Shown: in pieces, positions 1-64,000 of the stretch
Position numbering within the stretch: the first letter of the stretch is position 1
Layout: each line of letters begins with the position of its first letter
NCBI RefSeq assembly: GCF_005771435.1
Contig: NZ_VANI01000015.1
Location: 62,001-126,000, forward strand
DNA: 64,000 bases
Direction of reading: 5' to 3'
Source: Microbulbifer harenosus
GTDB taxonomy: Bacteria; Pseudomonadota; Gammaproteobacteria; Pseudomonadales; Cellvibrionaceae
Program-made: the position numbers and the translations under genes
The notes under the pieces: model-generated
Database searches by the model: none
The model's input: only the letters and a program-made list of their open reading frames with translations
Told to the model about the DNA's origin: nothing

Positions 1-453
1 CCGTTCAATGCCTGGGTTTTCCTCAAAGGCCTCGAAACCCTCAACCTGCGCATGCGTGCCCACTGCAACAGTGCGCTGGATATTGCCTGGTGGTTGAAGG
101 AGCAGCCGCAAGTGGAAAAGGTCAATTACGCGGGTCTTCCCAGCCATCCCAATCACCAGCTCGCCGCTGCCCAGCAGAGTGGTTTCGGCGCGGTGTTCAG
201 CTTTACCGTCAAAGGTGGGCGCGAGGCGGCGTGGAAGGTGATCGACGCGTGCAAAATCTTTTCCGTTACCGCCAACCTCGGTGACGCGAAGAGCACCATC
301 GTGCACCCGGCCACCACCACCCACGGTCGTCTGAGCGAAGAGGAAAAGGCGAAGGCGGGCATCACCGAAAACCTGATTCGCATCTCTGTCGGTCTGGAAA
401 ATGTCGAGGACCTGAAAGGGGATCTGACGCGAGGCTTGTCGTCACTCGCATAA
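1..453 (+). CDS. metZ: O-succinylhomoserine sulfhydrylase MetZ, C-terminal part
   Basis: The reading frame is open from the first base of the window, so the N-terminal part, including the PLP lysine, lies upstream. The visible 150 residues are the C-terminal domain of the Cys/Met-metabolism PLP enzymes: it begins with an FNAWVFLKGLETL stretch, then has GFGAVFSF, the SLGD-like 'TANLGDAKSTIVHPA' block and the final 'IRISVGLENVEDL' block that closes the substrate site. In this family O-succinylhomoserine is converted with sulfide to homocysteine in the cytoplasm. MetZ is preferred over MetB or a cystathionine lyase because of the close fit to the pseudomonad-type enzyme, but the assignment rests on the C-terminus only. 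Confidence 0.85.
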   Translation, partial: PFNAWVFLKGLETLNLRMRAHCNSALDIAWWLKEQPQVEKVNYAGLPSHPNHQLAAAQQSGFGAVFSFTVKGGREAAWKVIDACKIFSVTANLGDAKSTIVHPATTTHGRLSEEEKAKAGITENLIRISVGLENVEDLKGDLTRGLSSLA

Positions 454-518
454 AGCGGTCACAATGGCGCGAAATGTGACTTGCTGGATAGTGCCTGCTC
501 ACTGCGGGCCTATCATTA

Positions 519-1469
519 GTGGCTAGTGAAGAAAAACCGAGCAGTAATGGATTTGCCGTGCAAAAAATCATCTCCGCCATTGTCGCCGATATCGGCAAAG
601 TCCTGCTGGGCAAGGAACATCAGGTAAAACTCGCGCTGGCCTGTCTACTGGCGCGCGGGCATCTGCTGATTGAAGACCTGCCGGGTATGGGCAAGACAAC
701 CCTCGCCCACGCACTCGCGCAGGTTCTCGGCCTTTCCTACAAACGGGTGCAGTTTACCAGCGACATGCTCCCCGCCGACATCCTCGGCGTCAGCATCTTC
801 GAGCGCGAATCCGGGCAGTTCCGTTTCCACGAAGGCCCCGTGTTTAGCCAGCTGTTGCTCGCCGATGAAATCAACCGCAGTTCTCCCAAAACCCAAAGTG
901 CCCTGTTGGAGGCTATGGAAGAGCGCCAGGTCAGTATCGACGGCGAGACCCGACCGCTGCCGGAACCCTTCTTCGTCATCGCCACCCAGAACCCGCTGCA
1001 GCAGTCCGGCACCTTCGTGCTGCCGGAATCCCAGCTCGACCGCTTTCTCATGCGCATCAGCCTCGGTTACCCCACCCGCGAAGCCGAGCGGGCACTGTTT
1101 CAGGGTGTAGACCCGCGCGCTCAGTTGGCCCAACTCAAACCGCGCATCAACAGCGAAGGTCTGAAAAAACTGCAGTCGCTGGTGGGGCAGGTAAAGGCCT
1201 CGGATTCACTGCTCGATTATCTCGAGCGACTGGTGCAACACAGCCGCCACAGCCCGGAGTGCGCCGTCGGCCTGTCACCGCGCGGTGCACTGGCGCTGCT
1301 GCATGCCGCCCGCGCCTGGGCGCTGATCCACAACCGCGGCCACCTGTTGCCGGAAGATTTGCAGGCCGTGTTGCCGGCGGTCGCCGGCCACCGCCTGCAG
1401 ACCGATGGCGGTGACGGTGCGCAGTTGGTGGAGCGCATGATGCACCAGGTGGACATCATCGCCGCCTGA
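519..1469 (+). CDS. MoxR-family AAA+ ATPase
   Basis: A 316-residue AAA+ ATPase of the MoxR class. Walker A is at about residues 55-61 (GMGKTT) and Walker B at 113-117 (LLADE), followed by the MoxR-typical INRSSPKTQSALLEAMEE segment and a sensor region with ATQNP at about 155. A GTG start at 519 is used; an internal GTG at 558 is the main alternative. The gene opens a tight set with a DUF58 protein and a transglutaminase, the classic MoxR-DUF58-TgpA arrangement in which the ATPase is thought to act as a chaperone for a membrane or von Willebrand-type partner. The exact substrate is not known. Confidence 0.92.
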   Translation: MASEEKPSSNGFAVQKIISAIVADIGKVLLGKEHQVKLALACLLARGHLLIEDLPGMGKTTLAHALAQVLGLSYKRVQFTSDMLPADILGVSIFERESGQFRFHEGPVFSQLLLADEINRSSPKTQSALLEAMEERQVSIDGETRPLPEPFFVIATQNPLQQSGTFVLPESQLDRFLMRISLGYPTREAERALFQGVDPRAQLAQLKPRINSEGLKKLQSLVGQVKASDSLLDYLERLVQHSRHSPECAVGLSPRGALALLHAARAWALIHNRGHLLPEDLQAVLPAVAGHRLQTDGGDGAQLVERMMHQVDIIAA

Positions 1470-1502
1470 CCCCGGCGGAGATGAACTTAGGGCGAACGCA
1501 GC

Positions 1503-2522
1503 GTGCTCGGGAAATTATCGGCCAATCGCGAAACCTCAAACAGCGGCGACCAGCCCCGGCGCCTGTTCCATAAGCACTGGCAGCGCTGGCTGGGTCGCCG
1601 CGCGCCAGCCGCCAACAGTGTCACCCTCAATCACCGCAAATTGTTCGTGATTCCCAGCCTCGCGGGTATGGGCTTCGTGCTGGTGATCGCGTTGCTGTGG
1701 CTGCTCGGCACCAACTACGAAAACAATCTGGTGTTTGCGCTCACCTTCCTGCTGGTGGGTTTGTTTGTGGTGTTGCCGGTGCACACCTTTGCCAATCTCT
1801 CCGGGCTGAAACTGCAGTTGGTGGAAGCCGAACCCACCTTCGCCGGTGACTACGGCCAGGCGCGGATTCGGCTCCATAAAAGCGGCAAGCGTTTCCACGA
1901 ACGGGTGCGGCTCGCATGGCCTCCGGAAGAGGGCCAGCTCGTCGATGTCACCGAGGGGCGCGATGGCCGCGAGATTCGCTTGGACCTGCCACTGGTGCAA
2001 CGCGGTCGGGTGCGCGCGCCGCGCATCCTGGTAGAGAGCCGTTTCCCCCTCGGTCTGTTCCGCTGCTGGAGCTGGGTGGATCTGGATGTGGAATTCCTGG
2101 TCTATCCGCAACCAAAATCCGCCGGGCCACTGCCGCTTGGCGCCAGTACCGGCGACGGCGAGCGCGAGCTGGCACACACCCAGAGTGGCGACGACTTCGC
2201 CGGCCTCAAGCACTATCAGCCTGGCGATTCCCTGCGCCATGTGGCCTGGAAGCAGTACGCCGGTGGCCGCGACCTGTACAGCAAGGAGTACGCCTCGGGC
2301 AGCGACGCGCGTCTGTGGCTCGATTGGGATCTGCTGGCCGGGCGCGACGTGGAGACCCGTCTCAGCAACCTCTGTGCCTGGATTCTCGACGCCGAGCGCG
2401 CCCAGGTTCCCTACGGCCTGCGCCTGCCGGGGCAGACGGTCGCACCGGCACTTGGCAGTGCGCACAAAACGTATCTGCTGGGCCTGCTGGCGCTGTTCCC
2501 GGTGCAGGGAGTGCGCGCGTGA
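1503..2522 (+). CDS. DUF58 domain membrane protein
   Basis: A 339-residue protein starting with GTG. Two hydrophobic segments lie at about residues 50-95 (PSLAGMGFVLVIALLWLLG and the following LTFLLVGLFVVLP). The C-terminal half carries the DUF58 signature around residues 235-260 with 'HYQPGDSLRHVAWK' and a later KEYASGSDARLWLDWD block. DUF58 proteins accompany MoxR ATPases and resemble degenerate von Willebrand A folds; molecular function is unknown. Its stop overlaps the start of the next gene (GTGA at 2519-2522), which indicates translational coupling with the transglutaminase. Confidence 0.9.
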   Translation: MLGKLSANRETSNSGDQPRRLFHKHWQRWLGRRAPAANSVTLNHRKLFVIPSLAGMGFVLVIALLWLLGTNYENNLVFALTFLLVGLFVVLPVHTFANLSGLKLQLVEAEPTFAGDYGQARIRLHKSGKRFHERVRLAWPPEEGQLVDVTEGRDGREIRLDLPLVQRGRVRAPRILVESRFPLGLFRCWSWVDLDVEFLVYPQPKSAGPLPLGASTGDGERELAHTQSGDDFAGLKHYQPGDSLRHVAWKQYAGGRDLYSKEYASGSDARLWLDWDLLAGRDVETRLSNLCAWILDAERAQVPYGLRLPGQTVAPALGSAHKTYLLGLLALFPVQGVRA

Positions 2523-4600
2523 TTCAGGGCTCCGCAAATCCTCACGGTCACAGCCAGCTGCAGACGCTGTTGCCGCGCGAGAGCCTGCTGTGGATTTTCG
2601 CCGCGCAATTGGCGGTGCTGCTGCCACACTTCGCCCATTTGCCCCTGTGGCTGCTGGGCGCCTGGACGGTTGCAGTCTACTGGCGGCTCGAGGTGTACCG
2701 CGGACGCCGCGAGATACCCGGGCGGCTGGTGAAACTGCTGGCGGTGTCCCTGGCGGTTCTGGGGCTGGTGCTCACTTACCGGCGCTGGTTTGCGCTGGAA
2801 CCGATGGTGGCGCTGCTGGCGGTGTCGTTCACCCTGAAAAACATCGAACTGGTCAGCCGGCGCGATGCGTTGCTGAGCCTGATGCTGGCGTATTTCCTTG
2901 CCGCCACCCTGTTTGTATTTGAGCAGACCATTCCCTACGCCCTCTACGGCATGCTGTGCGTGGTGTTGATCACCGCGGCGTTGGCGGCACAGCAGGGGAA
3001 GGGCAGCGCGCGACCCGGGCGGGCGCTGGGATTATCGGCGAAACTGCTGGCACAGGCGGTGCCGGTGATGCTGCTCCTGTTTGTGGTGATGCCGCGCCTC
3101 GGCCCGCTGTGGGCGGTGCCGCAGAACAGTGCCAAGGCCTCTACCGGTATCAGCGACTCTATGAGCCCGGGGGATTTCAGCGAGCTGTCCAAGTCGGACA
3201 AGCCCGCCCTGCGCATTTCCTTTGATGGCCCGCTGCCGCCACCGGAGCAGCGTTACTGGCGCGGGTTGGTGTACACCCACTTCGACGGCCGCCGCTGGAG
3301 CGAGCCGGATCTGGAACAGTATTACGCCAGCTGGCGTCGGGGACGTGGTCGGTCTCAGGGGGTGTCGGGCGCGGCAGAAAGTGAGCAGACACTACCGGCG
3401 GTGGGCCCGCGCTACCGCTATCAGGTAATCCAGGAGGCGAGTCACAGCCCCTGGCTGTTTTCACTGGCGCGACCGCATTCGGAAACCGAGGGTGTCAGCG
3501 CCACCGGCGACGACACCCTGGTGTACCGTATGCCGGTTGCCAGTCGTCTCGCCTACGACGTGCGTTCCTGGCCTCGGGAGAGCCTCGCCCGCGATGAACC
3601 GCTGAGTGCCGCCGAGGAGCGCCGCCATCTGCAGCTGCCCGGTTCCGGTAACCCGGAGGCGCGGGCCTGGGCTCAGGCGCGGCTCGCGGAGGGCATGGGT
3701 GCCGAGCAGATCTCCACGGCGCTGCTGGATCTGTATCACCGCAACTTCACCTATACCCTGCGCCCGCCGGCACTGGGCCGCGACAGCGTGGACGAATTTC
3801 TGTTCAGTACCCGCCAGGGCTTCTGTGAGCACTTCGCCAGCAGTTACGTGTTCACCATGCGCGCCGCCGGCGTGCCCGCGCGGGTGGTGGCCGGCTACCA
3901 GGGTGGCGAGTGGGTGGAACAGCAGGAATATCTACTGGTGCGCCAGTACGACGCCCATGCCTGGGCGGAAATCTGGCTGCCGGGCCGCGGCTGGGTGCGC
4001 GTTGACCCCACCGCCGCGGTGGCGCCGGAGCGTATCCGCGACGGGTTGCAGACCGCCGCGGCCGAGGAGTTCATGCAGGACGCACTGCTGCCCCTGCACA
4101 AGATCGCCCTGGTCACCCGCTTGCGCCTGCAGTGGGACATGATCAACTACCGCTGGTACCAGACCGTGGTGAGTTTTGACCGGGAGCGTCAGGAAGGTCT
4201 GCTGACGCGGCTGCTCGGCGAGGTATCACCCCTGCGCCTGGCGTTGTTGCTGGGCCTGCCTGTGCTGCTGGCACTGGCGGCCCTGCTGCTGTGGTTGCAT
4301 CTCAGCAGCCGGGGGCCTGCGTTGCCCACGGTCAGCCGACTCTATTTGCGCTTTTGCCGGCGTATGGCGCGCGCGGGCTTTGCGCGCAATCCCGGCGAGG
4401 CGCCGGGGGATTACGCCCGTCGCATCGAGCGGGAGGTGCCGCGGCTCGGCCCCATGGCCCGCCAGATCACCCTGGCCTACGAGCGCGCTGCCTATGGTGA
4501 TAGTGGCAGCAGTGCGGCGGCAGAACGGCAGTTGCGACGCTTGCTGCGGGGCTTCTGGCCGCGGCGACGGGCCCGCCCCACAAGCGTGCAATCTGTGTGA
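2519..4600 (+). CDS. tgpA: TgpA-type membrane transglutaminase (DUF3488-transglutaminase-DUF4129)
   Basis: A 693-residue protein. I place the start at GTG 2519, overlapping the DUF58 stop by four bases; the same frame stays open much further upstream, but that stretch is an alternative frame of the DUF58 gene. The N-terminal 190 residues hold several membrane helices (DUF3488), followed by a periplasmic region with a transglutaminase core: Cys436 (GFCEHF), His480 (AHAWAE) and Asp496 (RVDPT) form the expected Cys-His-Asp triad. One more helix at about 565-590 precedes a cytoplasmic DUF4129-like tail. In Pseudomonas aeruginosa TgpA is needed for viability; the substrate here is unknown. Confidence 0.92.
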   Translation: MIQGSANPHGHSQLQTLLPRESLLWIFAAQLAVLLPHFAHLPLWLLGAWTVAVYWRLEVYRGRREIPGRLVKLLAVSLAVLGLVLTYRRWFALEPMVALLAVSFTLKNIELVSRRDALLSLMLAYFLAATLFVFEQTIPYALYGMLCVVLITAALAAQQGKGSARPGRALGLSAKLLAQAVPVMLLLFVVMPRLGPLWAVPQNSAKASTGISDSMSPGDFSELSKSDKPALRISFDGPLPPPEQRYWRGLVYTHFDGRRWSEPDLEQYYASWRRGRGRSQGVSGAAESEQTLPAVGPRYRYQVIQEASHSPWLFSLARPHSETEGVSATGDDTLVYRMPVASRLAYDVRSWPRESLARDEPLSAAEERRHLQLPGSGNPEARAWAQARLAEGMGAEQISTALLDLYHRNFTYTLRPPALGRDSVDEFLFSTRQGFCEHFASSYVFTMRAAGVPARVVAGYQGGEWVEQQEYLLVRQYDAHAWAEIWLPGRGWVRVDPTAAVAPERIRDGLQTAAAEEFMQDALLPLHKIALVTRLRLQWDMINYRWYQTVVSFDRERQEGLLTRLLGEVSPLRLALLLGLPVLLALAALLLWLHLSSRGPALPTVSRLYLRFCRRMARAGFARNPGEAPGDYARRIEREVPRLGPMARQITLAYERAAYGDSGSSAAAERQLRRLLRGFWPRRRARPTSVQSV

Positions 4601-4682
4601 CAATAGCGCCCCCTCGGGCGGCTCCCTAGCAGCCCGAAACGCTGCACCGGCGTAGCGTGTAAACCCGATCCCGGATTCTGTA

Positions 4683-5957
4683 ATGGCATTTCCCGCACTG
4701 GCGGCAAGACTGCGAACTTTTCTTTTCGGCTACAGCGGCACTTCCCTGGCCACCGGCCTGCAGGTGATTCTGCTGCCGTGGATTGCGGTTTCCCTGGTGG
4801 ACCTGCCGGCCCTGCAGCTGGGTTGGGTGCAGGCCTCGGTACTGCTGCCGAACCTTGTGTTCCTGCTGTTTGGCGGCGCGCTCGCCGACCGTTTCGACGC
4901 GGCGCGGGTGGCGGCGCTGTCCTGCGTGGGGCTGGCGTTATGCCACGCGCTGCTGGCCATATATCTGCTGGAGCGGTTACCGAACCTGGTGCTGTTGCTC
5001 GCCTATGGTGTCAGCCTGGGCATCTTCACCGCCTTCCTGCAGCCGGCGCGGGACAATCTGGTGCATCGCTGTGCGCGCACACCGCAAGATGGCACCGCCA
5101 GGTTGAGCGAGGCCCGGGTCCAGCACACGGTTACCTGGATGATGCTGGCCCAGTACGGTGGGCAGGCGGTGGGCATGCTGCTGGCGAGTCGCTTCGACCT
5201 CTGGGGCGCGGAGCCGCTGCTGCTGATTCAGGTGGGCGCCCTCGCCATCGCCGCACTGTTATTCATCTCCATCCGGCATCACGGCCCCGCGCCGGAATCC
5301 ATTGCACAGAAACTGCCCTCGGCACTGCTGGAGGGATTTGCGGAAGTGAAAAAAAGCCGCGCGATCCTTGAGCTGGTTTTGCTGGTGGGTTTCAACGGCC
5401 TGGTGCATATCGGCGTATTCCTGGTAGTGCTGCCGCTGATGGCAGACAGTTACGGCCGCGGCGCCAGCTACTACGCGAGCCTGCAGATCGCGTTTGTGGT
5501 GGGCACCGTAATTGCCACCGTCGCCATGCTGCGGCGGGGGCAGGGGGATCAGCCCGGGCGCGGTGTGCTGATGTGCCTGCTCTACAGCGCGGCGCTGTTG
5601 ATAGCTATCAGTTTTGGCCCCACGCCCTTCGGCCTGATGTTGCTGTGCGCCTGCTGGGGGGCGGTGGCCGCGGCCTCCGCCGGGCTTGGGCGTGCCATTG
5701 TCCAGCTGCTGGCGCCAGAGCAAGTGCGCAGCCGCATTATTTCGATCTACCAGTTGTCCCTGTTCGGCTCCGCCGCCATCGGCGCGCTGGCCGCTGGCGC
5801 CATCAGCGAATTTTCCGCGCCGCTCACCACTCTGTTGTGGGCGGGGATCTTCAGCCTCATCGCCTTTGCACTGGCCTGGTACAGCGGCGCACTGCGCGGA
5901 CTGACGCTGCAGCGCGGTGACTCTTCTACAGAACACGACCCCCACTCACAACCCTAG
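4683..5957 (+). CDS. MFS transporter (EntS-like)
   Basis: A 424-residue inner-membrane transporter with about twelve hydrophobic segments. The loop between helices 2 and 3 has the MFS motif A in the form GGALADRFDAARVA at about residues 60-75. Its layout resembles the EntS/multidrug-exporter branch (TIGR00900-like), in which helix 5 is followed by a long 'RARVQHT'-type loop; here that is EARVQHTVTW. Substrate cannot be deduced. It lies 15 bp before a second MFS gene on the same strand, so the two may be co-transcribed. Confidence 0.82.
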   Translation: MAFPALAARLRTFLFGYSGTSLATGLQVILLPWIAVSLVDLPALQLGWVQASVLLPNLVFLLFGGALADRFDAARVAALSCVGLALCHALLAIYLLERLPNLVLLLAYGVSLGIFTAFLQPARDNLVHRCARTPQDGTARLSEARVQHTVTWMMLAQYGGQAVGMLLASRFDLWGAEPLLLIQVGALAIAALLFISIRHHGPAPESIAQKLPSALLEGFAEVKKSRAILELVLLVGFNGLVHIGVFLVVLPLMADSYGRGASYYASLQIAFVVGTVIATVAMLRRGQGDQPGRGVLMCLLYSAALLIAISFGPTPFGLMLLCACWGAVAAASAGLGRAIVQLLAPEQVRSRIISIYQLSLFGSAAIGALAAGAISEFSAPLTTLLWAGIFSLIAFALAWYSGALRGLTLQRGDSSTEHDPHSQP

Positions 5958-5972
5958 GACGAGCCTCAAACC

Positions 5973-7169
5973 ATGCTGAAATCCCTCCAATGGCGCCGCC
6001 CTGAAATCCTGTTGTTGTTGCTGGCCCTCGCCATGCCGCTCTCGTTCGGTGTGTGGCAGGCGCTGCTGAACAATTTCGTGATCGAGCGCGCGCAGTTCAC
6101 GGGAGCGGAAATCGGATTGCTGCAGAGCGTGCGGGAAATCCCGGGCTTTCTCGCCTTTACCGTGGTGTTCGTACTGCTGCTGGTGCGGGAGCAGCGCCTC
6201 GCATTTATTTCACTGATTGCGACGGGCGCCGGGGTGGCGATTACCGGGTTCTTTCCCTCCACCCTTGGGCTGTTGTGCACCACGCTGCTGATGTCCGTGG
6301 GGTTCCACTACTACGAAGCGCTGAAAACTTCGCTGGCGCTGCAGTGGTTGCCGAAGGAGACCTCGGCAATCTGGCTCGGGCGGATCATGGCCGCGGGTTC
6401 TTTTGCGTCGCTCGCGGCCTATGGCCTGGTGTGGCTTGCGGCGGAAAAACTGCAGCTGGATTACACCTGGATCTACCTGATCGGCGGCGGGCTTACCGTG
6501 TTGCTGGTGGCTGCGCTGTGGTTGGCATTTCCGGCGTTTCCGCAACCCCATGTACAGCACAAGAAAATCATCCTGCGCAAACGCTACTGGCTGTATTACG
6601 CGCTCACCTTTATGAGCGGCGCGCGCCGCCAGATTTTTGTGGTGTTTGCGGGCTTCCTGATGGTGGAAAAGTTCGGCTACAGCGTGGCTGAAGTGGCGCA
6701 GCTGTTTATTGCCAACCACCTGTTGAACCTGTACCTGGCGCCGAAGATCGGCCGCTTTATCGTGCGCTTTGGCGAGCGCCGCGCGCTGACGGTGGAATAT
6801 ATCGGCCTGATTGTGGTGTTCGGCGGTTACGCATTGGTGGAAACCGCCACCGCCGCGGCGGTGCTCTACATCATCGACCATTTGTTCTTCTCTATGGCCA
6901 TCGCCATCAAGACCTATTTTCAGAAAATTGTCGACGAGCGGGACATCGCTTCATCGGCCGCCGTGAGCTTCACCATCAACCACATCGCCGCGGTGATCAT
7001 CCCGGTGGCGTTCGGCCTGATGTGGCTGGTATCGCCGGCGGCGGTGTTCTGGTGTGGCGCGGCCATGGCCGCGGGCTCACTGCTGCTGGCCCAGAATATT
7101 CCGGCGTTGCCGGCGGCGGGCAATGAAGTGCGCTGGGGCAGGGTGGCTGCGCCCGGCGCGACAGCGTAA
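5973..7169 (+). CDS. MFS transporter, second copy in tandem
   Basis: A 398-residue integral membrane protein with roughly twelve hydrophobic segments. It is only distantly similar to the preceding transporter, so this is not a recent duplication: the N-terminus reads LLLLALAMPLSFGVWQALL and a central cytoplasmic loop contains HKKIILRKRYWLYY. The family is annotated simply as MFS transporter in related bacteria and I do not recognise a substrate. It sits 15 bp after the upstream transporter gene and 13 bp before the HPP gene, so all three could form one transcript. Confidence 0.78.
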   Translation: MLKSLQWRRPEILLLLLALAMPLSFGVWQALLNNFVIERAQFTGAEIGLLQSVREIPGFLAFTVVFVLLLVREQRLAFISLIATGAGVAITGFFPSTLGLLCTTLLMSVGFHYYEALKTSLALQWLPKETSAIWLGRIMAAGSFASLAAYGLVWLAAEKLQLDYTWIYLIGGGLTVLLVAALWLAFPAFPQPHVQHKKIILRKRYWLYYALTFMSGARRQIFVVFAGFLMVEKFGYSVAEVAQLFIANHLLNLYLAPKIGRFIVRFGERRALTVEYIGLIVVFGGYALVETATAAAVLYIIDHLFFSMAIAIKTYFQKIVDERDIASSAAVSFTINHIAAVIIPVAFGLMWLVSPAAVFWCGAAMAAGSLLLAQNIPALPAAGNEVRWGRVAAPGATA

Positions 7170-7182
7170 AAGAACCGGTTTT

Positions 7183-8181
7183 ATGGGGGATTACTTGGGC
7201 TTTTTTCACGAGCTTCGCGCTTATCTCGGCATCGAGAGAAACAACACCAGCCACCGCGAAAAACTTATCTCCGCGCTGGGTGCGGCACTGGCGATTGCCT
7301 GTGTGTTCTGGGCCACCCAGCGCGCCCTGAGCGCGGGGCTGATCGACATATCCACCAGTTTTTTCATCATCGCCTCCATGGGCGCCAGCGCGGTGCTGCT
7401 GTTCGCGGTGCCCCACGGCGCCTTGTCGCAGCCTTGGGCACTGGTGGGCGGGCACCTGATTTCCGCGTTGATCGGTGTGATCTGCCACAAACTGATCGCT
7501 CACCAGACCCTGGCCGCCGGCGTTGCCGTTGGCAGTGCGGTGGCCGCCATGTACTACCTGCGATGTATCCATCCACCCGGTGGCGCCACTGCACTCACCG
7601 CGGTGACCGGTGGCGATGCGGTGTACCAGCTGGGGTTCAATTTTCTACTGGTGCCGATTTTCACCAATGTGCTGTTGATCCTGTTGGTGGCGGTGCTGTT
7701 CAACAGCCTGTTTTCCTGGCGGCGTTACCCGGTGCATCTGGGCCGACGCGCAAAGCCGGTCGTCACCGCAGAACCCTCCGACCGGGAAACGGAAATCACC
7801 CAGGAAGATTTTGCCGCGGCCATCCAGGAGCAGGACTCCTTTGTGGACATCACCGCAGAGGGTTTGACGGAGCTGCTGGAACTCGCCAAACAGCATGCGG
7901 AGCGCAATGTGGTGCACCCGAAAGAAATCATCGCGGGGCGCTGTTACAGCAATGGCAAACTGGGGCGCTTGTGGAGCGTACGCCAGGTGGTGGACGAATC
8001 CATGGAGCCGCCGCCGGTGCAGGATCGCGTGATCTACAAGGTGCTGGCGGGTGACGGTTCCTACGATACCGGAATCTGCCTGCGCGACGACTTCCGCCGC
8101 TGGGCGCGCTTCGAAGTGACCCTGAGAAACGGCCACTGGGTAAAGTCCGCCGAAAGCATCGACGAAGAACACCCCGACTAA
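7183..8181 (+). CDS. HPP-family membrane protein
   Basis: A 332-residue protein. The ATG at 7183 (MGDYLGFF) is chosen; upstream in-frame codons overlap the previous gene. Residues 30-180 hold four hydrophobic segments with the family signature CIHPPGGATALTAV at about residue 130. This transmembrane unit is the HPP domain, linked in cyanobacteria and plants to nitrite transport across membranes. The C-terminal 150 residues are soluble and begin with TQEDFAAAIQEQDSFVDIT; HPP proteins often carry CBS domains there, but I see no clear CBS pair. Role here is uncertain. Confidence 0.85.
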   Translation: MGDYLGFFHELRAYLGIERNNTSHREKLISALGAALAIACVFWATQRALSAGLIDISTSFFIIASMGASAVLLFAVPHGALSQPWALVGGHLISALIGVICHKLIAHQTLAAGVAVGSAVAAMYYLRCIHPPGGATALTAVTGGDAVYQLGFNFLLVPIFTNVLLILLVAVLFNSLFSWRRYPVHLGRRAKPVVTAEPSDRETEITQEDFAAAIQEQDSFVDITAEGLTELLELAKQHAERNVVHPKEIIAGRCYSNGKLGRLWSVRQVVDESMEPPPVQDRVIYKVLAGDGSYDTGICLRDDFRRWARFEVTLRNGHWVKSAESIDEEHPD

Positions 8182-8219
8182 ATTCTCAGGCCTTTTAATT
8201 TCGGAATACTTTCCGAGAA

Positions 8220-8333
8220 GGTGGCGATAGCGGGGACAGCTTTGCGAGACCTTCCGCGAGAGGGACCTCGCGGAAGAGCCCCTATGGATGGGTTCACGGC
8301 GTGTCTCGCAAAGCTGTCCCCGGTAGCGTCACC
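8220..8333. repeat. MITE-like nested inverted-repeat element
   Basis: Two arms of 31 bp (8220-8250 and 8303-8333) are inverted copies with about three mismatches, sharing the perfect core GGGGACAGCTTTGCGAGAC. Inside the left arm junction sits a second perfect 10-bp hairpin, CTTCCGCGAG/CTCGCGGAAG at 8251-8276 with loop AGGGAC. The remaining 26 bases (8277-8302) are single copy. The element fills most of the gap between two convergent genes. It has no coding capacity and looks like a non-autonomous palindromic mobile repeat; it could also act as a bidirectional terminator. Confidence 0.7.
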
Positions 8334-8355
8334 GCCACTAAACTTTTTTTCTCTT

Positions 8356-10110
8356 TCACCACCGATTACTGATCCACATCGTCTGGTAAGGATCGAGTGT
8401 CACCGTCGCCAGCATATCGTCGAACACCGCGTTGCTGACGAGGTCTTTCCACTGATCCGTGCCGATCAGATTGATGGCATTGAGTGACACCGTCTGCGTC
8501 TGGTCGGAGATATTGTTGAGACAGAATATGCTCTGGCGGCGGTCCTGACTCTGGCGCCAGAAAGCGAAAATCTGATCCCCCAGATGCAGGGTGAACTGGG
8601 TGGCGTTGGGGTGAAAGGCGGGCTGCTCGCGGCGCAGCTGGATCAGCCGGCGCAGCTGGTGGAAAACCCGGTGGTGGTGGCTGTCCGGGTCCGCCAGTTT
8701 CTTATTCAATTCCAGTTCCTGCCACTGGCGGCGGTTGATGGCGCGGTTGTGGCCGTGTTCTTTCATACGCTCGTAATCGTTGGTGGTACCCACCAGACTG
8801 TGCAGGTAAAACGCCGGAATCCCCTCCAGTGCGAGCATGATCGCGTGCGCGCAGATAAACCGCGGCAGCTGCCAATCATCTTCCCCTGCGGTGGTGCCCT
8901 TCAACGCGTCAATCAGTGAAATATTGATTTCGTACGGTTTGCTGCTGCCGTCGTCCAGCGCGCGCCAGGAAATCTGTCCACCGAAATTTTCCATGGTCTG
9001 GATCAGCGCTTCCTGCTCACTGTCATCCAGCAAGCCTTCTACCGGGCGCAGGCCGATACCGTCGTGGGAGGCGATGAAATTGAAATAGGTGGTGCCGTTC
9101 TGGGCTGGCGGCATGCTCATCAGCCAGTTCTTCAGGTAGCGGCAGTTACCGGTCACCAGAGTGTTGACCAGCAGCGGCGGCAGCGAGAAGTTGTAGATGC
9201 AGTGCGCCTCATTGGCGTTGCCGAAATACGAGAGGTTTTCCCGGTTGGGAATATTGGTCTCGGTAATAATCACCGCGTTGGGGTTGGCGTGTTCGATCAG
9301 CGTGCGCAGCAGGCGCACGATCTCGTGGGTCTCCTCCAGGTTCAGGCAGTTGGTGCCGAGTTTTTTCCAGATAAACGCCACCGCATCCAGGCGAAAAATC
9401 CGTACGCCCATGTCCAGATAGAGGCGAATGATATCGACGATTTTTGCCAGCACCTTCGGGTTGGCGAAATTGAGGTCGATCTGGTCGTGGCCGAAGGTAC
9501 ACCACACATGTTTCGTGCCCGTTGGGGTGGTGGTGGCGCGCAGCAGCGGTGTCACCCGCGGGCGCACCACCTTGCTGAGATCTTCATCCGGGTCTACCTC
9601 CACAAAGAAATCGCTGCCTGGGTCTGCGCCCTGCTGGTAGTTGATAAACCAGTCGTGTTGTGCCGAGCAGTGGTTGATGACGAGATCTGCCATCAGATGA
9701 AAGTCGGTGCTGATGCGCAGGATATCGCTCCAGTCTCCAAGTGCCGGATCCACCTGTTTGTAGGCGGAGACCGCAAAGCCATCGTCACTGGTATAGGGGA
9801 AAAACGGCAGGATGTGCACGGTGTTGATCAGCATGGGGAAGTGCGCCTGCAGAAAGTGGTGCAGGGTCTTCAGCGGCGGCTGGTTGTCACTCAGGATGCT
9901 GTTGCCGTAGGTGATGACCGCGATATCCGTCTGGTCCCACAGATTCTTGTGCGCGAGCGGGTGCTGGCAGTCCTCGTCGAGGCGCATCAGCCGGGTCAGT
10001 TCATGGGCAATGGGTTCCACTTCCATCTGCGGGTAGATGAAGCGGAGATGGTCCACCACCTTTTGGTGCAATACCTCCCGGATCGGCAAATGTGCGTTGC
10101 TGTTGTTCAT
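8356..10110 (-). CDS. GH13_18 phosphorylase, probably glucosylglycerate phosphorylase
   Basis: A 584-residue alpha-amylase-superfamily enzyme of the sucrose-phosphorylase subfamily. Catalytic residues are visible: nucleophile Asp242 (FRLDAV), acid/base Glu284 (ITETNIPN) and transition-state Asp350 (ASHDGIG). An N-terminal [14 protein letters not shown] block at about residues 99-112 is typical of GH13_18. The subfamily holds sucrose, sucrose-6F-phosphate and glucosylglycerate phosphorylases. The two genes upstream make glucosylglycerate, so phosphorolysis of glucosylglycerate to glucose-1-phosphate and glycerate is the best reading. A strong Shine-Dalgarno (AGGGGGGA) precedes the ATG. Sucrose phosphorylase remains the alternative. 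Confidence 0.82.
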
Positions 10111-10163
10111 GGTCCCCCCTGGTCCAACTCTGTTCTTGTTCTACGGTGGTTGATATGGAAACG

Positions 10164-11387
10164 TCAGTTGTTGAATTCCTCGTAGTCCGCTTCCACCGCG
10201 TGCATCAGCTGCTGCAGAAAAGCGGGCTCGGCGCTGGTGATGCGGTTCCAACTGGGAATAAACGGCGTTTCCATCGGGTTTTCCAGAAACGCCTGGCCGG
10301 CCTTCACCAGATTGCTGGCAAACAGCTCCACTGTCTGCTCTTCCTTGTGAATATCAAAATTCAGGCCATTGATGATGGCGTCGTTGCGATAGGTCTCGAC
10401 AAAATCCAGCGCGACGCGGAAATAGGTGGCCTTGATGCTGCGGAAGGTTTCCGAAGAGAACACCGTGCCCTGGGTGGCGAGTTTGCGGAAAAAGGACTTG
10501 GCGATGTCGATGGACATTTTCGACAGTCCGCCGTGTTCGTCGTCGAAGGACACATCCTGATGCTTGTGGTCGTATGCATGGGCAATGTCCACCTGGCACA
10601 GGCGATTGGTGGAGTAATTGCGGTGCATTTCCGACAGTACGCCGATCTCGAGCCCCCAGTCACTGGGAATGCGCAGATCGTTGATTACGTCGCGGCGGAA
10701 GGAGAATTCCCCGGCCAGGGAATAGCGGAAACTGTCCATGTATTCGAGATACGCGGTGTGCCCGTAGATTTTTTTCAGGGTGCGGATCAGCGGCGTGACC
10801 AGCAGGCGGCAGACGCGGCCGTTGATCTTGCCGTTGGCCACGCGGGAGTAAAACCCCTTGCAGAATTCGTAGTTGAAGTTGGGATTGGCTACCGGATAGA
10901 ACAGTCGCGCCAGCATCATGCGGTCATAAGTGACGATGTCGCAGTCGTGCAGGGCGATGGCCTCGCCGCGGCGCGACGCCAGAATGTAACCCAGGCAGTA
11001 CCACACGTTGCGGCCTTTTCCGGCCTCCTTGGGCGCGAGCCCGTCGCGCTGCAGTTGTGCGTCCAGTTCGCGCAGGCGGGGGCCATCGTTCCACAGCACA
11101 CGTACATGCTGCGGCAGCACGCTGAACTGTTTGAGCGCGTCGCGGTACTGGGATTCGTCGGCGCGGTCGAGACCGATCACAATCTCGGACAGGTAGGGCA
11201 CCTCGGCGAGAATTTCGAGGATACGCGGCAGTGCTTCGCCTTTCAGCTCCGAGTAAAGCGAAGGCAGTAGCAGTGACATGGGGCGCTGCTGTGAGAATCG
11301 CAGGAGGTCAGACTCCATATCCTCCAGGCTGCGGTTGGACAGGTTGTGCAGGGTCGTGATGTCGCCATTCTGAAAAAAGTCGGTCAC
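10164..11387 (-). CDS. gpgS: GT81-like glucosyl-3-phosphoglycerate synthase
   Basis: A 407-residue glycosyltransferase with a GT-A fold. The metal-binding DxD motif is DCD at residues 148-150 (ALHDCDIVTYD). It is preceded by a sugar-nucleotide binding region (MSLLLPSLYSEL, EIVIGLDRAD) and a GKGRNVW segment. GpgS-type enzymes transfer glucose from NDP-glucose to 3-phosphoglycerate to give glucosyl-3-phosphoglycerate in the cytoplasm. The neighbouring HAD phosphatase 24 bp upstream and the GH13_18 phosphorylase 53 bp downstream fit the same pathway. A mannosyl transfer specificity cannot be excluded from sequence alone. Confidence 0.82.
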   Translation of the reverse strand: MTDFFQNGDITTLHNLSNRSLEDMESDLLRFSQQRPMSLLLPSLYSELKGEALPRILEILAEVPYLSEIVIGLDRADESQYRDALKQFSVLPQHVRVLWNDGPRLRELDAQLQRDGLAPKEAGKGRNVWYCLGYILASRRGEAIALHDCDIVTYDRMMLARLFYPVANPNFNYEFCKGFYSRVANGKINGRVCRLLVTPLIRTLKKIYGHTAYLEYMDSFRYSLAGEFSFRRDVINDLRIPSDWGLEIGVLSEMHRNYSTNRLCQVDIAHAYDHKHQDVSFDDEHGGLSKMSIDIAKSFFRKLATQGTVFSSETFRSIKATYFRVALDFVETYRNDAIINGLNFDIHKEEQTVELFASNLVKAGQAFLENPMETPFIPSWNRITSAEPAFLQQLMHAVEADYEEFNN

Positions 11388-11411
11388 GTTGTGCTTCCTA
11401 TTTTGCGTGCG

Positions 11412-12263
11412 TTATTTCGGAATCTGAGCCCGGCGGGAGAGGATGTGCTGAATCGCTTCCGCCCAACCCTGTGGGCCGGTGTTGCGGCTGACGATGAGGT
11501 CCGGGTGCCCGGTCAGCTGCGGCGGCGGGTGGGCCGGGGAGCGCACCAGGACAGCGATATCCGCCGCCTTCAGCATGTCGAGATCGTTGGGACCGTCGCC
11601 GCTGGCAATCAGCCGGTACGCGCGCTCGCTGTAGCGCTGATAGATGTTTTTCAGCAAGGTCGTGGCCGCGCCCTTGTCGGTCTGGCCGAGCACATGCAGG
11701 AAGCGTCCGCCCTGCAGGGTGGAAAATCCGGCGGCGTTGGCGCGGGCGATAAATGCGCGCTTCTGCGACTCGTTCCCTTGCCACAGCAGCGGCTCGGAGT
11801 AGTCGCGCCGGTTGGCTTTTTCCGCCTGCGCGTATGTGAGGCCGGTGGCGGCAACAATGTCCGCCGGCGTCGCGGCGGCAAAATTCAGATAGGGCGCACC
11901 GTGCTGCTCGCTGTCGATACGAAGGAATTCGAGGATGCGACGTCGCGGTGCCCCGGGCTCCAGAACCCAGTAGCCGGAATTTTCAACCGCGGTCTCAGGC
12001 ATGTGCGGAAAATAGCCCTGGGGAATAAAAATCGCCGAGCCGTTTTCGACAATGAACGGGTGGCGGTTGTGCAGGGACTGCCGCAGGTTGAGCATCTCAT
12101 CGCGGGTTTTGCTGCTGTTCAAAATAACCGGAATACCGGCCGCTTCCAGTTGTCGCAGCGTGCTGTCCGCCGCGCTGTGGGAATAGGTGTAGTGATCGAG
12201 CAGGGTGCCGTCCAGGTCGGTGGCGATCAGCCACTGCGCTTGGGACTGTATTGCTTGCGTCAT
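11412..12263 (-). CDS. HAD-family glucosyl/mannosyl-3-phosphoglycerate phosphatase
   Basis: A 283-residue HAD hydrolase of the Cof/MPGP type. Motif I is DLDGTLLD with nucleophile Asp16 and Asp18. Motif II is seen as LNSSKTRDE near residue 50 and motif IV as SGDGPNDLDML near residue 225. The large C2 cap between these motifs matches the mannosyl-3-phosphoglycerate phosphatase family. It is the first gene of the three-gene set and would dephosphorylate the synthase product to glucosylglycerate, a compatible solute. A conserved intergenic motif is found about 90 bp upstream of its start. Confidence 0.82.
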   Translation of the reverse strand: MTQAIQSQAQWLIATDLDGTLLDHYTYSHSAADSTLRQLEAAGIPVILNSSKTRDEMLNLRQSLHNRHPFIVENGSAIFIPQGYFPHMPETAVENSGYWVLEPGAPRRRILEFLRIDSEQHGAPYLNFAAATPADIVAATGLTYAQAEKANRRDYSEPLLWQGNESQKRAFIARANAAGFSTLQGGRFLHVLGQTDKGAATTLLKNIYQRYSERAYRLIASGDGPNDLDMLKAADIAVLVRSPAHPPPQLTGHPDLIVSRNTGPQGWAEAIQHILSRRAQIPK

Positions 12264-12353
12264 TCTTGTCCGCGTGTTGGTTCATCGTCGACGCCACGAA
12301 ACTGTGCGTCGTTATCCTTGAGTAATCCAAAAATAGTGCCAGTCGCGGGAAAG

Positions 12354-12368
12354 TGAGCCACAGCGGTG
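12354..12368. repeat. 15-bp motif shared with the 48390 region
   Basis: TGAGCCACAGCGGTG, identical to positions 48390-48404, with further similarity on both sides (GGAAA just before it and GCGGC...AGGAT after it). Both copies are upstream of minus-strand genes, here about 91 bp before the HAD phosphatase start. A regulatory site or part of a dispersed repeat are both possible. Confidence 0.35.
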
Positions 12369-12544
12369 CCTGCGGCGGGAGGATTGGCGCCGGATTTTTG
12401 CTTTCGTGCTTCAGTGTGGGGATGTTGTCAGGGCGGGATGCGGTCGGCGAACCAATCTGGTGCACCGTTTTGGGGGGCGGTCTACTGGGTGATAAATGGG
12501 CAAATCCGTGCCGTCGGCGCAGGGCCGGCGGCACGGATCAGGGA

Positions 12545-13282
12545 TCAGTTGGCGCGGACCCAGGTTCCGTCCTGACGGCGGCAGGCGACTCCCTGGGAGC
12601 TGCGGGAATCTCCGCTGGCATCGTAGGCGGCGGTGAAGGAGCGGCAGTACTGGTCACCGCGCTGTTCCACGGCGCCGGGGATGACGGTGTAATTCTCGCC
12701 GCCCTGCGCGTTCTGCCAGCTGATCGTTTCCCCCTCCGGTGCAAACTCCAGTGCCTGCGCGAGGCAGGCCTGGTTGCGCTGGTCCATGCGGCGACCGACT
12801 TCGCCGCCGATCAGTACGCCGGCAATGGCGCCGCCGATAGTCGCCGCGGTATTGCCGCGGCCGTCGCCGATCTGATGGCCAATCACGCCGCCGATGAGTC
12901 CGCCGAGTACGCTGCCAACCTTGTTGCTGTTACAGCCGGTGCCGGAGGTTTGCGTTGTCGGGCGCCATTCCGGGCGGTATTCCGGTTCCGGGGCCTGCTG
13001 GTTGAACCAGGGGGGCAGAACCACGACGCGCGGCTGTTGGTCGTGGTGATGGTGGTGGTCGGCATAGCGTGGCGCCCGGCAGGTGCGCTCCTCTTTGTAG
13101 TCGCCCTTGCTATTCCACTTGCGCTCTACCTTGCAGTTGCCATCCCAGAACTCTTCCTTGTGTTCATGTTTGTGGTGCTTGTCGTGTTTCTTCCAGCCGC
13201 GGCCCTCGGGGGGATCGGCGTACAGTGACATGGACAGACTGCCGCACAGCAGGGCGGCGATGGCAGTGGAGAGTGCTTTCAT
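12545..13282 (-). CDS. Secreted His-rich glycine-zipper 2TM protein
   Basis: A 245-residue exported protein. A signal peptide covers residues 1-22 (cleavage after SLYA). The mature N-terminus is strikingly rich in His and Lys (KKHDKHHKHEHKEE) and has a second run of five histidines. A glycine-zipper 2TM domain (VGSVLGGLIGGVIGHQIG) is followed by a second Gly-rich half at about residues 145-165. The C-terminal 75 residues carry a surface-antigen-like domain (FAPEGETISWQNAQGG) common in SmpA/17-kDa antigen relatives. It may be an outer-membrane-associated structural or metal-binding protein; function is not known. Confidence 0.75.
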   Translation of the reverse strand: MKALSTAIAALLCGSLSMSLYADPPEGRGWKKHDKHHKHEHKEEFWDGNCKVERKWNSKGDYKEERTCRAPRYADHHHHHDQQPRVVVLPPWFNQQAPEPEYRPEWRPTTQTSGTGCNSNKVGSVLGGLIGGVIGHQIGDGRGNTAATIGGAIAGVLIGGEVGRRMDQRNQACLAQALEFAPEGETISWQNAQGGENYTVIPGAVEQRGDQYCRSFTAAYDASGDSRSSQGVACRRQDGTWVRAN

Positions 13283-13412
13283 TGTTGGTTTCCGGTCACG
13301 GTTACTTATCTAACTGGCGTGAATACTATCAATCGCCGTCTGAACCGTAAGTGAATCGGTCTACGTTCCGGATCATCGGTTACGGGAGTGTGGAAGAGGG
13401 GGGAGGTAATTG

Positions 13413-13447
13413 TGCACCCGCCGGCGCCGATGGCGGCAGCGGGTGCA
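13413..13447 (-). terminator. Hairpin downstream of sppA
   Basis: A perfect 9-bp stem TGCACCCGC/GCGGGTGCA with a 17-base loop starts 13 bp after the sppA stop. No T-run follows, so it is a weak terminator or an RNA-stabilising hairpin. Confidence 0.35.
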
Positions 13448-13459
13448 AATTGGATGGGA

Positions 13460-15328
13460 TCAGGGTGCGACGCAGCTCATGCAGCGCACATACAGTGCCC
13501 GCGGATCCCGGAAGGTTTTCAGTTCTGCAAAGGGTTGCAGCGCAGGTTGCAGGCTGCTTAGCCATGCGCCCAGCGGCAGATTCTGCTCCACGCTGGCGGC
13601 GATTCTCGCGTCCACATTCTCTGCCAGCGCGCGCATCAGCTTTTCACTCGGGGTCAGTTCGCGCTGGATTTCCAGCACCTCGTATTTTTCCAGGTTGGCG
13701 ATCTGCGCGGCGTCGGCAATGGCGTCCTGCAAGTTACCAAGCTCGTCCACCAGCCCCAGTTCGTGCGCCATGCGCCCGGTCCATACCTGGCCCTGGGCGA
13801 TCTCGTGGATTTCCTGCGGGGTGCTGTTGCGGGCTTCCGCCACCAGGCGCAGGAACTGCGCATAGGTGTGTTCCACCCCCTGTTGCAGAATGTCGGCAGC
13901 GGTTTCCGGCAGCGCGCGGTCGATGCGCATAGTGCCCGCGAGTTCGGTAGTACCGACGCCGTCATTAAAGATACCCAGATGTTCGAGAGATTCCTCGAAC
14001 GTGGGGAAAGCGCCGAACACACCGATGGAACCGGTAATCGTGGAAGGCGATGCCCAGATGCGATCGCCGCCGGCGGAAATCCAGTAGCCGCCGGAGGCCG
14101 CCACGCTGCCCATGGAAATGATCACCGGGATGCCGGCCTCGCGGGTGGCGAGCAGTTCCTGGCGAATGGCCTCGGAGGCGAAGGCGGAGCCGCCGGGGCT
14201 ATCGATGCGCAATACCAGCGCTTTCACTTTTTTCTCGCGCGCTTCGGCAATCAGCTTGCCCAGGGTGTCGCTGCCGATCTGCCCGGCGGGCGCTTCGCCA
14301 TCCACGATGGCGCCGGCGGCACTGATCAGGCCGATCTTGTCGCTTTGCTTGCGTGGGTCCGGCAGGTTCGCCAGTTTGGTGTGACGCAGGTAATTCATGG
14401 CGTCGATGGATTTGTACTGGGTTTTGTCGGCTTCGCTCACACCCACCAGCTCCTGCACCTCGGCGACGGCGGCGCGGCGGGTGAGCAGCTTATCGACGAA
14501 TTTGTTGGCGAGTGCAGCGTCCGCCCAGCTGCCACCTTCCGCGCGCATAAGCGAGGGCAGGTCGGCGATGTAGTTGTCGATGGACTCCGGCGGCAGGTTG
14601 CGCAGGCCGGTCACCTGCTCGGTGTACTCGGTCCACAGCTGGTGCAGCCAGCGGCTGTTGTTTTCCCGCGAGGCGGGGGACATGTCGTCGCGGGTGTAAG
14701 GCTCGATGAAATCCTTGTAGTCGCCCACGCGGAAGACATGGAAGTTGATCTTCAGCTTGTCCAGGGCGCTCTTGAAGTAGTTGCGGTAGCTGCCGAACCC
14801 CATCAGCAACAGCGAGCCCATGGGGTTCATGTAGACCTTGTCGGCATAGCTGGCGAGGAAGTACTGGCCCTGGGTGAAGTTGTCGCCAATGGCGTAGACC
14901 GGCTTCTCGCTGGCCTTGAAGCGCAGGACGGCTTCGCCGACTTCTTCGAGCTTGCTGAGGCTGGCTCCACCCAGATAGTCGAGCTCCAGGACCAGTGCGG
15001 CGATGCGATTGTCGTTGGCGGCGTGGTCGATGGCGTCTACCAGGTCTTTGACGCGGGTTTCCGGTGGGGTGGATGGACCGCCGAGGAAGGCGGGCACGCC
15101 GCTGGGCTGGCTCAGCTCGTCCACGAGATAGCCACCGGGTGCGACTTTGAGGGCGCCGCCCTGGGGAACGGTGATACGCTCTTCACCGCCGAAGATGGCG
15201 ATGCCGATAAACAGCAACAGCAACAGGAACAACAGGTTGGTAAACACCCGGCGCAACCAGGTGATGCCACCGCCAATGGCACCGAAAAAGCGGCGCATGG
15301 GGCCGCGGCGATGTGTTGATTCAGTCAA
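13460..15328 (-). CDS. sppA: Signal peptide peptidase SppA, 67-kDa type
   Basis: A 622-residue membrane protease that degrades cleaved signal peptides in the periplasm. One N-terminal anchor lies at about residues 30-47. It is the long, duplicated form: the N-terminal half supplies the catalytic lysine, Lys205 in VGDYKDFIEPYTRDDMSP, and the C-terminal half the nucleophile Ser412 in VAASGGYWIS, as in Escherichia coli SppA (Lys209/Ser409). A second start at residue 11 (MRRFFG) is possible. The gene downstream of a small membrane gene set is transcribed alone or with the DUF2069-wrbA-arsC genes 57 bp upstream. Confidence 0.95.
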   Translation of the reverse strand: MTESTHRRGPMRRFFGAIGGGITWLRRVFTNLLFLLLLLFIGIAIFGGEERITVPQGGALKVAPGGYLVDELSQPSGVPAFLGGPSTPPETRVKDLVDAIDHAANDNRIAALVLELDYLGGASLSKLEEVGEAVLRFKASEKPVYAIGDNFTQGQYFLASYADKVYMNPMGSLLLMGFGSYRNYFKSALDKLKINFHVFRVGDYKDFIEPYTRDDMSPASRENNSRWLHQLWTEYTEQVTGLRNLPPESIDNYIADLPSLMRAEGGSWADAALANKFVDKLLTRRAAVAEVQELVGVSEADKTQYKSIDAMNYLRHTKLANLPDPRKQSDKIGLISAAGAIVDGEAPAGQIGSDTLGKLIAEAREKKVKALVLRIDSPGGSAFASEAIRQELLATREAGIPVIISMGSVAASGGYWISAGGDRIWASPSTITGSIGVFGAFPTFEESLEHLGIFNDGVGTTELAGTMRIDRALPETAADILQQGVEHTYAQFLRLVAEARNSTPQEIHEIAQGQVWTGRMAHELGLVDELGNLQDAIADAAQIANLEKYEVLEIQRELTPSEKLMRALAENVDARIAASVEQNLPLGAWLSSLQPALQPFAELKTFRDPRALYVRCMSCVAP

Positions 15329-15385
15329 ACCTGAACTCCTTGTTGTCGGTCTGTTGTATTTTCATTGAGTCTTGTGGCGGTACTG

Positions 15386-15772
15386 CTACCGGGCTTTCGC
15401 ATTTTGCAACTGCACTTGCCAGCGGCTGGCCATCATCGCGGAAACAAACAGGATAAGGCTGAGGGCGGTAAGTACGCCATGCTGCCAACCGCGTGTGGGC
15501 ATCATTACGTCGACGATTCCGGCGGTGATGTACAGCAGCAGGATAAAGCACAGCCACAAATAGCTGCGCTGCCGGCGTTTGAGCATACCCGGCAATACCA
15601 GCAATAGCGGGATAGTCTGCAGCAGCCACCATTTTAGGGAACCGTCCAGAAAGAGATTCCACACCGCGAACAGTAGCAGAAGACCGCTGTAGCAGATCCA
15701 GTTGAGTTTTCTGGCAATGTCCAGTTTGCGCGCGACCTGCGCGGTGTCGATGGCTTTGGGTTGTTTGGCCAC
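15386..15772 (-). CDS. DUF2069 membrane protein
   Basis: A 128-residue small inner-membrane protein with four hydrophobic segments (LNWICYSGLLLLFAVWNLF, WWLLQTIPLLLVLPGML, SYLWLCFILLLYITAGIVDVM, GVLTALSLILFVSAMMA). The start is the GTG at 15772, because a GGAG Shine-Dalgarno sits eight bases before it; a longer in-frame reading into the wrbA gene is unlikely. The gene follows wrbA with a two-base gap. DUF2069 proteins frequently neighbour wrbA in gammaproteobacteria; their function is unknown. Confidence 0.85.
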   Translation of the reverse strand: MAKQPKAIDTAQVARKLDIARKLNWICYSGLLLLFAVWNLFLDGSLKWWLLQTIPLLLVLPGMLKRRQRSYLWLCFILLLYITAGIVDVMMPTRGWQHGVLTALSLILFVSAMMASRWQVQLQNAKAR

Positions 15773-15774
15773 GT

Positions 15775-16715
<941 letters not shown>

Positions 16716-16781
16716 CGAAAGGGCATCCTGTTACGGTTTGGCGTATTCTAACAGCCTGCTGTTGGTCGTCTACGCTGAGGT

Positions 16782-18257
16782 ATGGCGTACTTTCTACACA
16801 AACTGCGTGGTTTTCCCCGCAGGATTCAGCGAAGAATCCGGCGGTGGCCGCTTTATAACAATTGGTATAACAAGTCGTATAACAAACTGAGAAGACCCAT
16901 GACTGAAATGGTGCACCGCTGGCGTCGCTTCTTTTTTTCCCTGTGGACGGTTTTCAACGAAAAGAATTGCCGACAGAACGCCGCCGCCCTCACATACATG
17001 ACCCTGTTCGCCATCGTGCCGCTGGTAACGGTGAGCTACGCCATGCTGTCGCTGTTCCCGGATTTCGCCGGTCTCGAGAGCAGGATCCAGCAACAGATTT
17101 TTTCCCACTTCGTGCCCGAGAGTGGCCGCGAAGTGCAGGAATACATCAACAACTTTTCCGTGCAGGCCCAGCGGCTGACCGGCGCCGGGATCGCCATACT
17201 GCTGCTGACCGCGGGCTTCATGCTGAAGAACATCGAAAATACCTTCAACGCGATCTGGGATATCCCCCGTGGGCGCAAAGGCGTTTCCAGTTTCCTGCTG
17301 TATTGGGCCATCCTGAGCCTGGGGCCGATTCTGCTCGGCGCCGGCATGGCCGCCACCACCTATCTGTTCTCGCAGAAAGTCCTCGCGCAGAACGACAGTC
17401 TCGGCGTGCTGCCCGTTGTGCTGCGGGTGCTTCCGTTCATCTTTACTGCGGTCGCTTTCACTCTGCTGTTTGTGGCGGTGCCCAATTGCCGGGTGCGACT
17501 GAAGCATGGGCTCGCCGGTGGTGTGATTACCGCAGTGGCGTTCGAGGCGGCGAAGTATGTGTTTGGTGCCATCGTGTCGCGCAGTTCGGTGCAGGCGATT
17601 TACGGTGCCTTCGCGTTTGTGCCGCTGTTTCTGATCTGGATCTACACCATGTGGATGATCGTGCTGGCGGGCTGTGTGCTGGTGCGCACGCTGTCGGTGT
17701 ACCATGCCGCCGCGCAGGGCCGCAATTATTCAGATCTGGTGGCGACCCTGGCGCTGATGTCGAAATTTTTCAGCAATTACCAGAGGGGGCTGCCGGTGAG
17801 TGAGCAGGATATTTCCCGCGCGGGCATCCGCCCCGTGCAGTGGCGACGTATCCGCGAAATACTGCAGTCCCACAAGGTGATCGCGCAGACCGACCGCAAC
17901 GACTACGTGCTGGTGCGGGATCTGGATTCCATTACCCTCGAACAGATGGTCGACTGGCTGCACCCTGCACCGGTGCCGGAGAGTGGCCACCGCGAACTGC
18001 AGGCGCGCGCCTGGTTTCGCGAAGTGGACGCTCGCTTTCGCGAGGCGCGGGACTACGCTCACGAGCACCTCTCCCAAAGCCTCGGCGATCTGTTTCGCGA
18101 GTCCATGGCCAAGGAAATGCTGGAGAAGTCCGTGGAACCGGTGGCGGATACCAAAGAGCTGCCGGCACCAGAAAACAACAAAGACAACCAATCAGCCAGC
18201 AAAGGAAACAGCCGCAATGCCCGCGCCAAGTCCTCGAGCCGTACCGCCAACTCGTAA
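16782..18257 (+). CDS. YihY/virulence factor BrkB family membrane protein
   Basis: A 491-residue protein, ATG at 16782 as the most upstream start; ATG 16900 (MTEMVHRW) is preceded by a GAGAAG sequence and is a good alternative. Six hydrophobic segments span residues about 70-300 with the family motif NAAALTYMTLFAIVPL near residue 67 and QAIYGAFAFVPLFLIWIYTMWMIVLAG around 266-290. The C-terminal 200 residues are cytoplasmic and contain a winged-helix-like region. Function is unknown (previously wrongly called RNase BN). Its last 41 bases overlap the start of the next gene. Confidence 0.85.
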   Translation: MAYFLHKLRGFPRRIQRRIRRWPLYNNWYNKSYNKLRRPMTEMVHRWRRFFFSLWTVFNEKNCRQNAAALTYMTLFAIVPLVTVSYAMLSLFPDFAGLESRIQQQIFSHFVPESGREVQEYINNFSVQAQRLTGAGIAILLLTAGFMLKNIENTFNAIWDIPRGRKGVSSFLLYWAILSLGPILLGAGMAATTYLFSQKVLAQNDSLGVLPVVLRVLPFIFTAVAFTLLFVAVPNCRVRLKHGLAGGVITAVAFEAAKYVFGAIVSRSSVQAIYGAFAFVPLFLIWIYTMWMIVLAGCVLVRTLSVYHAAAQGRNYSDLVATLALMSKFFSNYQRGLPVSEQDISRAGIRPVQWRRIREILQSHKVIAQTDRNDYVLVRDLDSITLEQMVDWLHPAPVPESGHRELQARAWFREVDARFREARDYAHEHLSQSLGDLFRESMAKEMLEKSVEPVADTKELPAPENNKDNQSASKGNSRNARAKSSSRTANS

Positions 18258-18708
18258 ACAGTTTTCCCTTGTGCTGATACTCGCACTCGCCGCGTCCTTT
18301 TTCGGCGGGTGTGAAAGTGGCCGCGACGCACTGCAGTCCCTCGACGGCAAGCCGCTGCGCACCGAGGGCAAGATCCTGCTGGTGAACTACTGGGCCGAAT
18401 GGTGCGCGCCGTGCCGCGAGGAGATTCCCGAGTTGAATGCGTTCTATCGCGAGCACAGCGATAAGGTGCTGGTACTCGGGATCAATTTCGATCAGCTGCC
18501 CGCCGAGCAGGTGCAGCAACAGGCGGACAAATTTGCCATCGAATTTCCGCTGCTGGCAGAGGCTCCGGCAGGCCGCTGGGGCCAGGCCATGCCGCAGGTG
18601 CTACCGTCTACTTTTATCATCGATGCCAGCGGCCAGTGGCGGCGGACTCTGGTGGGACCACAGACGGCACAATCGCTCGCGGAGGCCGTCGCGCAAGTGC
18701 AGAACTGA
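18217..18708 (+). CDS. TlpA/ResA-like thioredoxin lipoprotein
   Basis: A 163-residue periplasmic thioredoxin-fold protein. The ATG at 18217 is preceded by AAAGGAAA and lies inside the last 41 bases of the BrkB gene. A lipoprotein signal is likely: hydrophobic LVLILALAASFFGGC with lipobox Cys32. The redox motif WCAPC uses Cys63 and Cys66 and the cis-proline segment is LPSTFIID at about residue 130. Such proteins reduce periplasmic cysteines or help cytochrome maturation. The bases used here are in another frame of the preceding gene, so the overlap itself constrains both. Confidence 0.85.
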   Translation: MPAPSPRAVPPTRKQFSLVLILALAASFFGGCESGRDALQSLDGKPLRTEGKILLVNYWAEWCAPCREEIPELNAFYREHSDKVLVLGINFDQLPAEQVQQQADKFAIEFPLLAEAPAGRWGQAMPQVLPSTFIIDASGQWRRTLVGPQTAQSLAEAVAQVQN

Positions 18709-18862
18709 GCCGGCAAAGCACGGCAGGGTTTCTTGTGCCGCACTAAGCTGGAATTTCACTTCTAGCGCTATAACCAAAGTGTCTTTTTGGGGGAAAGGTG
18801 CCAGCTGTTAGGATGCGGACAGTTTTCTGGCGGCAAATTCTGAAAATCCGGACTCAAATCCA

Positions 18863-20218
18863 ATGCAATTGAGTGCACTGCTTCTCCTCGCATTCTACTT
18901 TTTCCTGATGTGGCCTCTTGCGCGCTGGCACCGCAGCCGCCATTCGCTGGCGCCGGCGGTATTTGCCGGTCTGCTGCTGGGGGTGTTGTTTGGCGGTTTC
19001 ATGCATCTGGCGGAAGGCTGGGGGGTGAATCTGCCATTTGTGCTCGACTGGATCAGTCTGGTGGGCGAGGGCTATGTGAATCTGCTGCACCTGCTGGTGA
19101 TGCCACTGGTGCTGGTGTGTATTCTCTCTGCGGTGGTCAGGGTCAGCCATACCAGTGATCTTGGCAAGATCAGCGCATCGGTACTGGCGGTACTGCTCGG
19201 TACCACGGCCGTCGCCGCGCTGGTCGGTGTGGTGATTGCCCACCTGTTCGGTCTGTCGGCGGAAGGGCTGGTGGAAGGCGCACGCGAAGCCGCGCGGGTC
19301 GAAGTACTGAACGAGCGCATTGGCCGCGTCAGCGATCTCAGCCTTCCGCAAATTCTCACCTCGTTTATCCCGCGCAATATTTTTGCGGACCTCGCCGGCC
19401 AGCGCGACACGTCAGTGATTGCCGTAGTGATTTTCGCGGTACTGCTGGGGCTGGCGGCGCTGGCGGTGCGCCGCGAAAATCCCGAGCAGGGGGCAGCCAT
19501 CGAGCAGTTTGTCACCATCGCCCAGGTCTGGGTCATGAAACTGGTGCGCCTGATCATGGCCTTCACGCCCTACGGTGTGATGGCGTTGGTGACGGCGCTG
19601 GTGGCCAAATCCAGTTGGGCGGATATCTTCAATCTGTTCAGCTTTGTTGCTGCCTCGTTTGTCGCCATCGCCCTGATGTTTGTGGTGCACGCGCTGCTGC
19701 TGCTGGTGAACGGTATCAGCCCGCTGCACTATTTCGCCAAGGTGTGGCCGGTGCTGGTGTTTGCCTTCAGTTCCCGCTCCAGCGCAGCGACCATTCCGCT
19801 GAATGTGGAAACCCAGATCGACGAGCTGAAAAACTCCCCGGCCATCGCCAACTTCTCCGCCTCCTTCGGCGCCACCATTGGCCAGAACGGCTGCGCTGGC
19901 ATTTACCCGGCGATGCTCGCGGTGATGGTGGCGGTGCCCATGGGGATCAACGTGTTCGATCCTATGTGGCTGGCATCGCTGGTGGCGGTGATTGTAATAA
20001 GCTCCTTCGGTATTGCCGGCGTCGGCGGTGGTGCTACCTTTGCCGCACTGGTGGTACTGCCCACCATGGGACTGCCGGTGCAGATCGCCGCACTGCTGAT
20101 TTCCGTCGAGCCGCTGATCGACATGGCGCGCACCGCGCTGAATGTGAATGGGGCGATGACCGCCGGCACCCTGACCCAGCGCTGGCTGGGAAATGGCGCA
20201 GAGGTCGCGCCGGCCTGA
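18863..20218 (+). CDS. Dicarboxylate/amino acid:cation symporter, TcyP/YdjN-like
   Basis: A 451-residue DAACS-family transporter with about eight transmembrane helices and two re-entrant loops. The serine-rich hairpin is SSRSSAATIPLN at about residues 308-319, and the conserved helix-7 segment reads GATIGQNGCAGIYPAM. These residues match the L-cystine importer TcyP/YdjN branch rather than GltP/DctA. It would import an amino acid or cystine with a cation. It stands alone between a thioredoxin-like gene and a glycine-zipper gene; a link with sulfur metabolism is suggestive but not shown. Confidence 0.82.
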   Translation: MQLSALLLLAFYFFLMWPLARWHRSRHSLAPAVFAGLLLGVLFGGFMHLAEGWGVNLPFVLDWISLVGEGYVNLLHLLVMPLVLVCILSAVVRVSHTSDLGKISASVLAVLLGTTAVAALVGVVIAHLFGLSAEGLVEGAREAARVEVLNERIGRVSDLSLPQILTSFIPRNIFADLAGQRDTSVIAVVIFAVLLGLAALAVRRENPEQGAAIEQFVTIAQVWVMKLVRLIMAFTPYGVMALVTALVAKSSWADIFNLFSFVAASFVAIALMFVVHALLLLVNGISPLHYFAKVWPVLVFAFSSRSSAATIPLNVETQIDELKNSPAIANFSASFGATIGQNGCAGIYPAMLAVMVAVPMGINVFDPMWLASLVAVIVISSFGIAGVGGGATFAALVVLPTMGLPVQIAALLISVEPLIDMARTALNVNGAMTAGTLTQRWLGNGAEVAPA

Positions 20219-20320
20219 GCCGCGTTTTTTCCGGTGCGAAGGCACCACAGCGGTCGAAAAGCTTCCCCGAGTTCAGGAAGGATTCAGCCTGCCCATCCTA
20301 AAGTGCTCCCATAGGCCAAG

Positions 20321-20344
20321 AGGTCAAAAGGTCAAAAGGTCAAC
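20321..20344. repeat. Three tandem 8-bp repeats
   Basis: AGGTCAAA, AGGTCAAA, AGGTCAAC lie head to tail about 50 bp before the glycine-zipper gene start. The period of 8 bp does not match the 11-bp phasing of PhoP boxes. Could be a short microsatellite or a regulator site. Confidence 0.6.
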
Positions 20345-20392
20345 GCGAGATGGGTAACCACCCAACCGGTTCGGTCTCAGGGAGCACGTCAC

Positions 20393-20974
20393 ATGGTCAA
20401 TATCCACAATCTCTGCAAGCAGCTGGGCCTGATCGGCCTCACCGCCTGTCTGGTGGGCCTCAGCGCACATTCCTCCGCCGGCGACAGCGGTTACTATCCA
20501 CACGATGGCTACGATTACGCCACCGTCACCGCCGTCACGCCGGTCTACAACGATATTCAGGTGGTTGAGCCCCGCACCCAGTGCTGGGATCAAACCGTCA
20601 CCTATCGCCAACCTTCCCCCGCGGGCGCCATTATTGGCGGCCTGATCGGTGCAGCGGTCGGGCGTGATGCGGCGCGGGGTTACCGCCATGGCTGGGGACG
20701 TCACAGCCACTACCACCGCGGCAATAAAGGTGCGGGAATGGTAGCCGGCGCCGCGGTGGGCGCGGTGGTCGGCAATGCCATCAGCAGTCACAATGCGCCG
20801 GTGCAGTACGGTACCGAGCAGCGCTGCCAGGTGGTGGAACAGGTCAACACCCGCCGCGAGCTGGTGGGGTACGACGTCAACTACCAATACAACGGCCAGA
20901 CATATCTGATTCGCACCAACCAGCATCCTGGGGATAGAATCCGGGTTCGTGTAGATGTGACGCCGGTGTTGTGA
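20393..20974 (+). CDS. Secreted glycine-zipper 2TM protein
   Basis: A 193-residue exported protein with signal peptide LGLIGLTACLVGLSAHSSAG (cleavage near residue 28). Mature residues 50-70 are acidic/tyrosine rich; then a glycine zipper 2TM domain, AIIGGLIGAAVGRDAARG at about 80-97 and GMVAGAAVGAVVGNAISS at about 115-132. The C-terminal VDVTPVL end and NYQYNGQTYLIRTNQHPGDR resemble the 17-kDa surface antigen family. Function unknown, probably cell-envelope. It is the first of a run with PepSY, response regulator and kinase, suggesting envelope-stress regulation. Confidence 0.75.
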   Translation: MVNIHNLCKQLGLIGLTACLVGLSAHSSAGDSGYYPHDGYDYATVTAVTPVYNDIQVVEPRTQCWDQTVTYRQPSPAGAIIGGLIGAAVGRDAARGYRHGWGRHSHYHRGNKGAGMVAGAAVGAVVGNAISSHNAPVQYGTEQRCQVVEQVNTRRELVGYDVNYQYNGQTYLIRTNQHPGDRIRVRVDVTPVL

Positions 20975-21029
20975 TGGATGCTGACCGGCGTTCACACGTC
21001 ATTGCTTTCGGAATAACAGGAGCTGCATT

Positions 21030-21431
21030 GTGAAACTTCCCGCTACCCCCAGAGCCTCAAAGGTAAAAGCGGCGATGCTATTGGTGACCGGCCTGCTGGC
21101 GGCGCTACTGGCCGCGCCGTTGTACGCCGGGCCGTCCGTTGGTGGTGTGCAGGTTGGCGGACACCCGGGGGAGCGCAATCCGCTGCCGCGGGTGCAGATG
21201 GAGCGCCACGCTGGCAAAGTACAGCCGCTGGCCAGTATTCGCATGCAGAACAAAGGCATCTCCCGCGACCAGGCGGCCTCCCTGGTGAAGCGCCGCTACG
21301 GCGGCAAGATCCTGGCGATCAGCGAAGTGCAGCGCAACGGCCGCACCATGTATCGGGTTAAGGGGCTTTCCGACAAAAGCCAGGTCTATGTGGTGTACGT
21401 GGATAAAGAGACCGGACAGATTTCGGGCTAA
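21030..21431 (+). CDS. PepSY-domain secreted protein
   Basis: A 133-residue protein starting at GTG 21030, with AGGAG seven bases upstream. A signal peptide spans roughly residues 1-33 (LLVTGLLAALLAAPLYA). The C-terminal 60 residues are a PepSY-like domain: ISRDQAASLVKRRYGGKILAIS followed by the hydrophobic YRVKGLSDKSQVYVVYVD. PepSY proteins bind peptides or inhibit proteases in the periplasm and often accompany PhoP/PhoQ-like regulators. It lies 72 bp before the response regulator, separated by a tandem repeat. Confidence 0.78.
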   Translation: MKLPATPRASKVKAAMLLVTGLLAALLAAPLYAGPSVGGVQVGGHPGERNPLPRVQMERHAGKVQPLASIRMQNKGISRDQAASLVKRRYGGKILAISEVQRNGRTMYRVKGLSDKSQVYVVYVDKETGQISG

Positions 21432-21440
21432 TGCCGCTCG

Positions 21441-21479
21441 GACTCACACTCCGCACTCACGCTCCACACTCACGCTCCA
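21441..21479. repeat. 13-bp tandem repeats between PepSY and response regulator
   Basis: CACTCACGCTCCA occurs twice exactly (21454-21466 and 21467-21479), preceded by a diverged copy (GACTCACACTCCG, 21441-21453). Tract sits just before the response regulator Shine-Dalgarno; variable copy number could alter its translation. Confidence 0.7.
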
Positions 21480-21503
21480 CACAATAGCAACAGAGGAATT
21501 TTT

Positions 21504-22178
21504 ATGCGCGCACTGCTGGTGGAAGATGAATTCGCCCTGCGGGAGCAGCTGGCCGCTTCCCTGCGCAAGGCCGGTTACACCGTGGACGAAGCACCGGACG
21601 GCGAAGAGGCTCTGTACCTGGGGCGTGAATACCCCTACGACGTGGCCGTCATGGACCTCGGCCTGCCTAAAATCGATGGCATTGCCGTGATCGAGACCCT
21701 GCGCAAGGAGTCCCGTCATTTTCCCATCCTGATCCTTACCGCCCGCGGCCACTGGCAGGAGCGGGTGCGAGGTCTGGAAGCAGGCGGCGATGACTATCTC
21801 ACCAAGCCGTTTCACACCGAGGAGCTGCTGGCGCGCCTCAACGCTTTGGTGCGCCGCTCCGCGGGATTCTCCTCCCCAACCATCAACGCAGGCCCCATTG
21901 AGCTCGACACCAGCGCCCAGCGGGTAAAGGTCTCCGGCAGTGAGCTGGAACTCACCTCGTTCGAGTACAAGGTGCTCGAGTACCTGATGCTGCACCCGGA
22001 CGAAGTGGTGTCGAAAACCACGCTCACCGAGCACATCTACGAGCAGGACTGCGACCGCGACAGTAATGTGATCGAGGTCTTCATCGGCCGCCTGCGCAAA
22101 AAACTGGACGCTGCCGGCGGGGTGAAACCCATCGAAACCCTGCGCGGGCGTGGTTACCGCTTTTCCGCTGTGAGCTGA
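21504..22178 (+). CDS. PhoP/QseB-like response regulator
   Basis: A 224-residue OmpR-family transcription factor. The receiver has the acidic pocket VEDE (residues 6-9), phosphoacceptor Asp51 (AVMDLGLP), Thr around 80 (LTARG) and Lys near 102 (DYLTKPF). The C-terminal winged helix starts near 125 and includes the DNA-recognition segment VIEVFIGRLRKKL. Its kinase gene begins four bases after the stop. The pair most resembles PhoP/PhoQ, which sense divalent cations or antimicrobial peptides, but the target genes here are not shown. Confidence 0.9.
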   Translation: MRALLVEDEFALREQLAASLRKAGYTVDEAPDGEEALYLGREYPYDVAVMDLGLPKIDGIAVIETLRKESRHFPILILTARGHWQERVRGLEAGGDDYLTKPFHTEELLARLNALVRRSAGFSSPTINAGPIELDTSAQRVKVSGSELELTSFEYKVLEYLMLHPDEVVSKTTLTEHIYEQDCDRDSNVIEVFIGRLRKKLDAAGGVKPIETLRGRGYRFSAVS

Positions 22179-22182
22179 TGCG

Positions 22183-23559
22183 TTGCTGACCCGCTGGCTG
22201 CACTCCCTTTCTGGCCGTCTTTCGCTGATGGCCACGCTGGTACTGCTGGTGTTTCTGGTGGTGCTCTCCGGCGTGCTCGAGCGCGCGTACCGCACCTCAC
22301 TGGACGAGGCCAAGGTGCGCGAGCTGCAAGCTTATATCTACACCCTGCTAGTAGTCGCGGAGCCCGACGGCGACAGTCTGCACCTGCCGTTCAACCTGCC
22401 CGAACAGCGCTTCAACCAGCCGGATTCCGGCCTGATCGGCGCGGTGATGGACTCCCGCGGCCGGGTGATCTGGCGCTCCCAGTCCGCGCTCAGCCTGCCC
22501 AACTTCTCCACCATGCCGCTGCCATTGCCTCTGCGCCAGGGGCAGCAGGCGTTTGCCGAGCTCCAGCTGCCAGGGCTCGACACCCGCTTCAGCAGTTTCC
22601 GCCAGGGTATTGCCTGGGGGCTCGACAGCGAGCTGCAGTTCACTTTTGTGATTCTGGAGGACGCGGCACCGCTGCACGCCCAGGTGCAACAGTTCAGCGA
22701 TACCCTGTGGCGCTGGCTCGGTATCGGCGCACTGGCGCTGATCGCGGTGCAGCTGTTGGTGCTGCGCTGGGGGCTGGCGCCGCTGCGGCGCGTGGCACAC
22801 GCACTGAAAGACATGCAGCAGGGGGGCAGTGATACGCTGCAGGGCAACTTCCCGCGGGAACTGGTGCCACTTACCGACAACCTCAACCTGCTGATTGAGA
22901 ACGAGCGCCGCCAGCGGGAGAAAACCCGTCACACCCTCGGCGATCTCGCCCACAGCCTGAAAACGCCGCTGGCAGTCCTGAAAGGCATGGATCTGGCTGC
23001 CGATCCGCAATCCGCACAGATTGCGTTGGCAGAGCAGGTGCAGCGCATGGACAGCATCATCAGCTACCAGCTGAAGCGCGCCGTCGCCAGCTCGCCCAAG
23101 TCCATCCTGCGCGGGGTGGCAGTAAAGCCGCTTGCAGAAAAAATTCTCACCGCTCTCGACAAGGTCTACCGCACAAAGCACGTGGACGCAGAACTGCTGT
23201 GCGACGACTCGGTGCTGTTCTACGGCGACGAGGGCGACCTGATGGAGATGCTCGGCAATCTGCTGGACAACGGCTACAAATACGGCGGTGGAAAATTGCT
23301 GGCGAAAATCGCCAACACGGATGATCAGCGCGGGCTGGAAATCGTGGTGGCGGACAACGGTCCCGGGCTTACGGACGCCCAATGGCAACAGGTAATCCAG
23401 CGCGGCGTGCGTGCCGACCAGCAACAGCAGGGGCAGGGCATCGGACTTGCGGTAGTGGTGGATATTGTGGAGAGTTACCACGGCAGGATTGCCATAATGC
23501 CCGCACAGGAACGCGGTGATGTGGACCTCGGGGGACTCACCCTGCGGGTTACGCTGTAA
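22183..23559 (+). CDS. PhoQ-like sensor histidine kinase
   Basis: A 458-residue membrane kinase starting with TTG, four bases after the response regulator. Two transmembrane helices lie at about 12-31 and 177-195 and enclose a 145-residue periplasmic sensor. A HAMP-like linker follows, then the H-box with His257 (LGDLAHSLKTPLAVLKG), a PhoQ-type motif. The catalytic domain has the N-box LGNLLDNGYKYGGG and the G boxes DNGPGLTD and GQGIGLAVV. It should phosphorylate the adjacent regulator. The sensor domain lacks an obvious acidic cluster, so cation sensing is not assured. Confidence 0.9.
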   Translation: MLTRWLHSLSGRLSLMATLVLLVFLVVLSGVLERAYRTSLDEAKVRELQAYIYTLLVVAEPDGDSLHLPFNLPEQRFNQPDSGLIGAVMDSRGRVIWRSQSALSLPNFSTMPLPLPLRQGQQAFAELQLPGLDTRFSSFRQGIAWGLDSELQFTFVILEDAAPLHAQVQQFSDTLWRWLGIGALALIAVQLLVLRWGLAPLRRVAHALKDMQQGGSDTLQGNFPRELVPLTDNLNLLIENERRQREKTRHTLGDLAHSLKTPLAVLKGMDLAADPQSAQIALAEQVQRMDSIISYQLKRAVASSPKSILRGVAVKPLAEKILTALDKVYRTKHVDAELLCDDSVLFYGDEGDLMEMLGNLLDNGYKYGGGKLLAKIANTDDQRGLEIVVADNGPGLTDAQWQQVIQRGVRADQQQQGQGIGLAVVVDIVESYHGRIAIMPAQERGDVDLGGLTLRVTL

Positions 23560-23594
23560 CGAATAGAACCAAACAGGCATCTCTCTACCTCGTC

Positions 23595-23614
23595 ATTCCC
23601 GCGCATGCGGGAAT
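23595..23614. repeat. dRS3-like palindrome
   Basis: ATTCCC-N8-GGGAAT, with an 8-bp stem (ATTCCCGC/GCGGGAAT) and a four-base loop. It matches the Neisseria dRS3 consensus and the related 'CGTCATTCCCGC...GCGGGAATCCAG' dispersed repeats found in many proteobacteria. It lies between the kinase and deacetylase genes. Confidence 0.7.
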
Positions 23615-23693
23615 CCAGAGGCTGGACCCCGCGCTCGTGAGGGTGACGCGAATGGCATTTCTGAGATAACTCAAAAAATAAAAAGGACGTTTT

Positions 23694-24533
23694 ATGTTTT
23701 TACAACCATTCAGGAAACGCTCTGGCAATGCGCTGTCCGTATTCGTCGCCATGTTGGCAGCCGTCGCCACCACATCCTCCGCAGCAGAGCTCAAATCCCC
23801 CTGGCCCGGCGGCGCGGAAGTGGCGGTGGTGCTCACCTACGACGATGCACTGGACTCCCATCTGGACATCGCCATCCCCCAACTGAACGAACACAAACTG
23901 CCCGGCACGTTTTATTTAAGCGGCGCTCGCCCATCCATCCGCATGCGCCTGCACGAATGGCGCCGCGCCGCCCAGCGCGGGCATGAACTGGGCAATCACA
24001 TGCTCTACCACCCGTGCCGCAAGTCCCTCTCCAACCGCAGCTGGGTAAAACCCTGGCAGGACCTGGATAACTACACCCTGGAACAGTTCGTGGACGAGGT
24101 GCTGGCCACCAACAGCATGCTCGAAGCCATCGACGGCAGGAAACAGCGTACCTTCGCCTATCCCTGTGGCGACATGATCGCCGGTGGCGAAGATGTGATC
24201 CCCGAATTGAAAAAACTCGTCCCCGCTGCGCGGCTATTCTCCGACGATGGCCAGCACAAAATCAGTGACCGCGACTTTTACCGCATAGCGTCCTTCGACG
24301 GCGCGGAAAAAAATGCGGAAGAACTGATTGCCGTGGTGGAAGCCGCGCGGGAAAACCACAGTCTGGTGGGCTTTATGTTCCACGGCGTGGGCGGCGACTA
24401 CATCACCGTATCGTCCGAGGCACACAAGGCGCTGGTGGAACACCTGGCGGCACACCCGGAGCGCTACTGGGTGGCCACCATGGAGGAGGCGGTTGCACAC
24501 CTGAAGCGGGAGCAGGTGCGGCAGTCGTTGTAA
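23694..24533 (+). CDS. Polysaccharide deacetylase (NodB-like)
   Basis: A 279-residue secreted protein; signal peptide up to about residue 29 (SVFVAMLAAVATTSSAAE). NodB-type motifs: motif 1 LTYDDALD at about 45-52 with the metal-binding Asp, motif 2 HMLYHP at about 102-107 supplying two His ligands, and later FAYPCGDM and FMFHGVGGDY. It would deacetylate a carbohydrate in the periplasm or outside. Substrate is unknown. The gene follows a repeat and is not obviously in an operon with the kinase upstream. Confidence 0.85.
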   Translation: MFLQPFRKRSGNALSVFVAMLAAVATTSSAAELKSPWPGGAEVAVVLTYDDALDSHLDIAIPQLNEHKLPGTFYLSGARPSIRMRLHEWRRAAQRGHELGNHMLYHPCRKSLSNRSWVKPWQDLDNYTLEQFVDEVLATNSMLEAIDGRKQRTFAYPCGDMIAGGEDVIPELKKLVPAARLFSDDGQHKISDRDFYRIASFDGAEKNAEELIAVVEAARENHSLVGFMFHGVGGDYITVSSEAHKALVEHLAAHPERYWVATMEEAVAHLKREQVRQSL

Positions 24534-24672
24534 GGTTGCAGGGTACAGTCTTCTCCGCGTTCGGGTTCTGTCTTTCGGTAGGTCGCAGCGGCCGATCGCC
24601 GCACCGCGTTGTGCAGGATTTGGCAGCGCTCGGGAGGTACAATGCGCCTTTTCCCGACTCCTGGAGTACCCT

Positions 24673-26184
24673 GTGAAATTCCGATCCAAAGTTGCGCGGA
24701 TTACAGCTCCGCTGTTGCTCAGTCCGCTGGTTGCGGTGGCGAATGTTTCGCCGGAAGCGCAGAACACCGCAGACTATGCGGTAAAGCGCTACGAGACGGC
24801 GATGACCGATACCCTCGCCGAACTGGTGAAATTCAAGACCGTGGCGCGGGAAGACCTGCCGCTGGAAAAGAACCCCGAATTTACCGGTTTCAAAAGCACT
24901 TTGTGCGGTACCGCCAGGGACCTGGGGCTTGAGTGCGAGGACCACGGCTACGTGGTGATCGTGGCGCTGGGCCAGGGTGAGGAGAAAATCGGTATCGTCA
25001 CCCACGGCGATGTACAGCCGGCCAATCCGGCCAAGTGGAAGAAAAGCCCGTTTGAGCTGGATCGCACCAGCGAACCGGGCAAGTTGATCGCCCGCGGCAG
25101 CGAGGATGACAAGGGGCCAATCGCCACCGCGCTTTATGCGATGAAGGCGATCAAAGATAAAGGCGTGCCGATGCAGCGGCGCGTGGAGCTGATTGTCTAC
25201 CTGGCCGAGGAGTCCGACTGGGGCCCGCTGGAAGCGTTCCTGAAAGATTACGACATGCCGGCCTATAACATCACCATCGACGCCAATTACCCGGTGGTAA
25301 CCGCAGAGAAGGGCTGGAGTGAAGTGCGCGCAACCTTTGCCGATGCCGCGGTGGCGGACAAGAACAAGCCCTACCTGAGCGAGTTCCACGGTGGCTATTT
25401 CCGCAGCCAGGTACCGGACGAGGCCCATGCCAGTATCGTCAATCCGACCGCGGAGTTGGAGAAGGCGATCCGCGCGCGCGCAGCGGCACATCCGCAGGTA
25501 AAATTCGAGTTCGCGCAAAACGACGGCGTGCTGCAAATCACCGCCCGCGGTGTGGCCACTCACAGTTCCGAACCGGAACACGGTATCAATGCCATTGCTT
25601 TCCTGGCGGATGCGCTGGGCAACCAAGATTGGCCAGCCAATGCCGCCGGCGCCATGGTGCGCTACATCAACGACCTGGTCGGCACCGGCATTGTCGCTGA
25701 GCAGTTCGGCGACATTGCCTACCGCGACGACTTTATGGGACCGATGACCGGCGCCCTGACCATGGTGAAGGCCGACGACAAGGGGCTCACCAGCCACCTG
25801 AACCTGCGCCGTCCCACCGGCAAGTCCGCCGAGTTGCTGGACAAGCAGATCCGCAGTGCCCTCGATAACTGGCAGAAACAGACCGGAATCCAGATGGCGG
25901 AAGTGGGTGTGCATCTCGGTGAACCCTACCGCGCGGATGATGCGCCGCAGGTGGAACCGCTATTGAAGGTGTTCCGTCATTTCACCGGTATCAAAGATGC
26001 GGGCCCGGTATCGATTGGCGGTTCCACCAATGCCAAGCTGCTGCCGAATGCGGTCAGCTTTGGCCCGTCGATGCCGGGCAAAGCCTACACCGGCCACTCT
26101 GAGCACGAGTTTATCACCGTGGATCAGCTGCGCCTGAACCTGAAAATGTATACGGCGATGATGATCGAAATCGCTAATCTGTAG
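24673..26184 (+). CDS. M20-family dipeptidase, secreted
   Basis: A 503-residue M20 metallopeptidase, beginning at GTG 24673 six bases after GGAG. A signal peptide spans about residues 1-24. Metal ligands and catalytic residues are visible: THGDVQPA at about 110, EDDKGP near 138, EESDWGP near 180 and GGSTNAKLLPNA near 456. The architecture resembles PepV/Sapep-type dipeptidases, here exported. It should hydrolyse di- or short peptides in the periplasm. A strong bidirectional terminator follows 26 bp after the stop. Confidence 0.87.
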   Translation: MKFRSKVARITAPLLLSPLVAVANVSPEAQNTADYAVKRYETAMTDTLAELVKFKTVAREDLPLEKNPEFTGFKSTLCGTARDLGLECEDHGYVVIVALGQGEEKIGIVTHGDVQPANPAKWKKSPFELDRTSEPGKLIARGSEDDKGPIATALYAMKAIKDKGVPMQRRVELIVYLAEESDWGPLEAFLKDYDMPAYNITIDANYPVVTAEKGWSEVRATFADAAVADKNKPYLSEFHGGYFRSQVPDEAHASIVNPTAELEKAIRARAAAHPQVKFEFAQNDGVLQITARGVATHSSEPEHGINAIAFLADALGNQDWPANAAGAMVRYINDLVGTGIVAEQFGDIAYRDDFMGPMTGALTMVKADDKGLTSHLNLRRPTGKSAELLDKQIRSALDNWQKQTGIQMAEVGVHLGEPYRADDAPQVEPLLKVFRHFTGIKDAGPVSIGGSTNAKLLPNAVSFGPSMPGKAYTGHSEHEFITVDQLRLNLKMYTAMMIEIANL

Positions 26185-26210
26185 GTCTTCGCCAGAGTGT
26201 TTCCATCAAT

Positions 26211-26242
26211 AAAAAAGGGACTGAAATTTCAGTCCCTTTTTT
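26211..26242. terminator. Bidirectional rho-independent terminator
   Basis: A perfect 32-bp palindrome: A6 followed by GGGACTGAAATTTCAGTCCC and T6. It can terminate both the dipeptidase gene and the convergent acyl-CoA dehydrogenase gene. Confidence 0.93.
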
Positions 26243-26267
26243 AATGGTTTTTTTTGCGGAGGCTGGC

Positions 26268-28070
26268 TCAGAACCAGTCCCGCTGCATCTCAAACGGCAC
26301 GCGGTTGCCGGCTTCCAACAGTGTCAGCTGCGGTTCTATCTCCGGTAATTCCCATTCGATATAGAAGCGCGCGGCCTGCAGCTTTCCGCGGTAGAAATTC
26401 TCTTCGTTCTCACTGAGGTTTGTGTTCAGGCGGCGCGATGCGATCAGGGCCTGGCGCAGCCAGATCCAGCTCACCACCACGCGGCCGAAGGCGTCGAGAT
26501 ACAGTGCGGCATTGGCGAGCCCCAGATCGGCGTCCGCAGCCATCTGCCCCAGTAAAATTTCGGTTGTGCTGTTGAGCCTGCCGAGGCCGTCGCCGAGACG
26601 TTGCGCCAGTGCGTTCAGTTCGTCACTGTCGGCACAGGCGGCGAGGGTTTTGCCGATTTCTCCAGCGAGAAGTTGGTAACCGGCCAATCCTTTTGCGGGC
26701 ACTTTGCGCCCCAGCAGGTCCATGGCCTGAATACCCTCGGTGCCCTCGTGAATCGGGTTCAGGCGGTTGTCGCGGTAGAGCTGTTCGAGGGGGTATTCGC
26801 GAATATAGCCAGAGCCGCCGAGTACCTGGATCGCCAGGTCATTGGCTTTCAGGCAGTATTTCGACGGCCAGGATTTGACGATGGGGGTGAGCAGGTCCAG
26901 CAGTTCCGCGGCCTGCTGCCGCTCATTTTCGGTTTCCGCGCTGTGGGCATCTTCGAACAGTGAAGACGCGTAGAGGCAGAGGGCGAGGCCGCCTTCCACA
27001 TAGCTTTTCTGCATCAGCAACATGCGCCGCACATCTGCATGCTGGATGATGGGGACCTGTTTCGACTGCGGATCGCGGTTGGAAGGCAGGCGACCCTGCG
27101 GGCGCTCTTTTGCGTACTGCAAGGCGTGTTGGTAACCGCGGTAGCCGAGCACTGCCGCACCGGTGCCGACGCCGATGCGGGCTTCGTTCATCAGCTGGAA
27201 CATGTAGCTGAGACCCTTGTGCGGTTCTCCCACCAGGTATCCGACGGCGCCGCCGCTTTCGCCGAAGCTCAGCACGGTGGACGTAGTGTTGCGGTACCCC
27301 ATCTTGTGCAGCAGGCCGGCGAGCTGCACATCGTTGCGGATCGGTGCTGCGCCGTCGGTCGCTGGAATAAATTTTGGCACCAGAAACAGGGAAATACCCT
27401 TGACCCCGGGCGGCGCGTCCTTGATGCGCGCCAATACCATGTGCACGATATTTTCGGTGATGGACTGGTCGCCGCCGGAGATAAACATTTTCTGTCCGCG
27501 CAGGCGATAACTGCCGTCTTCCGCTGGCGTGGCGGTGGTGCGGATGTCCGCGAGGGCGGAGCCCTGGTCCGGCTCAGTCAGTGCCATGGTGCCGGCGTAG
27601 CGGCCGTCCATCATTGGCGGCAGATAGGTATTTTTGAGGTCTTCGCTGGCAAAACTGCGCACCAGGTTTGCCGCGCCCAGGGTGAGAAACGGGTAGGCGG
27701 CGGTGCCCACATTGGCGGCGTTGATGTAGGCCATGGCGCTGCGCAGGATGACTTCCGGCAGTTGCATGCCACCCTCGTCGAAATCGTAGTGGGCGGCGAG
27801 GAAACCGGCCTCGGCGAACGCATGCCAGGCTTTGTGGGTTTCCTCGATCAGGGTGACGGTTTCACCGTCGAACGTGGGTTCGCAAGCGTCGCCCTTGGTG
27901 TAGTGGTCGGCGAAGTATTTTTCCGCGATGGTTCTGGCGGTGTCGAGGGTCGCGTTGAACACTTCCCGGGAATGCTCGGCGTAGCGGGGGCGCTGCAGCA
28001 ATGCCTCGGTATCGAGAAATTCGTACAGCAGGAACTCGATATCCCGGTCTTTCAGATACTGTTCGCTCAT
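26268..28070 (-). CDS. FadE-type acyl-CoA dehydrogenase, long form
   Basis: A 600-residue acyl-CoA dehydrogenase. The ATG at 28070 is preceded by GGAG five bases upstream; a GTG six bases further out is possible. ACAD signatures: AMALTEPDQGSALADIRTTA at about 155, a fingerprint MFISGGDQ, and PIHEGTEGIQAMDLLGRK at about 440 which carries the catalytic Glu. A C-terminal extension of about 140 residues is typical of AcdA/'C22 domain' FadE enzymes. It oxidises acyl-CoA in beta-oxidation with FAD. It ends in a shared terminator. Confidence 0.92.
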   Translation of the reverse strand: MSEQYLKDRDIEFLLYEFLDTEALLQRPRYAEHSREVFNATLDTARTIAEKYFADHYTKGDACEPTFDGETVTLIEETHKAWHAFAEAGFLAAHYDFDEGGMQLPEVILRSAMAYINAANVGTAAYPFLTLGAANLVRSFASEDLKNTYLPPMMDGRYAGTMALTEPDQGSALADIRTTATPAEDGSYRLRGQKMFISGGDQSITENIVHMVLARIKDAPPGVKGISLFLVPKFIPATDGAAPIRNDVQLAGLLHKMGYRNTTSTVLSFGESGGAVGYLVGEPHKGLSYMFQLMNEARIGVGTGAAVLGYRGYQHALQYAKERPQGRLPSNRDPQSKQVPIIQHADVRRMLLMQKSYVEGGLALCLYASSLFEDAHSAETENERQQAAELLDLLTPIVKSWPSKYCLKANDLAIQVLGGSGYIREYPLEQLYRDNRLNPIHEGTEGIQAMDLLGRKVPAKGLAGYQLLAGEIGKTLAACADSDELNALAQRLGDGLGRLNSTTEILLGQMAADADLGLANAALYLDAFGRVVVSWIWLRQALIASRRLNTNLSENEENFYRGKLQAARFYIEWELPEIEPQLTLLEAGNRVPFEMQRDWF

Positions 28071-28218
28071 AACCACTCCGCTTCTGGTGTTATAGGAAGC
28101 GGATCAGAGTAGGCAGTGGGAAGAGAGCGGGCAATGACATTTCAGGTAATGGTCACTGATCTATTGGCAATCAGTGACCATCCCTGAAAAGCCAGTCTGA
28201 AATGGAGCGCGGAGCTTG

Positions 28219-29340
28219 TCAGGTACCTTCGCTGCCCTTGATTCCGTCGATGTCCTGTACCGGTGGCGCGGGTCGGGTTTCCGGGGTGGTTTTCCTGCGG
28301 GTGCCGGTGCGGTCGGGCGCAACCCCCGCCCACAGACGGGAGGACAGCTGTTGCGGGCTTTCACTGCGGCCATCGGCAATCCACTGCACCAGAGTGGCCG
28401 CCACGTCCGGCCAGTCGACATGCACACCGCGCGGCTGGCCCTGCAGCCACTTGCCGATGGTGACCGCATCCATCTGATCCACCACGGTTGCCAGCTGCAG
28501 TTTTTGCAGGGCCATGGCATTGGCCTCCTGCTCGAACTGCCCTTTGAGCGGGCGGGAGAGGATTGGCTTGCCGAGTGTGAGGGTTTCCGCAATCAGCTCG
28601 AAGCCTGAGTTGCAGATTACCGCACGGGAAGTGGCCACGTCATGGCGGAAGCCCTCCACGGAGGGTGCTTTCAACACGATATTGTCCGCTGCCGGCAGCG
28701 CCGTCGGCAGGCCGTAGACGATGAAAGAATAGGGCAGTTGCGCCAGCTGGTGTAACAGCGGTTCCGCATGCTCGAACGGCAGGTATACCAGCACGTGATC
28801 CAGTTGTTCCAACCCGCTCTGCCCGTGCGGTTCGGCGATTGGCGGCAGAATCGGGTGGCCGAAGTGGTGCCAGTGCATGCCGAGACTCATCTGCACCGGG
28901 GCGAACATTTTCATGATGGCGCGGGCCGTCCAGCCAAAGCGCGGAGTGGGGATGGCGAAGTTGAACGCGTACTGGTGGCCGAGGCCCAGGCTCGGATGTT
29001 TGCGTTTTTTCGCAGCCCAGGCGGTGACCGGTTCGAAATCGCTGATCACCAGGTCGAAGTCCTGCACCGGTAGTTCGCGGATGTCTTTCAGCAGGCGGCT
29101 GACATTCAGTTGTCTGGCGGTGGCGATCTGGTCGATCTTTCCCTCTTGGTGCACAAAGGTGAGTCCCTCGCGCCACCAATACTCGCCGAACGCTTCCATG
29201 GCAAACAGCTTCTCCGGCGGGCGACCGCTGAACAGCCACTGGACGCTCACATCCGGGAACTGGCGGAAGGCCTCTGCCATGGCGCGCGCGCGGGTGATGT
29301 GGCCGTTGCCGGTGCCCTGAACGCCGTAGAGTATTTTCAA
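28219..29340 (-). CDS. MJ1255/VC2487 family glycosyltransferase
   Basis: A 373-residue protein opening with ILYGVQGTGNGHITRARA, the GT-B N-terminal glycine loop of the MJ1255/VC2487 (TIGR00661) family. A C-terminal half has NSGFELIAETLTLGKPILSRPL at about 240, which is the nucleotide-sugar binding signature, and QFEQEANA. The donor and acceptor are unknown. A PAP2-family phosphatase gene lies 48 bp upstream, a common pairing in vibrios and relatives, so lipid-linked or envelope glycolipid synthesis is possible. The last 30 residues are Pro/Thr/Arg rich and look like a non-conserved tail. Confidence 0.85.
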   Translation of the reverse strand: MKILYGVQGTGNGHITRARAMAEAFRQFPDVSVQWLFSGRPPEKLFAMEAFGEYWWREGLTFVHQEGKIDQIATARQLNVSRLLKDIRELPVQDFDLVISDFEPVTAWAAKKRKHPSLGLGHQYAFNFAIPTPRFGWTARAIMKMFAPVQMSLGMHWHHFGHPILPPIAEPHGQSGLEQLDHVLVYLPFEHAEPLLHQLAQLPYSFIVYGLPTALPAADNIVLKAPSVEGFRHDVATSRAVICNSGFELIAETLTLGKPILSRPLKGQFEQEANAMALQKLQLATVVDQMDAVTIGKWLQGQPRGVHVDWPDVAATLVQWIADGRSESPQQLSSRLWAGVAPDRTGTRRKTTPETRPAPPVQDIDGIKGSEGT

Positions 29341-29388
29341 GGTGCTTCTCCGATTGAGCAGAGGGAAGGGGTTTTTTCCGCTGGCCGC

Positions 29389-29916
29389 TTACAGCAACGC
29401 GCCGCTGACCGCAAAGCCTACGCAGGTGCCGAGCAGCGCGCCGGCGCACACGTCGGTGGGGAAGTGCACGCCGAGCCCCACCCGTGAGGTCCCCACACCC
29501 GCCGCCCAGAAGTAACCCAGCGCCCACAGCGGGTTCAGGCACTGGCTGAGCATGGTCACAAACAGGAAGGCGCCAGAGGTGTGGCCGGACGGCAGACTGA
29601 AACGGTCATTGGCGATGATGATGGAGCGCAGCCCCGGAATGGTTTCCGGCGGGCGGTTGCGCTTGGTGGTGTTCTTGATGGTCCAGTAGAGCGAGCGCTC
29701 GATGGCGAAGGCGGCGCCGCAGGTGTAGAGAAACTGCAGTGCCATCACCGTGTCGATCAGCAGAATGGCCAGCGGCGACAGCAGATACAACCAGCCATCG
29801 GCAGACCGGGACAGCAGCAGGTAATTCCTGCGCGATGTCGGTCGCGTCGCTCGCTGCGCCATGCGCAGAACCAGGGAGACATCGACCGTTTTCAGTGTGA
29901 TAGGTAGGCTTCGCAT
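29389..29916 (-). CDS. PAP2-family phosphatase
   Basis: A 175-residue inner-membrane acid phosphatase of the PAP2 superfamily. ATG 29916 is chosen; an upstream TTG at 29937 is possible. Conserved motifs: KNTTKRNRP (motif 1, KxxxxxxRP), PSGHTSG (motif 2) and SRVGLGVHFPTDV (motif 3, SRxxxxxHxxxD). It would dephosphorylate a lipid phosphate at the membrane. It is followed closely by the MJ1255-type glycosyltransferase, and both could belong to a lipid-glycoconjugate pathway. Confidence 0.88.
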   Translation of the reverse strand: MRSLPITLKTVDVSLVLRMAQRATRPTSRRNYLLLSRSADGWLYLLSPLAILLIDTVMALQFLYTCGAAFAIERSLYWTIKNTTKRNRPPETIPGLRSIIIANDRFSLPSGHTSGAFLFVTMLSQCLNPLWALGYFWAAGVGTSRVGLGVHFPTDVCAGALLGTCVGFAVSGALL

Positions 29917-30022
29917 GAGGTAAAAGTACGAAGCCAATATTGCGCGGACTTGACCGAAATATGTCAGATCCGTGAAATCTGTACGGGATGGCGGGTATTA
30001 ATTCGGGTGTTTCGTAAGGACT

Positions 30023-30091
30023 TGTAGGAGCCTGCCTTGCAGGCGAAGGTTCAGGCTCCGTAGCTTTTCGCCTGCGAGGCAGGCTCCTACA
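30023..30091. repeat. REPIN, copy 1
   Basis: Two inverted REP units: TGTAGGAGCCTGCC... with loop GCAGGCGAA at 30023-30047 and its inverted copy at 30067-30091. A second copy is at 46541-46610. This arrangement resembles the Pseudomonas REPIN that is mobilised by RAYT transposases. It lies in the 199-bp gap between two minus-strand genes. Confidence 0.82.
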
Positions 30092-30115
30092 GGGTGTGGG
30101 TCGTCGGCGGGTAAA

Positions 30116-31183
30116 TCAATCGATCCCGATCTTGATGGCGCCGGAGCCGGGCAGTTTTTCCACCAGCTGGTGACCGCAGAGTTTCGAGGGCGTGAAGTAA
30201 CCGCCTTTACCCTCGTAATCCAACAGAAACTCCATCACCGCCAGCGAGCCGTGCACGGTCACATCGTAGCCATTGGCAGTGACCACGCGCCCCACCCGGC
30301 GCTCGCCGCGGCGGTCGTTGCGCACCTCGCCCCACACCCAGGTCTTCTGCTCTGCGCGCTGGTTCTCGGTGGGCCCCTGCACGTTCTTGTCTACCTTGCT
30401 TTTTAGCCATTTCTGTACCCACTGCATGCGCAGCAGCCAGCGGAATCTGTTGAGTCGCTGCATCTTCTTCGCGCGCCGCGGACTCATGGGGACGTACACC
30501 TCGATATTTGGAATCTCGGTGGAGTAGTAGGCCGTGGCCACATCGCCCCAGGGAATGGCAACCGCAAACTTTTCGCCGCGGCCAAAGTTGATTGTGCGGG
30601 TCAGCCCGCCGTGAGGGATTACTTCGATCTTGCCGTTGCGGCGCACCGCGCCGCCCACACCCAGGCTCTCGATGGATGTTTTGGCCGTACCCGGGCTCAG
30701 GCCGGAATCGGAATCGAACCCCAGGGTCAGGTGAGTGGCACTGGTCATGGCCTTGTGCAGCGCCGCCGCCAGGCAGTCGGTGGGGATTACATCGAAGCCG
30801 GTACCGGGGCACAGCACCACGCCCGCGGCCTTTGCCTCGGCATCCATTGCGTGCGCCTGCTGGTATACCGCCATCTCGCCGGTGATGTCCTGATAGTGGG
30901 TACCGCTTTTGATACACGCGCGCATCATCGGCTCGGCGGTGGCGGAGAAGGGGCCGGCGCAGTGGATGACCACTGCCACATCCTTCAGGGTTCGCGCCAG
31001 TACCTCTTCATCGTCGAGACCGACGGCAATGGCGGAAAGCCCCAGTTCGTTGGCCAGCGGTTGCAGCTTGACGGCGCTGCGGCCTGACAGAATGGGTTTC
31101 AGGCCCCTGGCCACCGCCTTGCGGGCAATCAGCTCGCCGGTATAGCCGTACGCTCCGTAAATCAGGATCTGCTTATTGTTCAC
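30116..31183 (-). CDS. Saccharopine dehydrogenase-like NAD(P)-binding protein
   Basis: A 355-residue Rossmann-fold protein starting with IYGAYGYTGELIARKA (glycine-rich NAD(P) loop, residues 8-22). Next come SGRSAVKL, VVIHCAGPFSATAEPMM and YQDITGE near residue 95, the signature of the saccharopine dehydrogenase/trans-acting enoyl reductase family. A shorter hydrophobic stretch follows the CPGTGFDVIPTDCLAA motif. Members act on many substrates, so a specific reaction cannot be assigned. Neighbouring genes give no pathway clue. Confidence 0.78.
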   Translation of the reverse strand: MNNKQILIYGAYGYTGELIARKAVARGLKPILSGRSAVKLQPLANELGLSAIAVGLDDEEVLARTLKDVAVVIHCAGPFSATAEPMMRACIKSGTHYQDITGEMAVYQQAHAMDAEAKAAGVVLCPGTGFDVIPTDCLAAALHKAMTSATHLTLGFDSDSGLSPGTAKTSIESLGVGGAVRRNGKIEVIPHGGLTRTINFGRGEKFAVAIPWGDVATAYYSTEIPNIEVYVPMSPRRAKKMQRLNRFRWLLRMQWVQKWLKSKVDKNVQGPTENQRAEQKTWVWGEVRNDRRGERRVGRVVTANGYDVTVHGSLAVMEFLLDYEGKGGYFTPSKLCGHQLVEKLPGSGAIKIGID

Positions 31184-31249
31184 CTGTTGTCCTTATTGTG
31201 TGGTCGCGGGACCGTGTTTGTTCTGAGGTGGAATGGGCTGTGGGGGCGG

Positions 31250-31462
31250 TCAGTCGAGTGCTTTCTCCAGCGCGAAGCGCGGAATGCTCGTACCGTTTTT
31301 TTCAATAGTTTCCGCAAACATTGTCAGCGGGCGCGCCCACACGCCGAACTCATCATACAGAGCGCGGTAAATGGCCAATTGTTCCCCGGTTTCACTGTGG
31401 GTGGCGATTTCCATCAAATGGTAGAGATTGCCTTTGTAGTGACGGTAGATGCCTTTTTGCAT
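31250..31462 (-). CDS. DUF1653 family small protein
   Basis: A 70-residue protein with the DUF1653 pattern: MQKGIYRHYKGNLYHLMEIATHSETGEQL, then YRALYDEFGVWARPLTMF. It is soluble, short and conserved in many proteobacteria. No function has been shown. It is 18 bp downstream of the DUF3301 gene on the same strand. Confidence 0.85.
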   Translation of the reverse strand: MQKGIYRHYKGNLYHLMEIATHSETGEQLAIYRALYDEFGVWARPLTMFAETIEKNGTSIPRFALEKALD

Positions 31463-31480
31463 GGGAGTCCTCAGGGGTTT

Positions 31481-31801
31481 TCACGCGAGGTGGAAGGGCG
31501 ACAGTTGAATCTGGTTGACCCGTTGCCCGTGCAGCACGGCGATACCGCTGTAGCGGCGTTCGCCGGTGGAGGTGAATTCGAATTCATACTGGCGCAGCAG
31601 CCGGACCTGGCCGGTTTTATCGCGCTTCAGGCGCGTGCGTACCAGCATTACGGTGTCGTCCAGCAACTGGACACCTGACTCGGCGCAGTGCGCCTTGACG
31701 ATACGACGCACCCTGTCTTTGGCGGCCATGCCGGCCCAGAAATACCAGGCTGCCAGGATCAGCAGGAACAGCCAGAACAAGTCGCCCAGTGAGTAGTACA
31801 T
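31481..31801 (-). CDS. DUF3301 family membrane protein
   Basis: A 106-residue protein with one N-terminal membrane anchor, LGDLFWLFLLILAAWYFWAGM, and a cytoplasmic tail rich in basic residues. The tail has RVRRIVKAHCAESGVQLLDDTVMLVRTRLKR and REYEFEFTSTGERRY-type elements found in DUF3301 proteins. Function unknown. It sits with the DUF1653 gene (18 bp apart) as a two-gene unit. Confidence 0.82.
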   Translation of the reverse strand: MYYSLGDLFWLFLLILAAWYFWAGMAAKDRVRRIVKAHCAESGVQLLDDTVMLVRTRLKRDKTGQVRLLRQYEFEFTSTGERRYSGIAVLHGQRVNQIQLSPFHLA

Positions 31802-31897
31802 AAAGATTCAGAATGTTTACGTTCGTGCGCGCAAGAATACCACCAGAAAAAGGACTGTGCCTGAGGCGATTCTCACGTTCCGAATGCGGTTCGGCCA

Positions 31898-32671
31898 CTA
31901 GGCAAGCTGCAGCAGCCCCAGGTGTTGGGCAATCTGGCTCAATGACATCAGCACACACATGGCGATGACCAGCGGGCGGATCAGCCGGGTGCCGCCCGCC
32001 AGCATGGTGTGACTGCCGATAATGGCTCCGATCATCTGGCCCGCCATCATGGTCGCGCCGATGGTCCAGATCACCTTGCCACCGGCGGCAAACAGTGCAA
32101 CAGAGACCACATTGGTGGTGAGGTTGAACAGCTTGGCGCGGATGGTGGCTGCGAGCAGAGTCTGGCCGCGAAAGGCGACACCGGTGGCGGCAAAGAAGGT
32201 GCCGGTGCCGGGCCCGAAGGCACCGTCGTAAAATCCCACCGCTGGGGCACAGGTGAGTGCCCACTGGGTTTCACTCTGGCGGGGATGGCTTTCATTGCTG
32301 CCCATATTTGGTGTCAGCCATACATAAAGCGCCACGCAAAGCAGCAGAACCGGAATTACCCAGCTTAACCAGCTGGTATCGACACGTTGGATCAGCCAGG
32401 TGCCCAGCGCTGCACCGAGTGCCGCGGTGACAACCGGCAGCAGCAGCGCGCGCTCGCGCAGGTGACCCTTGGCGAACAACGTGGTGGTGGCTGTCAGGGT
32501 GCCAATCACCGCCTGGCTTTTGTTGGTGGCGAGTGCGGTGACCGGCGGCACGCCGGCGAGCAGCAGTGCCGGCAGGGTCAGCAATCCGCCCCCGCCCGCG
32601 AGGGTATCCACCCAGCCCGCGAACATGGCAACGGCAAACAACACCAGAAGCAGGGTGAGGGTGAGTTCCAT
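31898..32671 (-). CDS. TSUP-family (TauE/SafE) permease
   Basis: A 257-residue permease of the sulfite-exporter TauE/SafE type. The ATG at 32671 has AAGGAA upstream and starts MELTLTLLLVLFAVAMF. Duplicated half motifs are GWVDTLAGGGGLLTLPALLLAGVPP near residue 18 and VGFYDGAFGPGTGTFFAATG near residue 145. It may export sulfonates or sulfite, or move organic ions; no sulfur gene is adjacent. An extended -10 promoter is seen upstream at 32706-32711. Confidence 0.85.
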   Translation of the reverse strand: MELTLTLLLVLFAVAMFAGWVDTLAGGGGLLTLPALLLAGVPPVTALATNKSQAVIGTLTATTTLFAKGHLRERALLLPVVTAALGAALGTWLIQRVDTSWLSWVIPVLLLCVALYVWLTPNMGSNESHPRQSETQWALTCAPAVGFYDGAFGPGTGTFFAATGVAFRGQTLLAATIRAKLFNLTTNVVSVALFAAGGKVIWTIGATMMAGQMIGAIIGSHTMLAGGTRLIRPLVIAMCVLMSLSQIAQHLGLLQLA

Positions 32672-32705
32672 GGGATTCCTTAGTCTAGGTATTGCGGTGG
32701 CGCGC

Positions 32706-32711
32706 ATTGTA
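32706..32711 (-). promoter_or_regulatory. Extended -10 for the TSUP gene
   Basis: On the minus strand the sequence reads TGATACAAT, an extended -10 (TGn-TACAAT), about 35 bp before the start codon. No clear -35 is present. The same 13-bp block GCTGATACAATGC recurs upstream of the GIY-YIG gene. Confidence 0.5.
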
Positions 32712-32890
32712 TCAGCGGAAACCCGGTGATCACCCCCGCTGAATTTATTATTTTCCCCTGGTTCGGTCAGATAGAGCGGCTCCCGGTTTTATGTCGGAAT
32801 CCCGCGGCGGCGCTGGCGTTTGGTGGTGCGATCATTGGTTTTGCGCTGCCGCGCCGGGTTCGCCATTGAGCGTTCCCTCCGTGAACCCGC

Positions 32891-33184
32891 TTACGCTGAT
32901 TCGGGAGCAGGTGGCGCAGGGGGCAGCGCAATATGGCCCGCAATCAATGCTTCCTTGCGTGCCTTGGGCCATTTCTTGATCTGTAGTTCCAGCTTCAGCG
33001 CCTGCGACTTGTCCGCCACCGCCTGCTGAAATTCCAGCGTCAGTGGGCCGCGCCCGCGCAGTGCTTTGGCGGCTTTGGGACCGCCGTTGCTGTGCTCCCC
33101 AAAGCGGCGCGCCACGTCCCGGGTGATACCGGTATACAGGCTGCCGGCGCGGGTGCGGATCAGATAAACAAACCAGTCAGACAC
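32891..33184 (-). CDS. GIY-YIG endonuclease domain protein
   Basis: A 97-residue single-domain protein of the YhbQ type. The GIY-YIG core is WFVYLIRTRAGSLYTGITRDVARRFGEHS, with the two tyrosines, the conserved Arg (RRFGEH) and later the Glu (TLEFQQAV) in place. The C-terminus is Lys/Pro rich. Related proteins may act in nucleic-acid repair; a specific role is unknown. It is transcribed away from the ars operon. Confidence 0.88.
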   Translation of the reverse strand: MSDWFVYLIRTRAGSLYTGITRDVARRFGEHSNGGPKAAKALRGRGPLTLEFQQAVADKSQALKLELQIKKWPKARKEALIAGHIALPPAPPAPESA

Positions 33185-33220
33185 TTTCTACCACTCGTGG
33201 AGTAATCGCTGTGACGGTGC

Positions 33221-33226
33221 ATTGTA
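33221..33226 (-). promoter_or_regulatory. Extended -10 for the GIY-YIG gene
   Basis: Minus-strand TGATACAAT (extended -10) lies about 37 bp before the start codon, identical in a 13-bp block to the promoter of the TSUP gene. Confidence 0.5.
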
Positions 33227-33259
33227 TCAGCCCGCGGTTGCTTATTGCGTCTCGGCAAA

Positions 33260-33287
33260 TTTACATATTCGAATATCCATATATAAT
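33260..33287 (+). promoter_or_regulatory. ars operon promoter with palindromic operator
   Basis: TTTACA (33260-33265) and TATAAT (33282-33287) are separated by 16 bp. The perfect palindrome ATATTCGAATAT at 33265-33276 lies within the spacer, exactly where an ArsR dimer would block RNA polymerase. The start of arsR is 37 bp downstream of the -10. Confidence 0.8.
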
Positions 33288-33323
33288 GCTCGCAACCTGG
33301 CACCACGATCTTGAGGAACTGTG

Positions 33324-33656
33324 ATGACCCCGGTGCAATTGTTCAAATGTCTGGCGGACGAGACCCGTCTGCGGCTGGTACTGCTGATGCAAGCGGAGGG
33401 GGAGCTGTGCGTGTGCGAACTGATGGCGGCGCTGGGAGAATCCCAGCCGAAAATCTCCCGGCATCTGGCGCAACTGCGCAACTGCGGCCTGCTGCAGGAC
33501 ACCCGTCGCGGCCAGTGGGTTTACTACAACATTCACCCGTCGCTGCCGGGCTGGGCGAGCAGCGTAATTGATAGCGCGACCAATGCCGAAGCCGGTCGCT
33601 TATCGGCACTGCGGAGCAGCCTCAAGGCCATGGCCGATCGCCCCGTTTGTTGCTGA
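33324..33656 (+). CDS. arsR: ArsR-family arsenic-responsive repressor
   Basis: A 110-residue winged-helix repressor. The ATG at 33324 is chosen over an adjacent GTG at 33321 because GAGGA lies six bases upstream. The metal-binding box ELCVCEL has Cys29 and Cys31, as in arsenic-sensing ArsR; the C-terminal CC pair (109-110) could offer a third thiol. The DNA-recognition helix is SQPKISRHLAQL. It should repress the operon at the palindrome inside its promoter and release with arsenite or antimonite. First gene of arsRC-acr3-arsH. Confidence 0.93.
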   Translation: MTPVQLFKCLADETRLRLVLLMQAEGELCVCELMAALGESQPKISRHLAQLRNCGLLQDTRRGQWVYYNIHPSLPGWASSVIDSATNAEAGRLSALRSSLKAMADRPVCC

Positions 33657-33678
33657 ACAATCCCAAGGAAATGAATCA

Positions 33679-34152
33679 ATGAACATTCTGTATATCTGTA
33701 CCCACAATCGCTGCCGCAGCATTCTGAGCGAAGCGATCACCAATCACCTCGCGCAGGGGCGCATCCAGGCCTGCAGTGCCGGCAGCCAGCCCAGTGGCGA
33801 AGTGCACCCACTGTCGATCCGCTATCTCAGGGAGAAAGGCATAGATACCGCGGGGCTCGAGAGCAAATCCTGGGATGCCTTCGAACAGAACCAGCCGGAT
33901 GTGGTGGTCACCGTGTGTGACAGCGCCGCCAATGAAAGCTGCCCGGTGTGGTTTGGCGATACCCTCAAGGTGCACTGGGGGCTGCCGGACCCCTCGAAAC
34001 TCGAGGGCAGTGAAGAGGAAATCCGCGAGGCGTTCTACCGTGTGATGGAAACCATCGAGCACCGCGTGCAGGGTCTGTTGTCCCTGCAGGAGAAGAACCT
34101 GCCGCGCGAAGAGTTGCTGAATGCGCTTGTCAGCATTGCAGAGGTCAACTGA
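33679..34152 (+). CDS. arsC: Arsenate reductase, low-molecular-weight phosphatase type
   Basis: A 157-residue arsenate reductase of the LMW-PTP fold (thioredoxin-coupled class). The nucleophile loop is ICTHNRCRS (Cys7-X5-Arg13). Two further cysteines, Cys80 and Cys88, lie in [13 protein letters not shown] as in the S. aureus pI258 enzyme. It converts arsenate to arsenite, to be expelled by the next gene. Start ATG 33679 is preceded by AAGGAA eight bases upstream; the longer in-frame reading enters arsR and is not credible. Confidence 0.93.
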
Positions 34153-34154
34153 TC

Positions 34155-35174
34155 GTGGGGCTGTTTGAACGGTATCTTTCGGTCTGGGTGGCGCTGTGTA
34201 TCGTCGCGGGCGTTTTGCTCGGCACCCAATTTCCCGCACTCTTCCACTGGTTCGCCGCGCTGGAAGTGGCCCGCGTAAATATTCCGGTAGCGATTTTCAT
34301 CTGGTTGATGATCTACCCGATGATGGTGCAGGTGGACTTCAGCTCCATTCGCGATATCGGTAAAAAACCCAAAGGGCTGCTGCTCACGCTGGTGATGAAC
34401 TGGCTGATCAAACCCTTCACCATGGCGGCCCTGGGTTGGTTGTTTTTCCGGGTGATTTTCGCCGACCTGGTGGACCCGCAGACGGCAACGGAATACATCG
34501 CCGGTATGATCCTGCTCGGCGTGGCGCCCTGTACCGCGATGGTGTTTGTGTGGAGCCAGCTGACCCGCGGCGATGCCAATTACACTCTGGTGCAGGTGTC
34601 GGTGAACGACGTCATCATGATTTTTGCCTTCGCCCCCCTGGCCGCATTTCTGCTTGGGGTCAGCGATGTGACCGTGCCCTGGGATACGCTGTTGTTATCG
34701 GTCGTGCTGTATGTGGTGATCCCTCTGATTGCCGGCATCCTGACCCGCCGTGCACTGGATTCTCGAGCGGATCACTCGCGTCTGAACCATTTCCTCGAAA
34801 CCGTAAAACCGATTTCCATTGCCGGCCTGCTGGCGACCGTGGTGCTGCTGTTCGGTTTCCAGGCGGAGACCATTCTCTCCCAACCGCTGGCCATTGTGCT
34901 GATCGCGATTCCACTGCTGATCCAGACCTACGGGATTTTTGCGATCTCCTACGGCGCGGCACGGGCCATGAAACTACCGCACAATATCGCCGCGCCGGGC
35001 TGCATGATTGCCACCTCCAATTTTTTCGAGCTGGCGGTGGCCGTGGCCATCTCCCTGTTCGGCCTCAATTCCGGTGCCGCACTGGCAACGGTGGTGGGGG
35101 TGCTGGTGGAAGTGCCGGTTATGTTGAGCCTGGTGGCCTTTGCCAATCGAACCCGCCACTACTTTGAGGAGTGA
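34155..35174 (+). CDS. ACR3-family arsenite efflux transporter
   Basis: A 339-residue arsenite permease of the BASS/ACR3 class with about ten transmembrane helices. The family signature [18 protein letters not shown] near residue 115 carries the essential cysteine. The GTG start lies two bases after the arsC stop. It extrudes arsenite driven by proton motive force. Operon neighbours ArsR, ArsC and ArsH support the assignment. It is unrelated to ArsB. Confidence 0.95.
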
Positions 35175-35177
35175 GTT

Positions 35178-35894
35178 GTGTCCCTGAACGATATGCCGAA
35201 CATTGACGCCGAGTGCCTGCAGCCGATCGACGAGGCGAAGCTGTTTTCTGCTGAGCGCTCACCGGCGCCCGTGAAAATCCTGTTGCTATACGGCTCACTG
35301 CGGTCGCGCTCCTTCAGCCGCCTGGCCACGGAAGAGGCCGCGCGCATTCTGGAATTTTTTGGTGCGGAAACCCGCACCTTCAATCCCTCCGGATTGCCGT
35401 TGCCAGACGATGCGGAGGAAGACCATCCGAAGGTTCAGGAGCTGCGCGCGCTGGCACAGTGGTGCGATGGCATGGTGTGGTGCAGCCCGGAGCGCCACGG
35501 CGCCATGACCGGCATTATGAAAGCGCAGATCGACTGGATCCCGCTGGCGATGCAGAGTATCCGTCCCACCCAGGGCAAGACCCTGGCAGTGATGCAGGTC
35601 AGTGGTGGTTCGCAATCGTTCAACGCCGTAAACCAGATGCGGGTGTTGGGACGCTGGATGCGGATGGTCACCATTCCCAACCAGTCATCTATTCCCAAAG
35701 CGTGGTTGGAGTTTGACGACAACGACCGTATGAAGCCGTCATCCCTGTACGATCGCGTGGTGGATGTGATGGAAGAGCTGGTGAAGTTCACCCTGTTGCT
35801 GCGGGATCGTTCGGACTATCTGGTAGACCGTTACTCCGAGCGCAAGGAAAGTGCCGAGGAATTCCGCAAGCGGATAGACCAGCGTTCGATGTGA
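35178..35894 (+). CDS. arsH: ArsH NADPH-dependent FMN reductase
   Basis: A 238-residue flavoprotein starting at GTG 35178. The FMN-binding loop is [15 protein letters not shown] near residues 36-50; the [22 protein letters not shown] segment near 103-124 and [23 protein letters not shown] near 140-162 are ArsH signatures. ArsH oxidises organoarsenicals or trivalent antimony. It is the last gene of the ars operon and its stop is only three bases from the stop of the convergent radical SAM gene. Confidence 0.93.
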
Positions 35895-35897
35895 ACC

Positions 35898-36986
35898 CTA
35901 GAACAGACTCTGCTGATCTCCGGCGCGCAGCGGCAGGGTAAAGCGGCTAGAGTCCAGCGCCAGTTTCCTTTCATTCAGGCCCAGCTTGCGGCAGTGCACC
36001 TTGAAGCGTTGCCGCAGCAGCTGGGCGAATACGCCGGTGCCGCGCTGGCGCTCGCCAAATTCGCTTTGGTTGTCTTTTCCCCCGCGGCTTTGCTGCACCA
36101 GACTCATGACATGCGCCGCTCGCTGCGGATAGTGCTCCGCCAGCCATTGCCTGAACAGCGGCGCCACTTCAAACGGCAGCCGCAGCAGAATGTAGGCGGC
36201 CTGGATGGCGCCGGCTTCGCTGGCGCTGGTCAAGATATTTTCCAGCTCCGAATCGTTGAGCGCCGGGATCATCGGCGCTGCCATCACTGCGGTGGGAATC
36301 CCTGCGCCGCTCAGTGCCTCGATGGTGCGCAGGCGCGCGGCCGGCCCCGCGGTGCGCGGTTCCAGTCGGCGTTTCAGGTCGTTATCCAGCGTGGTTACAC
36401 TGATGGCTACATGCACCAGGTTGTCCCGGGCCATCTCTGCCAGGATCGGCAGGTCGCGCACAATCAATTGGCTCTTGGTGACGATGGTCAGTGGATGGCG
36501 GTGGCGCTGCAGGGTTTCCAGTATCTGGCGGGTGATCTGCTTGTCTTTTTCCAGCGGCTGGTAGGGGTCGGTATTGGTGCCCATGGCGATGGGGCTGCAC
36601 TGGTAGCCCTTCTTGCGCAGCGCCTGTTCCAGTAGCTCTGCCGCATTGGGTTTGTAAAACAGCCGCGTCTCGAAATCGAGCCCCGGCGACAGGTCCATAT
36701 AGGCGTGGGCGGGACGGGCGTAGCAGTATACGCAACCATGCTCACAACCCCGGTACGCATTAATCGACTGGGTGAAAGGAATATCCGGGGAGCTGTTGGT
36801 GGCGATAATGGATTTCGCCTTTTCCTCTATGGCCACGGTTTCAATCCGCTCAAGCGGTTCCAGCTCCAGCGCCCAGCCATCGCTCTCGCGGCTGCTGACC
36901 TGGTCCACAAAGCGCCCGGCCAGATTGCTAACGGCGCCGCGGCCCTTGTGCAAGCGGGTGGGGTTGCTGGGGGAGTCGTTGGCCAC
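35898..36986 (-). CDS. PA0069-type radical SAM protein, LexA-regulated
   Basis: A 362-residue radical SAM enzyme with the iron-sulfur loop CEHGCVYCYARP (CxxxCxxC) at about residues 81-92, in the Rv2578c/PA0069 family that is related to spore photoproduct lyase. A GTG start is used. A close match to the LexA box lies 20-35 bp upstream of the start. In Pseudomonas aeruginosa, the orthologue PA0069 belongs to the SOS regulon, which fits. The substrate is unknown; a DNA-lesion or nucleotide-associated role is plausible. No photolyase-type neighbours are seen. Confidence 0.88.
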   Translation of the reverse strand: MANDSPSNPTRLHKGRGAVSNLAGRFVDQVSSRESDGWALELEPLERIETVAIEEKAKSIIATNSSPDIPFTQSINAYRGCEHGCVYCYARPAHAYMDLSPGLDFETRLFYKPNAAELLEQALRKKGYQCSPIAMGTNTDPYQPLEKDKQITRQILETLQRHRHPLTIVTKSQLIVRDLPILAEMARDNLVHVAISVTTLDNDLKRRLEPRTAGPAARLRTIEALSGAGIPTAVMAAPMIPALNDSELENILTSASEAGAIQAAYILLRLPFEVAPLFRQWLAEHYPQRAAHVMSLVQQSRGGKDNQSEFGERQRGTGVFAQLLRQRFKVHCRKLGLNERKLALDSSRFTLPLRAGDQQSLF

Positions 36987-37005
36987 GCTGATGCTCTTCT
37001 GGATA

Positions 37006-37021
37006 CTGTATGTGCATACAG
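37006..37021. promoter_or_regulatory. LexA (SOS) box upstream of the radical SAM gene
   Basis: CTGTATGTGCATACAG, matching the consensus CTGT-N8-ACAG, flanked by TA on one side and T on the other. It abuts the -10 of the promoter of the minus-strand gene, with the start codon 20 bp away. Confidence 0.9.
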
Positions 37022-37048
37022 TTTATTGCCGCGTGCCGGACGGTGCAA
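37020..37048 (-). promoter_or_regulatory. Promoter of the radical SAM gene
   Basis: Minus strand: -35 TTGCAC (37043-37048), 17-bp spacer, -10 TAAACT (37020-37025). The -10 overlaps the LexA box by two bases, so LexA binding would block transcription. Confidence 0.65.
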
Positions 37049-37124
37049 CCGGCGCGGACAACACTTACAATGACTGGGCAGTTTTGGCTATCGCCCTATC
37101 AACAATCAGAGCAGGGGTCAGGGA

Positions 37125-38669
37125 ATGGATCTTCAGGCAGTGGCCGCGATTTACGGCTTTGCGGTCAAGGTGTTGCAGCTGTTTGCAATGCTGTTCGCCT
37201 TCGGGTTAGTGGTGCTGGTGCTCTACGTGGTGTACCTGTACCTGTCGGATGTGAGCCAGACCAAGCAGGCGATCCGGCGCAATTTCCCGGTGCTGGGGCG
37301 CTTTCGCTACCAGTTTGAACACCTGGGCGAGTTTTTTCGCCAGTACTTCTACGCGCTGGATCGCGAGGAGATGCCGTTCAACCGCGCCCAGCGCAACTGG
37401 GTTTACCGCGCGGCGAAAAATGTGGATTCCACCCTCGCGTTCGGCTCCACCCGGTCGCTCAATCAGCCCGGGGATATCGTCTTCCTTAATCACCCGTTTC
37501 CGACCCTGAGCAAGGACGCAGTACCGCCGCGGGAAGTGACTCTGGGGGAAGGCGTGGCACGCAAGCCCTACACTACAAGGTCGATTTTCAATATTTCCGG
37601 CATGAGCTTTGGTGCTCTGTCGGTGCCCGCGGTGACGGCGCTGTCGAAGGGGGCAGCCAAGGCCGGCATCTGGATGAACACGGGGGAAGGGGGCCTTTCC
37701 TCGCATCATCTGGCCGGAGGTTGCGACATCGTGTTCCAGATCGGCACTGCCAAATACGGGGTGCGGGATGCGGAGGGCAACCTGTCGGACGACAAACTGC
37801 GAGAGGTGGCGGCCCACGAGCAGGTGAAAATGTTCGAGTTGAAACTGTCCCAGGGCGCCAAACCCGGCAAGGGCGGCATCCTGCCCGGTATCAAGGTCAC
37901 GCCGGAGATTGCCCATGTGCGTGGTATTCCCGTTGGCATGGATTCCATCAGCCCCAATGGCCATCCGGAAATCCGCGACGTGGATGGGTTGCTGGATATG
38001 ATCAATCATATCCGCGACGTCACCGGCAAACCGGTCGGCTTCAAGTGCGTTATCGGCGTCAGCGACTGGCTGCACGATTTGTGTGCGGCTATCCAGCAGC
38101 GCGGTATCGAATCCGCGCCGGATTTCATCAATATCGACAGCGCCGATGGCGGCAGCGGTGCCGCCCCCCAGAGTCTGATGGATTACATGGGCCTGCCGCT
38201 GAGTCGCAGCCTGCCGCTGGTGGTGGATTTGCTCGAACAGTACGGGCTGCGCGAGCGGGTGAAGGTTATCTGTGCCGGCAAGCTGCTCACCCCTTCCATG
38301 GTCGCCTGGGCGCTGGCGATGGGGGCGGATTTCGTAAACTGCGGGCGCGGTTTTATGTTCGCTCTCGGCTGCATCCAGGCAATGCAGTGCAACAAAAATA
38401 CCTGCCCTACCGGCGTCACCACCCACAACCCGGATCTGCAGCAGGGGCTGGATCCGATGGACAAAGCGGAGCGCGTGTATCACTACGCGCGCAATATGGA
38501 ATACGAGGTCGGCACCATTGCCCATTCCTGCGGCGTGCCGGAACCGCGCCTGCTGCGCCGCGCCCACGTGGAGGTGATCAACGAGCGCGGCGTGCCCGTG
38601 CCGCTGAACGATCTGGTACCCGAGATAAAACCCAAATCCGTGATCGCCAGCGACCGCAGTATGAATTGA
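37125..38669 (+). CDS. FMN-binding glutamate synthase-like protein
   Basis: A 514-residue protein with one or two N-terminal hydrophobic segments (VLQLFAMLFAFGLVVLVLYVVYLY, residues 18-40) followed by a glutamate synthase-type TIM barrel (ISGMSFGALSVPAVTALSKGA near 160). The iron-sulfur cysteine motif is CIQAMQCNKNTCP near residue 424, which is the [3Fe-4S] cluster of GltB. It lacks the amidotransferase domain and the small subunit. Such stand-alone proteins are of unknown role, possibly using another amino donor or acceptor. The neighbour is a cation antiporter 28 bp downstream. Confidence 0.85.
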   Translation: MDLQAVAAIYGFAVKVLQLFAMLFAFGLVVLVLYVVYLYLSDVSQTKQAIRRNFPVLGRFRYQFEHLGEFFRQYFYALDREEMPFNRAQRNWVYRAAKNVDSTLAFGSTRSLNQPGDIVFLNHPFPTLSKDAVPPREVTLGEGVARKPYTTRSIFNISGMSFGALSVPAVTALSKGAAKAGIWMNTGEGGLSSHHLAGGCDIVFQIGTAKYGVRDAEGNLSDDKLREVAAHEQVKMFELKLSQGAKPGKGGILPGIKVTPEIAHVRGIPVGMDSISPNGHPEIRDVDGLLDMINHIRDVTGKPVGFKCVIGVSDWLHDLCAAIQQRGIESAPDFINIDSADGGSGAAPQSLMDYMGLPLSRSLPLVVDLLEQYGLRERVKVICAGKLLTPSMVAWALAMGADFVNCGRGFMFALGCIQAMQCNKNTCPTGVTTHNPDLQQGLDPMDKAERVYHYARNMEYEVGTIAHSCGVPEPRLLRRAHVEVINERGVPVPLNDLVPEIKPKSVIASDRSMN

Positions 38670-38697
38670 TGAGCTGAAGAGAAACAGGGAGAGCACC

Positions 38698-39939
38698 ATG
38701 GAAGGCGTCACCACACTGGTCGGGCAAGGGCTGTATATGGCGCTTGCCGCCGTCGCGGGCCTTGGTATTGCGCGTCTGCTGAAACGCGACGATACCCTCG
38801 GCTGCCTGATTGCGGGCGTGCTCGCCGGAATGCTGTTGCCGGTTTTTGATTACAACACCGGCCTGCGCGCAGAGAACATCCACCAGTTGGTGTTTTTCAT
38901 CATACTGCCGGTGCTGATTTTCCAGTCCGCCTGGAAGATCGATCCGGATGCTTTGTTCCGCTGGCTCGCGCCGGCACTGCTGCTGGCCACGGTGGGCGTA
39001 CTGATCTGCGCGTTGATTACTGCAGTGCTGGTGTATTTCGGGGTCGTGCAGTCGGGTGGTTTTCCATGGATCGCCGCACTGCTCACCGGCACCATCCTCG
39101 CCGCCACTGACCCCGCCGCGATTGTTGCCCGCCTGCGCAAGACCGGCGCCAATAACGAACTGCTTACCTTGCTCGAAGGAGAAAGCCTGTTCAACGATGC
39201 GGCGGCGATTGTGCTGTTTTCCTTTGTGTTGGGTATCGCCAGTCACAGTGCCATGGAAGGTGCTGTTGCCACAGGCGAAGAAATCGCGGGCGCGGGCAGT
39301 TTCGCGCTGTATTTTGCCGTGGTTTTCTTCGGTGGGCTCGCGGTCGGTACCATCTGCGGCTTGTTGACCGCCATTACCATCCTGTTTCTCCGCTCCGCCG
39401 GTGCTGCACTGGTGGTGCTGGTGTTGGCGGCCTTTGGCAGCTTTTACCTGGCGGAACACGTGGTGGGTGTGTCCGGTATTCTCTCGGTAATGATCTGCGC
39501 GATTGTCGCCCGAGCTTGTCTGCGCGAGCAGGAGCAAACCTACCTTGCCCACGCGGCACCGACCTGGGAATGGTTGGGGCTGCTGTTCCATGCGCTGATC
39601 TTTGTGATGATGGGACTGGTGATTACAGTCGATATGTTTGTTAATCACTGGCTGGCGATGATTGTTGCCATTGTGGCGGCGATTGGCGCCCGCGGGTTGG
39701 CTGTGTTTTTGGTGGCACCAATGGCGCGCTTTGTGGGGCCGCCGATCACAAAGAACTGGCGATTGATTCTGAGCTGGGGCGGTTTGCGCGGGGTGATCGC
39801 GGCGGCACTGGTGCTGTCGCTACCGGTGGATTTGCCGTACTGGGAAATGGTACAGGCAATGGTATTTGGGGTGGTGCTGTTTTCGCTGTTGGTGCAGGGA
39901 ACTACGAGTACACGCCTGATTCGGAAGCTCGAGCCCTAA
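38698..39939 (+). CDS. CPA1 cation:proton antiporter (NhaP-like)
   Basis: A 413-residue membrane protein with about 12 transmembrane helices. CPA1 signatures: GTILAATDPAAIVARL near residue 135 and the ion-binding GESLFNDAAAIVLF near residue 160. It should exchange sodium or potassium for protons across the inner membrane. Its last bases overlap antisense with a possible 58-residue gene. It follows the glutamate-synthase-like gene by 28 bp and may be co-transcribed. Confidence 0.9.
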   Translation: MEGVTTLVGQGLYMALAAVAGLGIARLLKRDDTLGCLIAGVLAGMLLPVFDYNTGLRAENIHQLVFFIILPVLIFQSAWKIDPDALFRWLAPALLLATVGVLICALITAVLVYFGVVQSGGFPWIAALLTGTILAATDPAAIVARLRKTGANNELLTLLEGESLFNDAAAIVLFSFVLGIASHSAMEGAVATGEEIAGAGSFALYFAVVFFGGLAVGTICGLLTAITILFLRSAGAALVVLVLAAFGSFYLAEHVVGVSGILSVMICAIVARACLREQEQTYLAHAAPTWEWLGLLFHALIFVMMGLVITVDMFVNHWLAMIVAIVAAIGARGLAVFLVAPMARFVGPPITKNWRLILSWGGLRGVIAAALVLSLPVDLPYWEMVQAMVFGVVLFSLLVQGTTSTRLIRKLEP

Positions 39940-40078
39940 GGGGTTGTGCAAAGTGGTAGGCGGGAATTGTTTGCTGGTAACTGGTTTCTTCTTCTCCGGC
40001 TTTGCGGGAATAGAACAGGTGGGCTGCTATGGCCAACAGCAGCAGGGCAAAGAGGAGTACACCGATGACTCTGAGCAT
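39902..40078 (-). CDS. Possible small single-span membrane protein, 58 aa
   Basis: ATG 40078 with GAGG seven bases upstream (minus strand) opens a 58-residue frame. Residues 3-20 are a strong membrane anchor (RVIGVLLFALLLLAIAAH), followed by a charged tail (RKAGEEETSYQQ). It begins 33 bp after the DUF2279 stop on the same strand. The final 13 codons overlap the 3' end of the antiporter in antisense. A chance ORF cannot be excluded but the start site and hydrophobic helix argue for a gene. Confidence 0.45.
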   Translation of the reverse strand: MLRVIGVLLFALLLLAIAAHLFYSRKAGEEETSYQQTIPAYHFAQPLRARASESGVYS

Positions 40079-40111
40079 TGTTGGCCCTCGCAGTATTTTG
40101 GGTGCTATTGA

Positions 40112-40981
40112 TTACTCGTCAGTGCGTTCATGCAGCGTTGTTTTAATATAGCTTCCGCGCGGCTGGTAGTAGTGGGAAACGGTGGAGGCATATTTTCCAA
40201 CTCTGCCCAGATGCCCCGCCAAAGGTTTGAACAGCAGTTCATCCAGATTGAACCCAATGCCCACGAAGAACTCAGTGCTTCGCTCGGGAAAATACGGCGC
40301 ATCCTCAGCCTTGAATCCCTGGGCCATATAGCCGAGGTTGAGCTCCAGGTATTTGAACGGCGTGTCCTGTAGTGCGGGTATCCCGGCTGCTTTTACCGCC
40401 AGTAAATAGCGCATGCCACTGTAATCGGTGACCGGATGGAAACCCTTCATTCCCTTTGAGGGACGGTAATCCAGGCGATAATCGAGCAGGTTCTTCAGCT
40501 CCGGGTTGCGTGTTCTCAGGTAGGACAGGGCAATACCGGTAGTGTTGAAAATGACGTCTTCGTAAGAAAAGCCGTGATCGGCGGAGTATCCGTCGAACAT
40601 CTCGACGTAGAGCATCAGGCTGCTGGCCCAGAGCGCGCTGTACGTTGCCGCGAATTCCGGTTCATTCTCGCGGGAAAGGCCATTGCCGATGGCCTCGGCG
40701 ATCAGGTAGGACGAGTACATATGCCCGAGTTTGTCCATGCCGCCGCTCCCCGTGTCCATGCCAAACCAGCCCTCATCGTTGAACCGGAATGAGGAGCTGC
40801 CCCAGTTCCATTCCTTGACGCCCAGGTAGGTAATGCCGCCGCCAACCGCGGCAATTTCATATTTGGCATCCAGCAGGGACTTTTGGGTGCCTTCCCAAGT
40901 GATCGCGGCGGCACTCAGTGGTGGTGAGAGCAAGAAGCACAGTGACAATACCAGGCAGCGCAAAGTTGAGATCGGTTGCAT
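40112..40981 (-). CDS. DUF2279 exported protein
   Basis: A 289-residue protein starting at ATG 40981; an earlier ATG at 41047 lies in the leader but AAAAGG upstream of the chosen site supports 40981. Signal peptide: LRCLVLSLCFLLSPPLSAAA. The DUF2279/YfiM core has WFGMDTGSGGMDKLGHMYSSYLIAEAIG near residues 70-97, with Asp and His that could bind metal. C-terminal half: beta-rich, ending HYYQPRGSYIKTTL. It is divergent from pldA and probably acts in the outer membrane. Function unknown. Confidence 0.82.
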   Translation of the reverse strand: MQPISTLRCLVLSLCFLLSPPLSAAAITWEGTQKSLLDAKYEIAAVGGGITYLGVKEWNWGSSSFRFNDEGWFGMDTGSGGMDKLGHMYSSYLIAEAIGNGLSRENEPEFAATYSALWASSLMLYVEMFDGYSADHGFSYEDVIFNTTGIALSYLRTRNPELKNLLDYRLDYRPSKGMKGFHPVTDYSGMRYLLAVKAAGIPALQDTPFKYLELNLGYMAQGFKAEDAPYFPERSTEFFVGIGFNLDELLFKPLAGHLGRVGKYASTVSHYYQPRGSYIKTTLHERTDE

Positions 40982-41189
40982 GCAGTGAAGCCTTTTTGGG
41001 TGCGGGCGAGAATGGCGTGCGAGCCAAATTTTTGGCGGAAGATACAAGTCCGGCGGATGAAATACAAATGCACCAACGGCCAGGATTAGCTGGCGAATAA
41101 TAATAGTGGCGGCGGTTTCTCGCCCAGACTGCGAAATTGTTCCGCTACAACTACGCTTCTCTGGTAGTTGATGTCAGGGAGGAACCGCT

Positions 41190-42218
41190 TTGTTGTATTT
41201 GAGGGGAAGATTGGCAGTACTGGGAGTTTTTGCACTGACCTCCCTTGCCTGCCTTGGCAGCGAGGAACATCCATCCTTCCCGACACCCTCGGGGGCGACC
41301 GCAGATGGCGCAGGTGAGTGTGTCGTTAACGAGTCGTTGCAGGAGTTGACGATCACCGAGGGAGAGGGCGACGCAACGGCGCCCAAACGGTCGCGAGCGG
41401 AAGACGCCCAGGCAAACAGCGCGCCCGAGCCCTATCACAGCGAACGCATACAGGCAATTCGCCAAGCTATCGACAATCCATTTTCACTGATCGGTTACCG
41501 GGCGAATTATCTGCTGCCTGTGGCCTATCGCCATTTCCCGGAGGAAGACAGTTCGATAGCGGCGGCTCGCTACAGTGTGCGAGGCTTGAAACCCTCGGAA
41601 ATGCAGTTCCAGCTCTCGCTACAGTTGCCCGTATTTAGCGGGTTTTGGGGGGAGAACTCGTTTCTCAGTTTTGCCTACACCAATCGGAGTTTCTGGCAGG
41701 CGTATGCACCCTCCTCCCCCTTTCGGGAAATCAATCACGAGGTGGAACTGTTGGCGACATGGGTCGGTGATTGGGAGGCTTTCGGCTTTCGAAACATTCC
41801 CATGCGGATGGGAATCAGCCATCAGTCCAACGGCCGTGGCGATATATACTCGCGCGGATGGAACCGGATTTATGCGGATTTTACCTTTGAAAAAGGCCGT
41901 TACTTTCTCAATCTCAAGCCCTGGTACCTAATTTCGGTTGATCGCGAAGTCGGGCGCAGCAGTGAATTTGGTACCTATTTCGGTAACTTTGAGGTCACAG
42001 GTGGGTACAGTGCCGGCGGGTATACTTCGTCGATCATGTTGCGCAACAACCTGAAATCAGAAAATTTTGGCGCTGTGGAGCTGTCCTGGGGATTTCCCAT
42101 TGCGCCACGTGTGCGCGGGGTGGTGAAATACTTTGACGGTTACGGCGAGAGTCTGATCGACTATTCAACGCGAGTGCAAATGCTGGGGATAGGTGTGATG
42201 CTCGTGCCGGGTCTCTAA
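41190..42218 (+). CDS. pldA: Outer-membrane phospholipase A
   Basis: A 342-residue protein starting with TTG 41190, seven bases after GGAGG. Signal peptide about residues 1-23. The catalytic His211 and Ser213 lie in GISHQSNGRGD and Asn225 follows 14 residues after His211, the same spacing as His142-Ser144-Asn156 of Escherichia coli OmpPLA. It hydrolyses acyl chains of misplaced outer-membrane phospholipids as a calcium-dependent dimer. Residues 25-85 form an unusual low-complexity spacer absent from the E. coli enzyme. DUF2279 is divergent from it. Confidence 0.9.
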   Translation: MLYLRGRLAVLGVFALTSLACLGSEEHPSFPTPSGATADGAGECVVNESLQELTITEGEGDATAPKRSRAEDAQANSAPEPYHSERIQAIRQAIDNPFSLIGYRANYLLPVAYRHFPEEDSSIAAARYSVRGLKPSEMQFQLSLQLPVFSGFWGENSFLSFAYTNRSFWQAYAPSSPFREINHEVELLATWVGDWEAFGFRNIPMRMGISHQSNGRGDIYSRGWNRIYADFTFEKGRYFLNLKPWYLISVDREVGRSSEFGTYFGNFEVTGGYSAGGYTSSIMLRNNLKSENFGAVELSWGFPIAPRVRGVVKYFDGYGESLIDYSTRVQMLGIGVMLVPGL

Positions 42219-42225
42219 GGGTATT

Positions 42226-42254
42226 GAGCTGGCGGAGCGAGGCTCCGCCAGCTC
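42226..42254. terminator. Hairpin between pldA and tdh
   Basis: A perfect 13-bp stem GAGCTGGCGGAGC/GCTCCGCCAGCTC with loop GAG lies eight bases after the pldA stop and four bases before the tdh stop. No T-run, but the strong stem serves both convergent genes. Confidence 0.6.
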
Positions 42255-42257
42255 GGC

Positions 42258-43283
<1,026 letters not shown>

Positions 43284-43291
43284 AAAACGAC

Positions 43292-44491
43292 TTAAATAAT
43301 TTCCAGCTCTTTGCCGACTTCGATAAACGCATCAATACAGCGGTCCAGTTGCTCGCGGGTGTGCGCGGCAGACATCTGGGTGCGGATACGGGCCTGACCT
43401 TTTGGCACTACCGGGTAGAAGAAGCCCACCACATAAATCCCTTTTTCCAGCATGCGATCTGCCATCTTCTGCGCGAGTGCCGCGTCGCCGATCATCACCG
43501 GAATGATCGCGTGGTCAGCACCGGCGAGGGTGAAGCCCGCTTCGTTCATACGCTTGCGGAAATAGGCCGAATTTTCCTGCAGTTGTGTGCGCAACTCGCC
43601 GCCTTCGATCAGCATATCCAGCACTTTCAGTGACGCGGTGACGATGGCCGGCGCCACGGAATTGGAGAACAGGTAAGGGCGCGAGCGCTGGCGCAGCAGC
43701 TCGATAATTTCCTTGCGGCCGGAGGTAAAACCGCCGGAGGCACCGCCCAAGGCCTTGCCCAGGGTGCCGGTAATAATGTCGACGCGTTCGATCACATCGC
43801 AGTACTCGTGGGTGCCGCGGCCGTGTTCGCCGAGGAAGCCCACTGCGTGGGAGTCGTCCACCATTACCAGCGCGTTGTATTTGTCGGCCAGATCGCAGAT
43901 GCCCTTGAGGTTGGCAATCACGCCGTCCATGGAAAACACGCCGTCGGTGGCGATGAGTTTGGTTCTTGCGCCGGCGGCATCGGCGGCTTTCAGCTGTTCT
44001 TCCAGGTCCGCCATATCGTTGTTGGCGTAGCGGAAGCGCTTGGCCTTACACAGGCGTACACCGTCGATGATGGAAGCGTGGTTCAACGCGTCGGAAATGA
44101 CCGCGTCCTCCGCGCCCAGTAGTGTCTCGAACAGACCGCCGTTGGCATCGAAGCACGAGGTGTAAAGGATCGTGTCTTCGGTCTGCAGGAATTCAGACAG
44201 CTGAAATTCCAGCGCCTTGTGAATGTCCTGGGTGCCGCAGATAAAACGCACGGACGCCATGCCAAAGCCGTACTGGTCGAGGCCCTCTTTGGCCGCCTGG
44301 ATCAGTTCCGGGTGGTTGGCGAGCCCGAGGTAATTGTTGGCGCAGAAGTTCAGCACCTGGGTGTCGTTGTTCACCTGGATCTCAGCACTCTGCTGGGAGG
44401 TGATGATGCGCTCGCGCTTATAGAGGCCATCGGCTTCGATCTGTTTCAGTTCGTCGCGCAGGTGCTGGAAGAAATGCTCGGGCTTTGACAT
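43292..44491 (-). CDS. kbl: 2-amino-3-ketobutyrate CoA ligase (glycine C-acetyltransferase)
   Basis: A 399-residue alpha-oxoamine synthase using PLP. Conserved: [16 protein letters not shown] near residue 48, [16 protein letters not shown] near 205, and the PLP lysine in [15 protein letters not shown] near 242. It cleaves 2-amino-3-oxobutyrate with CoA to glycine and acetyl-CoA. Operon with tdh (gap of eight bases). A 71-residue gene lies 74 bp upstream on the same strand. kbl precedes tdh, the usual order. Confidence 0.96.
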
Positions 44492-44565
44492 GGCGTTGTT
44501 ATTGGCTCCCTGAGTCTATAGGGCTATGTATGGTAGACGTGTGTCTCGTGGCACAAGTCTAGTGG

Positions 44566-44781
44566 TCACACGGCCAGTTCACAGGCTTTGTGGGCCGTGA
44601 CTGGTGCGTCGCTGGCGCGGCAATGGGTGGCAAAGGCCAGCGCGTCTTCCGTCGAGTCGAACAGCAATTGCCACAGCAGTTGTCGATCGCTGCGTTTGAC
44701 TGCCCGGACTGCCGTGCGGCTGCGCTGGGGGGCAATCTGGATTTCGATAACGTCGGTGGTGGATAGCGTGAATTCGGACAT
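44566..44781 (-). CDS. Hypothetical 71-residue protein
   Basis: ATG 44781 with GGAGG five bases upstream (minus strand) gives MSEFTLSTTDVIEIQIAPQR, followed by VRAVKRSDRQLLWQLLFDSTEDALAFATHC. Small, soluble, mixed charge, no recognisable domain. The strong Shine-Dalgarno and the position 74 bp before kbl suggest a real gene. No homologue family can be named. Confidence 0.5.
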   Translation of the reverse strand: MSEFTLSTTDVIEIQIAPQRSRTAVRAVKRSDRQLLWQLLFDSTEDALAFATHCRASDAPVTAHKACELAV

Positions 44782-45038
44782 GTTCCCTCCAAATAAATTG
44801 TCTGGAGGGCTGACGGCGGAAGCGGCGATTCGTCCGCAGACAAACCGCATCCGGTTGGATTGCACAGCTGGGCCGAATTTCTCGGTTGCCAGCAAGAGCC
44901 CCATCCCCTGCACAGCTGCACCCAAAAGGCGCATTCCGTGAAGAGAAACCACCTTGCCCCGGTAGGCAGGTTGGCGTTGGCGTCAGCCACTCTCTTGATG
45001 TCGCGGGCAAAGATAGCGAGGGGAAAACGGCCAGTCAA

Positions 45039-45073
45039 CCGCGCCGCCCATAAAGGCAGCGCGGCAGTTTTTT
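45039..45073. terminator. Hairpin with T-run near the aldehyde dehydrogenase stop
   Basis: CCGCGCCGCC, six-base loop, GGCAGCGCGG (one mismatch), then CAG and T6 in the plus direction. The T-run is on the plus strand, so in the minus direction the stem follows the stop of the aldehyde dehydrogenase without a T-tract. Confidence 0.45.
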
Positions 45074-46505
45074 ATGCGGGAAGCTGCACGGATTTCAGTT
45101 CAATAAACTCGTCCAGTCCGGCATTGCCGAATTCGCGCCCATTGCCGGAACGCTTCACGCCGCCGAAGGGAGCGTCGTAATTGAACTCGGCGCCGTTGAC
45201 GAAGCAGAGCCCCGCCTCCAGTCGACGCACGATGGGCATCGCCGCCTCGGCGTCTTTCGCCCACACGCCACTGGAGAGGCCGTACTGGGTGTCGTTGGCG
45301 ATGGCAATGGCCTCGTCCAGATCCTTGTATGGAATCATGCAGGTTACCGGGCCGAAGATCTCCTCGCGGGCAATGGCCATATCGTTGTTCACATCCGCAA
45401 ACACTGTGGGGCTGACATAGAAACCCCGCTGGCAGCCTTCCGGTGCTTGGCTGCCGCCGGCCACCAGGCGCGCGCCTTCTTTCACCCCTTTGTCGATGTA
45501 GCCGCGCACGATCTCGCGCTGGCGCGCGGAAGACAGCGGGCCCATAAAGTCGTCGGCGCCGGTGCCCATGGCGATTTCTTCGGCCACCTTTTGCGCAATG
45601 GCCACGGCTTCCTCGTAGCGCTCCGCCGGTACCAGCATGCGGGTCAGCGCGGTGCAGGTCTGGCCACTGTTGATGAACACGTCCTCGCAGCCCCAGCGCA
45701 CTGCCGCTTCCAGATCGGCGTCCGGGGTGATGATGAACGGCGACTTGCCACCGAGCTCCTGGGTTACGCGCTTGACCGTGGGCGCCGCCGCGCGGGCCAC
45801 CTCGATGCCGGCGCGGGTGGAGCCGGTGAACGAGACCATGTCGATATCCACATGGCTGGACAGCGCCGCCCCCACAATCGGGCCGGCACCGGGCACCAGG
45901 TTGAAGACCCCGGCGGGCACGCCGGCGGCGTCGATGATTTCCGCCATCACGTAATCCTGCAGCGGTGTGATTTCCGACGGCTTCTGGATCATGGTGCAAC
46001 CCGCGGCCAGTGCCGGTGCCACCTTGCCAACAAACTGGTGCAGAGGGTAGTTCCAGGGTGTGATGAAGCCGCACACGCCCACCGGCTCTTTCAGTACCAG
46101 TGAGTGGCCGGCCTTTTCCGTTTCTTCCATTACCGCCGCACGGTCGGCGTAGTAGCGCATGGCGTAGATCGGGCCGTCGACATGCAGCCACTCGGTGATG
46201 TGTGGCGGGCAGCCCAGGGCCTGGGAAACGGCAGCGATCAGATCCTGCTTGCGCGCTTCCATGCCATCGGCAATGGCGTGCATCAACGCCTGGCGTTTGG
46301 CGGCGCGGGTGTGGCGCCATTCCTTAAAGGCGGCTTTCGCCGCGGCCACGGCGTCGTCCACATCGTCGAGGGTACCCTGGATGACCTCGCACAGGACTTC
46401 TTCGGTGGCTGGGTTGATCACCGGGTGCAGGCTGCCGCCCTTGGAGTCGCGCCACTCGCCGTTGATGTAGAGTTTGTCTGTGGGCAGTTTGCGGATTTCT
46501 GTCAT
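45072..46505 (-). CDS. Aldehyde dehydrogenase family protein
   Basis: A 477-residue NAD(P)+-dependent aldehyde dehydrogenase. Catalytic Cys in NSGQTCTALTRM near residue 280 and general base Glu in VTQELGGKSPF near 246. N-terminal KLYINGEWRD. It lies 115 bp downstream of a thiamine-diphosphate decarboxylase with a REPIN in the gap. If that enzyme is a guanidino-2-oxopentanoate decarboxylase, this one would oxidise 4-guanidinobutyraldehyde. Substrate preference is inferred from context only. Confidence 0.88.
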   Translation of the reverse strand: MTEIRKLPTDKLYINGEWRDSKGGSLHPVINPATEEVLCEVIQGTLDDVDDAVAAAKAAFKEWRHTRAAKRQALMHAIADGMEARKQDLIAAVSQALGCPPHITEWLHVDGPIYAMRYYADRAAVMEETEKAGHSLVLKEPVGVCGFITPWNYPLHQFVGKVAPALAAGCTMIQKPSEITPLQDYVMAEIIDAAGVPAGVFNLVPGAGPIVGAALSSHVDIDMVSFTGSTRAGIEVARAAAPTVKRVTQELGGKSPFIITPDADLEAAVRWGCEDVFINSGQTCTALTRMLVPAERYEEAVAIAQKVAEEIAMGTGADDFMGPLSSARQREIVRGYIDKGVKEGARLVAGGSQAPEGCQRGFYVSPTVFADVNNDMAIAREEIFGPVTCMIPYKDLDEAIAIANDTQYGLSSGVWAKDAEAAMPIVRRLEAGLCFVNGAEFNYDAPFGGVKRSGNGREFGNAGLDEFIELKSVQLPA

Positions 46506-46540
46506 GGATTTGTTCCGATATCTTTTTTCTGTATTTCTGC

Positions 46541-46610
46541 TGTAGGAGCCTGCCTGCAGGCGAACGGCAGTTGAGTTCGGCTCAATTTCGCCTGCAGGCA
46601 GGCTCCTACA
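46541..46610. repeat. REPIN, copy 2
   Basis: Inverted REP units at 46541-46564 and 46587-46610 (TGTAGGAGCCTGCCTGCAGG and the reverse), 22-base loop. It matches the copy at 30023-30091. It sits in the gap of a likely operon, between the decarboxylase and the aldehyde dehydrogenase. Confidence 0.82.
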
Positions 46611-46620
46611 GCGTGTCTAT

Positions 46621-48240
46621 TCAGGGTGCGGTGATCTCGATCAGGGTTGGGCCCTTGCGCGCAAATGCCTCGGCCACCACTGGTCCCAGTTGTTCCGGTT
46701 TGTCGATGCGGCAGCCTTCGGCGCCGAAGGCGCGGGCCAGGGCGACGAAGTCCGGCGCGTGCAGGTTGACGCCTTCCTGTTCCACCTCGGCGGCATCCAT
46801 GAAGTCGCGGATCTCGCCGTAGCCGCTGTTGTTCCACACCAGAATCGGTAGCGCCAGCTGCTGTTCCACCGCCGCCGCCAGTTCGCCGAGGGTGAACATG
46901 ATGCCGCCGTCGCCGATCAGCCCGATTACCGGCCGCGGGCTTGCCAGCGCCGCGCCGATTGCGGCCGGCAGCGCAAAACCCAGGGTGCCATAACCGGTAG
47001 TGCAGGTGATATGGCTGCGTGGCTGGAACAGGCGCAGGGCGTGGTTGGTGTTGTAGGCCAGTTGGGTGGAGTCGGTGACGAGAATACCGTCTTCCGGCAA
47101 CACGTCGCGCAGTGCCTGCACCCAGGGGTAGCGTTCTTCGGAGCCTGGCCACCATTCGCTGCGGCATTCGCGCAGCAGTTCATCTACCTCGGCGGCGCTG
47201 TGCCGCTGGCGCTCGCTGTCCACCGCGGGCAGCGCATCGTTTAACTGCGCAAGGGTGGCCCTGGCATCCGCGCAGATGGCGAGGTCGGGGTTGGCATTAC
47301 ACACCAACTGCGCGGGGTCCAGATCCACGCGGATCAGTTTGCCGTGGAACTGGTAGTTTTCCCGCACCAGATTGCGGTCGGTTTCCGCCAGCTCTGTGGC
47401 TACCGCCAGTACCACGTCCGCGTTTTCTACGCGCGTGCGTACCTTGCTGAAACTGAGATTGGCGCCGCCACACAGCGGGTGACGTTCGTCGACGATACCC
47501 TTGGCGGCGAGCGACAGAAACACCGGTGCCGCGAGCTTTTCCGCCAGTGCGGTGGCCTCTTTACCGGCGGCTTGTGCGCCGCCGCCCAACAGGATGACTG
47601 GTGACCTGGCCTCCGCCAGCCACTTCGCTGCCGTGGCAATACTTTCCGTTGGAGCCATGGGCAGGGCGGTGGGTTTGACCGCGCGATATTCCGCCAGCGG
47701 CATCTGCATGGGTGCGGGAAACAGATCGATGGGAATTTCGATATGCACCGGGCCCGGACGCGGTGCGTGCATCACCTGGAAGGCGCGCGCCAGTACTTGC
47801 GGCAACTGCTCGGCGCTGGTGAGTGCGTGCTGCCAGACACAGAAGCCGCGGGTCACGTCCTGCTGGCGCGGCAGTTCGTGCAAACGCCCGCGCCCGGTGC
47901 CGAGATCCTCGCGGCGATTGACCGCGCTGATCACCAGCATGGGGATCGAATCGGAATACGCTTGGGCCATGGCGGTGGCAGCGTTGGTGACGCCGGGGCC
48001 TGTGATCAGGAAGCACACGCCGGGCTTGCCACTGGCGCGGGCGTAACCATCGGCCATAAACGCGGCACCCTGTTCGTGACGCGGTGTGATATGGGTCAGT
48101 CCACTGCCGGGCAGGCCGCGGTAAAGTTCGATGGTGTGTACGCCGGGGATGCCGAACACTGTGTTTACGCCATATTGGCGCAACAGGTACATCAATGTCT
48201 GAGCGCAACTGGGAAAAGTCTGTGAAGGGCTGTTGACCAT
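46621..48240 (-). CDS. Thiamine diphosphate enzyme, likely 5-guanidino-2-oxopentanoate decarboxylase
   Basis: A 539-residue acetolactate-synthase-fold enzyme. FGIPGVHTIELYRGL at about residues 29-43 is followed by TPRHEQGAAFMADGYARASG, which holds the ThDP-activating Glu, and the ThDP/Mg site GLIGDGGIMFTLGELAAAVEQQ near residue 440. The HTIELYRGL variant and the HELPRQQ segment near residue 120 look like the AruI branch (arginine transaminase pathway) rather than acetolactate synthase; no small regulatory subunit is nearby. The downstream gene is an aldehyde dehydrogenase. Acetolactate synthase or other ThDP decarboxylases remain possible. Confidence 0.72.
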   Translation of the reverse strand: MVNSPSQTFPSCAQTLMYLLRQYGVNTVFGIPGVHTIELYRGLPGSGLTHITPRHEQGAAFMADGYARASGKPGVCFLITGPGVTNAATAMAQAYSDSIPMLVISAVNRREDLGTGRGRLHELPRQQDVTRGFCVWQHALTSAEQLPQVLARAFQVMHAPRPGPVHIEIPIDLFPAPMQMPLAEYRAVKPTALPMAPTESIATAAKWLAEARSPVILLGGGAQAAGKEATALAEKLAAPVFLSLAAKGIVDERHPLCGGANLSFSKVRTRVENADVVLAVATELAETDRNLVRENYQFHGKLIRVDLDPAQLVCNANPDLAICADARATLAQLNDALPAVDSERQRHSAAEVDELLRECRSEWWPGSEERYPWVQALRDVLPEDGILVTDSTQLAYNTNHALRLFQPRSHITCTTGYGTLGFALPAAIGAALASPRPVIGLIGDGGIMFTLGELAAAVEQQLALPILVWNNSGYGEIRDFMDAAEVEQEGVNLHAPDFVALARAFGAEGCRIDKPEQLGPVVAEAFARKGPTLIEITAP

Positions 48241-48581
48241 TCTTAGTTCCTGTTGTTTTTTTCACTTCGTGTCGCACGGCGTGTTCGCTGCACGCTTTGC
48301 GCCATTGCTGGTCGGAGCCTAGTCGCGCGCCGCGAGGGCTGCAAGCGCCCGCAGAGTCTGCATCCCAGTGGGTGAAAACGCAGGAAAATTGAGCCACAGC
48401 GGTGTGGGCGGCAGGATATTTGTGTTTTTGGCGGGCGTCGTCACTGGTGGTGAGATAGACCCGCGCACCTGTTGCCCATAGGTGCCCCGGTGCGCAGTGG
48501 CGTAGTTCCCGCTGTGGAATCTATGCTTCAATACGCGCCTGCAAAAATAACAAACAGCTGGTTTTAGGTTCAGGGGGAACA
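48241..48581. other. Intergenic region with a repeated 15-bp motif
   Basis: The 341-bp gap separates the minus-strand decarboxylase from plus-strand hscC. It holds TGAGCCACAGCGGTG at 48390-48404, identical to a site at 12354-12368 and surrounded by similar bases. The hscC Shine-Dalgarno (AGGGGGA) is at the right end. Nothing else was recognised. Confidence 0.5.
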
Positions 48582-50273
48582 ATGGCCATTGTCGGGATAG
48601 ATCTGGGAACCACCAACAGCGCCTGTGGCGTCATGACGGAAGAGGGGATCAAACTGATCCCGAATCGTCTCGGTGAAGTGCTTACACCTTCGGTGGTGGG
48701 GCTTGATGACACCGGTGAGCTGGTGGTGGGGCGCACCGCCAAGGAACGCCTGATCAATCACAGCAATCGCACCGTCGCCGCATTCAAACGCCTTATGGGC
48801 ACCGATCACAAGGTCAAACTCGGCCGCCAGCTGTTCAGTGCCACCGAACTCTCCGCATTGGTACTGCGCGCACTGAAGGAAGACGCTGAGGCGTTTCTCG
48901 GAGAAACCGTCACCGAAGCGGTGATCAGCGTGCCCGCCTACTTCAACGACAACCAGCGTCATGCTACCAAGCTTGCCGGAGAACTTGCGGGCCTGAAAGT
49001 GGAGCGACTGATCAACGAACCCACCGCGGCTGCCATCGCCTATGGTCTGCACGATAAGCGCGAGGGCAATTTCCTGATCCTGGATATGGGTGGCGGCACC
49101 TTTGATGTGTCCATTCTGGAGTTTTTCGACGGCATCATGGAGGTGCACGCCAGTGCCGGCGATAACTTCCTCGGCGGCGAGGATTTTGTCGAGGCCATGA
49201 CCGAAAGCGTGCTGAAAGAGTCCGGTATCGATCGCACTGCACTGTCGCCACGCCAGCAGCAGAACCTGTATATGCAGATGGAGAGTGCCAAACGTCGCAT
49301 CGGCCAGCAGGCGGAACAGCAGCTGGAACTGGAACTCGGCAAGGAACGGGTTCACTGGCAGGTAAATTCCGCGTGGTTTGAAAAAGTCGCCACGCCACTG
49401 TTGCTGCGCGCCAAGCGCCCGATCGAGCGCGCCATGCGCGATGCGGATATGCCACCCCAATCCATCGACGAGGTAGTGCTGGTGGGCGGCTCCACCCGCA
49501 TGGGGTTGTTCCGCTCCATGGTGGGGCGCATGTTCGGGCGCCTGCCATCGTGCCATCTGGACCCGGATACTGTGGTAGCCATGGGCGCGGCGATTCAGGC
49601 CGGGCTAAAGTCCCGCAATGCCGCGCTGGATGACATCGTACTCACCGACGTCTGCCCGTACACCCTCGGCACCGGCATCATCAATGAAGACAGCCCGGAC
49701 CAGGGCGAGTATTTCCTGCCGATCATCGAGCGCAATACCGTGGTGCCGGTAAGTGTGGTGCGCTCCGTGTGCACCGCCAGCGACAACCAGACGGAACTGC
49801 GGATCGATGTTTATCAGGGGGAAAACCGCCTGGTGAAAAAGAACGTATACCTCGGGGAGTTGAGCGTGACGGTGCCGAAAGGTCCACGCGGCAAGGAGTC
49901 GGTGGATATCCGCTACAGCTACGACATGAACGGCCTGCTGGAAGTGGACGTCACCGTGGTTTCCACCGGCAAGACCTACAACAAGCTGATCGAGTTCGCT
50001 CCCGGCGCGTTAAATGACAAGGAAAAGGCCGCGGCACTGGAAAAGCTCGCGGCGCTGAAATTCCATCCGCGCGAAGACGAGGTCAATCGCGCGCTGATCG
50101 CCCGCGGCGAACGCCTGTACGAGGCGAGTCTGGGGCAACAGCGCGAGATCATTTCCCGCGCCCTGGGTGAGTTCGACCGGGTACTCAACGGACAGAATCC
50201 TGCGGAAATCAAAAAGGCCCAGACGGGCCTGCGGGAATTCCTCGACCGCTTCGACAGTGAGGACTGGATCTGA
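48582..50273 (+). CDS. hscC: Hsp70-type chaperone HscC
   Basis: A 563-residue Hsp70 of the HscC class. Nucleotide-binding domain signatures: GIDLGTTNSACG (residues 5-16), INEPTAAAIAYGL near 146, DMGGGTFDVS near 168 and VGGSTRM near 303. The short C-terminal substrate domain ends near residue 563 without the DnaK EEVD-like tail. HscC is a specialised Hsp70 in E. coli. Here the next gene overlaps its stop by one base and encodes a J-like membrane protein, its likely co-chaperone. Its targets are unknown. Confidence 0.95.
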   Translation: MAIVGIDLGTTNSACGVMTEEGIKLIPNRLGEVLTPSVVGLDDTGELVVGRTAKERLINHSNRTVAAFKRLMGTDHKVKLGRQLFSATELSALVLRALKEDAEAFLGETVTEAVISVPAYFNDNQRHATKLAGELAGLKVERLINEPTAAAIAYGLHDKREGNFLILDMGGGTFDVSILEFFDGIMEVHASAGDNFLGGEDFVEAMTESVLKESGIDRTALSPRQQQNLYMQMESAKRRIGQQAEQQLELELGKERVHWQVNSAWFEKVATPLLLRAKRPIERAMRDADMPPQSIDEVVLVGGSTRMGLFRSMVGRMFGRLPSCHLDPDTVVAMGAAIQAGLKSRNAALDDIVLTDVCPYTLGTGIINEDSPDQGEYFLPIIERNTVVPVSVVRSVCTASDNQTELRIDVYQGENRLVKKNVYLGELSVTVPKGPRGKESVDIRYSYDMNGLLEVDVTVVSTGKTYNKLIEFAPGALNDKEKAAALEKLAALKFHPREDEVNRALIARGERLYEASLGQQREIISRALGEFDRVLNGQNPAEIKKAQTGLREFLDRFDSEDWI

Positions 50274-51571
50274 TGAGCCCCTGGGCGATTCTTGGCATTG
50301 AGCCGTGCGATGACCCGAGGGCGATCAAGCGTGCCTATGCCGTACAGCTGAAGCAGAACCGGCCGGATGAAAAGCCGGAGGCATTTCAGCAGTTGCACAG
50401 TGCCTACAAACACGCGTTGAAACTGGCCGAAGCCGGGGCGTCTCGGCGGGAAGTCCGCGCGGAAAAACCGGTCGAGCCGCTGCTGGATGTCACCACCGCT
50501 GAGACGACCGATGCTACTGTGCCGGATTCCGAGATGCGCCCCTCGGTGGTAGCGGATGAACCGCCAGTATTGCCGGTCCGTTCCGAGACCGACACTCTCT
50601 CCGCGCCGGAGCCGGAAGCTCCAGCGCCTGTTGTTGGGGAAGTGGCTGTGGCGGCACCGGACGACGGGGATGAGGATGCTGCCCGGCAGTTGCGGATCGA
50701 CGGCTACCACCGGGTGCTTGAACAGGTGGAGCAGACGCTGCAAGACCCTCTCAGGGTCCATCTCGAAAGCCGCTGGCATTTTCTCGCGGAATCGCCCTAT
50801 ATGCTGGAGGAGGAGTACAACTGGAACCTCGGCATCGCGGTGTTCGAGCGTTTCGCCCGCTTTAATCAGGCCGCGTTGGAAGGAAAGGGAAAAGGCCGGG
50901 AAAAAAACCGCACCGTCATCACCGACAATGTGCTCGCCTGGTGTGACCAATTGTTCGGCTGGTCGGGCAGCGCGGAATCCTATTACGAGCGCTTCGATGA
51001 GACGCTGGCGGATAGCATATTCGACCGGTTGCAAACCGATGCCGGTGACCGCGACCCCACTTCGGCCATTCGCGGCGGCGGCAAACTGGTGCGGCAGAAA
51101 GCGAGGGTGGTGCAGGAGCGGCTGGAGCACTATTTTTTCGGTGGTCTGCTCGGCCGCGCATTGGCAGTGATTCTGGATATCGGGCTGATTCACCTTTTGA
51201 TTGGTGTGTTGGCAACGGCAGTGATCATGAAGGTAACCGGGCAGACGGAATCGGATGCCACCTTTTTCGGGGTGCTGTTCTCTGGTGGCGCTTACCTGTT
51301 GTTGTCGTGGCTGGCGGAGTGCTCGCAGTGGCAGACCACACCGGGAAAATGGCTGCTGGGCTACCGGGTGATGGACCGGAATTTCCAGCGGGTGGGTTAT
51401 CTGCGCGGCCTGTGGCGTACGCTGAGCTTCCTGCTCACCGTGCCGACCTTGAAGGTTGGCTGGTTTATCAATTGCTTCCTCGGCGGCAACCTGCTGCATG
51501 ACCGTATGAGTCGCACCTACGTGGTGAACTACCGCAAGAGCCGCGAGGAATATCTGCGCCGCCAGGCGTGA
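50273..51571 (+). CDS. J-like domain plus RDD membrane protein, HscC partner
   Basis: A 432-residue protein with an N-terminal J-like segment (PWAILGIEPCDDPRAIKRAYAV, residues 3-24) but the HPD motif is RPD (KQNRPDEKPEAFQQL). A Glu/Pro/Ala-rich linker runs from about residue 55 to 140, then a helical region, then a C-terminal RDD-like membrane domain with three hydrophobic segments (about 290-400) and the typical GRALAVILDIGL start. The gene overlaps hscC by one base (TGATG). It probably recruits HscC to the inner membrane. Function unproven. Confidence 0.85.
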   Translation: MSPWAILGIEPCDDPRAIKRAYAVQLKQNRPDEKPEAFQQLHSAYKHALKLAEAGASRREVRAEKPVEPLLDVTTAETTDATVPDSEMRPSVVADEPPVLPVRSETDTLSAPEPEAPAPVVGEVAVAAPDDGDEDAARQLRIDGYHRVLEQVEQTLQDPLRVHLESRWHFLAESPYMLEEEYNWNLGIAVFERFARFNQAALEGKGKGREKNRTVITDNVLAWCDQLFGWSGSAESYYERFDETLADSIFDRLQTDAGDRDPTSAIRGGGKLVRQKARVVQERLEHYFFGGLLGRALAVILDIGLIHLLIGVLATAVIMKVTGQTESDATFFGVLFSGGAYLLLSWLAECSQWQTTPGKWLLGYRVMDRNFQRVGYLRGLWRTLSFLLTVPTLKVGWFINCFLGGNLLHDRMSRTYVVNYRKSREEYLRRQA

Positions 51572-51673
51572 TGGCCGCGAGCGGACGTGGCTGGATTGGG
51601 ATTGGCAGGGTAACTTCGTACACTTGCCGGAGTTATCCGTTTCGAATGTTGCACTAGAGGTAAGGGAAGGATT

Positions 51674-52321
51674 ATGACAGCGATGGAAATAGGTCAGTGG
51701 CGGCGCGAGTATCTGCAGGGTGGCCTGCAGCGCGGTGATCTGGCGGACGACCCGATCAGCCAGTTTCGCACCTGGCTGCAAGAAGTGGTGAAGGCGGATA
51801 TTTCCGACCCGAGCGCCATGTGCCTCAGCACCGCCGACGCCAGCGGTCAGCCGTCCCAACGGATCGTATTGTTGAAAGGGTTCGATGAGCGCGGATTTGT
51901 GTTTTATACCAACCTGAGAAGCCAGAAAGCGTGGGACATCACCGCCAACCCCAAAGCGTCGCTGTTGTTTCCCTGGCATTTTCTCGAGCGCCAAGTGATC
52001 GTGCGTGGGGACGTGCAGTTGGTAACGGACGCCGAGGCCGATGGTTATTTTCGCACCCGCCCGCGGGACAGCCAGATTGCGGCCTGGGCATCGCACCAGA
52101 GTGATGCCATTGTGTCCCGCCAGGTACTGGAAGACAGTTTTGACGCCTTCCGCAAAAAGTTTGATGGCCAGGATGTGCCGCGCCCGGAATTTTGGGGCGG
52201 CTACCGCGTGATCCCTCACGCGGTGGAATTCTGGCAGGGGCGCGCCTCCCGCCTGCACGACCGTTTTGTCTACCGCGCCATCGGTGATGGCCAATGGCAG
52301 ATCGAGCGGCTGAGCCCCTGA
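51674..52321 (+). CDS. pdxH: Pyridoxamine 5'-phosphate oxidase
   Basis: A 215-residue flavoenzyme. FMN-binding and substrate residues appear in SQRIVLLKGFDERGFVFYTNLRSQK near residues 56-77 and in RTRPRDSQIAAWASHQS near 132. The last segment has ASRLHDRFVYR. It oxidises pyridoxine or pyridoxamine 5'-phosphate to pyridoxal 5'-phosphate. GGAAGG lies upstream of the ATG. Its stop is eight bases from the stop of the convergent acyl-CoA dehydrogenase. Confidence 0.96.
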   Translation: MTAMEIGQWRREYLQGGLQRGDLADDPISQFRTWLQEVVKADISDPSAMCLSTADASGQPSQRIVLLKGFDERGFVFYTNLRSQKAWDITANPKASLLFPWHFLERQVIVRGDVQLVTDAEADGYFRTRPRDSQIAAWASHQSDAIVSRQVLEDSFDAFRKKFDGQDVPRPEFWGGYRVIPHAVEFWQGRASRLHDRFVYRAIGDGQWQIERLSP

Positions 52322-52328
52322 TCGATAT

Positions 52329-53435
52329 TCACCCTATAAACCGCTGCGTGTGGTAATCGGTGCTGCCGAACAGATATTGGATGCTGGTAAGACGCTTGAA
52401 CAGGTGCGCCACATCCAGTTCGTCGGTGACGCCGATACCGCCGTGAATCTGCACCGCTTCCTGCCCCACCTTGCGCGCGGCCTTGCCGATGCGGCTCTTG
52501 GCCGCAGACACCGCTCTCGGAGCCACGCCGTTACCCGCATCCAGTTGCATGGCTGCCATCATCAGGATGGAGCGCGCCTGTTGGCACTCGATAAACATGT
52601 CCGCCATGCGGTGCTGTAATGCCTGGAAACTGGAGATGGTGGTGCCAAACTGCTTGCGGGTCTTGGTGTATTCCACCGTTTTCTGCAGTGCGCTTTCCAT
52701 CGCACCCACCGCTTCGGCGCAAATGGCCAGCGTGGCGCGGTCGATAATTTTTTCGATGGCCGGCAGGGCTTTGCCCTCGACACCCAACAGGTTGGCGCGC
52801 GGCACGCGCACCGCGTCGAAATAGATCTCCGCCGCGTTGTGGCCGTCCACCGTTTTATAACTGTTGCGGGTAATGCCCGGGGTGTTGCTGTCCATCGCCA
52901 GCAGGCTCACACCTGTCCCCGAGCGCACCGAGACCACTAATGTGTCGGCGGCACCGCCGTTCAACACCACGGTCTTGTGACCGCGCACAACAAAGTGCTC
53001 GCCATCCGCTTCCGCGCGGGTGGCTACATTGGCGAGGTCAAAGCGACTCTGAGGCTCCGCAAAGGCGAAGGCGAGCTGCAACTGGCCGTCCATCAGTGGC
53101 TGCAGCCAGTCATTCTTTTGCGCGGCACTGCCGGTTTCGGCAATGAGCCCACCAGCGAGAATGGCGCTGGCCAGCAGTGGCTCCACCACCATGCCCTTAC
53201 CGAACTCCTCCATCACCACCATGATATCCACGGCGGAGCCGCCGAGGCCGCCGTCGTCCTCGCCAAAGGGCACCAGCAACCAGCCCAGCTCGGCGAACGT
53301 TTGCCAGTAGTCGCGGTTAAAGGGGGCGCTGCTGGTGACGGTTTTCTGGCGGATGTCAAACCCGTAGTCCTGGCGGATAAACCGGATTACGCTGTCGCGC
53401 AGCAGTTGTTGTTCTTCGCTGAATGAAAAGTCCAT
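52329..53435 (-). CDS. Acyl-CoA dehydrogenase, short subunit
   Basis: A 368-residue ACAD. FDLANVATRAEADGEHFVVRGHKTVVLNGGAADTL near 137-170 is the middle beta domain, and VQIHGGIGVTDELDVAHLFKRL near residue 325 is the C-terminal FAD-contacting helix. At the usual catalytic Glu position there is no Glu (FGSTDYHTQRF). The gene lies 15 bp after a second ACAD gene and is likely one half of a heteromeric enzyme, as in steroid or terpenoid degradation. Substrate unknown. Confidence 0.88.
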   Translation of the reverse strand: MDFSFSEEQQLLRDSVIRFIRQDYGFDIRQKTVTSSAPFNRDYWQTFAELGWLLVPFGEDDGGLGGSAVDIMVVMEEFGKGMVVEPLLASAILAGGLIAETGSAAQKNDWLQPLMDGQLQLAFAFAEPQSRFDLANVATRAEADGEHFVVRGHKTVVLNGGAADTLVVSVRSGTGVSLLAMDSNTPGITRNSYKTVDGHNAAEIYFDAVRVPRANLLGVEGKALPAIEKIIDRATLAICAEAVGAMESALQKTVEYTKTRKQFGTTISSFQALQHRMADMFIECQQARSILMMAAMQLDAGNGVAPRAVSAAKSRIGKAARKVGQEAVQIHGGIGVTDELDVAHLFKRLTSIQYLFGSTDYHTQRFIG

Positions 53436-53450
53436 GTCCGCTTCCTCCGG

Positions 53451-54650
53451 TTACAGGCCCAGCACGGCCTTGCAGATGATGTTTTTCTGGATCTCGTTGC
53501 TGCCGCCGTAAATGGACGATTTGCGGTTGTTGAAATAGCGCAACCAACTGTTGATGGCGCTGTCGGATCCGACCTTGTCACCTTCAAAGTCGTCTTCCAG
53601 TTGCCACGGCACGTAGGGCAGGCCGCCGCAGGCGGCAATCTCGGCGTGCAGCTCGTCAATACTCTGGGCCAGTTCCGTACCTTTGATTTTGAGGATGGAG
53701 GATTCCGGGCCGGGCGCCTGGCCGGTGCGCACAGCGTCCAGGGTGCGCAGCTCGGTATACTCCAGCGCCAGCAACTCGATTTCGATTTCCGCGAACTTGT
53801 GCGCAAACACCGGATTCTGCATCAGGGTGCCGCTGCCATCCGGCGTGGCGCTGGCCAGTTCGCGTGCGCGCTGCAGCTGGCAGCGGGAGTGGGCGACACG
53901 GGCAATGTTGGTGCGCTCGTGGGTGAGCAATACCTTGGCGTAGGTCCAGCCGTGGCCTTCTTCGCCAATGCGGTTCTCCACCGGTACCCGCACATTGTCG
54001 AAGTGCACTTCATTCACTTCGCGATAGCCGTCCAGGGTCAGGATTGGCGACAGGCTGATACCGGGGCTGTGCATGTCGATCAACAGGAAGCTGATGGCCG
54101 TCTGGTTTTTTTCCTGCGGGCCACCGGTGCGCACCAGGCAGAAAATCCAGTCCGCATGCTGCGCGAGGGTGGTCCAGGTCTTGGTGCCGTTCACTACATA
54201 GTGATCGCCGTCGCGGTAGGCGCTGGTTTTCAGGGAGGCGAGATCTGAGCCCGCATTGGGTTCCGAATATCCCTGGCACCACCACACATTGCTGGCGAGG
54301 ATGTCTGGCAGAAACCGATGCTGCTGTTCTTCGTTGCCATAGGTAAAGATGACCGGCGCCACCATCTTCATACCGAAGGGGATTACCTCCGGTGCGCCGG
54401 CCAGCGCGCACTCGGTTTCAAATATACTTTTGCGGGTGGCGTCCCAGCCGGTACCGCCATGCTCCACCGGCCAGTTCACTGCAGCCCATCCCTGTTTGTG
54501 CAGGATTTTTTGCCAGCGCACACAGTCGTCCTTGGTCAGGTGCATGCCCAGTAGTGTTTTCCTGCGGATATCTTCCGGCAGCTTCTCCCTCAGGAACTGT
54601 CTGACCTCGTCTCTGAAGTGCAGCTCTGCCTGCGTATACTCGCTGTTCAC
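53451..54650 (-). CDS. Acyl-CoA dehydrogenase, long subunit
   Basis: A 399-residue ACAD. The GTG at 54650 is preceded by GGAGG ten bases upstream; a longer in-frame reading into the upstream region is not credible. GYSEPNAGSDLASLKTSA near 135 and YVVNGTKTWTTLAQHADW near 160 are ACAD features. The last block, IYGGSNEIQKNIICKAVLG, lacks the Glu at the MCAD-type position. Convergent with pdxH downstream of its partner and divergent from the TonB receptor. Forms a pair with the next gene 15 bp downstream. Confidence 0.9.
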   Translation of the reverse strand: MNSEYTQAELHFRDEVRQFLREKLPEDIRRKTLLGMHLTKDDCVRWQKILHKQGWAAVNWPVEHGGTGWDATRKSIFETECALAGAPEVIPFGMKMVAPVIFTYGNEEQQHRFLPDILASNVWWCQGYSEPNAGSDLASLKTSAYRDGDHYVVNGTKTWTTLAQHADWIFCLVRTGGPQEKNQTAISFLLIDMHSPGISLSPILTLDGYREVNEVHFDNVRVPVENRIGEEGHGWTYAKVLLTHERTNIARVAHSRCQLQRARELASATPDGSGTLMQNPVFAHKFAEIEIELLALEYTELRTLDAVRTGQAPGPESSILKIKGTELAQSIDELHAEIAACGGLPYVPWQLEDDFEGDKVGSDSAINSWLRYFNNRKSSIYGGSNEIQKNIICKAVLGL

Positions 54651-55331
54651 AATCCGATTACCTCCGGTTTCATACCGATTTGACAGTGACGTCAATTTAA
54701 TGACTGATCGGGAAAAGAGTGCGCTGTGTGGCGCAGGCATACCACTACCGCGGGGGTAATGGTGTGCAGGAGGGCGGAGTAGGAGTATTTCCCCGAGGCC
54801 GTTGCTGCCGGTATCCTGCGGCGAATTTTTACCGGGCGGGTGCCGCATTACCGATGAGGTTATGGTACGGGCGCGGCAGGGAATCCACACTCGATACACG
54901 CTGCCGGTGCATTCGTGAAATGGATATCTGCTATTACTTCGCGCAATGTGGCGGGGTGCAGAGGCTGTTACCAATGGAATCAACGGATATCCAAATTGCT
55001 ACAGCGGCTGGAGAGGGGAGAATTTAGGAAACAGATTCTCGCGGTCCCAAGAAGTGACGATAGAGTCATTTATTCTTGTGTATTTCCATGGCTGGGGTTC
55101 CATCGCTCCGGGAATAAATAGAATGAATTACTCAGAAAAATAAACTTTTGTAACGGAAAAACCTCTTGTAGTCTTTCCTCTGCCAGTGTGCCGTTTTACG
55201 GTGCGGGCGGAAAACAGCGCGGTTGCTGATCGGATCGTGATAAATGAGCGTCACGAAGTAAGCAGTACCGATCGCGGTGGTTCTGTTGCTGGAAAATACA
55301 TAAAAATAACTCGGTGCAATGGAGAGAAAAC
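54651..55331. other. 681-bp intergenic region upstream of the TonB receptor
   Basis: Holds the 5' ends of the ACAD and TonB receptor genes. A TGACGTCA palindrome with TTGACA beside it lies at about 54689-54705, close to the ACAD start. The right part (55100-55330) is comparatively A+T rich. No convincing gene, Fur box or terminator was seen; the few short ORFs show no recognisable sequence. Confidence 0.5.
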
Positions 55332-57650
55332 ATGGGAAGCCCATCTGACGCTTTCACCTCAAAATCCTTTCGTTTGACTTACGCCAGTGGTAGAGGCAGG
55401 AACCTGGTGCTGGCTTCCGCCTGCTCCGTGGCCGCCATGTCGCTGGCCTGTGGTGTGGGAACCGCCCACGCCATGGAAAATTCCATCGACACCCTGCTGG
55501 AAGAAGTGCAGGTTGTCGCGCGCAAACGCGGTGACGCGGAGCGCCTGCAGGACGTGCCGGTAGCGGCCACAGCCTATTCCGGTGACCAGCTGGAAGCGCT
55601 GCAGACCCGCGACCTGGAAAGCCTGGCATTCAAGATGCCCAATGTGCAGATGGACGATGCCGGTACCATCAAAAGCACCGCCAACTTCACCGTGCGCGGC
55701 CTTGGGGTAAACAGCTCCATCCCCTCCATCGACCCCACGGTCGGTGTGTTTGTGGATGGCATGTACATGGGGATCAACGCCGGTGTGATTCTGGATCTGT
55801 TCGATCTGGAGGGGATTGAGGTATTGCGCGGTCCGCAGGGGCTGCTGTTCGGTCGCAACGTGACCGGCGGCGCAGTGGTCGTGAAAACCGCCAAGCCCAC
55901 CGAGGAGTTCACCAGCAAGGTGCGCTTCTCCACCACCGCCCAGCAGGAAACCAATCTTGCGGGCACCATTTCCGGCAAGATCAGCGACAGCGTTAACGGA
56001 CGCCTGACTGCTTACTACAGCGATGACCAGGGTTGGTTCGAAAACAAGGCCACCGGCAACGACAACTTCGGTGCCTCAGAAACCTGGTTTGTACGCCCGA
56101 GCTTCACCGTCGACCTGAGCGAGACCGCAGACCTGATTGTGCGCCTGGAAAAAGGGCATGTGGATGCGGACGGTATTACCGGTATCAACCGCGGCGAAGG
56201 TGCCAAAGCGCTGGCCGCATCCGTCGGTATTACCGATTGGGACAACAGCGAAGACTCGTTCGAACTCGCCATCGACGAAGAGGGTTATGCGAAAACCGAC
56301 TGGAGCCAGGCGATTGCCGAATATAACCAGGATGTGGCCTTCGGTAACGGTACCATCACCAATGTGCTGGCGTGGCGCGATTACGAAACCATTGGCGATG
56401 GCGACATCGACTCTACGCCGCTGCCGCTGTTCCACTCCAGCAGCCTGATCGAGCAGGACCAAATCAGTAATGAGCTGCGTTACGCCGGTCGCTTTGGCTC
56501 CACTTCCGTTACCTCTGGACTCTACTGGTTCAGCCAGGACCTGAAATATATGGAAGGCCGCCAGATCCTGGGGGTGCTAGCAGCTTTGGGCGCGCCCTAC
56601 GACCAATTATTCCCGCAGCTGCACAACGGCGGCGGTTTGCAGGATCACGAAGCCAAGGGCGTATTTACCCAGGCGGATATCGACCTGAACGAATCCTGGG
56701 TGCTGACTTTTGGGGGGCGTTATTCGTGGGAAGAGAAAGAAGTACAGATCGCCTCCATCCAACAGAATAATGGCTGTGACCTATACGGCTGCGAAGTCTA
56801 CGAGTTCAACGACAGTGAAAAGTGGAGCGCGTTTACACCGAAAGTTGGCCTGCAGTGGGTGATGAGCGATTCCGCCCAGAGCTACGCTGTGTGGACCAAG
56901 GGCTTCCGCAGTGGCGGTTACAACATGCGTAATACCGTCCCCGGTGAATCTCCGGGGCCGACCGACCAGGAGGAGCAGAACAGCTTCGAGCTGGGTGCCA
57001 AGGTGCAGTGGCTGGATGGCCGCATCAAAACCAATATGGCGCTGTTCCACAACACCATCGACGACATGCAGCGGGAAGTAAACCTGCCGAGCCAGTCCGC
57101 TGGTGTGGCGCAGCTGATCCGCAACACCGCTAATGCCACCATTCGCGGCGCCGAGTTTGAGCTGATGGCGGCGGCCACCGACAATCTGCTGCTGACCATG
57201 AATCTGGGTTACGTGGATGGCGAGTACGACGATATCTGGCTGGATATCAGCGGCGACGGTGTGGTGGATGGGGCGGATTATGCGCTGGAGATTCCGCGCC
57301 TGGCCCCCTGGACCTACGGGGTCGGAATGGTGCACGACCTGCAGCTGGGCAGCTGGGGTGCGCTCACCTCCCGTATCAACTACAACCACCGCGATGCCTC
57401 CGCCTATACCGACAACAACCTCGGCATGTTGAGCGAGGTGGAAATGGTGGACTTCAGCATCGGCATCGAACCGGACGGCGGCAACTATCGCATAGCGCTG
57501 TTTGGCAAGAACATGCTGGACGAAGTCAGCGAGGGCAACGATACCCAGCTGCCCGCAGCTCTCGGCCCCATTGTGATGGGCTCAGGCGCGAGCTTCACCC
57601 CGCTCAACCGCGGACGTATTGTGGGCATCGAGCTGAACTACGAAATCTAA
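55332..57650 (+). CDS. TonB-dependent outer-membrane receptor
   Basis: A 772-residue TBDT starting at ATG 55332 with GGAGAG six bases upstream (a GTG 18 bp earlier is possible). A long signal peptide ends near TAHAMEN at about residue 43. A TonB-box-like stretch (EEVQVVARKR) precedes the plug domain, including VTGGAVVVKTAKP. The rest is a beta-barrel with alternating hydrophobic strands, ending GRIVGIELNYEI. Ligand cannot be named; no iron box is upstream. The neighbouring ACAD pair suggests a lipid, terpenoid or steroid ligand, by context only. Confidence 0.9.
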   Translation: MGSPSDAFTSKSFRLTYASGRGRNLVLASACSVAAMSLACGVGTAHAMENSIDTLLEEVQVVARKRGDAERLQDVPVAATAYSGDQLEALQTRDLESLAFKMPNVQMDDAGTIKSTANFTVRGLGVNSSIPSIDPTVGVFVDGMYMGINAGVILDLFDLEGIEVLRGPQGLLFGRNVTGGAVVVKTAKPTEEFTSKVRFSTTAQQETNLAGTISGKISDSVNGRLTAYYSDDQGWFENKATGNDNFGASETWFVRPSFTVDLSETADLIVRLEKGHVDADGITGINRGEGAKALAASVGITDWDNSEDSFELAIDEEGYAKTDWSQAIAEYNQDVAFGNGTITNVLAWRDYETIGDGDIDSTPLPLFHSSSLIEQDQISNELRYAGRFGSTSVTSGLYWFSQDLKYMEGRQILGVLAALGAPYDQLFPQLHNGGGLQDHEAKGVFTQADIDLNESWVLTFGGRYSWEEKEVQIASIQQNNGCDLYGCEVYEFNDSEKWSAFTPKVGLQWVMSDSAQSYAVWTKGFRSGGYNMRNTVPGESPGPTDQEEQNSFELGAKVQWLDGRIKTNMALFHNTIDDMQREVNLPSQSAGVAQLIRNTANATIRGAEFELMAAATDNLLLTMNLGYVDGEYDDIWLDISGDGVVDGADYALEIPRLAPWTYGVGMVHDLQLGSWGALTSRINYNHRDASAYTDNNLGMLSEVEMVDFSIGIEPDGGNYRIALFGKNMLDEVSEGNDTQLPAALGPIVMGSGASFTPLNRGRIVGIELNYEI

Positions 57651-57679
57651 CCGGACACTTACCTCCTCCAGTCTTGATT

Positions 57680-57707
57680 GGCCCGGCTCTGCCGGGCCTT
57701 TTTTTTT
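57680..57707 (+). terminator. Rho-independent terminator of the TonB receptor gene
   Basis: GGCCCGGC, loop TCT, GCCGGGCC followed by T9. Confidence 0.95.
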
Positions 57708-57753
57708 GTTGTAGGATTTACGCATCGCACACAGGGAACAGAGGTTATAACCA

Positions 57754-58731
57754 ATGCGCTATATCGACTTGCCTGAATGTGGTGGCCCGGAAATGATGCA
57801 ACTTGCAGACGGCGAGATACCGGAGGCGGGTGCTGGCGAGGTACTGATCCGCGTGGCTGCCGCCGGTGTAAACCGCCCGGACCTGATCCAGCGCGCGGGC
57901 TTTTACCCGCCACCACCGGGGGCGTCACCGGTGCTCGGGCTCGAAGTGGCGGGTGAGGTAGCTGCTGTGGGCGACGGTGTGACCCGCTGGCATGTGGGTG
58001 ATCGGGTATGTGCGCTCACCAATGGTGGCGGCTATGCGGAGTTTGCACTTGCTCCCGCCGCGCAGTGCCTGCCGATTCCCGATGGGCTGACCGCGGTGGA
58101 GGCCGCGGCCCTGCCAGAGACTTTTTTTACGGTGTGGAGCAATCTCATGCACCGCGCGCAGCTCAAGCCCGGAGAGGTGCTGCTGGTACACGGCGGCTCC
58201 TCCGGTATCGGTACCACCGCGATTCAGGTTGCGGCCAGCCTTGGGGTGCGGGTACTTGCCACCGCTGGCAGCGCGGACAAATGCGCGGCCTGTGAAAAGC
58301 TCGGTGCCGAGCGCGCAATCAATTATCGCGAGCAGGATTTTGTGGCGGAGGTCCTGGCGGCCACCAGTGGCCGGGGGGCAGACGTTATTCTCGATATGGT
58401 GGGCGGCGACTATGTGGATCGAAACATCCAATGCGCGGCCCGCGACGGGCGCATCGTCAATATCGCATTTCTCGCCGGTGCCAAAGTTGAGGTCAATATG
58501 CTGCCGGTGATGGTGAAGCGCCTGACCTTGACCGGCTCCACCCTGCGGCCGCAACCGCCAGAGGTAAAGGCGGCTATCGCGCGGGACCTGGAGGCGCGGG
58601 TGTGGCCGTTGATTGCGGCCGGCAAAATCCGTCCGCAGATTGCCGCAACATTCCCGCTTGCAGAGGTCGCGGCTGCGCATCGCCTGATGGCCTCAAGTAG
58701 CCATATTGGCAAGATAGTACTGACGGTCTGA
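57754..58731 (+). CDS. NAD(P)H quinone oxidoreductase, PIG3-like
   Basis: A 325-residue zinc-independent medium-chain dehydrogenase. It has the substrate loop AAAGVNRPDLIQRAGFYPPPPGASP near residues 33-57 and the Rossmann motif LLVHGGSSGIGTTAIQVAASLG near 148-169. PIG3/QOR proteins reduce quinones with NADPH. The last 158 bases are overlapped on the opposite strand by the MltF-like gene. It follows a strong terminator and has its own Shine-Dalgarno (GAGG). Confidence 0.9.
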   Translation: MRYIDLPECGGPEMMQLADGEIPEAGAGEVLIRVAAAGVNRPDLIQRAGFYPPPPGASPVLGLEVAGEVAAVGDGVTRWHVGDRVCALTNGGGYAEFALAPAAQCLPIPDGLTAVEAAALPETFFTVWSNLMHRAQLKPGEVLLVHGGSSGIGTTAIQVAASLGVRVLATAGSADKCAACEKLGAERAINYREQDFVAEVLAATSGRGADVILDMVGGDYVDRNIQCAARDGRIVNIAFLAGAKVEVNMLPVMVKRLTLTGSTLRPQPPEVKAAIARDLEARVWPLIAAGKIRPQIAATFPLAEVAAAHRLMASSSHIGKIVLTV

Positions 58732-60958
58732 ATGGTGGAATCGGTGCGCTGTGGCGAGGTTGTGTGGTCTGCGGATGGTACAGCAGACGTATCAGCGCCA
58801 CCTCGCCGGGCGTCAGGGCGGTATAGGCGCGGTAGAGCTTGCTGATATTGCGCACATACTGCACCGGCTCCGCGCCTCGCACAAAACCATACCGGGCGTT
58901 CTTGAAATAGCGCGGTTCCGACAACTTGAGCATGGCGACCTCAACGTTGTCGAACCAGACGTTAGGGTCCAGGTTCAGCGCTTTTGCTGTGCGCTGTGCG
59001 TCGTACAAGTGGCCGATGCCGGCGTTGTAGGCCGCAAGCGAAAACCACAGCCGGTTCTCCAGATTGACATTCCCCGGGAAGCGATTGCGAATCCAGTCCA
59101 GATATTTCACACCAGCTTTGATACCGCGTACCGGTTCGAACAGCGGCGGTGGATAGCCGACTTCTTCGGCGGTGCGGGGCATGACTTGTAGCAGACCCTG
59201 GGCACCAACGGGGGACTCTGCCTTAGGGTTAAAGCTGCTTTCCTGCCACATCTGGGCCACGATAAGGCGCCAGTCAAATTCATGTTCACTGGCAGACTGC
59301 TTCACCAGTTTGTCATACGGGGATAGGGCCTCCCCGGGGCGTAGTCTTGCCAGTATCTTTTCTGTGCCTTGTTTGTTCGGTTTGAAATAGAAGCCGACTT
59401 TCTTGGCGTACTCGCTGGATTTTTTATAGCGAGTCAGAAAGGCGTTCATTTTTTTCAGTAGCGATTCATTGCCCTTGATCACCATCCACCCCTGGGGAAG
59501 CGGGCCGCTGACCAGTGGCCCCGCCAGCAGTTCGTCGCGCAAGGAGGCGCTGACCTCCGCCGCACTGGCGTCGACAATCGTAGCATCGGCTTCTCCTTCG
59601 GCTACCATGTTGACGATGCGTTCGTAACTTACCTCGGGGGCAGCGATTTCAATCTTCACCTGAATACCGCTTTTCTGCAGGCTTTTGGCGATGTCTTCAA
59701 ATATGGTAAAAGCGCGAAGTGTGAGCGTGCGCCCATTCAGATCCTGCAGGCTATGGATGGGTGGCTTGCTACTGCTACTCAGTATTTGTTCTGGCATTGC
59801 GATGTAGGGGATGCTGAAGTCCACTCCCTGTGATTTACGCTGATCGGTAATGGTGGTGGAGGCCCCGGCGAAATCGCCTCGCCCGGCCTTCAGCCAGTCG
59901 ATCAGTGCTTCGTCGTGCGGCACTACGACCAGCTCCAGCTCCAGGTCGTGCTTGTCGGCAAATTTCTTTGCCAGATCGTAATCAAATCCCATTAGAACGC
60001 CTTTCCACATGAAATAACTGGTGGGGCCGTTGTAGGTGAGGAAGCGGATTACTCTGGATTTTTTAATAGTCGCCCAATCCGCTTTTCGCTCTTTGGGCAC
60101 GGTTACCATTTTTCTGGTGAGAAAGTTGTTGATGCGCAACTTGAGCTCCGGTGAGTCCTTGCGCATCGCCCACACAATATCTTCTTCTTCACTGACGAAG
60201 GCGCCTGTTTTGAAATCATCGCGGTAGCTTTTCACCCCTTCGACGATATTGCTGTCGATTACCGTTACTAGATTATTACTCTGGTTCAGACTGTCGAGAA
60301 TATTGTCGACGGTGTCGTCCGGCTGCAGTGCCCGCATCTCCATGCGTGCCGTGGGATTTTTTCTCTGCAGCTCTTCGGCTGTGGCTGCATAGGTACTACC
60401 TTCCATGACGGAAATAATGACGTCCCCAAGTTTGGAAGGGTTGCTGATGTCGGGGCCGTTTACTCCGCTTACCAGTTGCTGCCGGGATCTGGTAATGGTC
60501 TCTGACAACGCAAATTTCTGCTCGCGCTGTTTAGTGCGGGTGAGATTGCCGGTGAAGACATCGGCTCGCCCACTCTGAATCATCTGCAGGGCCTGTTCCG
60601 GCGAGGCCGCGGCCAGCCAGCGAGGGGTGAGCTTGAGTCTCTTGGCGAGATCTGTCGCCAGCTCGTAGTGCAGTTGGGTGACAATAGCGGCGCGGGGAAG
60701 CAGATCTCCTTCGTTCGCGGCGAGCGTGATAAAGCGGATAGTTCCCCGTTTTTTAATGGCCTTTAGATCGCCGGACTCGGTGTAGTTTTCGAAGCGGGTA
60801 TCCTTTTCCACGTGGTATTCCCGCGGTGTCTTCAGGGCCCGTGCTCCGGTCTTCTCGTTATTTGGGTCTCTGTTTTCGCACCCGGCGGTGAACAGTAGGG
60901 TGATTGCGGCGACGATAATTGTGGACAGCAGAATCGAATGGGAGTGCTTTTCGACCAT
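58574..60958 (-). CDS. MltF-like lytic transglycosylase with two solute-binding domains
   Basis: A 794-residue lipoprotein: lipobox LLFTAGC with Cys27. Two periplasmic SBP_bac_3-type domains follow, about residues 60-290 (RGTIRFITLAAN) and 300-530 (SRVIRFLTYNGPTSY), then a SLT lytic transglycosylase domain from about 550, with catalytic Glu573 in MWQESSFNPKAES. MltF has only one SBP domain and about 500 residues, so this is a long form. The last ~51 residues, Pro/Arg rich, overlap antisense with the oxidoreductase gene and look like read-through beyond a lost stop. Confidence 0.88.
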   Translation of the reverse strand: MVEKHSHSILLSTIIVAAITLLFTAGCENRDPNNEKTGARALKTPREYHVEKDTRFENYTESGDLKAIKKRGTIRFITLAANEGDLLPRAAIVTQLHYELATDLAKRLKLTPRWLAAASPEQALQMIQSGRADVFTGNLTRTKQREQKFALSETITRSRQQLVSGVNGPDISNPSKLGDVIISVMEGSTYAATAEELQRKNPTARMEMRALQPDDTVDNILDSLNQSNNLVTVIDSNIVEGVKSYRDDFKTGAFVSEEEDIVWAMRKDSPELKLRINNFLTRKMVTVPKERKADWATIKKSRVIRFLTYNGPTSYFMWKGVLMGFDYDLAKKFADKHDLELELVVVPHDEALIDWLKAGRGDFAGASTTITDQRKSQGVDFSIPYIAMPEQILSSSSKPPIHSLQDLNGRTLTLRAFTIFEDIAKSLQKSGIQVKIEIAAPEVSYERIVNMVAEGEADATIVDASAAEVSASLRDELLAGPLVSGPLPQGWMVIKGNESLLKKMNAFLTRYKKSSEYAKKVGFYFKPNKQGTEKILARLRPGEALSPYDKLVKQSASEHEFDWRLIVAQMWQESSFNPKAESPVGAQGLLQVMPRTAEEVGYPPPLFEPVRGIKAGVKYLDWIRNRFPGNVNLENRLWFSLAAYNAGIGHLYDAQRTAKALNLDPNVWFDNVEVAMLKLSEPRYFKNARYGFVRGAEPVQYVRNISKLYRAYTALTPGEVALIRLLYHPQTTQPRHSAPIPPFRPSVLSCQYGYLRPSGDAQPRPLQAGMLRQSADGFCRPQSTATPAPPGPAR

Positions 60959-61044
60959 GGATTACTCCGCTCTCTCCGGCAGAAGCGACGGTGTAATCCT
61001 AAGGTGCCGGCGGAGCGGATGGTTGCTGGAAAAAAACGGTGGTT

Positions 61045-62442
61045 TTACTCAACCACCGCGGTAATTTCCCCTTCTGCGAGTTTGGCGTGGATTCTCTGCC
61101 CGGAGTAGGTGTCCTGGGCGCGTCGGAGGACCTGATTGTGGTCATCCCGGACAATGGCGTAACCGCGCTCCAGTATCGCCAGCGGGCTGACGCTGTGCAG
61201 CAACTGGCCGGTGTGCGCAATCTGCTCCTGTTTGTGTTGCAGCAGTGCCAGCGCGGATTTGCGCAGGCGCTGTGTATGCTGTTTCAGCTGGACCTGCGCA
61301 CGCTCGATACGGTGGCGGGGGTGTACCTGGGCAAGCGCGCGTTCCAATTGTGCCAGGCGTTGTGCATTGCCGCTTGTGCGCAGCCGAATGGCCGCGCGCA
61401 AGCGCATTTCCAGGTGGTCCAGTTGCTGCGCACGGTTCTGCAGCTGCTCGCGCGGGTGGCGCAAGCGATTGCTCACCAGTTGCACCTGCTGGCGCAGATG
61501 GCGCAGCTGCAGTTCCATGGTGCGCGTCAGCCGCCAGCGGATCCCGTCGATCTCTTCGCTGAGCGCGGCGGCATTGGCACTGGCGATCTCAGCAGCAGCG
61601 GACGGGGTGGGTGCGCGCACGTCGGCCACGAGGTCGGCAATGGTGGTATCGGTCTCATGGCCCACCGCGGAGATGGTGGGGATGGGGCAGGCTGCCAGCG
61701 CGCGCGCGACAATCTCTTCATTGAAGGACCACAAATCTTCCAGCGAGCCACCACCGCGTCCCACAATCAACAGGTCGTGCCGCTGCAGACGGCCTGCGAG
61801 CTCAATAGCGCGTGCGATCTGCTGCGCGGAGCCCTGTCCCTGCACCTGCACCGGGATCAGTTCGATTTTTGCCGCCGGGTAGCGCCGCCCCAGCACCTGG
61901 ATCATGTCCCGCACCGCGGCTCCGGTGGGGGAGGTGATGATGCCAATCGTGGCGGGCAGGTAGGGCAGGGGCTTTTTGCGTGCGAGGTCGAACAATCCCT
62001 CCGCCTGCAGCTTGGCCTTCAGCTCCTCCAGCTGGCGCATCAGGGCGCCGAATCCCGCCTCTTCGAGGTGCTCGATGATCAGCTGGAATTCCCCGCGGCC
62101 CTCATACAGGCTGACACGGGCGCGGGCGAGCACTTCGCGGCCATTAGCCGGCCGGAACCGGACCATCTGGTTGCGCCCCCGGAACATGGCGCAGCGCACC
62201 TGGGCGCGGGCATCCTTGAGGGTGAAATACCAGTGCCCGGAACTGGGCGCGGCGAAATTGGAGATCTCTCCGCTTACCCACAACAGCGGTACACTGCCCT
62301 CCAGCAGTTGCTTCACCTCCCGGTTGAGATCGCTGACCGTCAGGACGGGCCGCCCGTCGGTGGGCAGCGGGGATCGGGAAGTGGGCATAACTGGTGGGAA
62401 ATCTGGCATTTCATTCTCATGGGGTGTGATCTGGGCGGCCAA
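61045..62442 (-). CDS. xseA: Exodeoxyribonuclease VII large subunit
   Basis: A 465-residue protein with an OB-fold domain (LTVSDLNREVKQLLEGSVPLLWVSGEISNFAAPSSGHW, residues 34-71) and the nuclease core: GIITSPTGAAVRDMIQVLGRRYP near 158, LIVGRGGGSLEDLWSFNEE near 218, and VGHETDTTIADLVAD near 256. The C-terminal region is a coiled coil. With XseB it degrades single-stranded DNA. The xseB gene is not in the window. Start ATG 62442; an internal ATG at 62409 is possible. Divergent from guaB. Confidence 0.95.
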   Translation of the reverse strand: MAAQITPHENEMPDFPPVMPTSRSPLPTDGRPVLTVSDLNREVKQLLEGSVPLLWVSGEISNFAAPSSGHWYFTLKDARAQVRCAMFRGRNQMVRFRPANGREVLARARVSLYEGRGEFQLIIEHLEEAGFGALMRQLEELKAKLQAEGLFDLARKKPLPYLPATIGIITSPTGAAVRDMIQVLGRRYPAAKIELIPVQVQGQGSAQQIARAIELAGRLQRHDLLIVGRGGGSLEDLWSFNEEIVARALAACPIPTISAVGHETDTTIADLVADVRAPTPSAAAEIASANAAALSEEIDGIRWRLTRTMELQLRHLRQQVQLVSNRLRHPREQLQNRAQQLDHLEMRLRAAIRLRTSGNAQRLAQLERALAQVHPRHRIERAQVQLKQHTQRLRKSALALLQHKQEQIAHTGQLLHSVSPLAILERGYAIVRDDHNQVLRRAQDTYSGQRIHAKLAEGEITAVVE

Positions 62443-62499
62443 TATTGCAAGTAAGTCCTTTCGGGTAAAGAGTTTTGCCCATCCACGGCAAATAGTCTT

Positions 62500-62527
62500 T
62501 TGCTTCCGGGCGCAATGTGGCTATAAT
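62500..62527 (+). promoter_or_regulatory. guaB promoter
   Basis: TTGCTT (62500-62505), 16-bp spacer, TATAAT (62522-62527), about 43 bp before the start codon of guaB. Confidence 0.65.
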
Positions 62528-62564
62528 CGCGCCGATACCCATTCCCGCTCAGTTTGAGGTTTGA

Positions 62565-64000
<1,436 letters not shown>

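Follow-up and report, generated by a model that had tools for sequence, protein, structure and literature searches.

LexA regulons include many repair and tolerance genes whose chemistry is known. For splB-like radical SAM genes, control by the SOS system has already been published in several phyla, as far as the accessible portions of the papers concerned go. LexA control of splB was predicted in Alpha- and Betaproteobacteria and, in the accessible text of that study, was not observed in Gammaproteobacteria (PMC3323433). SplB or a radical SAM protein is named among the SOS genes of Bacteroidetes, Gram-positives, and Balneolaeota in the available passages of two further papers (PMC8565304, PMC7739468), and extracts of others assign one radical SAM gene to the Streptomyces venezuelae LexA regulon (PMC9380542) and link SplB-like proteins to SOS operons (PMC3765255). 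For Pseudomonas aeruginosa, the available passages give a regulon of about 15 genes or make use of it without naming PA0069 (PMC8407119, PMC13114513, PMC12796719). In the excerpt of another paper, PA0069 belongs to a strain name for a chromosomal tag (PMC7485682). One microarray list mentions PA0069 in a passage that also names PA0669 and PA0670. In the literature searched, most subscription journals being outside its scope, no text naming both PA0069 and LexA was found, and the passages retrieved from it assign no reaction to the PA0069 family. The PA0069 gene is said to have been placed in the P. aeruginosa LexA regulon by Cirz et al. in 2006. The locus described here adds to this picture an order-wide footprint of the predicted control, an apparently missing cysteine, and an alphaproteobacterial RNase HII neighbour.

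The locus lies in a 64-kb stretch of DNA, hereafter the window, which is part of a 4.67-Mb Microbulbifer assembly. Its relevant features are the following.

35898..36986 (stop included), minus strand: PA0069-family radical SAM gene, 362 aa, GTG start (NF033668, PF04055)
37006..37021, no strand assigned: LexA (SOS) box CTGTATGTGCATACAG, a predicted operator according to matrix score, consensus match, and orthologue conservation
37020..37025, minus strand: -10-like hexamer TAAACT, with two bases common to the box; TA[ATG]ACT is kept in relatives
37043..37048, minus strand: -35-like hexamer TTGCAC, 17 nt from the -10-like hexamer
37125..38669, plus strand: divergent glutamate-synthase-like gene (PF01645), not considered a target of the box

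The outer pattern CTGT-N8-ACAG occurs a single time within the window, and because 0.71 occurrences are expected by chance, these bases alone are little proof; for this reason, the site was scored with a matrix built from boxes at the lexA promoters of 27 other genomes. The sequence-only reading had called the box at 37006-37021 near-perfect, and it is indeed the best LexA-type site of the window, with a matrix score of 20.35 versus 12.66 for the second site. It is also the only match to CTGTATATATATACAG with at most three mismatches, against 0.00 expected. The minus-strand promoter TTGCAC-N17-TAAACT that had been proposed at the box reads as described, the last two bases of TAAACT (37025-37020) being the first two of the box on that strand. 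The distance from the box to the GTG at 36986 is 19 nt, where 20 bp had been given earlier, and the box does stand just before the radical SAM start. A scan with the sigma-70 consensus gave no match for this TTGCAC/TAAACT pair, the hexamers being weak. Among the Microbulbifer loci, TA[ATG]ACT is found at the -10 position in 36/36, and 35/36 have TTG 17 or 18 nt away from it (17 nt in 10 loci, 18 nt in 25), with the exact TTGCAC in 18 of the 36. A start of the type M/V/L-A-N-D/E between the box and the GRG motif is shared by 24/36 of these loci, which makes the GTG start at 36986 credible.

The same palindrome, lying over the radical SAM promoter, is common to the organism's own lexA gene. One LexA was found in the genome (253.4 bits against TIGR00498), with the box CTGTATAAAAATACAG 16 nt upstream of its gene. 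A genome scan for places with at most three mismatches from the symmetrical consensus listed 14, two of them overlapping, hence 13 distinct places, versus four for a reversed control pattern. Nine of these 13 stand beside lexA, imuA, ruvC, polB, a yebG-like gene, two integron integrases, a DUF5131-TcmP pair, and the radical SAM gene, and this company makes the motif very probably the SOS operator of this Microbulbifer. The ruvC box overlaps the start of the ruvC open frame, and the yebG-like gene is a weak match (23.4 bits for a cut-off of 161). recA was not seen beside any of the 13 places.

Within the genus, the radical SAM gene is present in 36/37 genomes, the exception (G006) being 80% complete; the best named relatives among the matches listed (L061-L064) are Microbulbifer, at 75-87% identity. 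The box precedes the gene in 36/36 aligned Microbulbifer orthologues, own locus included, 35 of them ending in ACAG and one in CCAG, and is also present in a further same-genus genome (G531). In this alignment, the bases at -4 (T), -3 (A), and -1 (A) are invariant, as are CTGTA and CAG, while the centre of the box varies. In an even sample of the order, 56/195 genomes carry the gene over the family cut-off. Outside the genus, 51 genomes of the order exceed it and 50 were scanned (G527 was left out, its match lying at a contig edge), a box being counted when at least 7/8 outer bases and at least 11/16 bases overall agreed. By this measure, 45/50 orthologues have a box (41/46 plus 4/4), compared with 2/928 background windows. 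Among the five misses, two have all outer bases and 10/16 overall, two have 6/8 outer bases and 12/16 overall, and the remaining one has nothing convincing upstream. The box is thus conserved upstream of orthologues in the genus and the order, and it becomes patchy beyond. As a separate observation, no match to the NF033668 gene was obtained in the four listed genomes of other genera in the same family (G455, G482, G507, G588).

LexA of Alphaproteobacteria recognises a different sequence, GTTC-N7-GTTC. This motif occurs no more than 250 nt upstream in 52/57 alphaproteobacterial orthologues, which were assigned by record titles among the best 80 of 579 loci by similarity and which, because they are related to each other, do not count as 52 independent events; in background windows, it occurs in 11/1998. 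In the same 57 loci drawn from the best 80 of 579, the gamma box was found in none, and the control patterns gave 2/57 for a spacer of 6, 0/57 for a spacer of 8, and 3/57 for reversed half-sites. The site has changed along with the repressor, a switch that would be difficult to account for had LexA control of the gene not been selected, and selection seems to keep this control of the PA0069-type gene, as judged from the upstream sequences. LexA control had been proposed from the box in the window, and the search upstream of orthologues finds boxes kept in relatives, so that the proposal is strongly supported at the level of sequence comparison. The splB genes of PMC3323433, as far as they are described in the accessible text, are probably orthologous to these alphaproteobacterial loci. 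Both cases concern an SplB-like radical SAM gene with predicted LexA control across different LexA motifs, whereas here the trait is order-wide in a gammaproteobacterial order.

Elsewhere, the predicted control is less regular. The exact box was found in 15/133 other loci, a mixed set of Gammaproteobacteria (including Betaproteobacteria in the GTDB sense) and a small number of others, among them an Acidobacteria MAG, with at least six loci of the same order; some contig-edge matches and all below-cut-off matches were left out of the class sample. A comparison with lexA promoters, made on the 30 lexA loci that scored best among 80 genomes, gave a clear lexA box in 27/30, and 13 of these 27 also have a box at the radical SAM gene. 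Boxes at both genes occur in 5/5 of these best-scoring genomes inside the order and in 8/22 outside it. On this evidence, predicted control is a core trait in the order and in the sampled Alphaproteobacteria and patchy elsewhere. No clear candidate for a shared alternative motif emerged upstream of the 118 box-less loci once the coding GRG motif was excluded, two of them carrying the alpha motif. CTG-N10-CAG is present in 17 of the 118 against 6.3 expected (control pattern, 7 against 5.3), and from this excess, some looser boxes exist. In some gammaproteobacterial genomes (G084:C55, G420:C14, G370:C89), the PA0069-type gene appears fragmented and interrupted by stop codons, which looks like decay.

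The regulatory site itself could be read in two other ways. The palindrome might be a chance match or the site of another repressor, and the outer pattern, expected 0.71 times per window, would by itself allow it. Such an origin is scarcely credible when the matrix score, the conservation, and the motif change in Alphaproteobacteria are considered together, and a chance match was rejected as no site in 200 simulated windows reached 20.35, the largest score being 19.0. The box might instead serve the glutamate-synthase-like gene on the opposite strand (37125-38669) and stand close to the radical SAM gene by coincidence, since both genes share the upstream region in which it lies and the ATG of the divergent gene is 103 nt away. 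This second reading is very improbable. Indeed, it is the radical SAM promoter that the box overlaps, and the box is kept in the 16/33 Microbulbifer loci where the EGGxS-type signature of the divergent gene is not found (it is found upstream in 17/33). Outside the genus, where the flanks span 1.0-1.5 kb, this signature appears in 0/15 loci, 14 of which have the box. The divergent gene was therefore rejected as the target, the box staying with the radical SAM gene when the signature is not found.

On the other side of the gene, the alphaproteobacterial loci share a neighbour. In 44/57 of them (among the best 80 of 579), an RNase HII signature occurs on the same strand no more than 2.5 kb downstream, as it does in 1/173 other loci, a comparison that is unfair because most of the others have just 1.0-1.5 kb of downstream sequence. 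With equal lengths of at most 900 nt downstream, the signature is found in 36/56 alphaproteobacterial loci (again from the best 80 of 579) versus 0/166 others. Three of the downstream proteins were confirmed as RNase HII by Pfam, and the gap between the two genes is 10-45 nt in three of six alphaproteobacterial loci viewed. The pair may form an operon in Alphaproteobacteria, or it may merely reflect old synteny. RNase HII follows the radical SAM gene in L077, L088, L131, and others, and some loci have CcrM- and MutY-like signatures further on. In the window itself, the radical SAM gene is flanked by the end of an arsenic-resistance-like cluster (33321-35894) made of SBF/ACR3-type, FMN-reductase (ArsH-like), ArsR-like, and arsC-like genes, the ArsR-like, arsC-like, and Ars names having been given by eye.

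The encoded protein had been assigned to a PA0069-type radical SAM family, and this assignment holds, as it scores 504.7 bits against NF033668 (NCBIfam, hypothetical equivalog) for a cut-off of 360, with residues 14-362 aligned on profile positions 1-348. No tested feature of the Microbulbifer protein differs from this family; the second-best family, Rv2578c (NF038135), gives 232.8 bits, below its cut-off of 430. An AlphaFold model built with 127 sequences has a mean pLDDT of 93.9 and a pTM of 0.92. The kinship to spore photoproduct lyase suggested by the sequence-only reading is borne out by this model, whose predicted fold is nearest to the lyase: six of its seven best PDB matches are spore photoproduct lyases, with TM values of 0.56-0.61 over about 300 columns and 13-14% identity. 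The RiPP maturase SkfB ranks fifth, and NifB and lipoyl synthase are among further matches. Sequence profiles do not carry the kinship as far. A profile search of the PDB did not list spore photoproduct lyase, hhalign against it gave a probability of 13.5, the lyase models TIGR04070 and TIGR03886 are not among the four families matched at E <= 0.001, and, in the reverse direction, the lyase scores 12.2 bits against NF033668, far from the cut-off of 360. With the lyase (TIGR04070; PDB 4fhc) as the nearest solved fold, the enzyme shares the CxxxCxxC radical SAM motif, and an aromatic residue follows the third cysteine, Y or F in 127/127 family members and Tyr98 in the lyase. It is thus lyase-like in fold and cluster motif, yet not a member of the spore photoproduct lyase family, whose models it does not match and whose Cys140 is not conserved in the PA0069 family.

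The cysteines deserve closer attention. The cluster ligands C81, C85, and C88 are the sole invariant cysteines in 127 aligned members, and among the query's columns no other cysteine exceeds 81/127, these counts covering the columns aligned with the query's residues plus the invariant list. The lyase has an Asp 29 residues ahead of the V of VTK, and its C140 stands three residues before this Asp. The enzyme keeps the Asp-to-VTK spacing, which puts T137 at the place of C140, an equivalence that is a hand count of spacing and not a structural superposition. At the T137 column, Cys occurs in 0/127 sequences, the residues found being T, A, I, V, S, G, and M. A counterpart of the hydrogen-donor cysteine of the lyase (Cys140/141) was therefore not found at the position deduced from spacing, and, no invariant cysteine existing beyond the three cluster ligands, this donor seems to be missing in the PA0069 family. 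If the spacing alignment holds, the radical must be quenched by another route than in the lyase.

These features bear on what the enzyme may do. It could be a true spore photoproduct lyase that reverses 5-thyminyl-5,6-dihydrothymine in DNA with the assistance of a cysteine, SOS control adding direct reversal to the response. The nearest solved structures and the three invariant cluster cysteines speak for it, and the accessible part of PMC3323433 reads the alpha- and betaproteobacterial splB genes in this way. It is nonetheless improbable, and it was rejected on the family models, unmatched in either direction, and on the cysteine pattern, which offers neither a fourth invariant cysteine nor, by the hand-counted spacing, any Cys in place of C140. 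Somewhat less improbable, although still unlikely, is that LexA control is real and the substrate is an RNA, a protein, or a cofactor relevant in the damage response. Indeed, radical SAM folds serve many substrates, as the matches to SkfB, NifB, and lipoyl synthase recall, and the substrate is not settled by a fold shared at 14% identity. However, a DNA-repair enzyme accounts for nearly all of the best structure matches, and SOS control under two LexA motifs, together with the alphaproteobacterial RNase HII neighbour, points to nucleic acid.

The reading that we consider likely is that the box is a working LexA operator and that the gene encodes an SOS-induced radical SAM enzyme of lyase fold, acting most likely on damaged DNA or a repair intermediate without a cysteine donor. 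Computed results are the box and its conservation, its replacement by the alpha motif in Alphaproteobacteria, the family assignment, and the predicted fold. From the position of the box, LexA would bind it in undamaged cells and mask the radical SAM promoter around the -10 and the start site. After DNA damage, RecA filaments would trigger the self-cleavage of LexA and the gene would be switched on, presumably together with the SOS set that carries similar boxes (lexA, imuA, ruvC, polB). Its product would be a radical SAM enzyme with the fold of spore photoproduct lyase, working most likely on damaged DNA or on a nucleic-acid repair intermediate by SAM radical chemistry and dispensing with the cysteine hydrogen donor of the lyase. 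With no lyase-type donor, the lesion or the way of ending the reaction would probably be different. A DNA-damage role, with DNA as substrate and repair as outcome, is suggested by regulation and predicted fold together. The gene itself is very probably a real SOS gene of the ordinary kind.

Since the gene is retained under two LexA motifs, selection seems to keep it in the SOS response, and control kept in relatives and under another LexA motif would mark the enzyme as a genuine component of the DNA-damage response. Should it prove to reverse a lesion directly, common Gram-negative bacteria would have a direct-repair activity that is new and needs no light. A bolder and more tentative proposal, doubtful as it stands, is that the PA0069 family is a core proteobacterial SOS enzyme that repairs a hitherto unassigned DNA lesion by radical SAM chemistry, without the lyase cysteine, and works with RNase HII in Alphaproteobacteria. 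Such a partnership, if true, would tie the enzyme to ribonucleotide-containing or otherwise modified damage sites.

Some of the other box-bearing genes of this genome merit mention. The DUF5131 (PF07505)-TcmP (TIGR04474) pair at L249:2009-3999 has CTGTACATATATACAG, which ranks among the genome's two best LexA-type boxes. Among TcmP loci over the family cut-off, a box was found within the available sequence in 2/18, own locus included, so SOS control of this module is not general. Upstream of the pair lies a tRNA-like sequence, recognised by eye. Both integron integrases match TIGR02249 and have a LexA-type box close upstream, one at L242:1019-2017 (406.9 bits; box at L242:2025, 7 nt upstream) and the other at L259:509-1486 (364.5 bits; box at L259:1501, 14 nt upstream).
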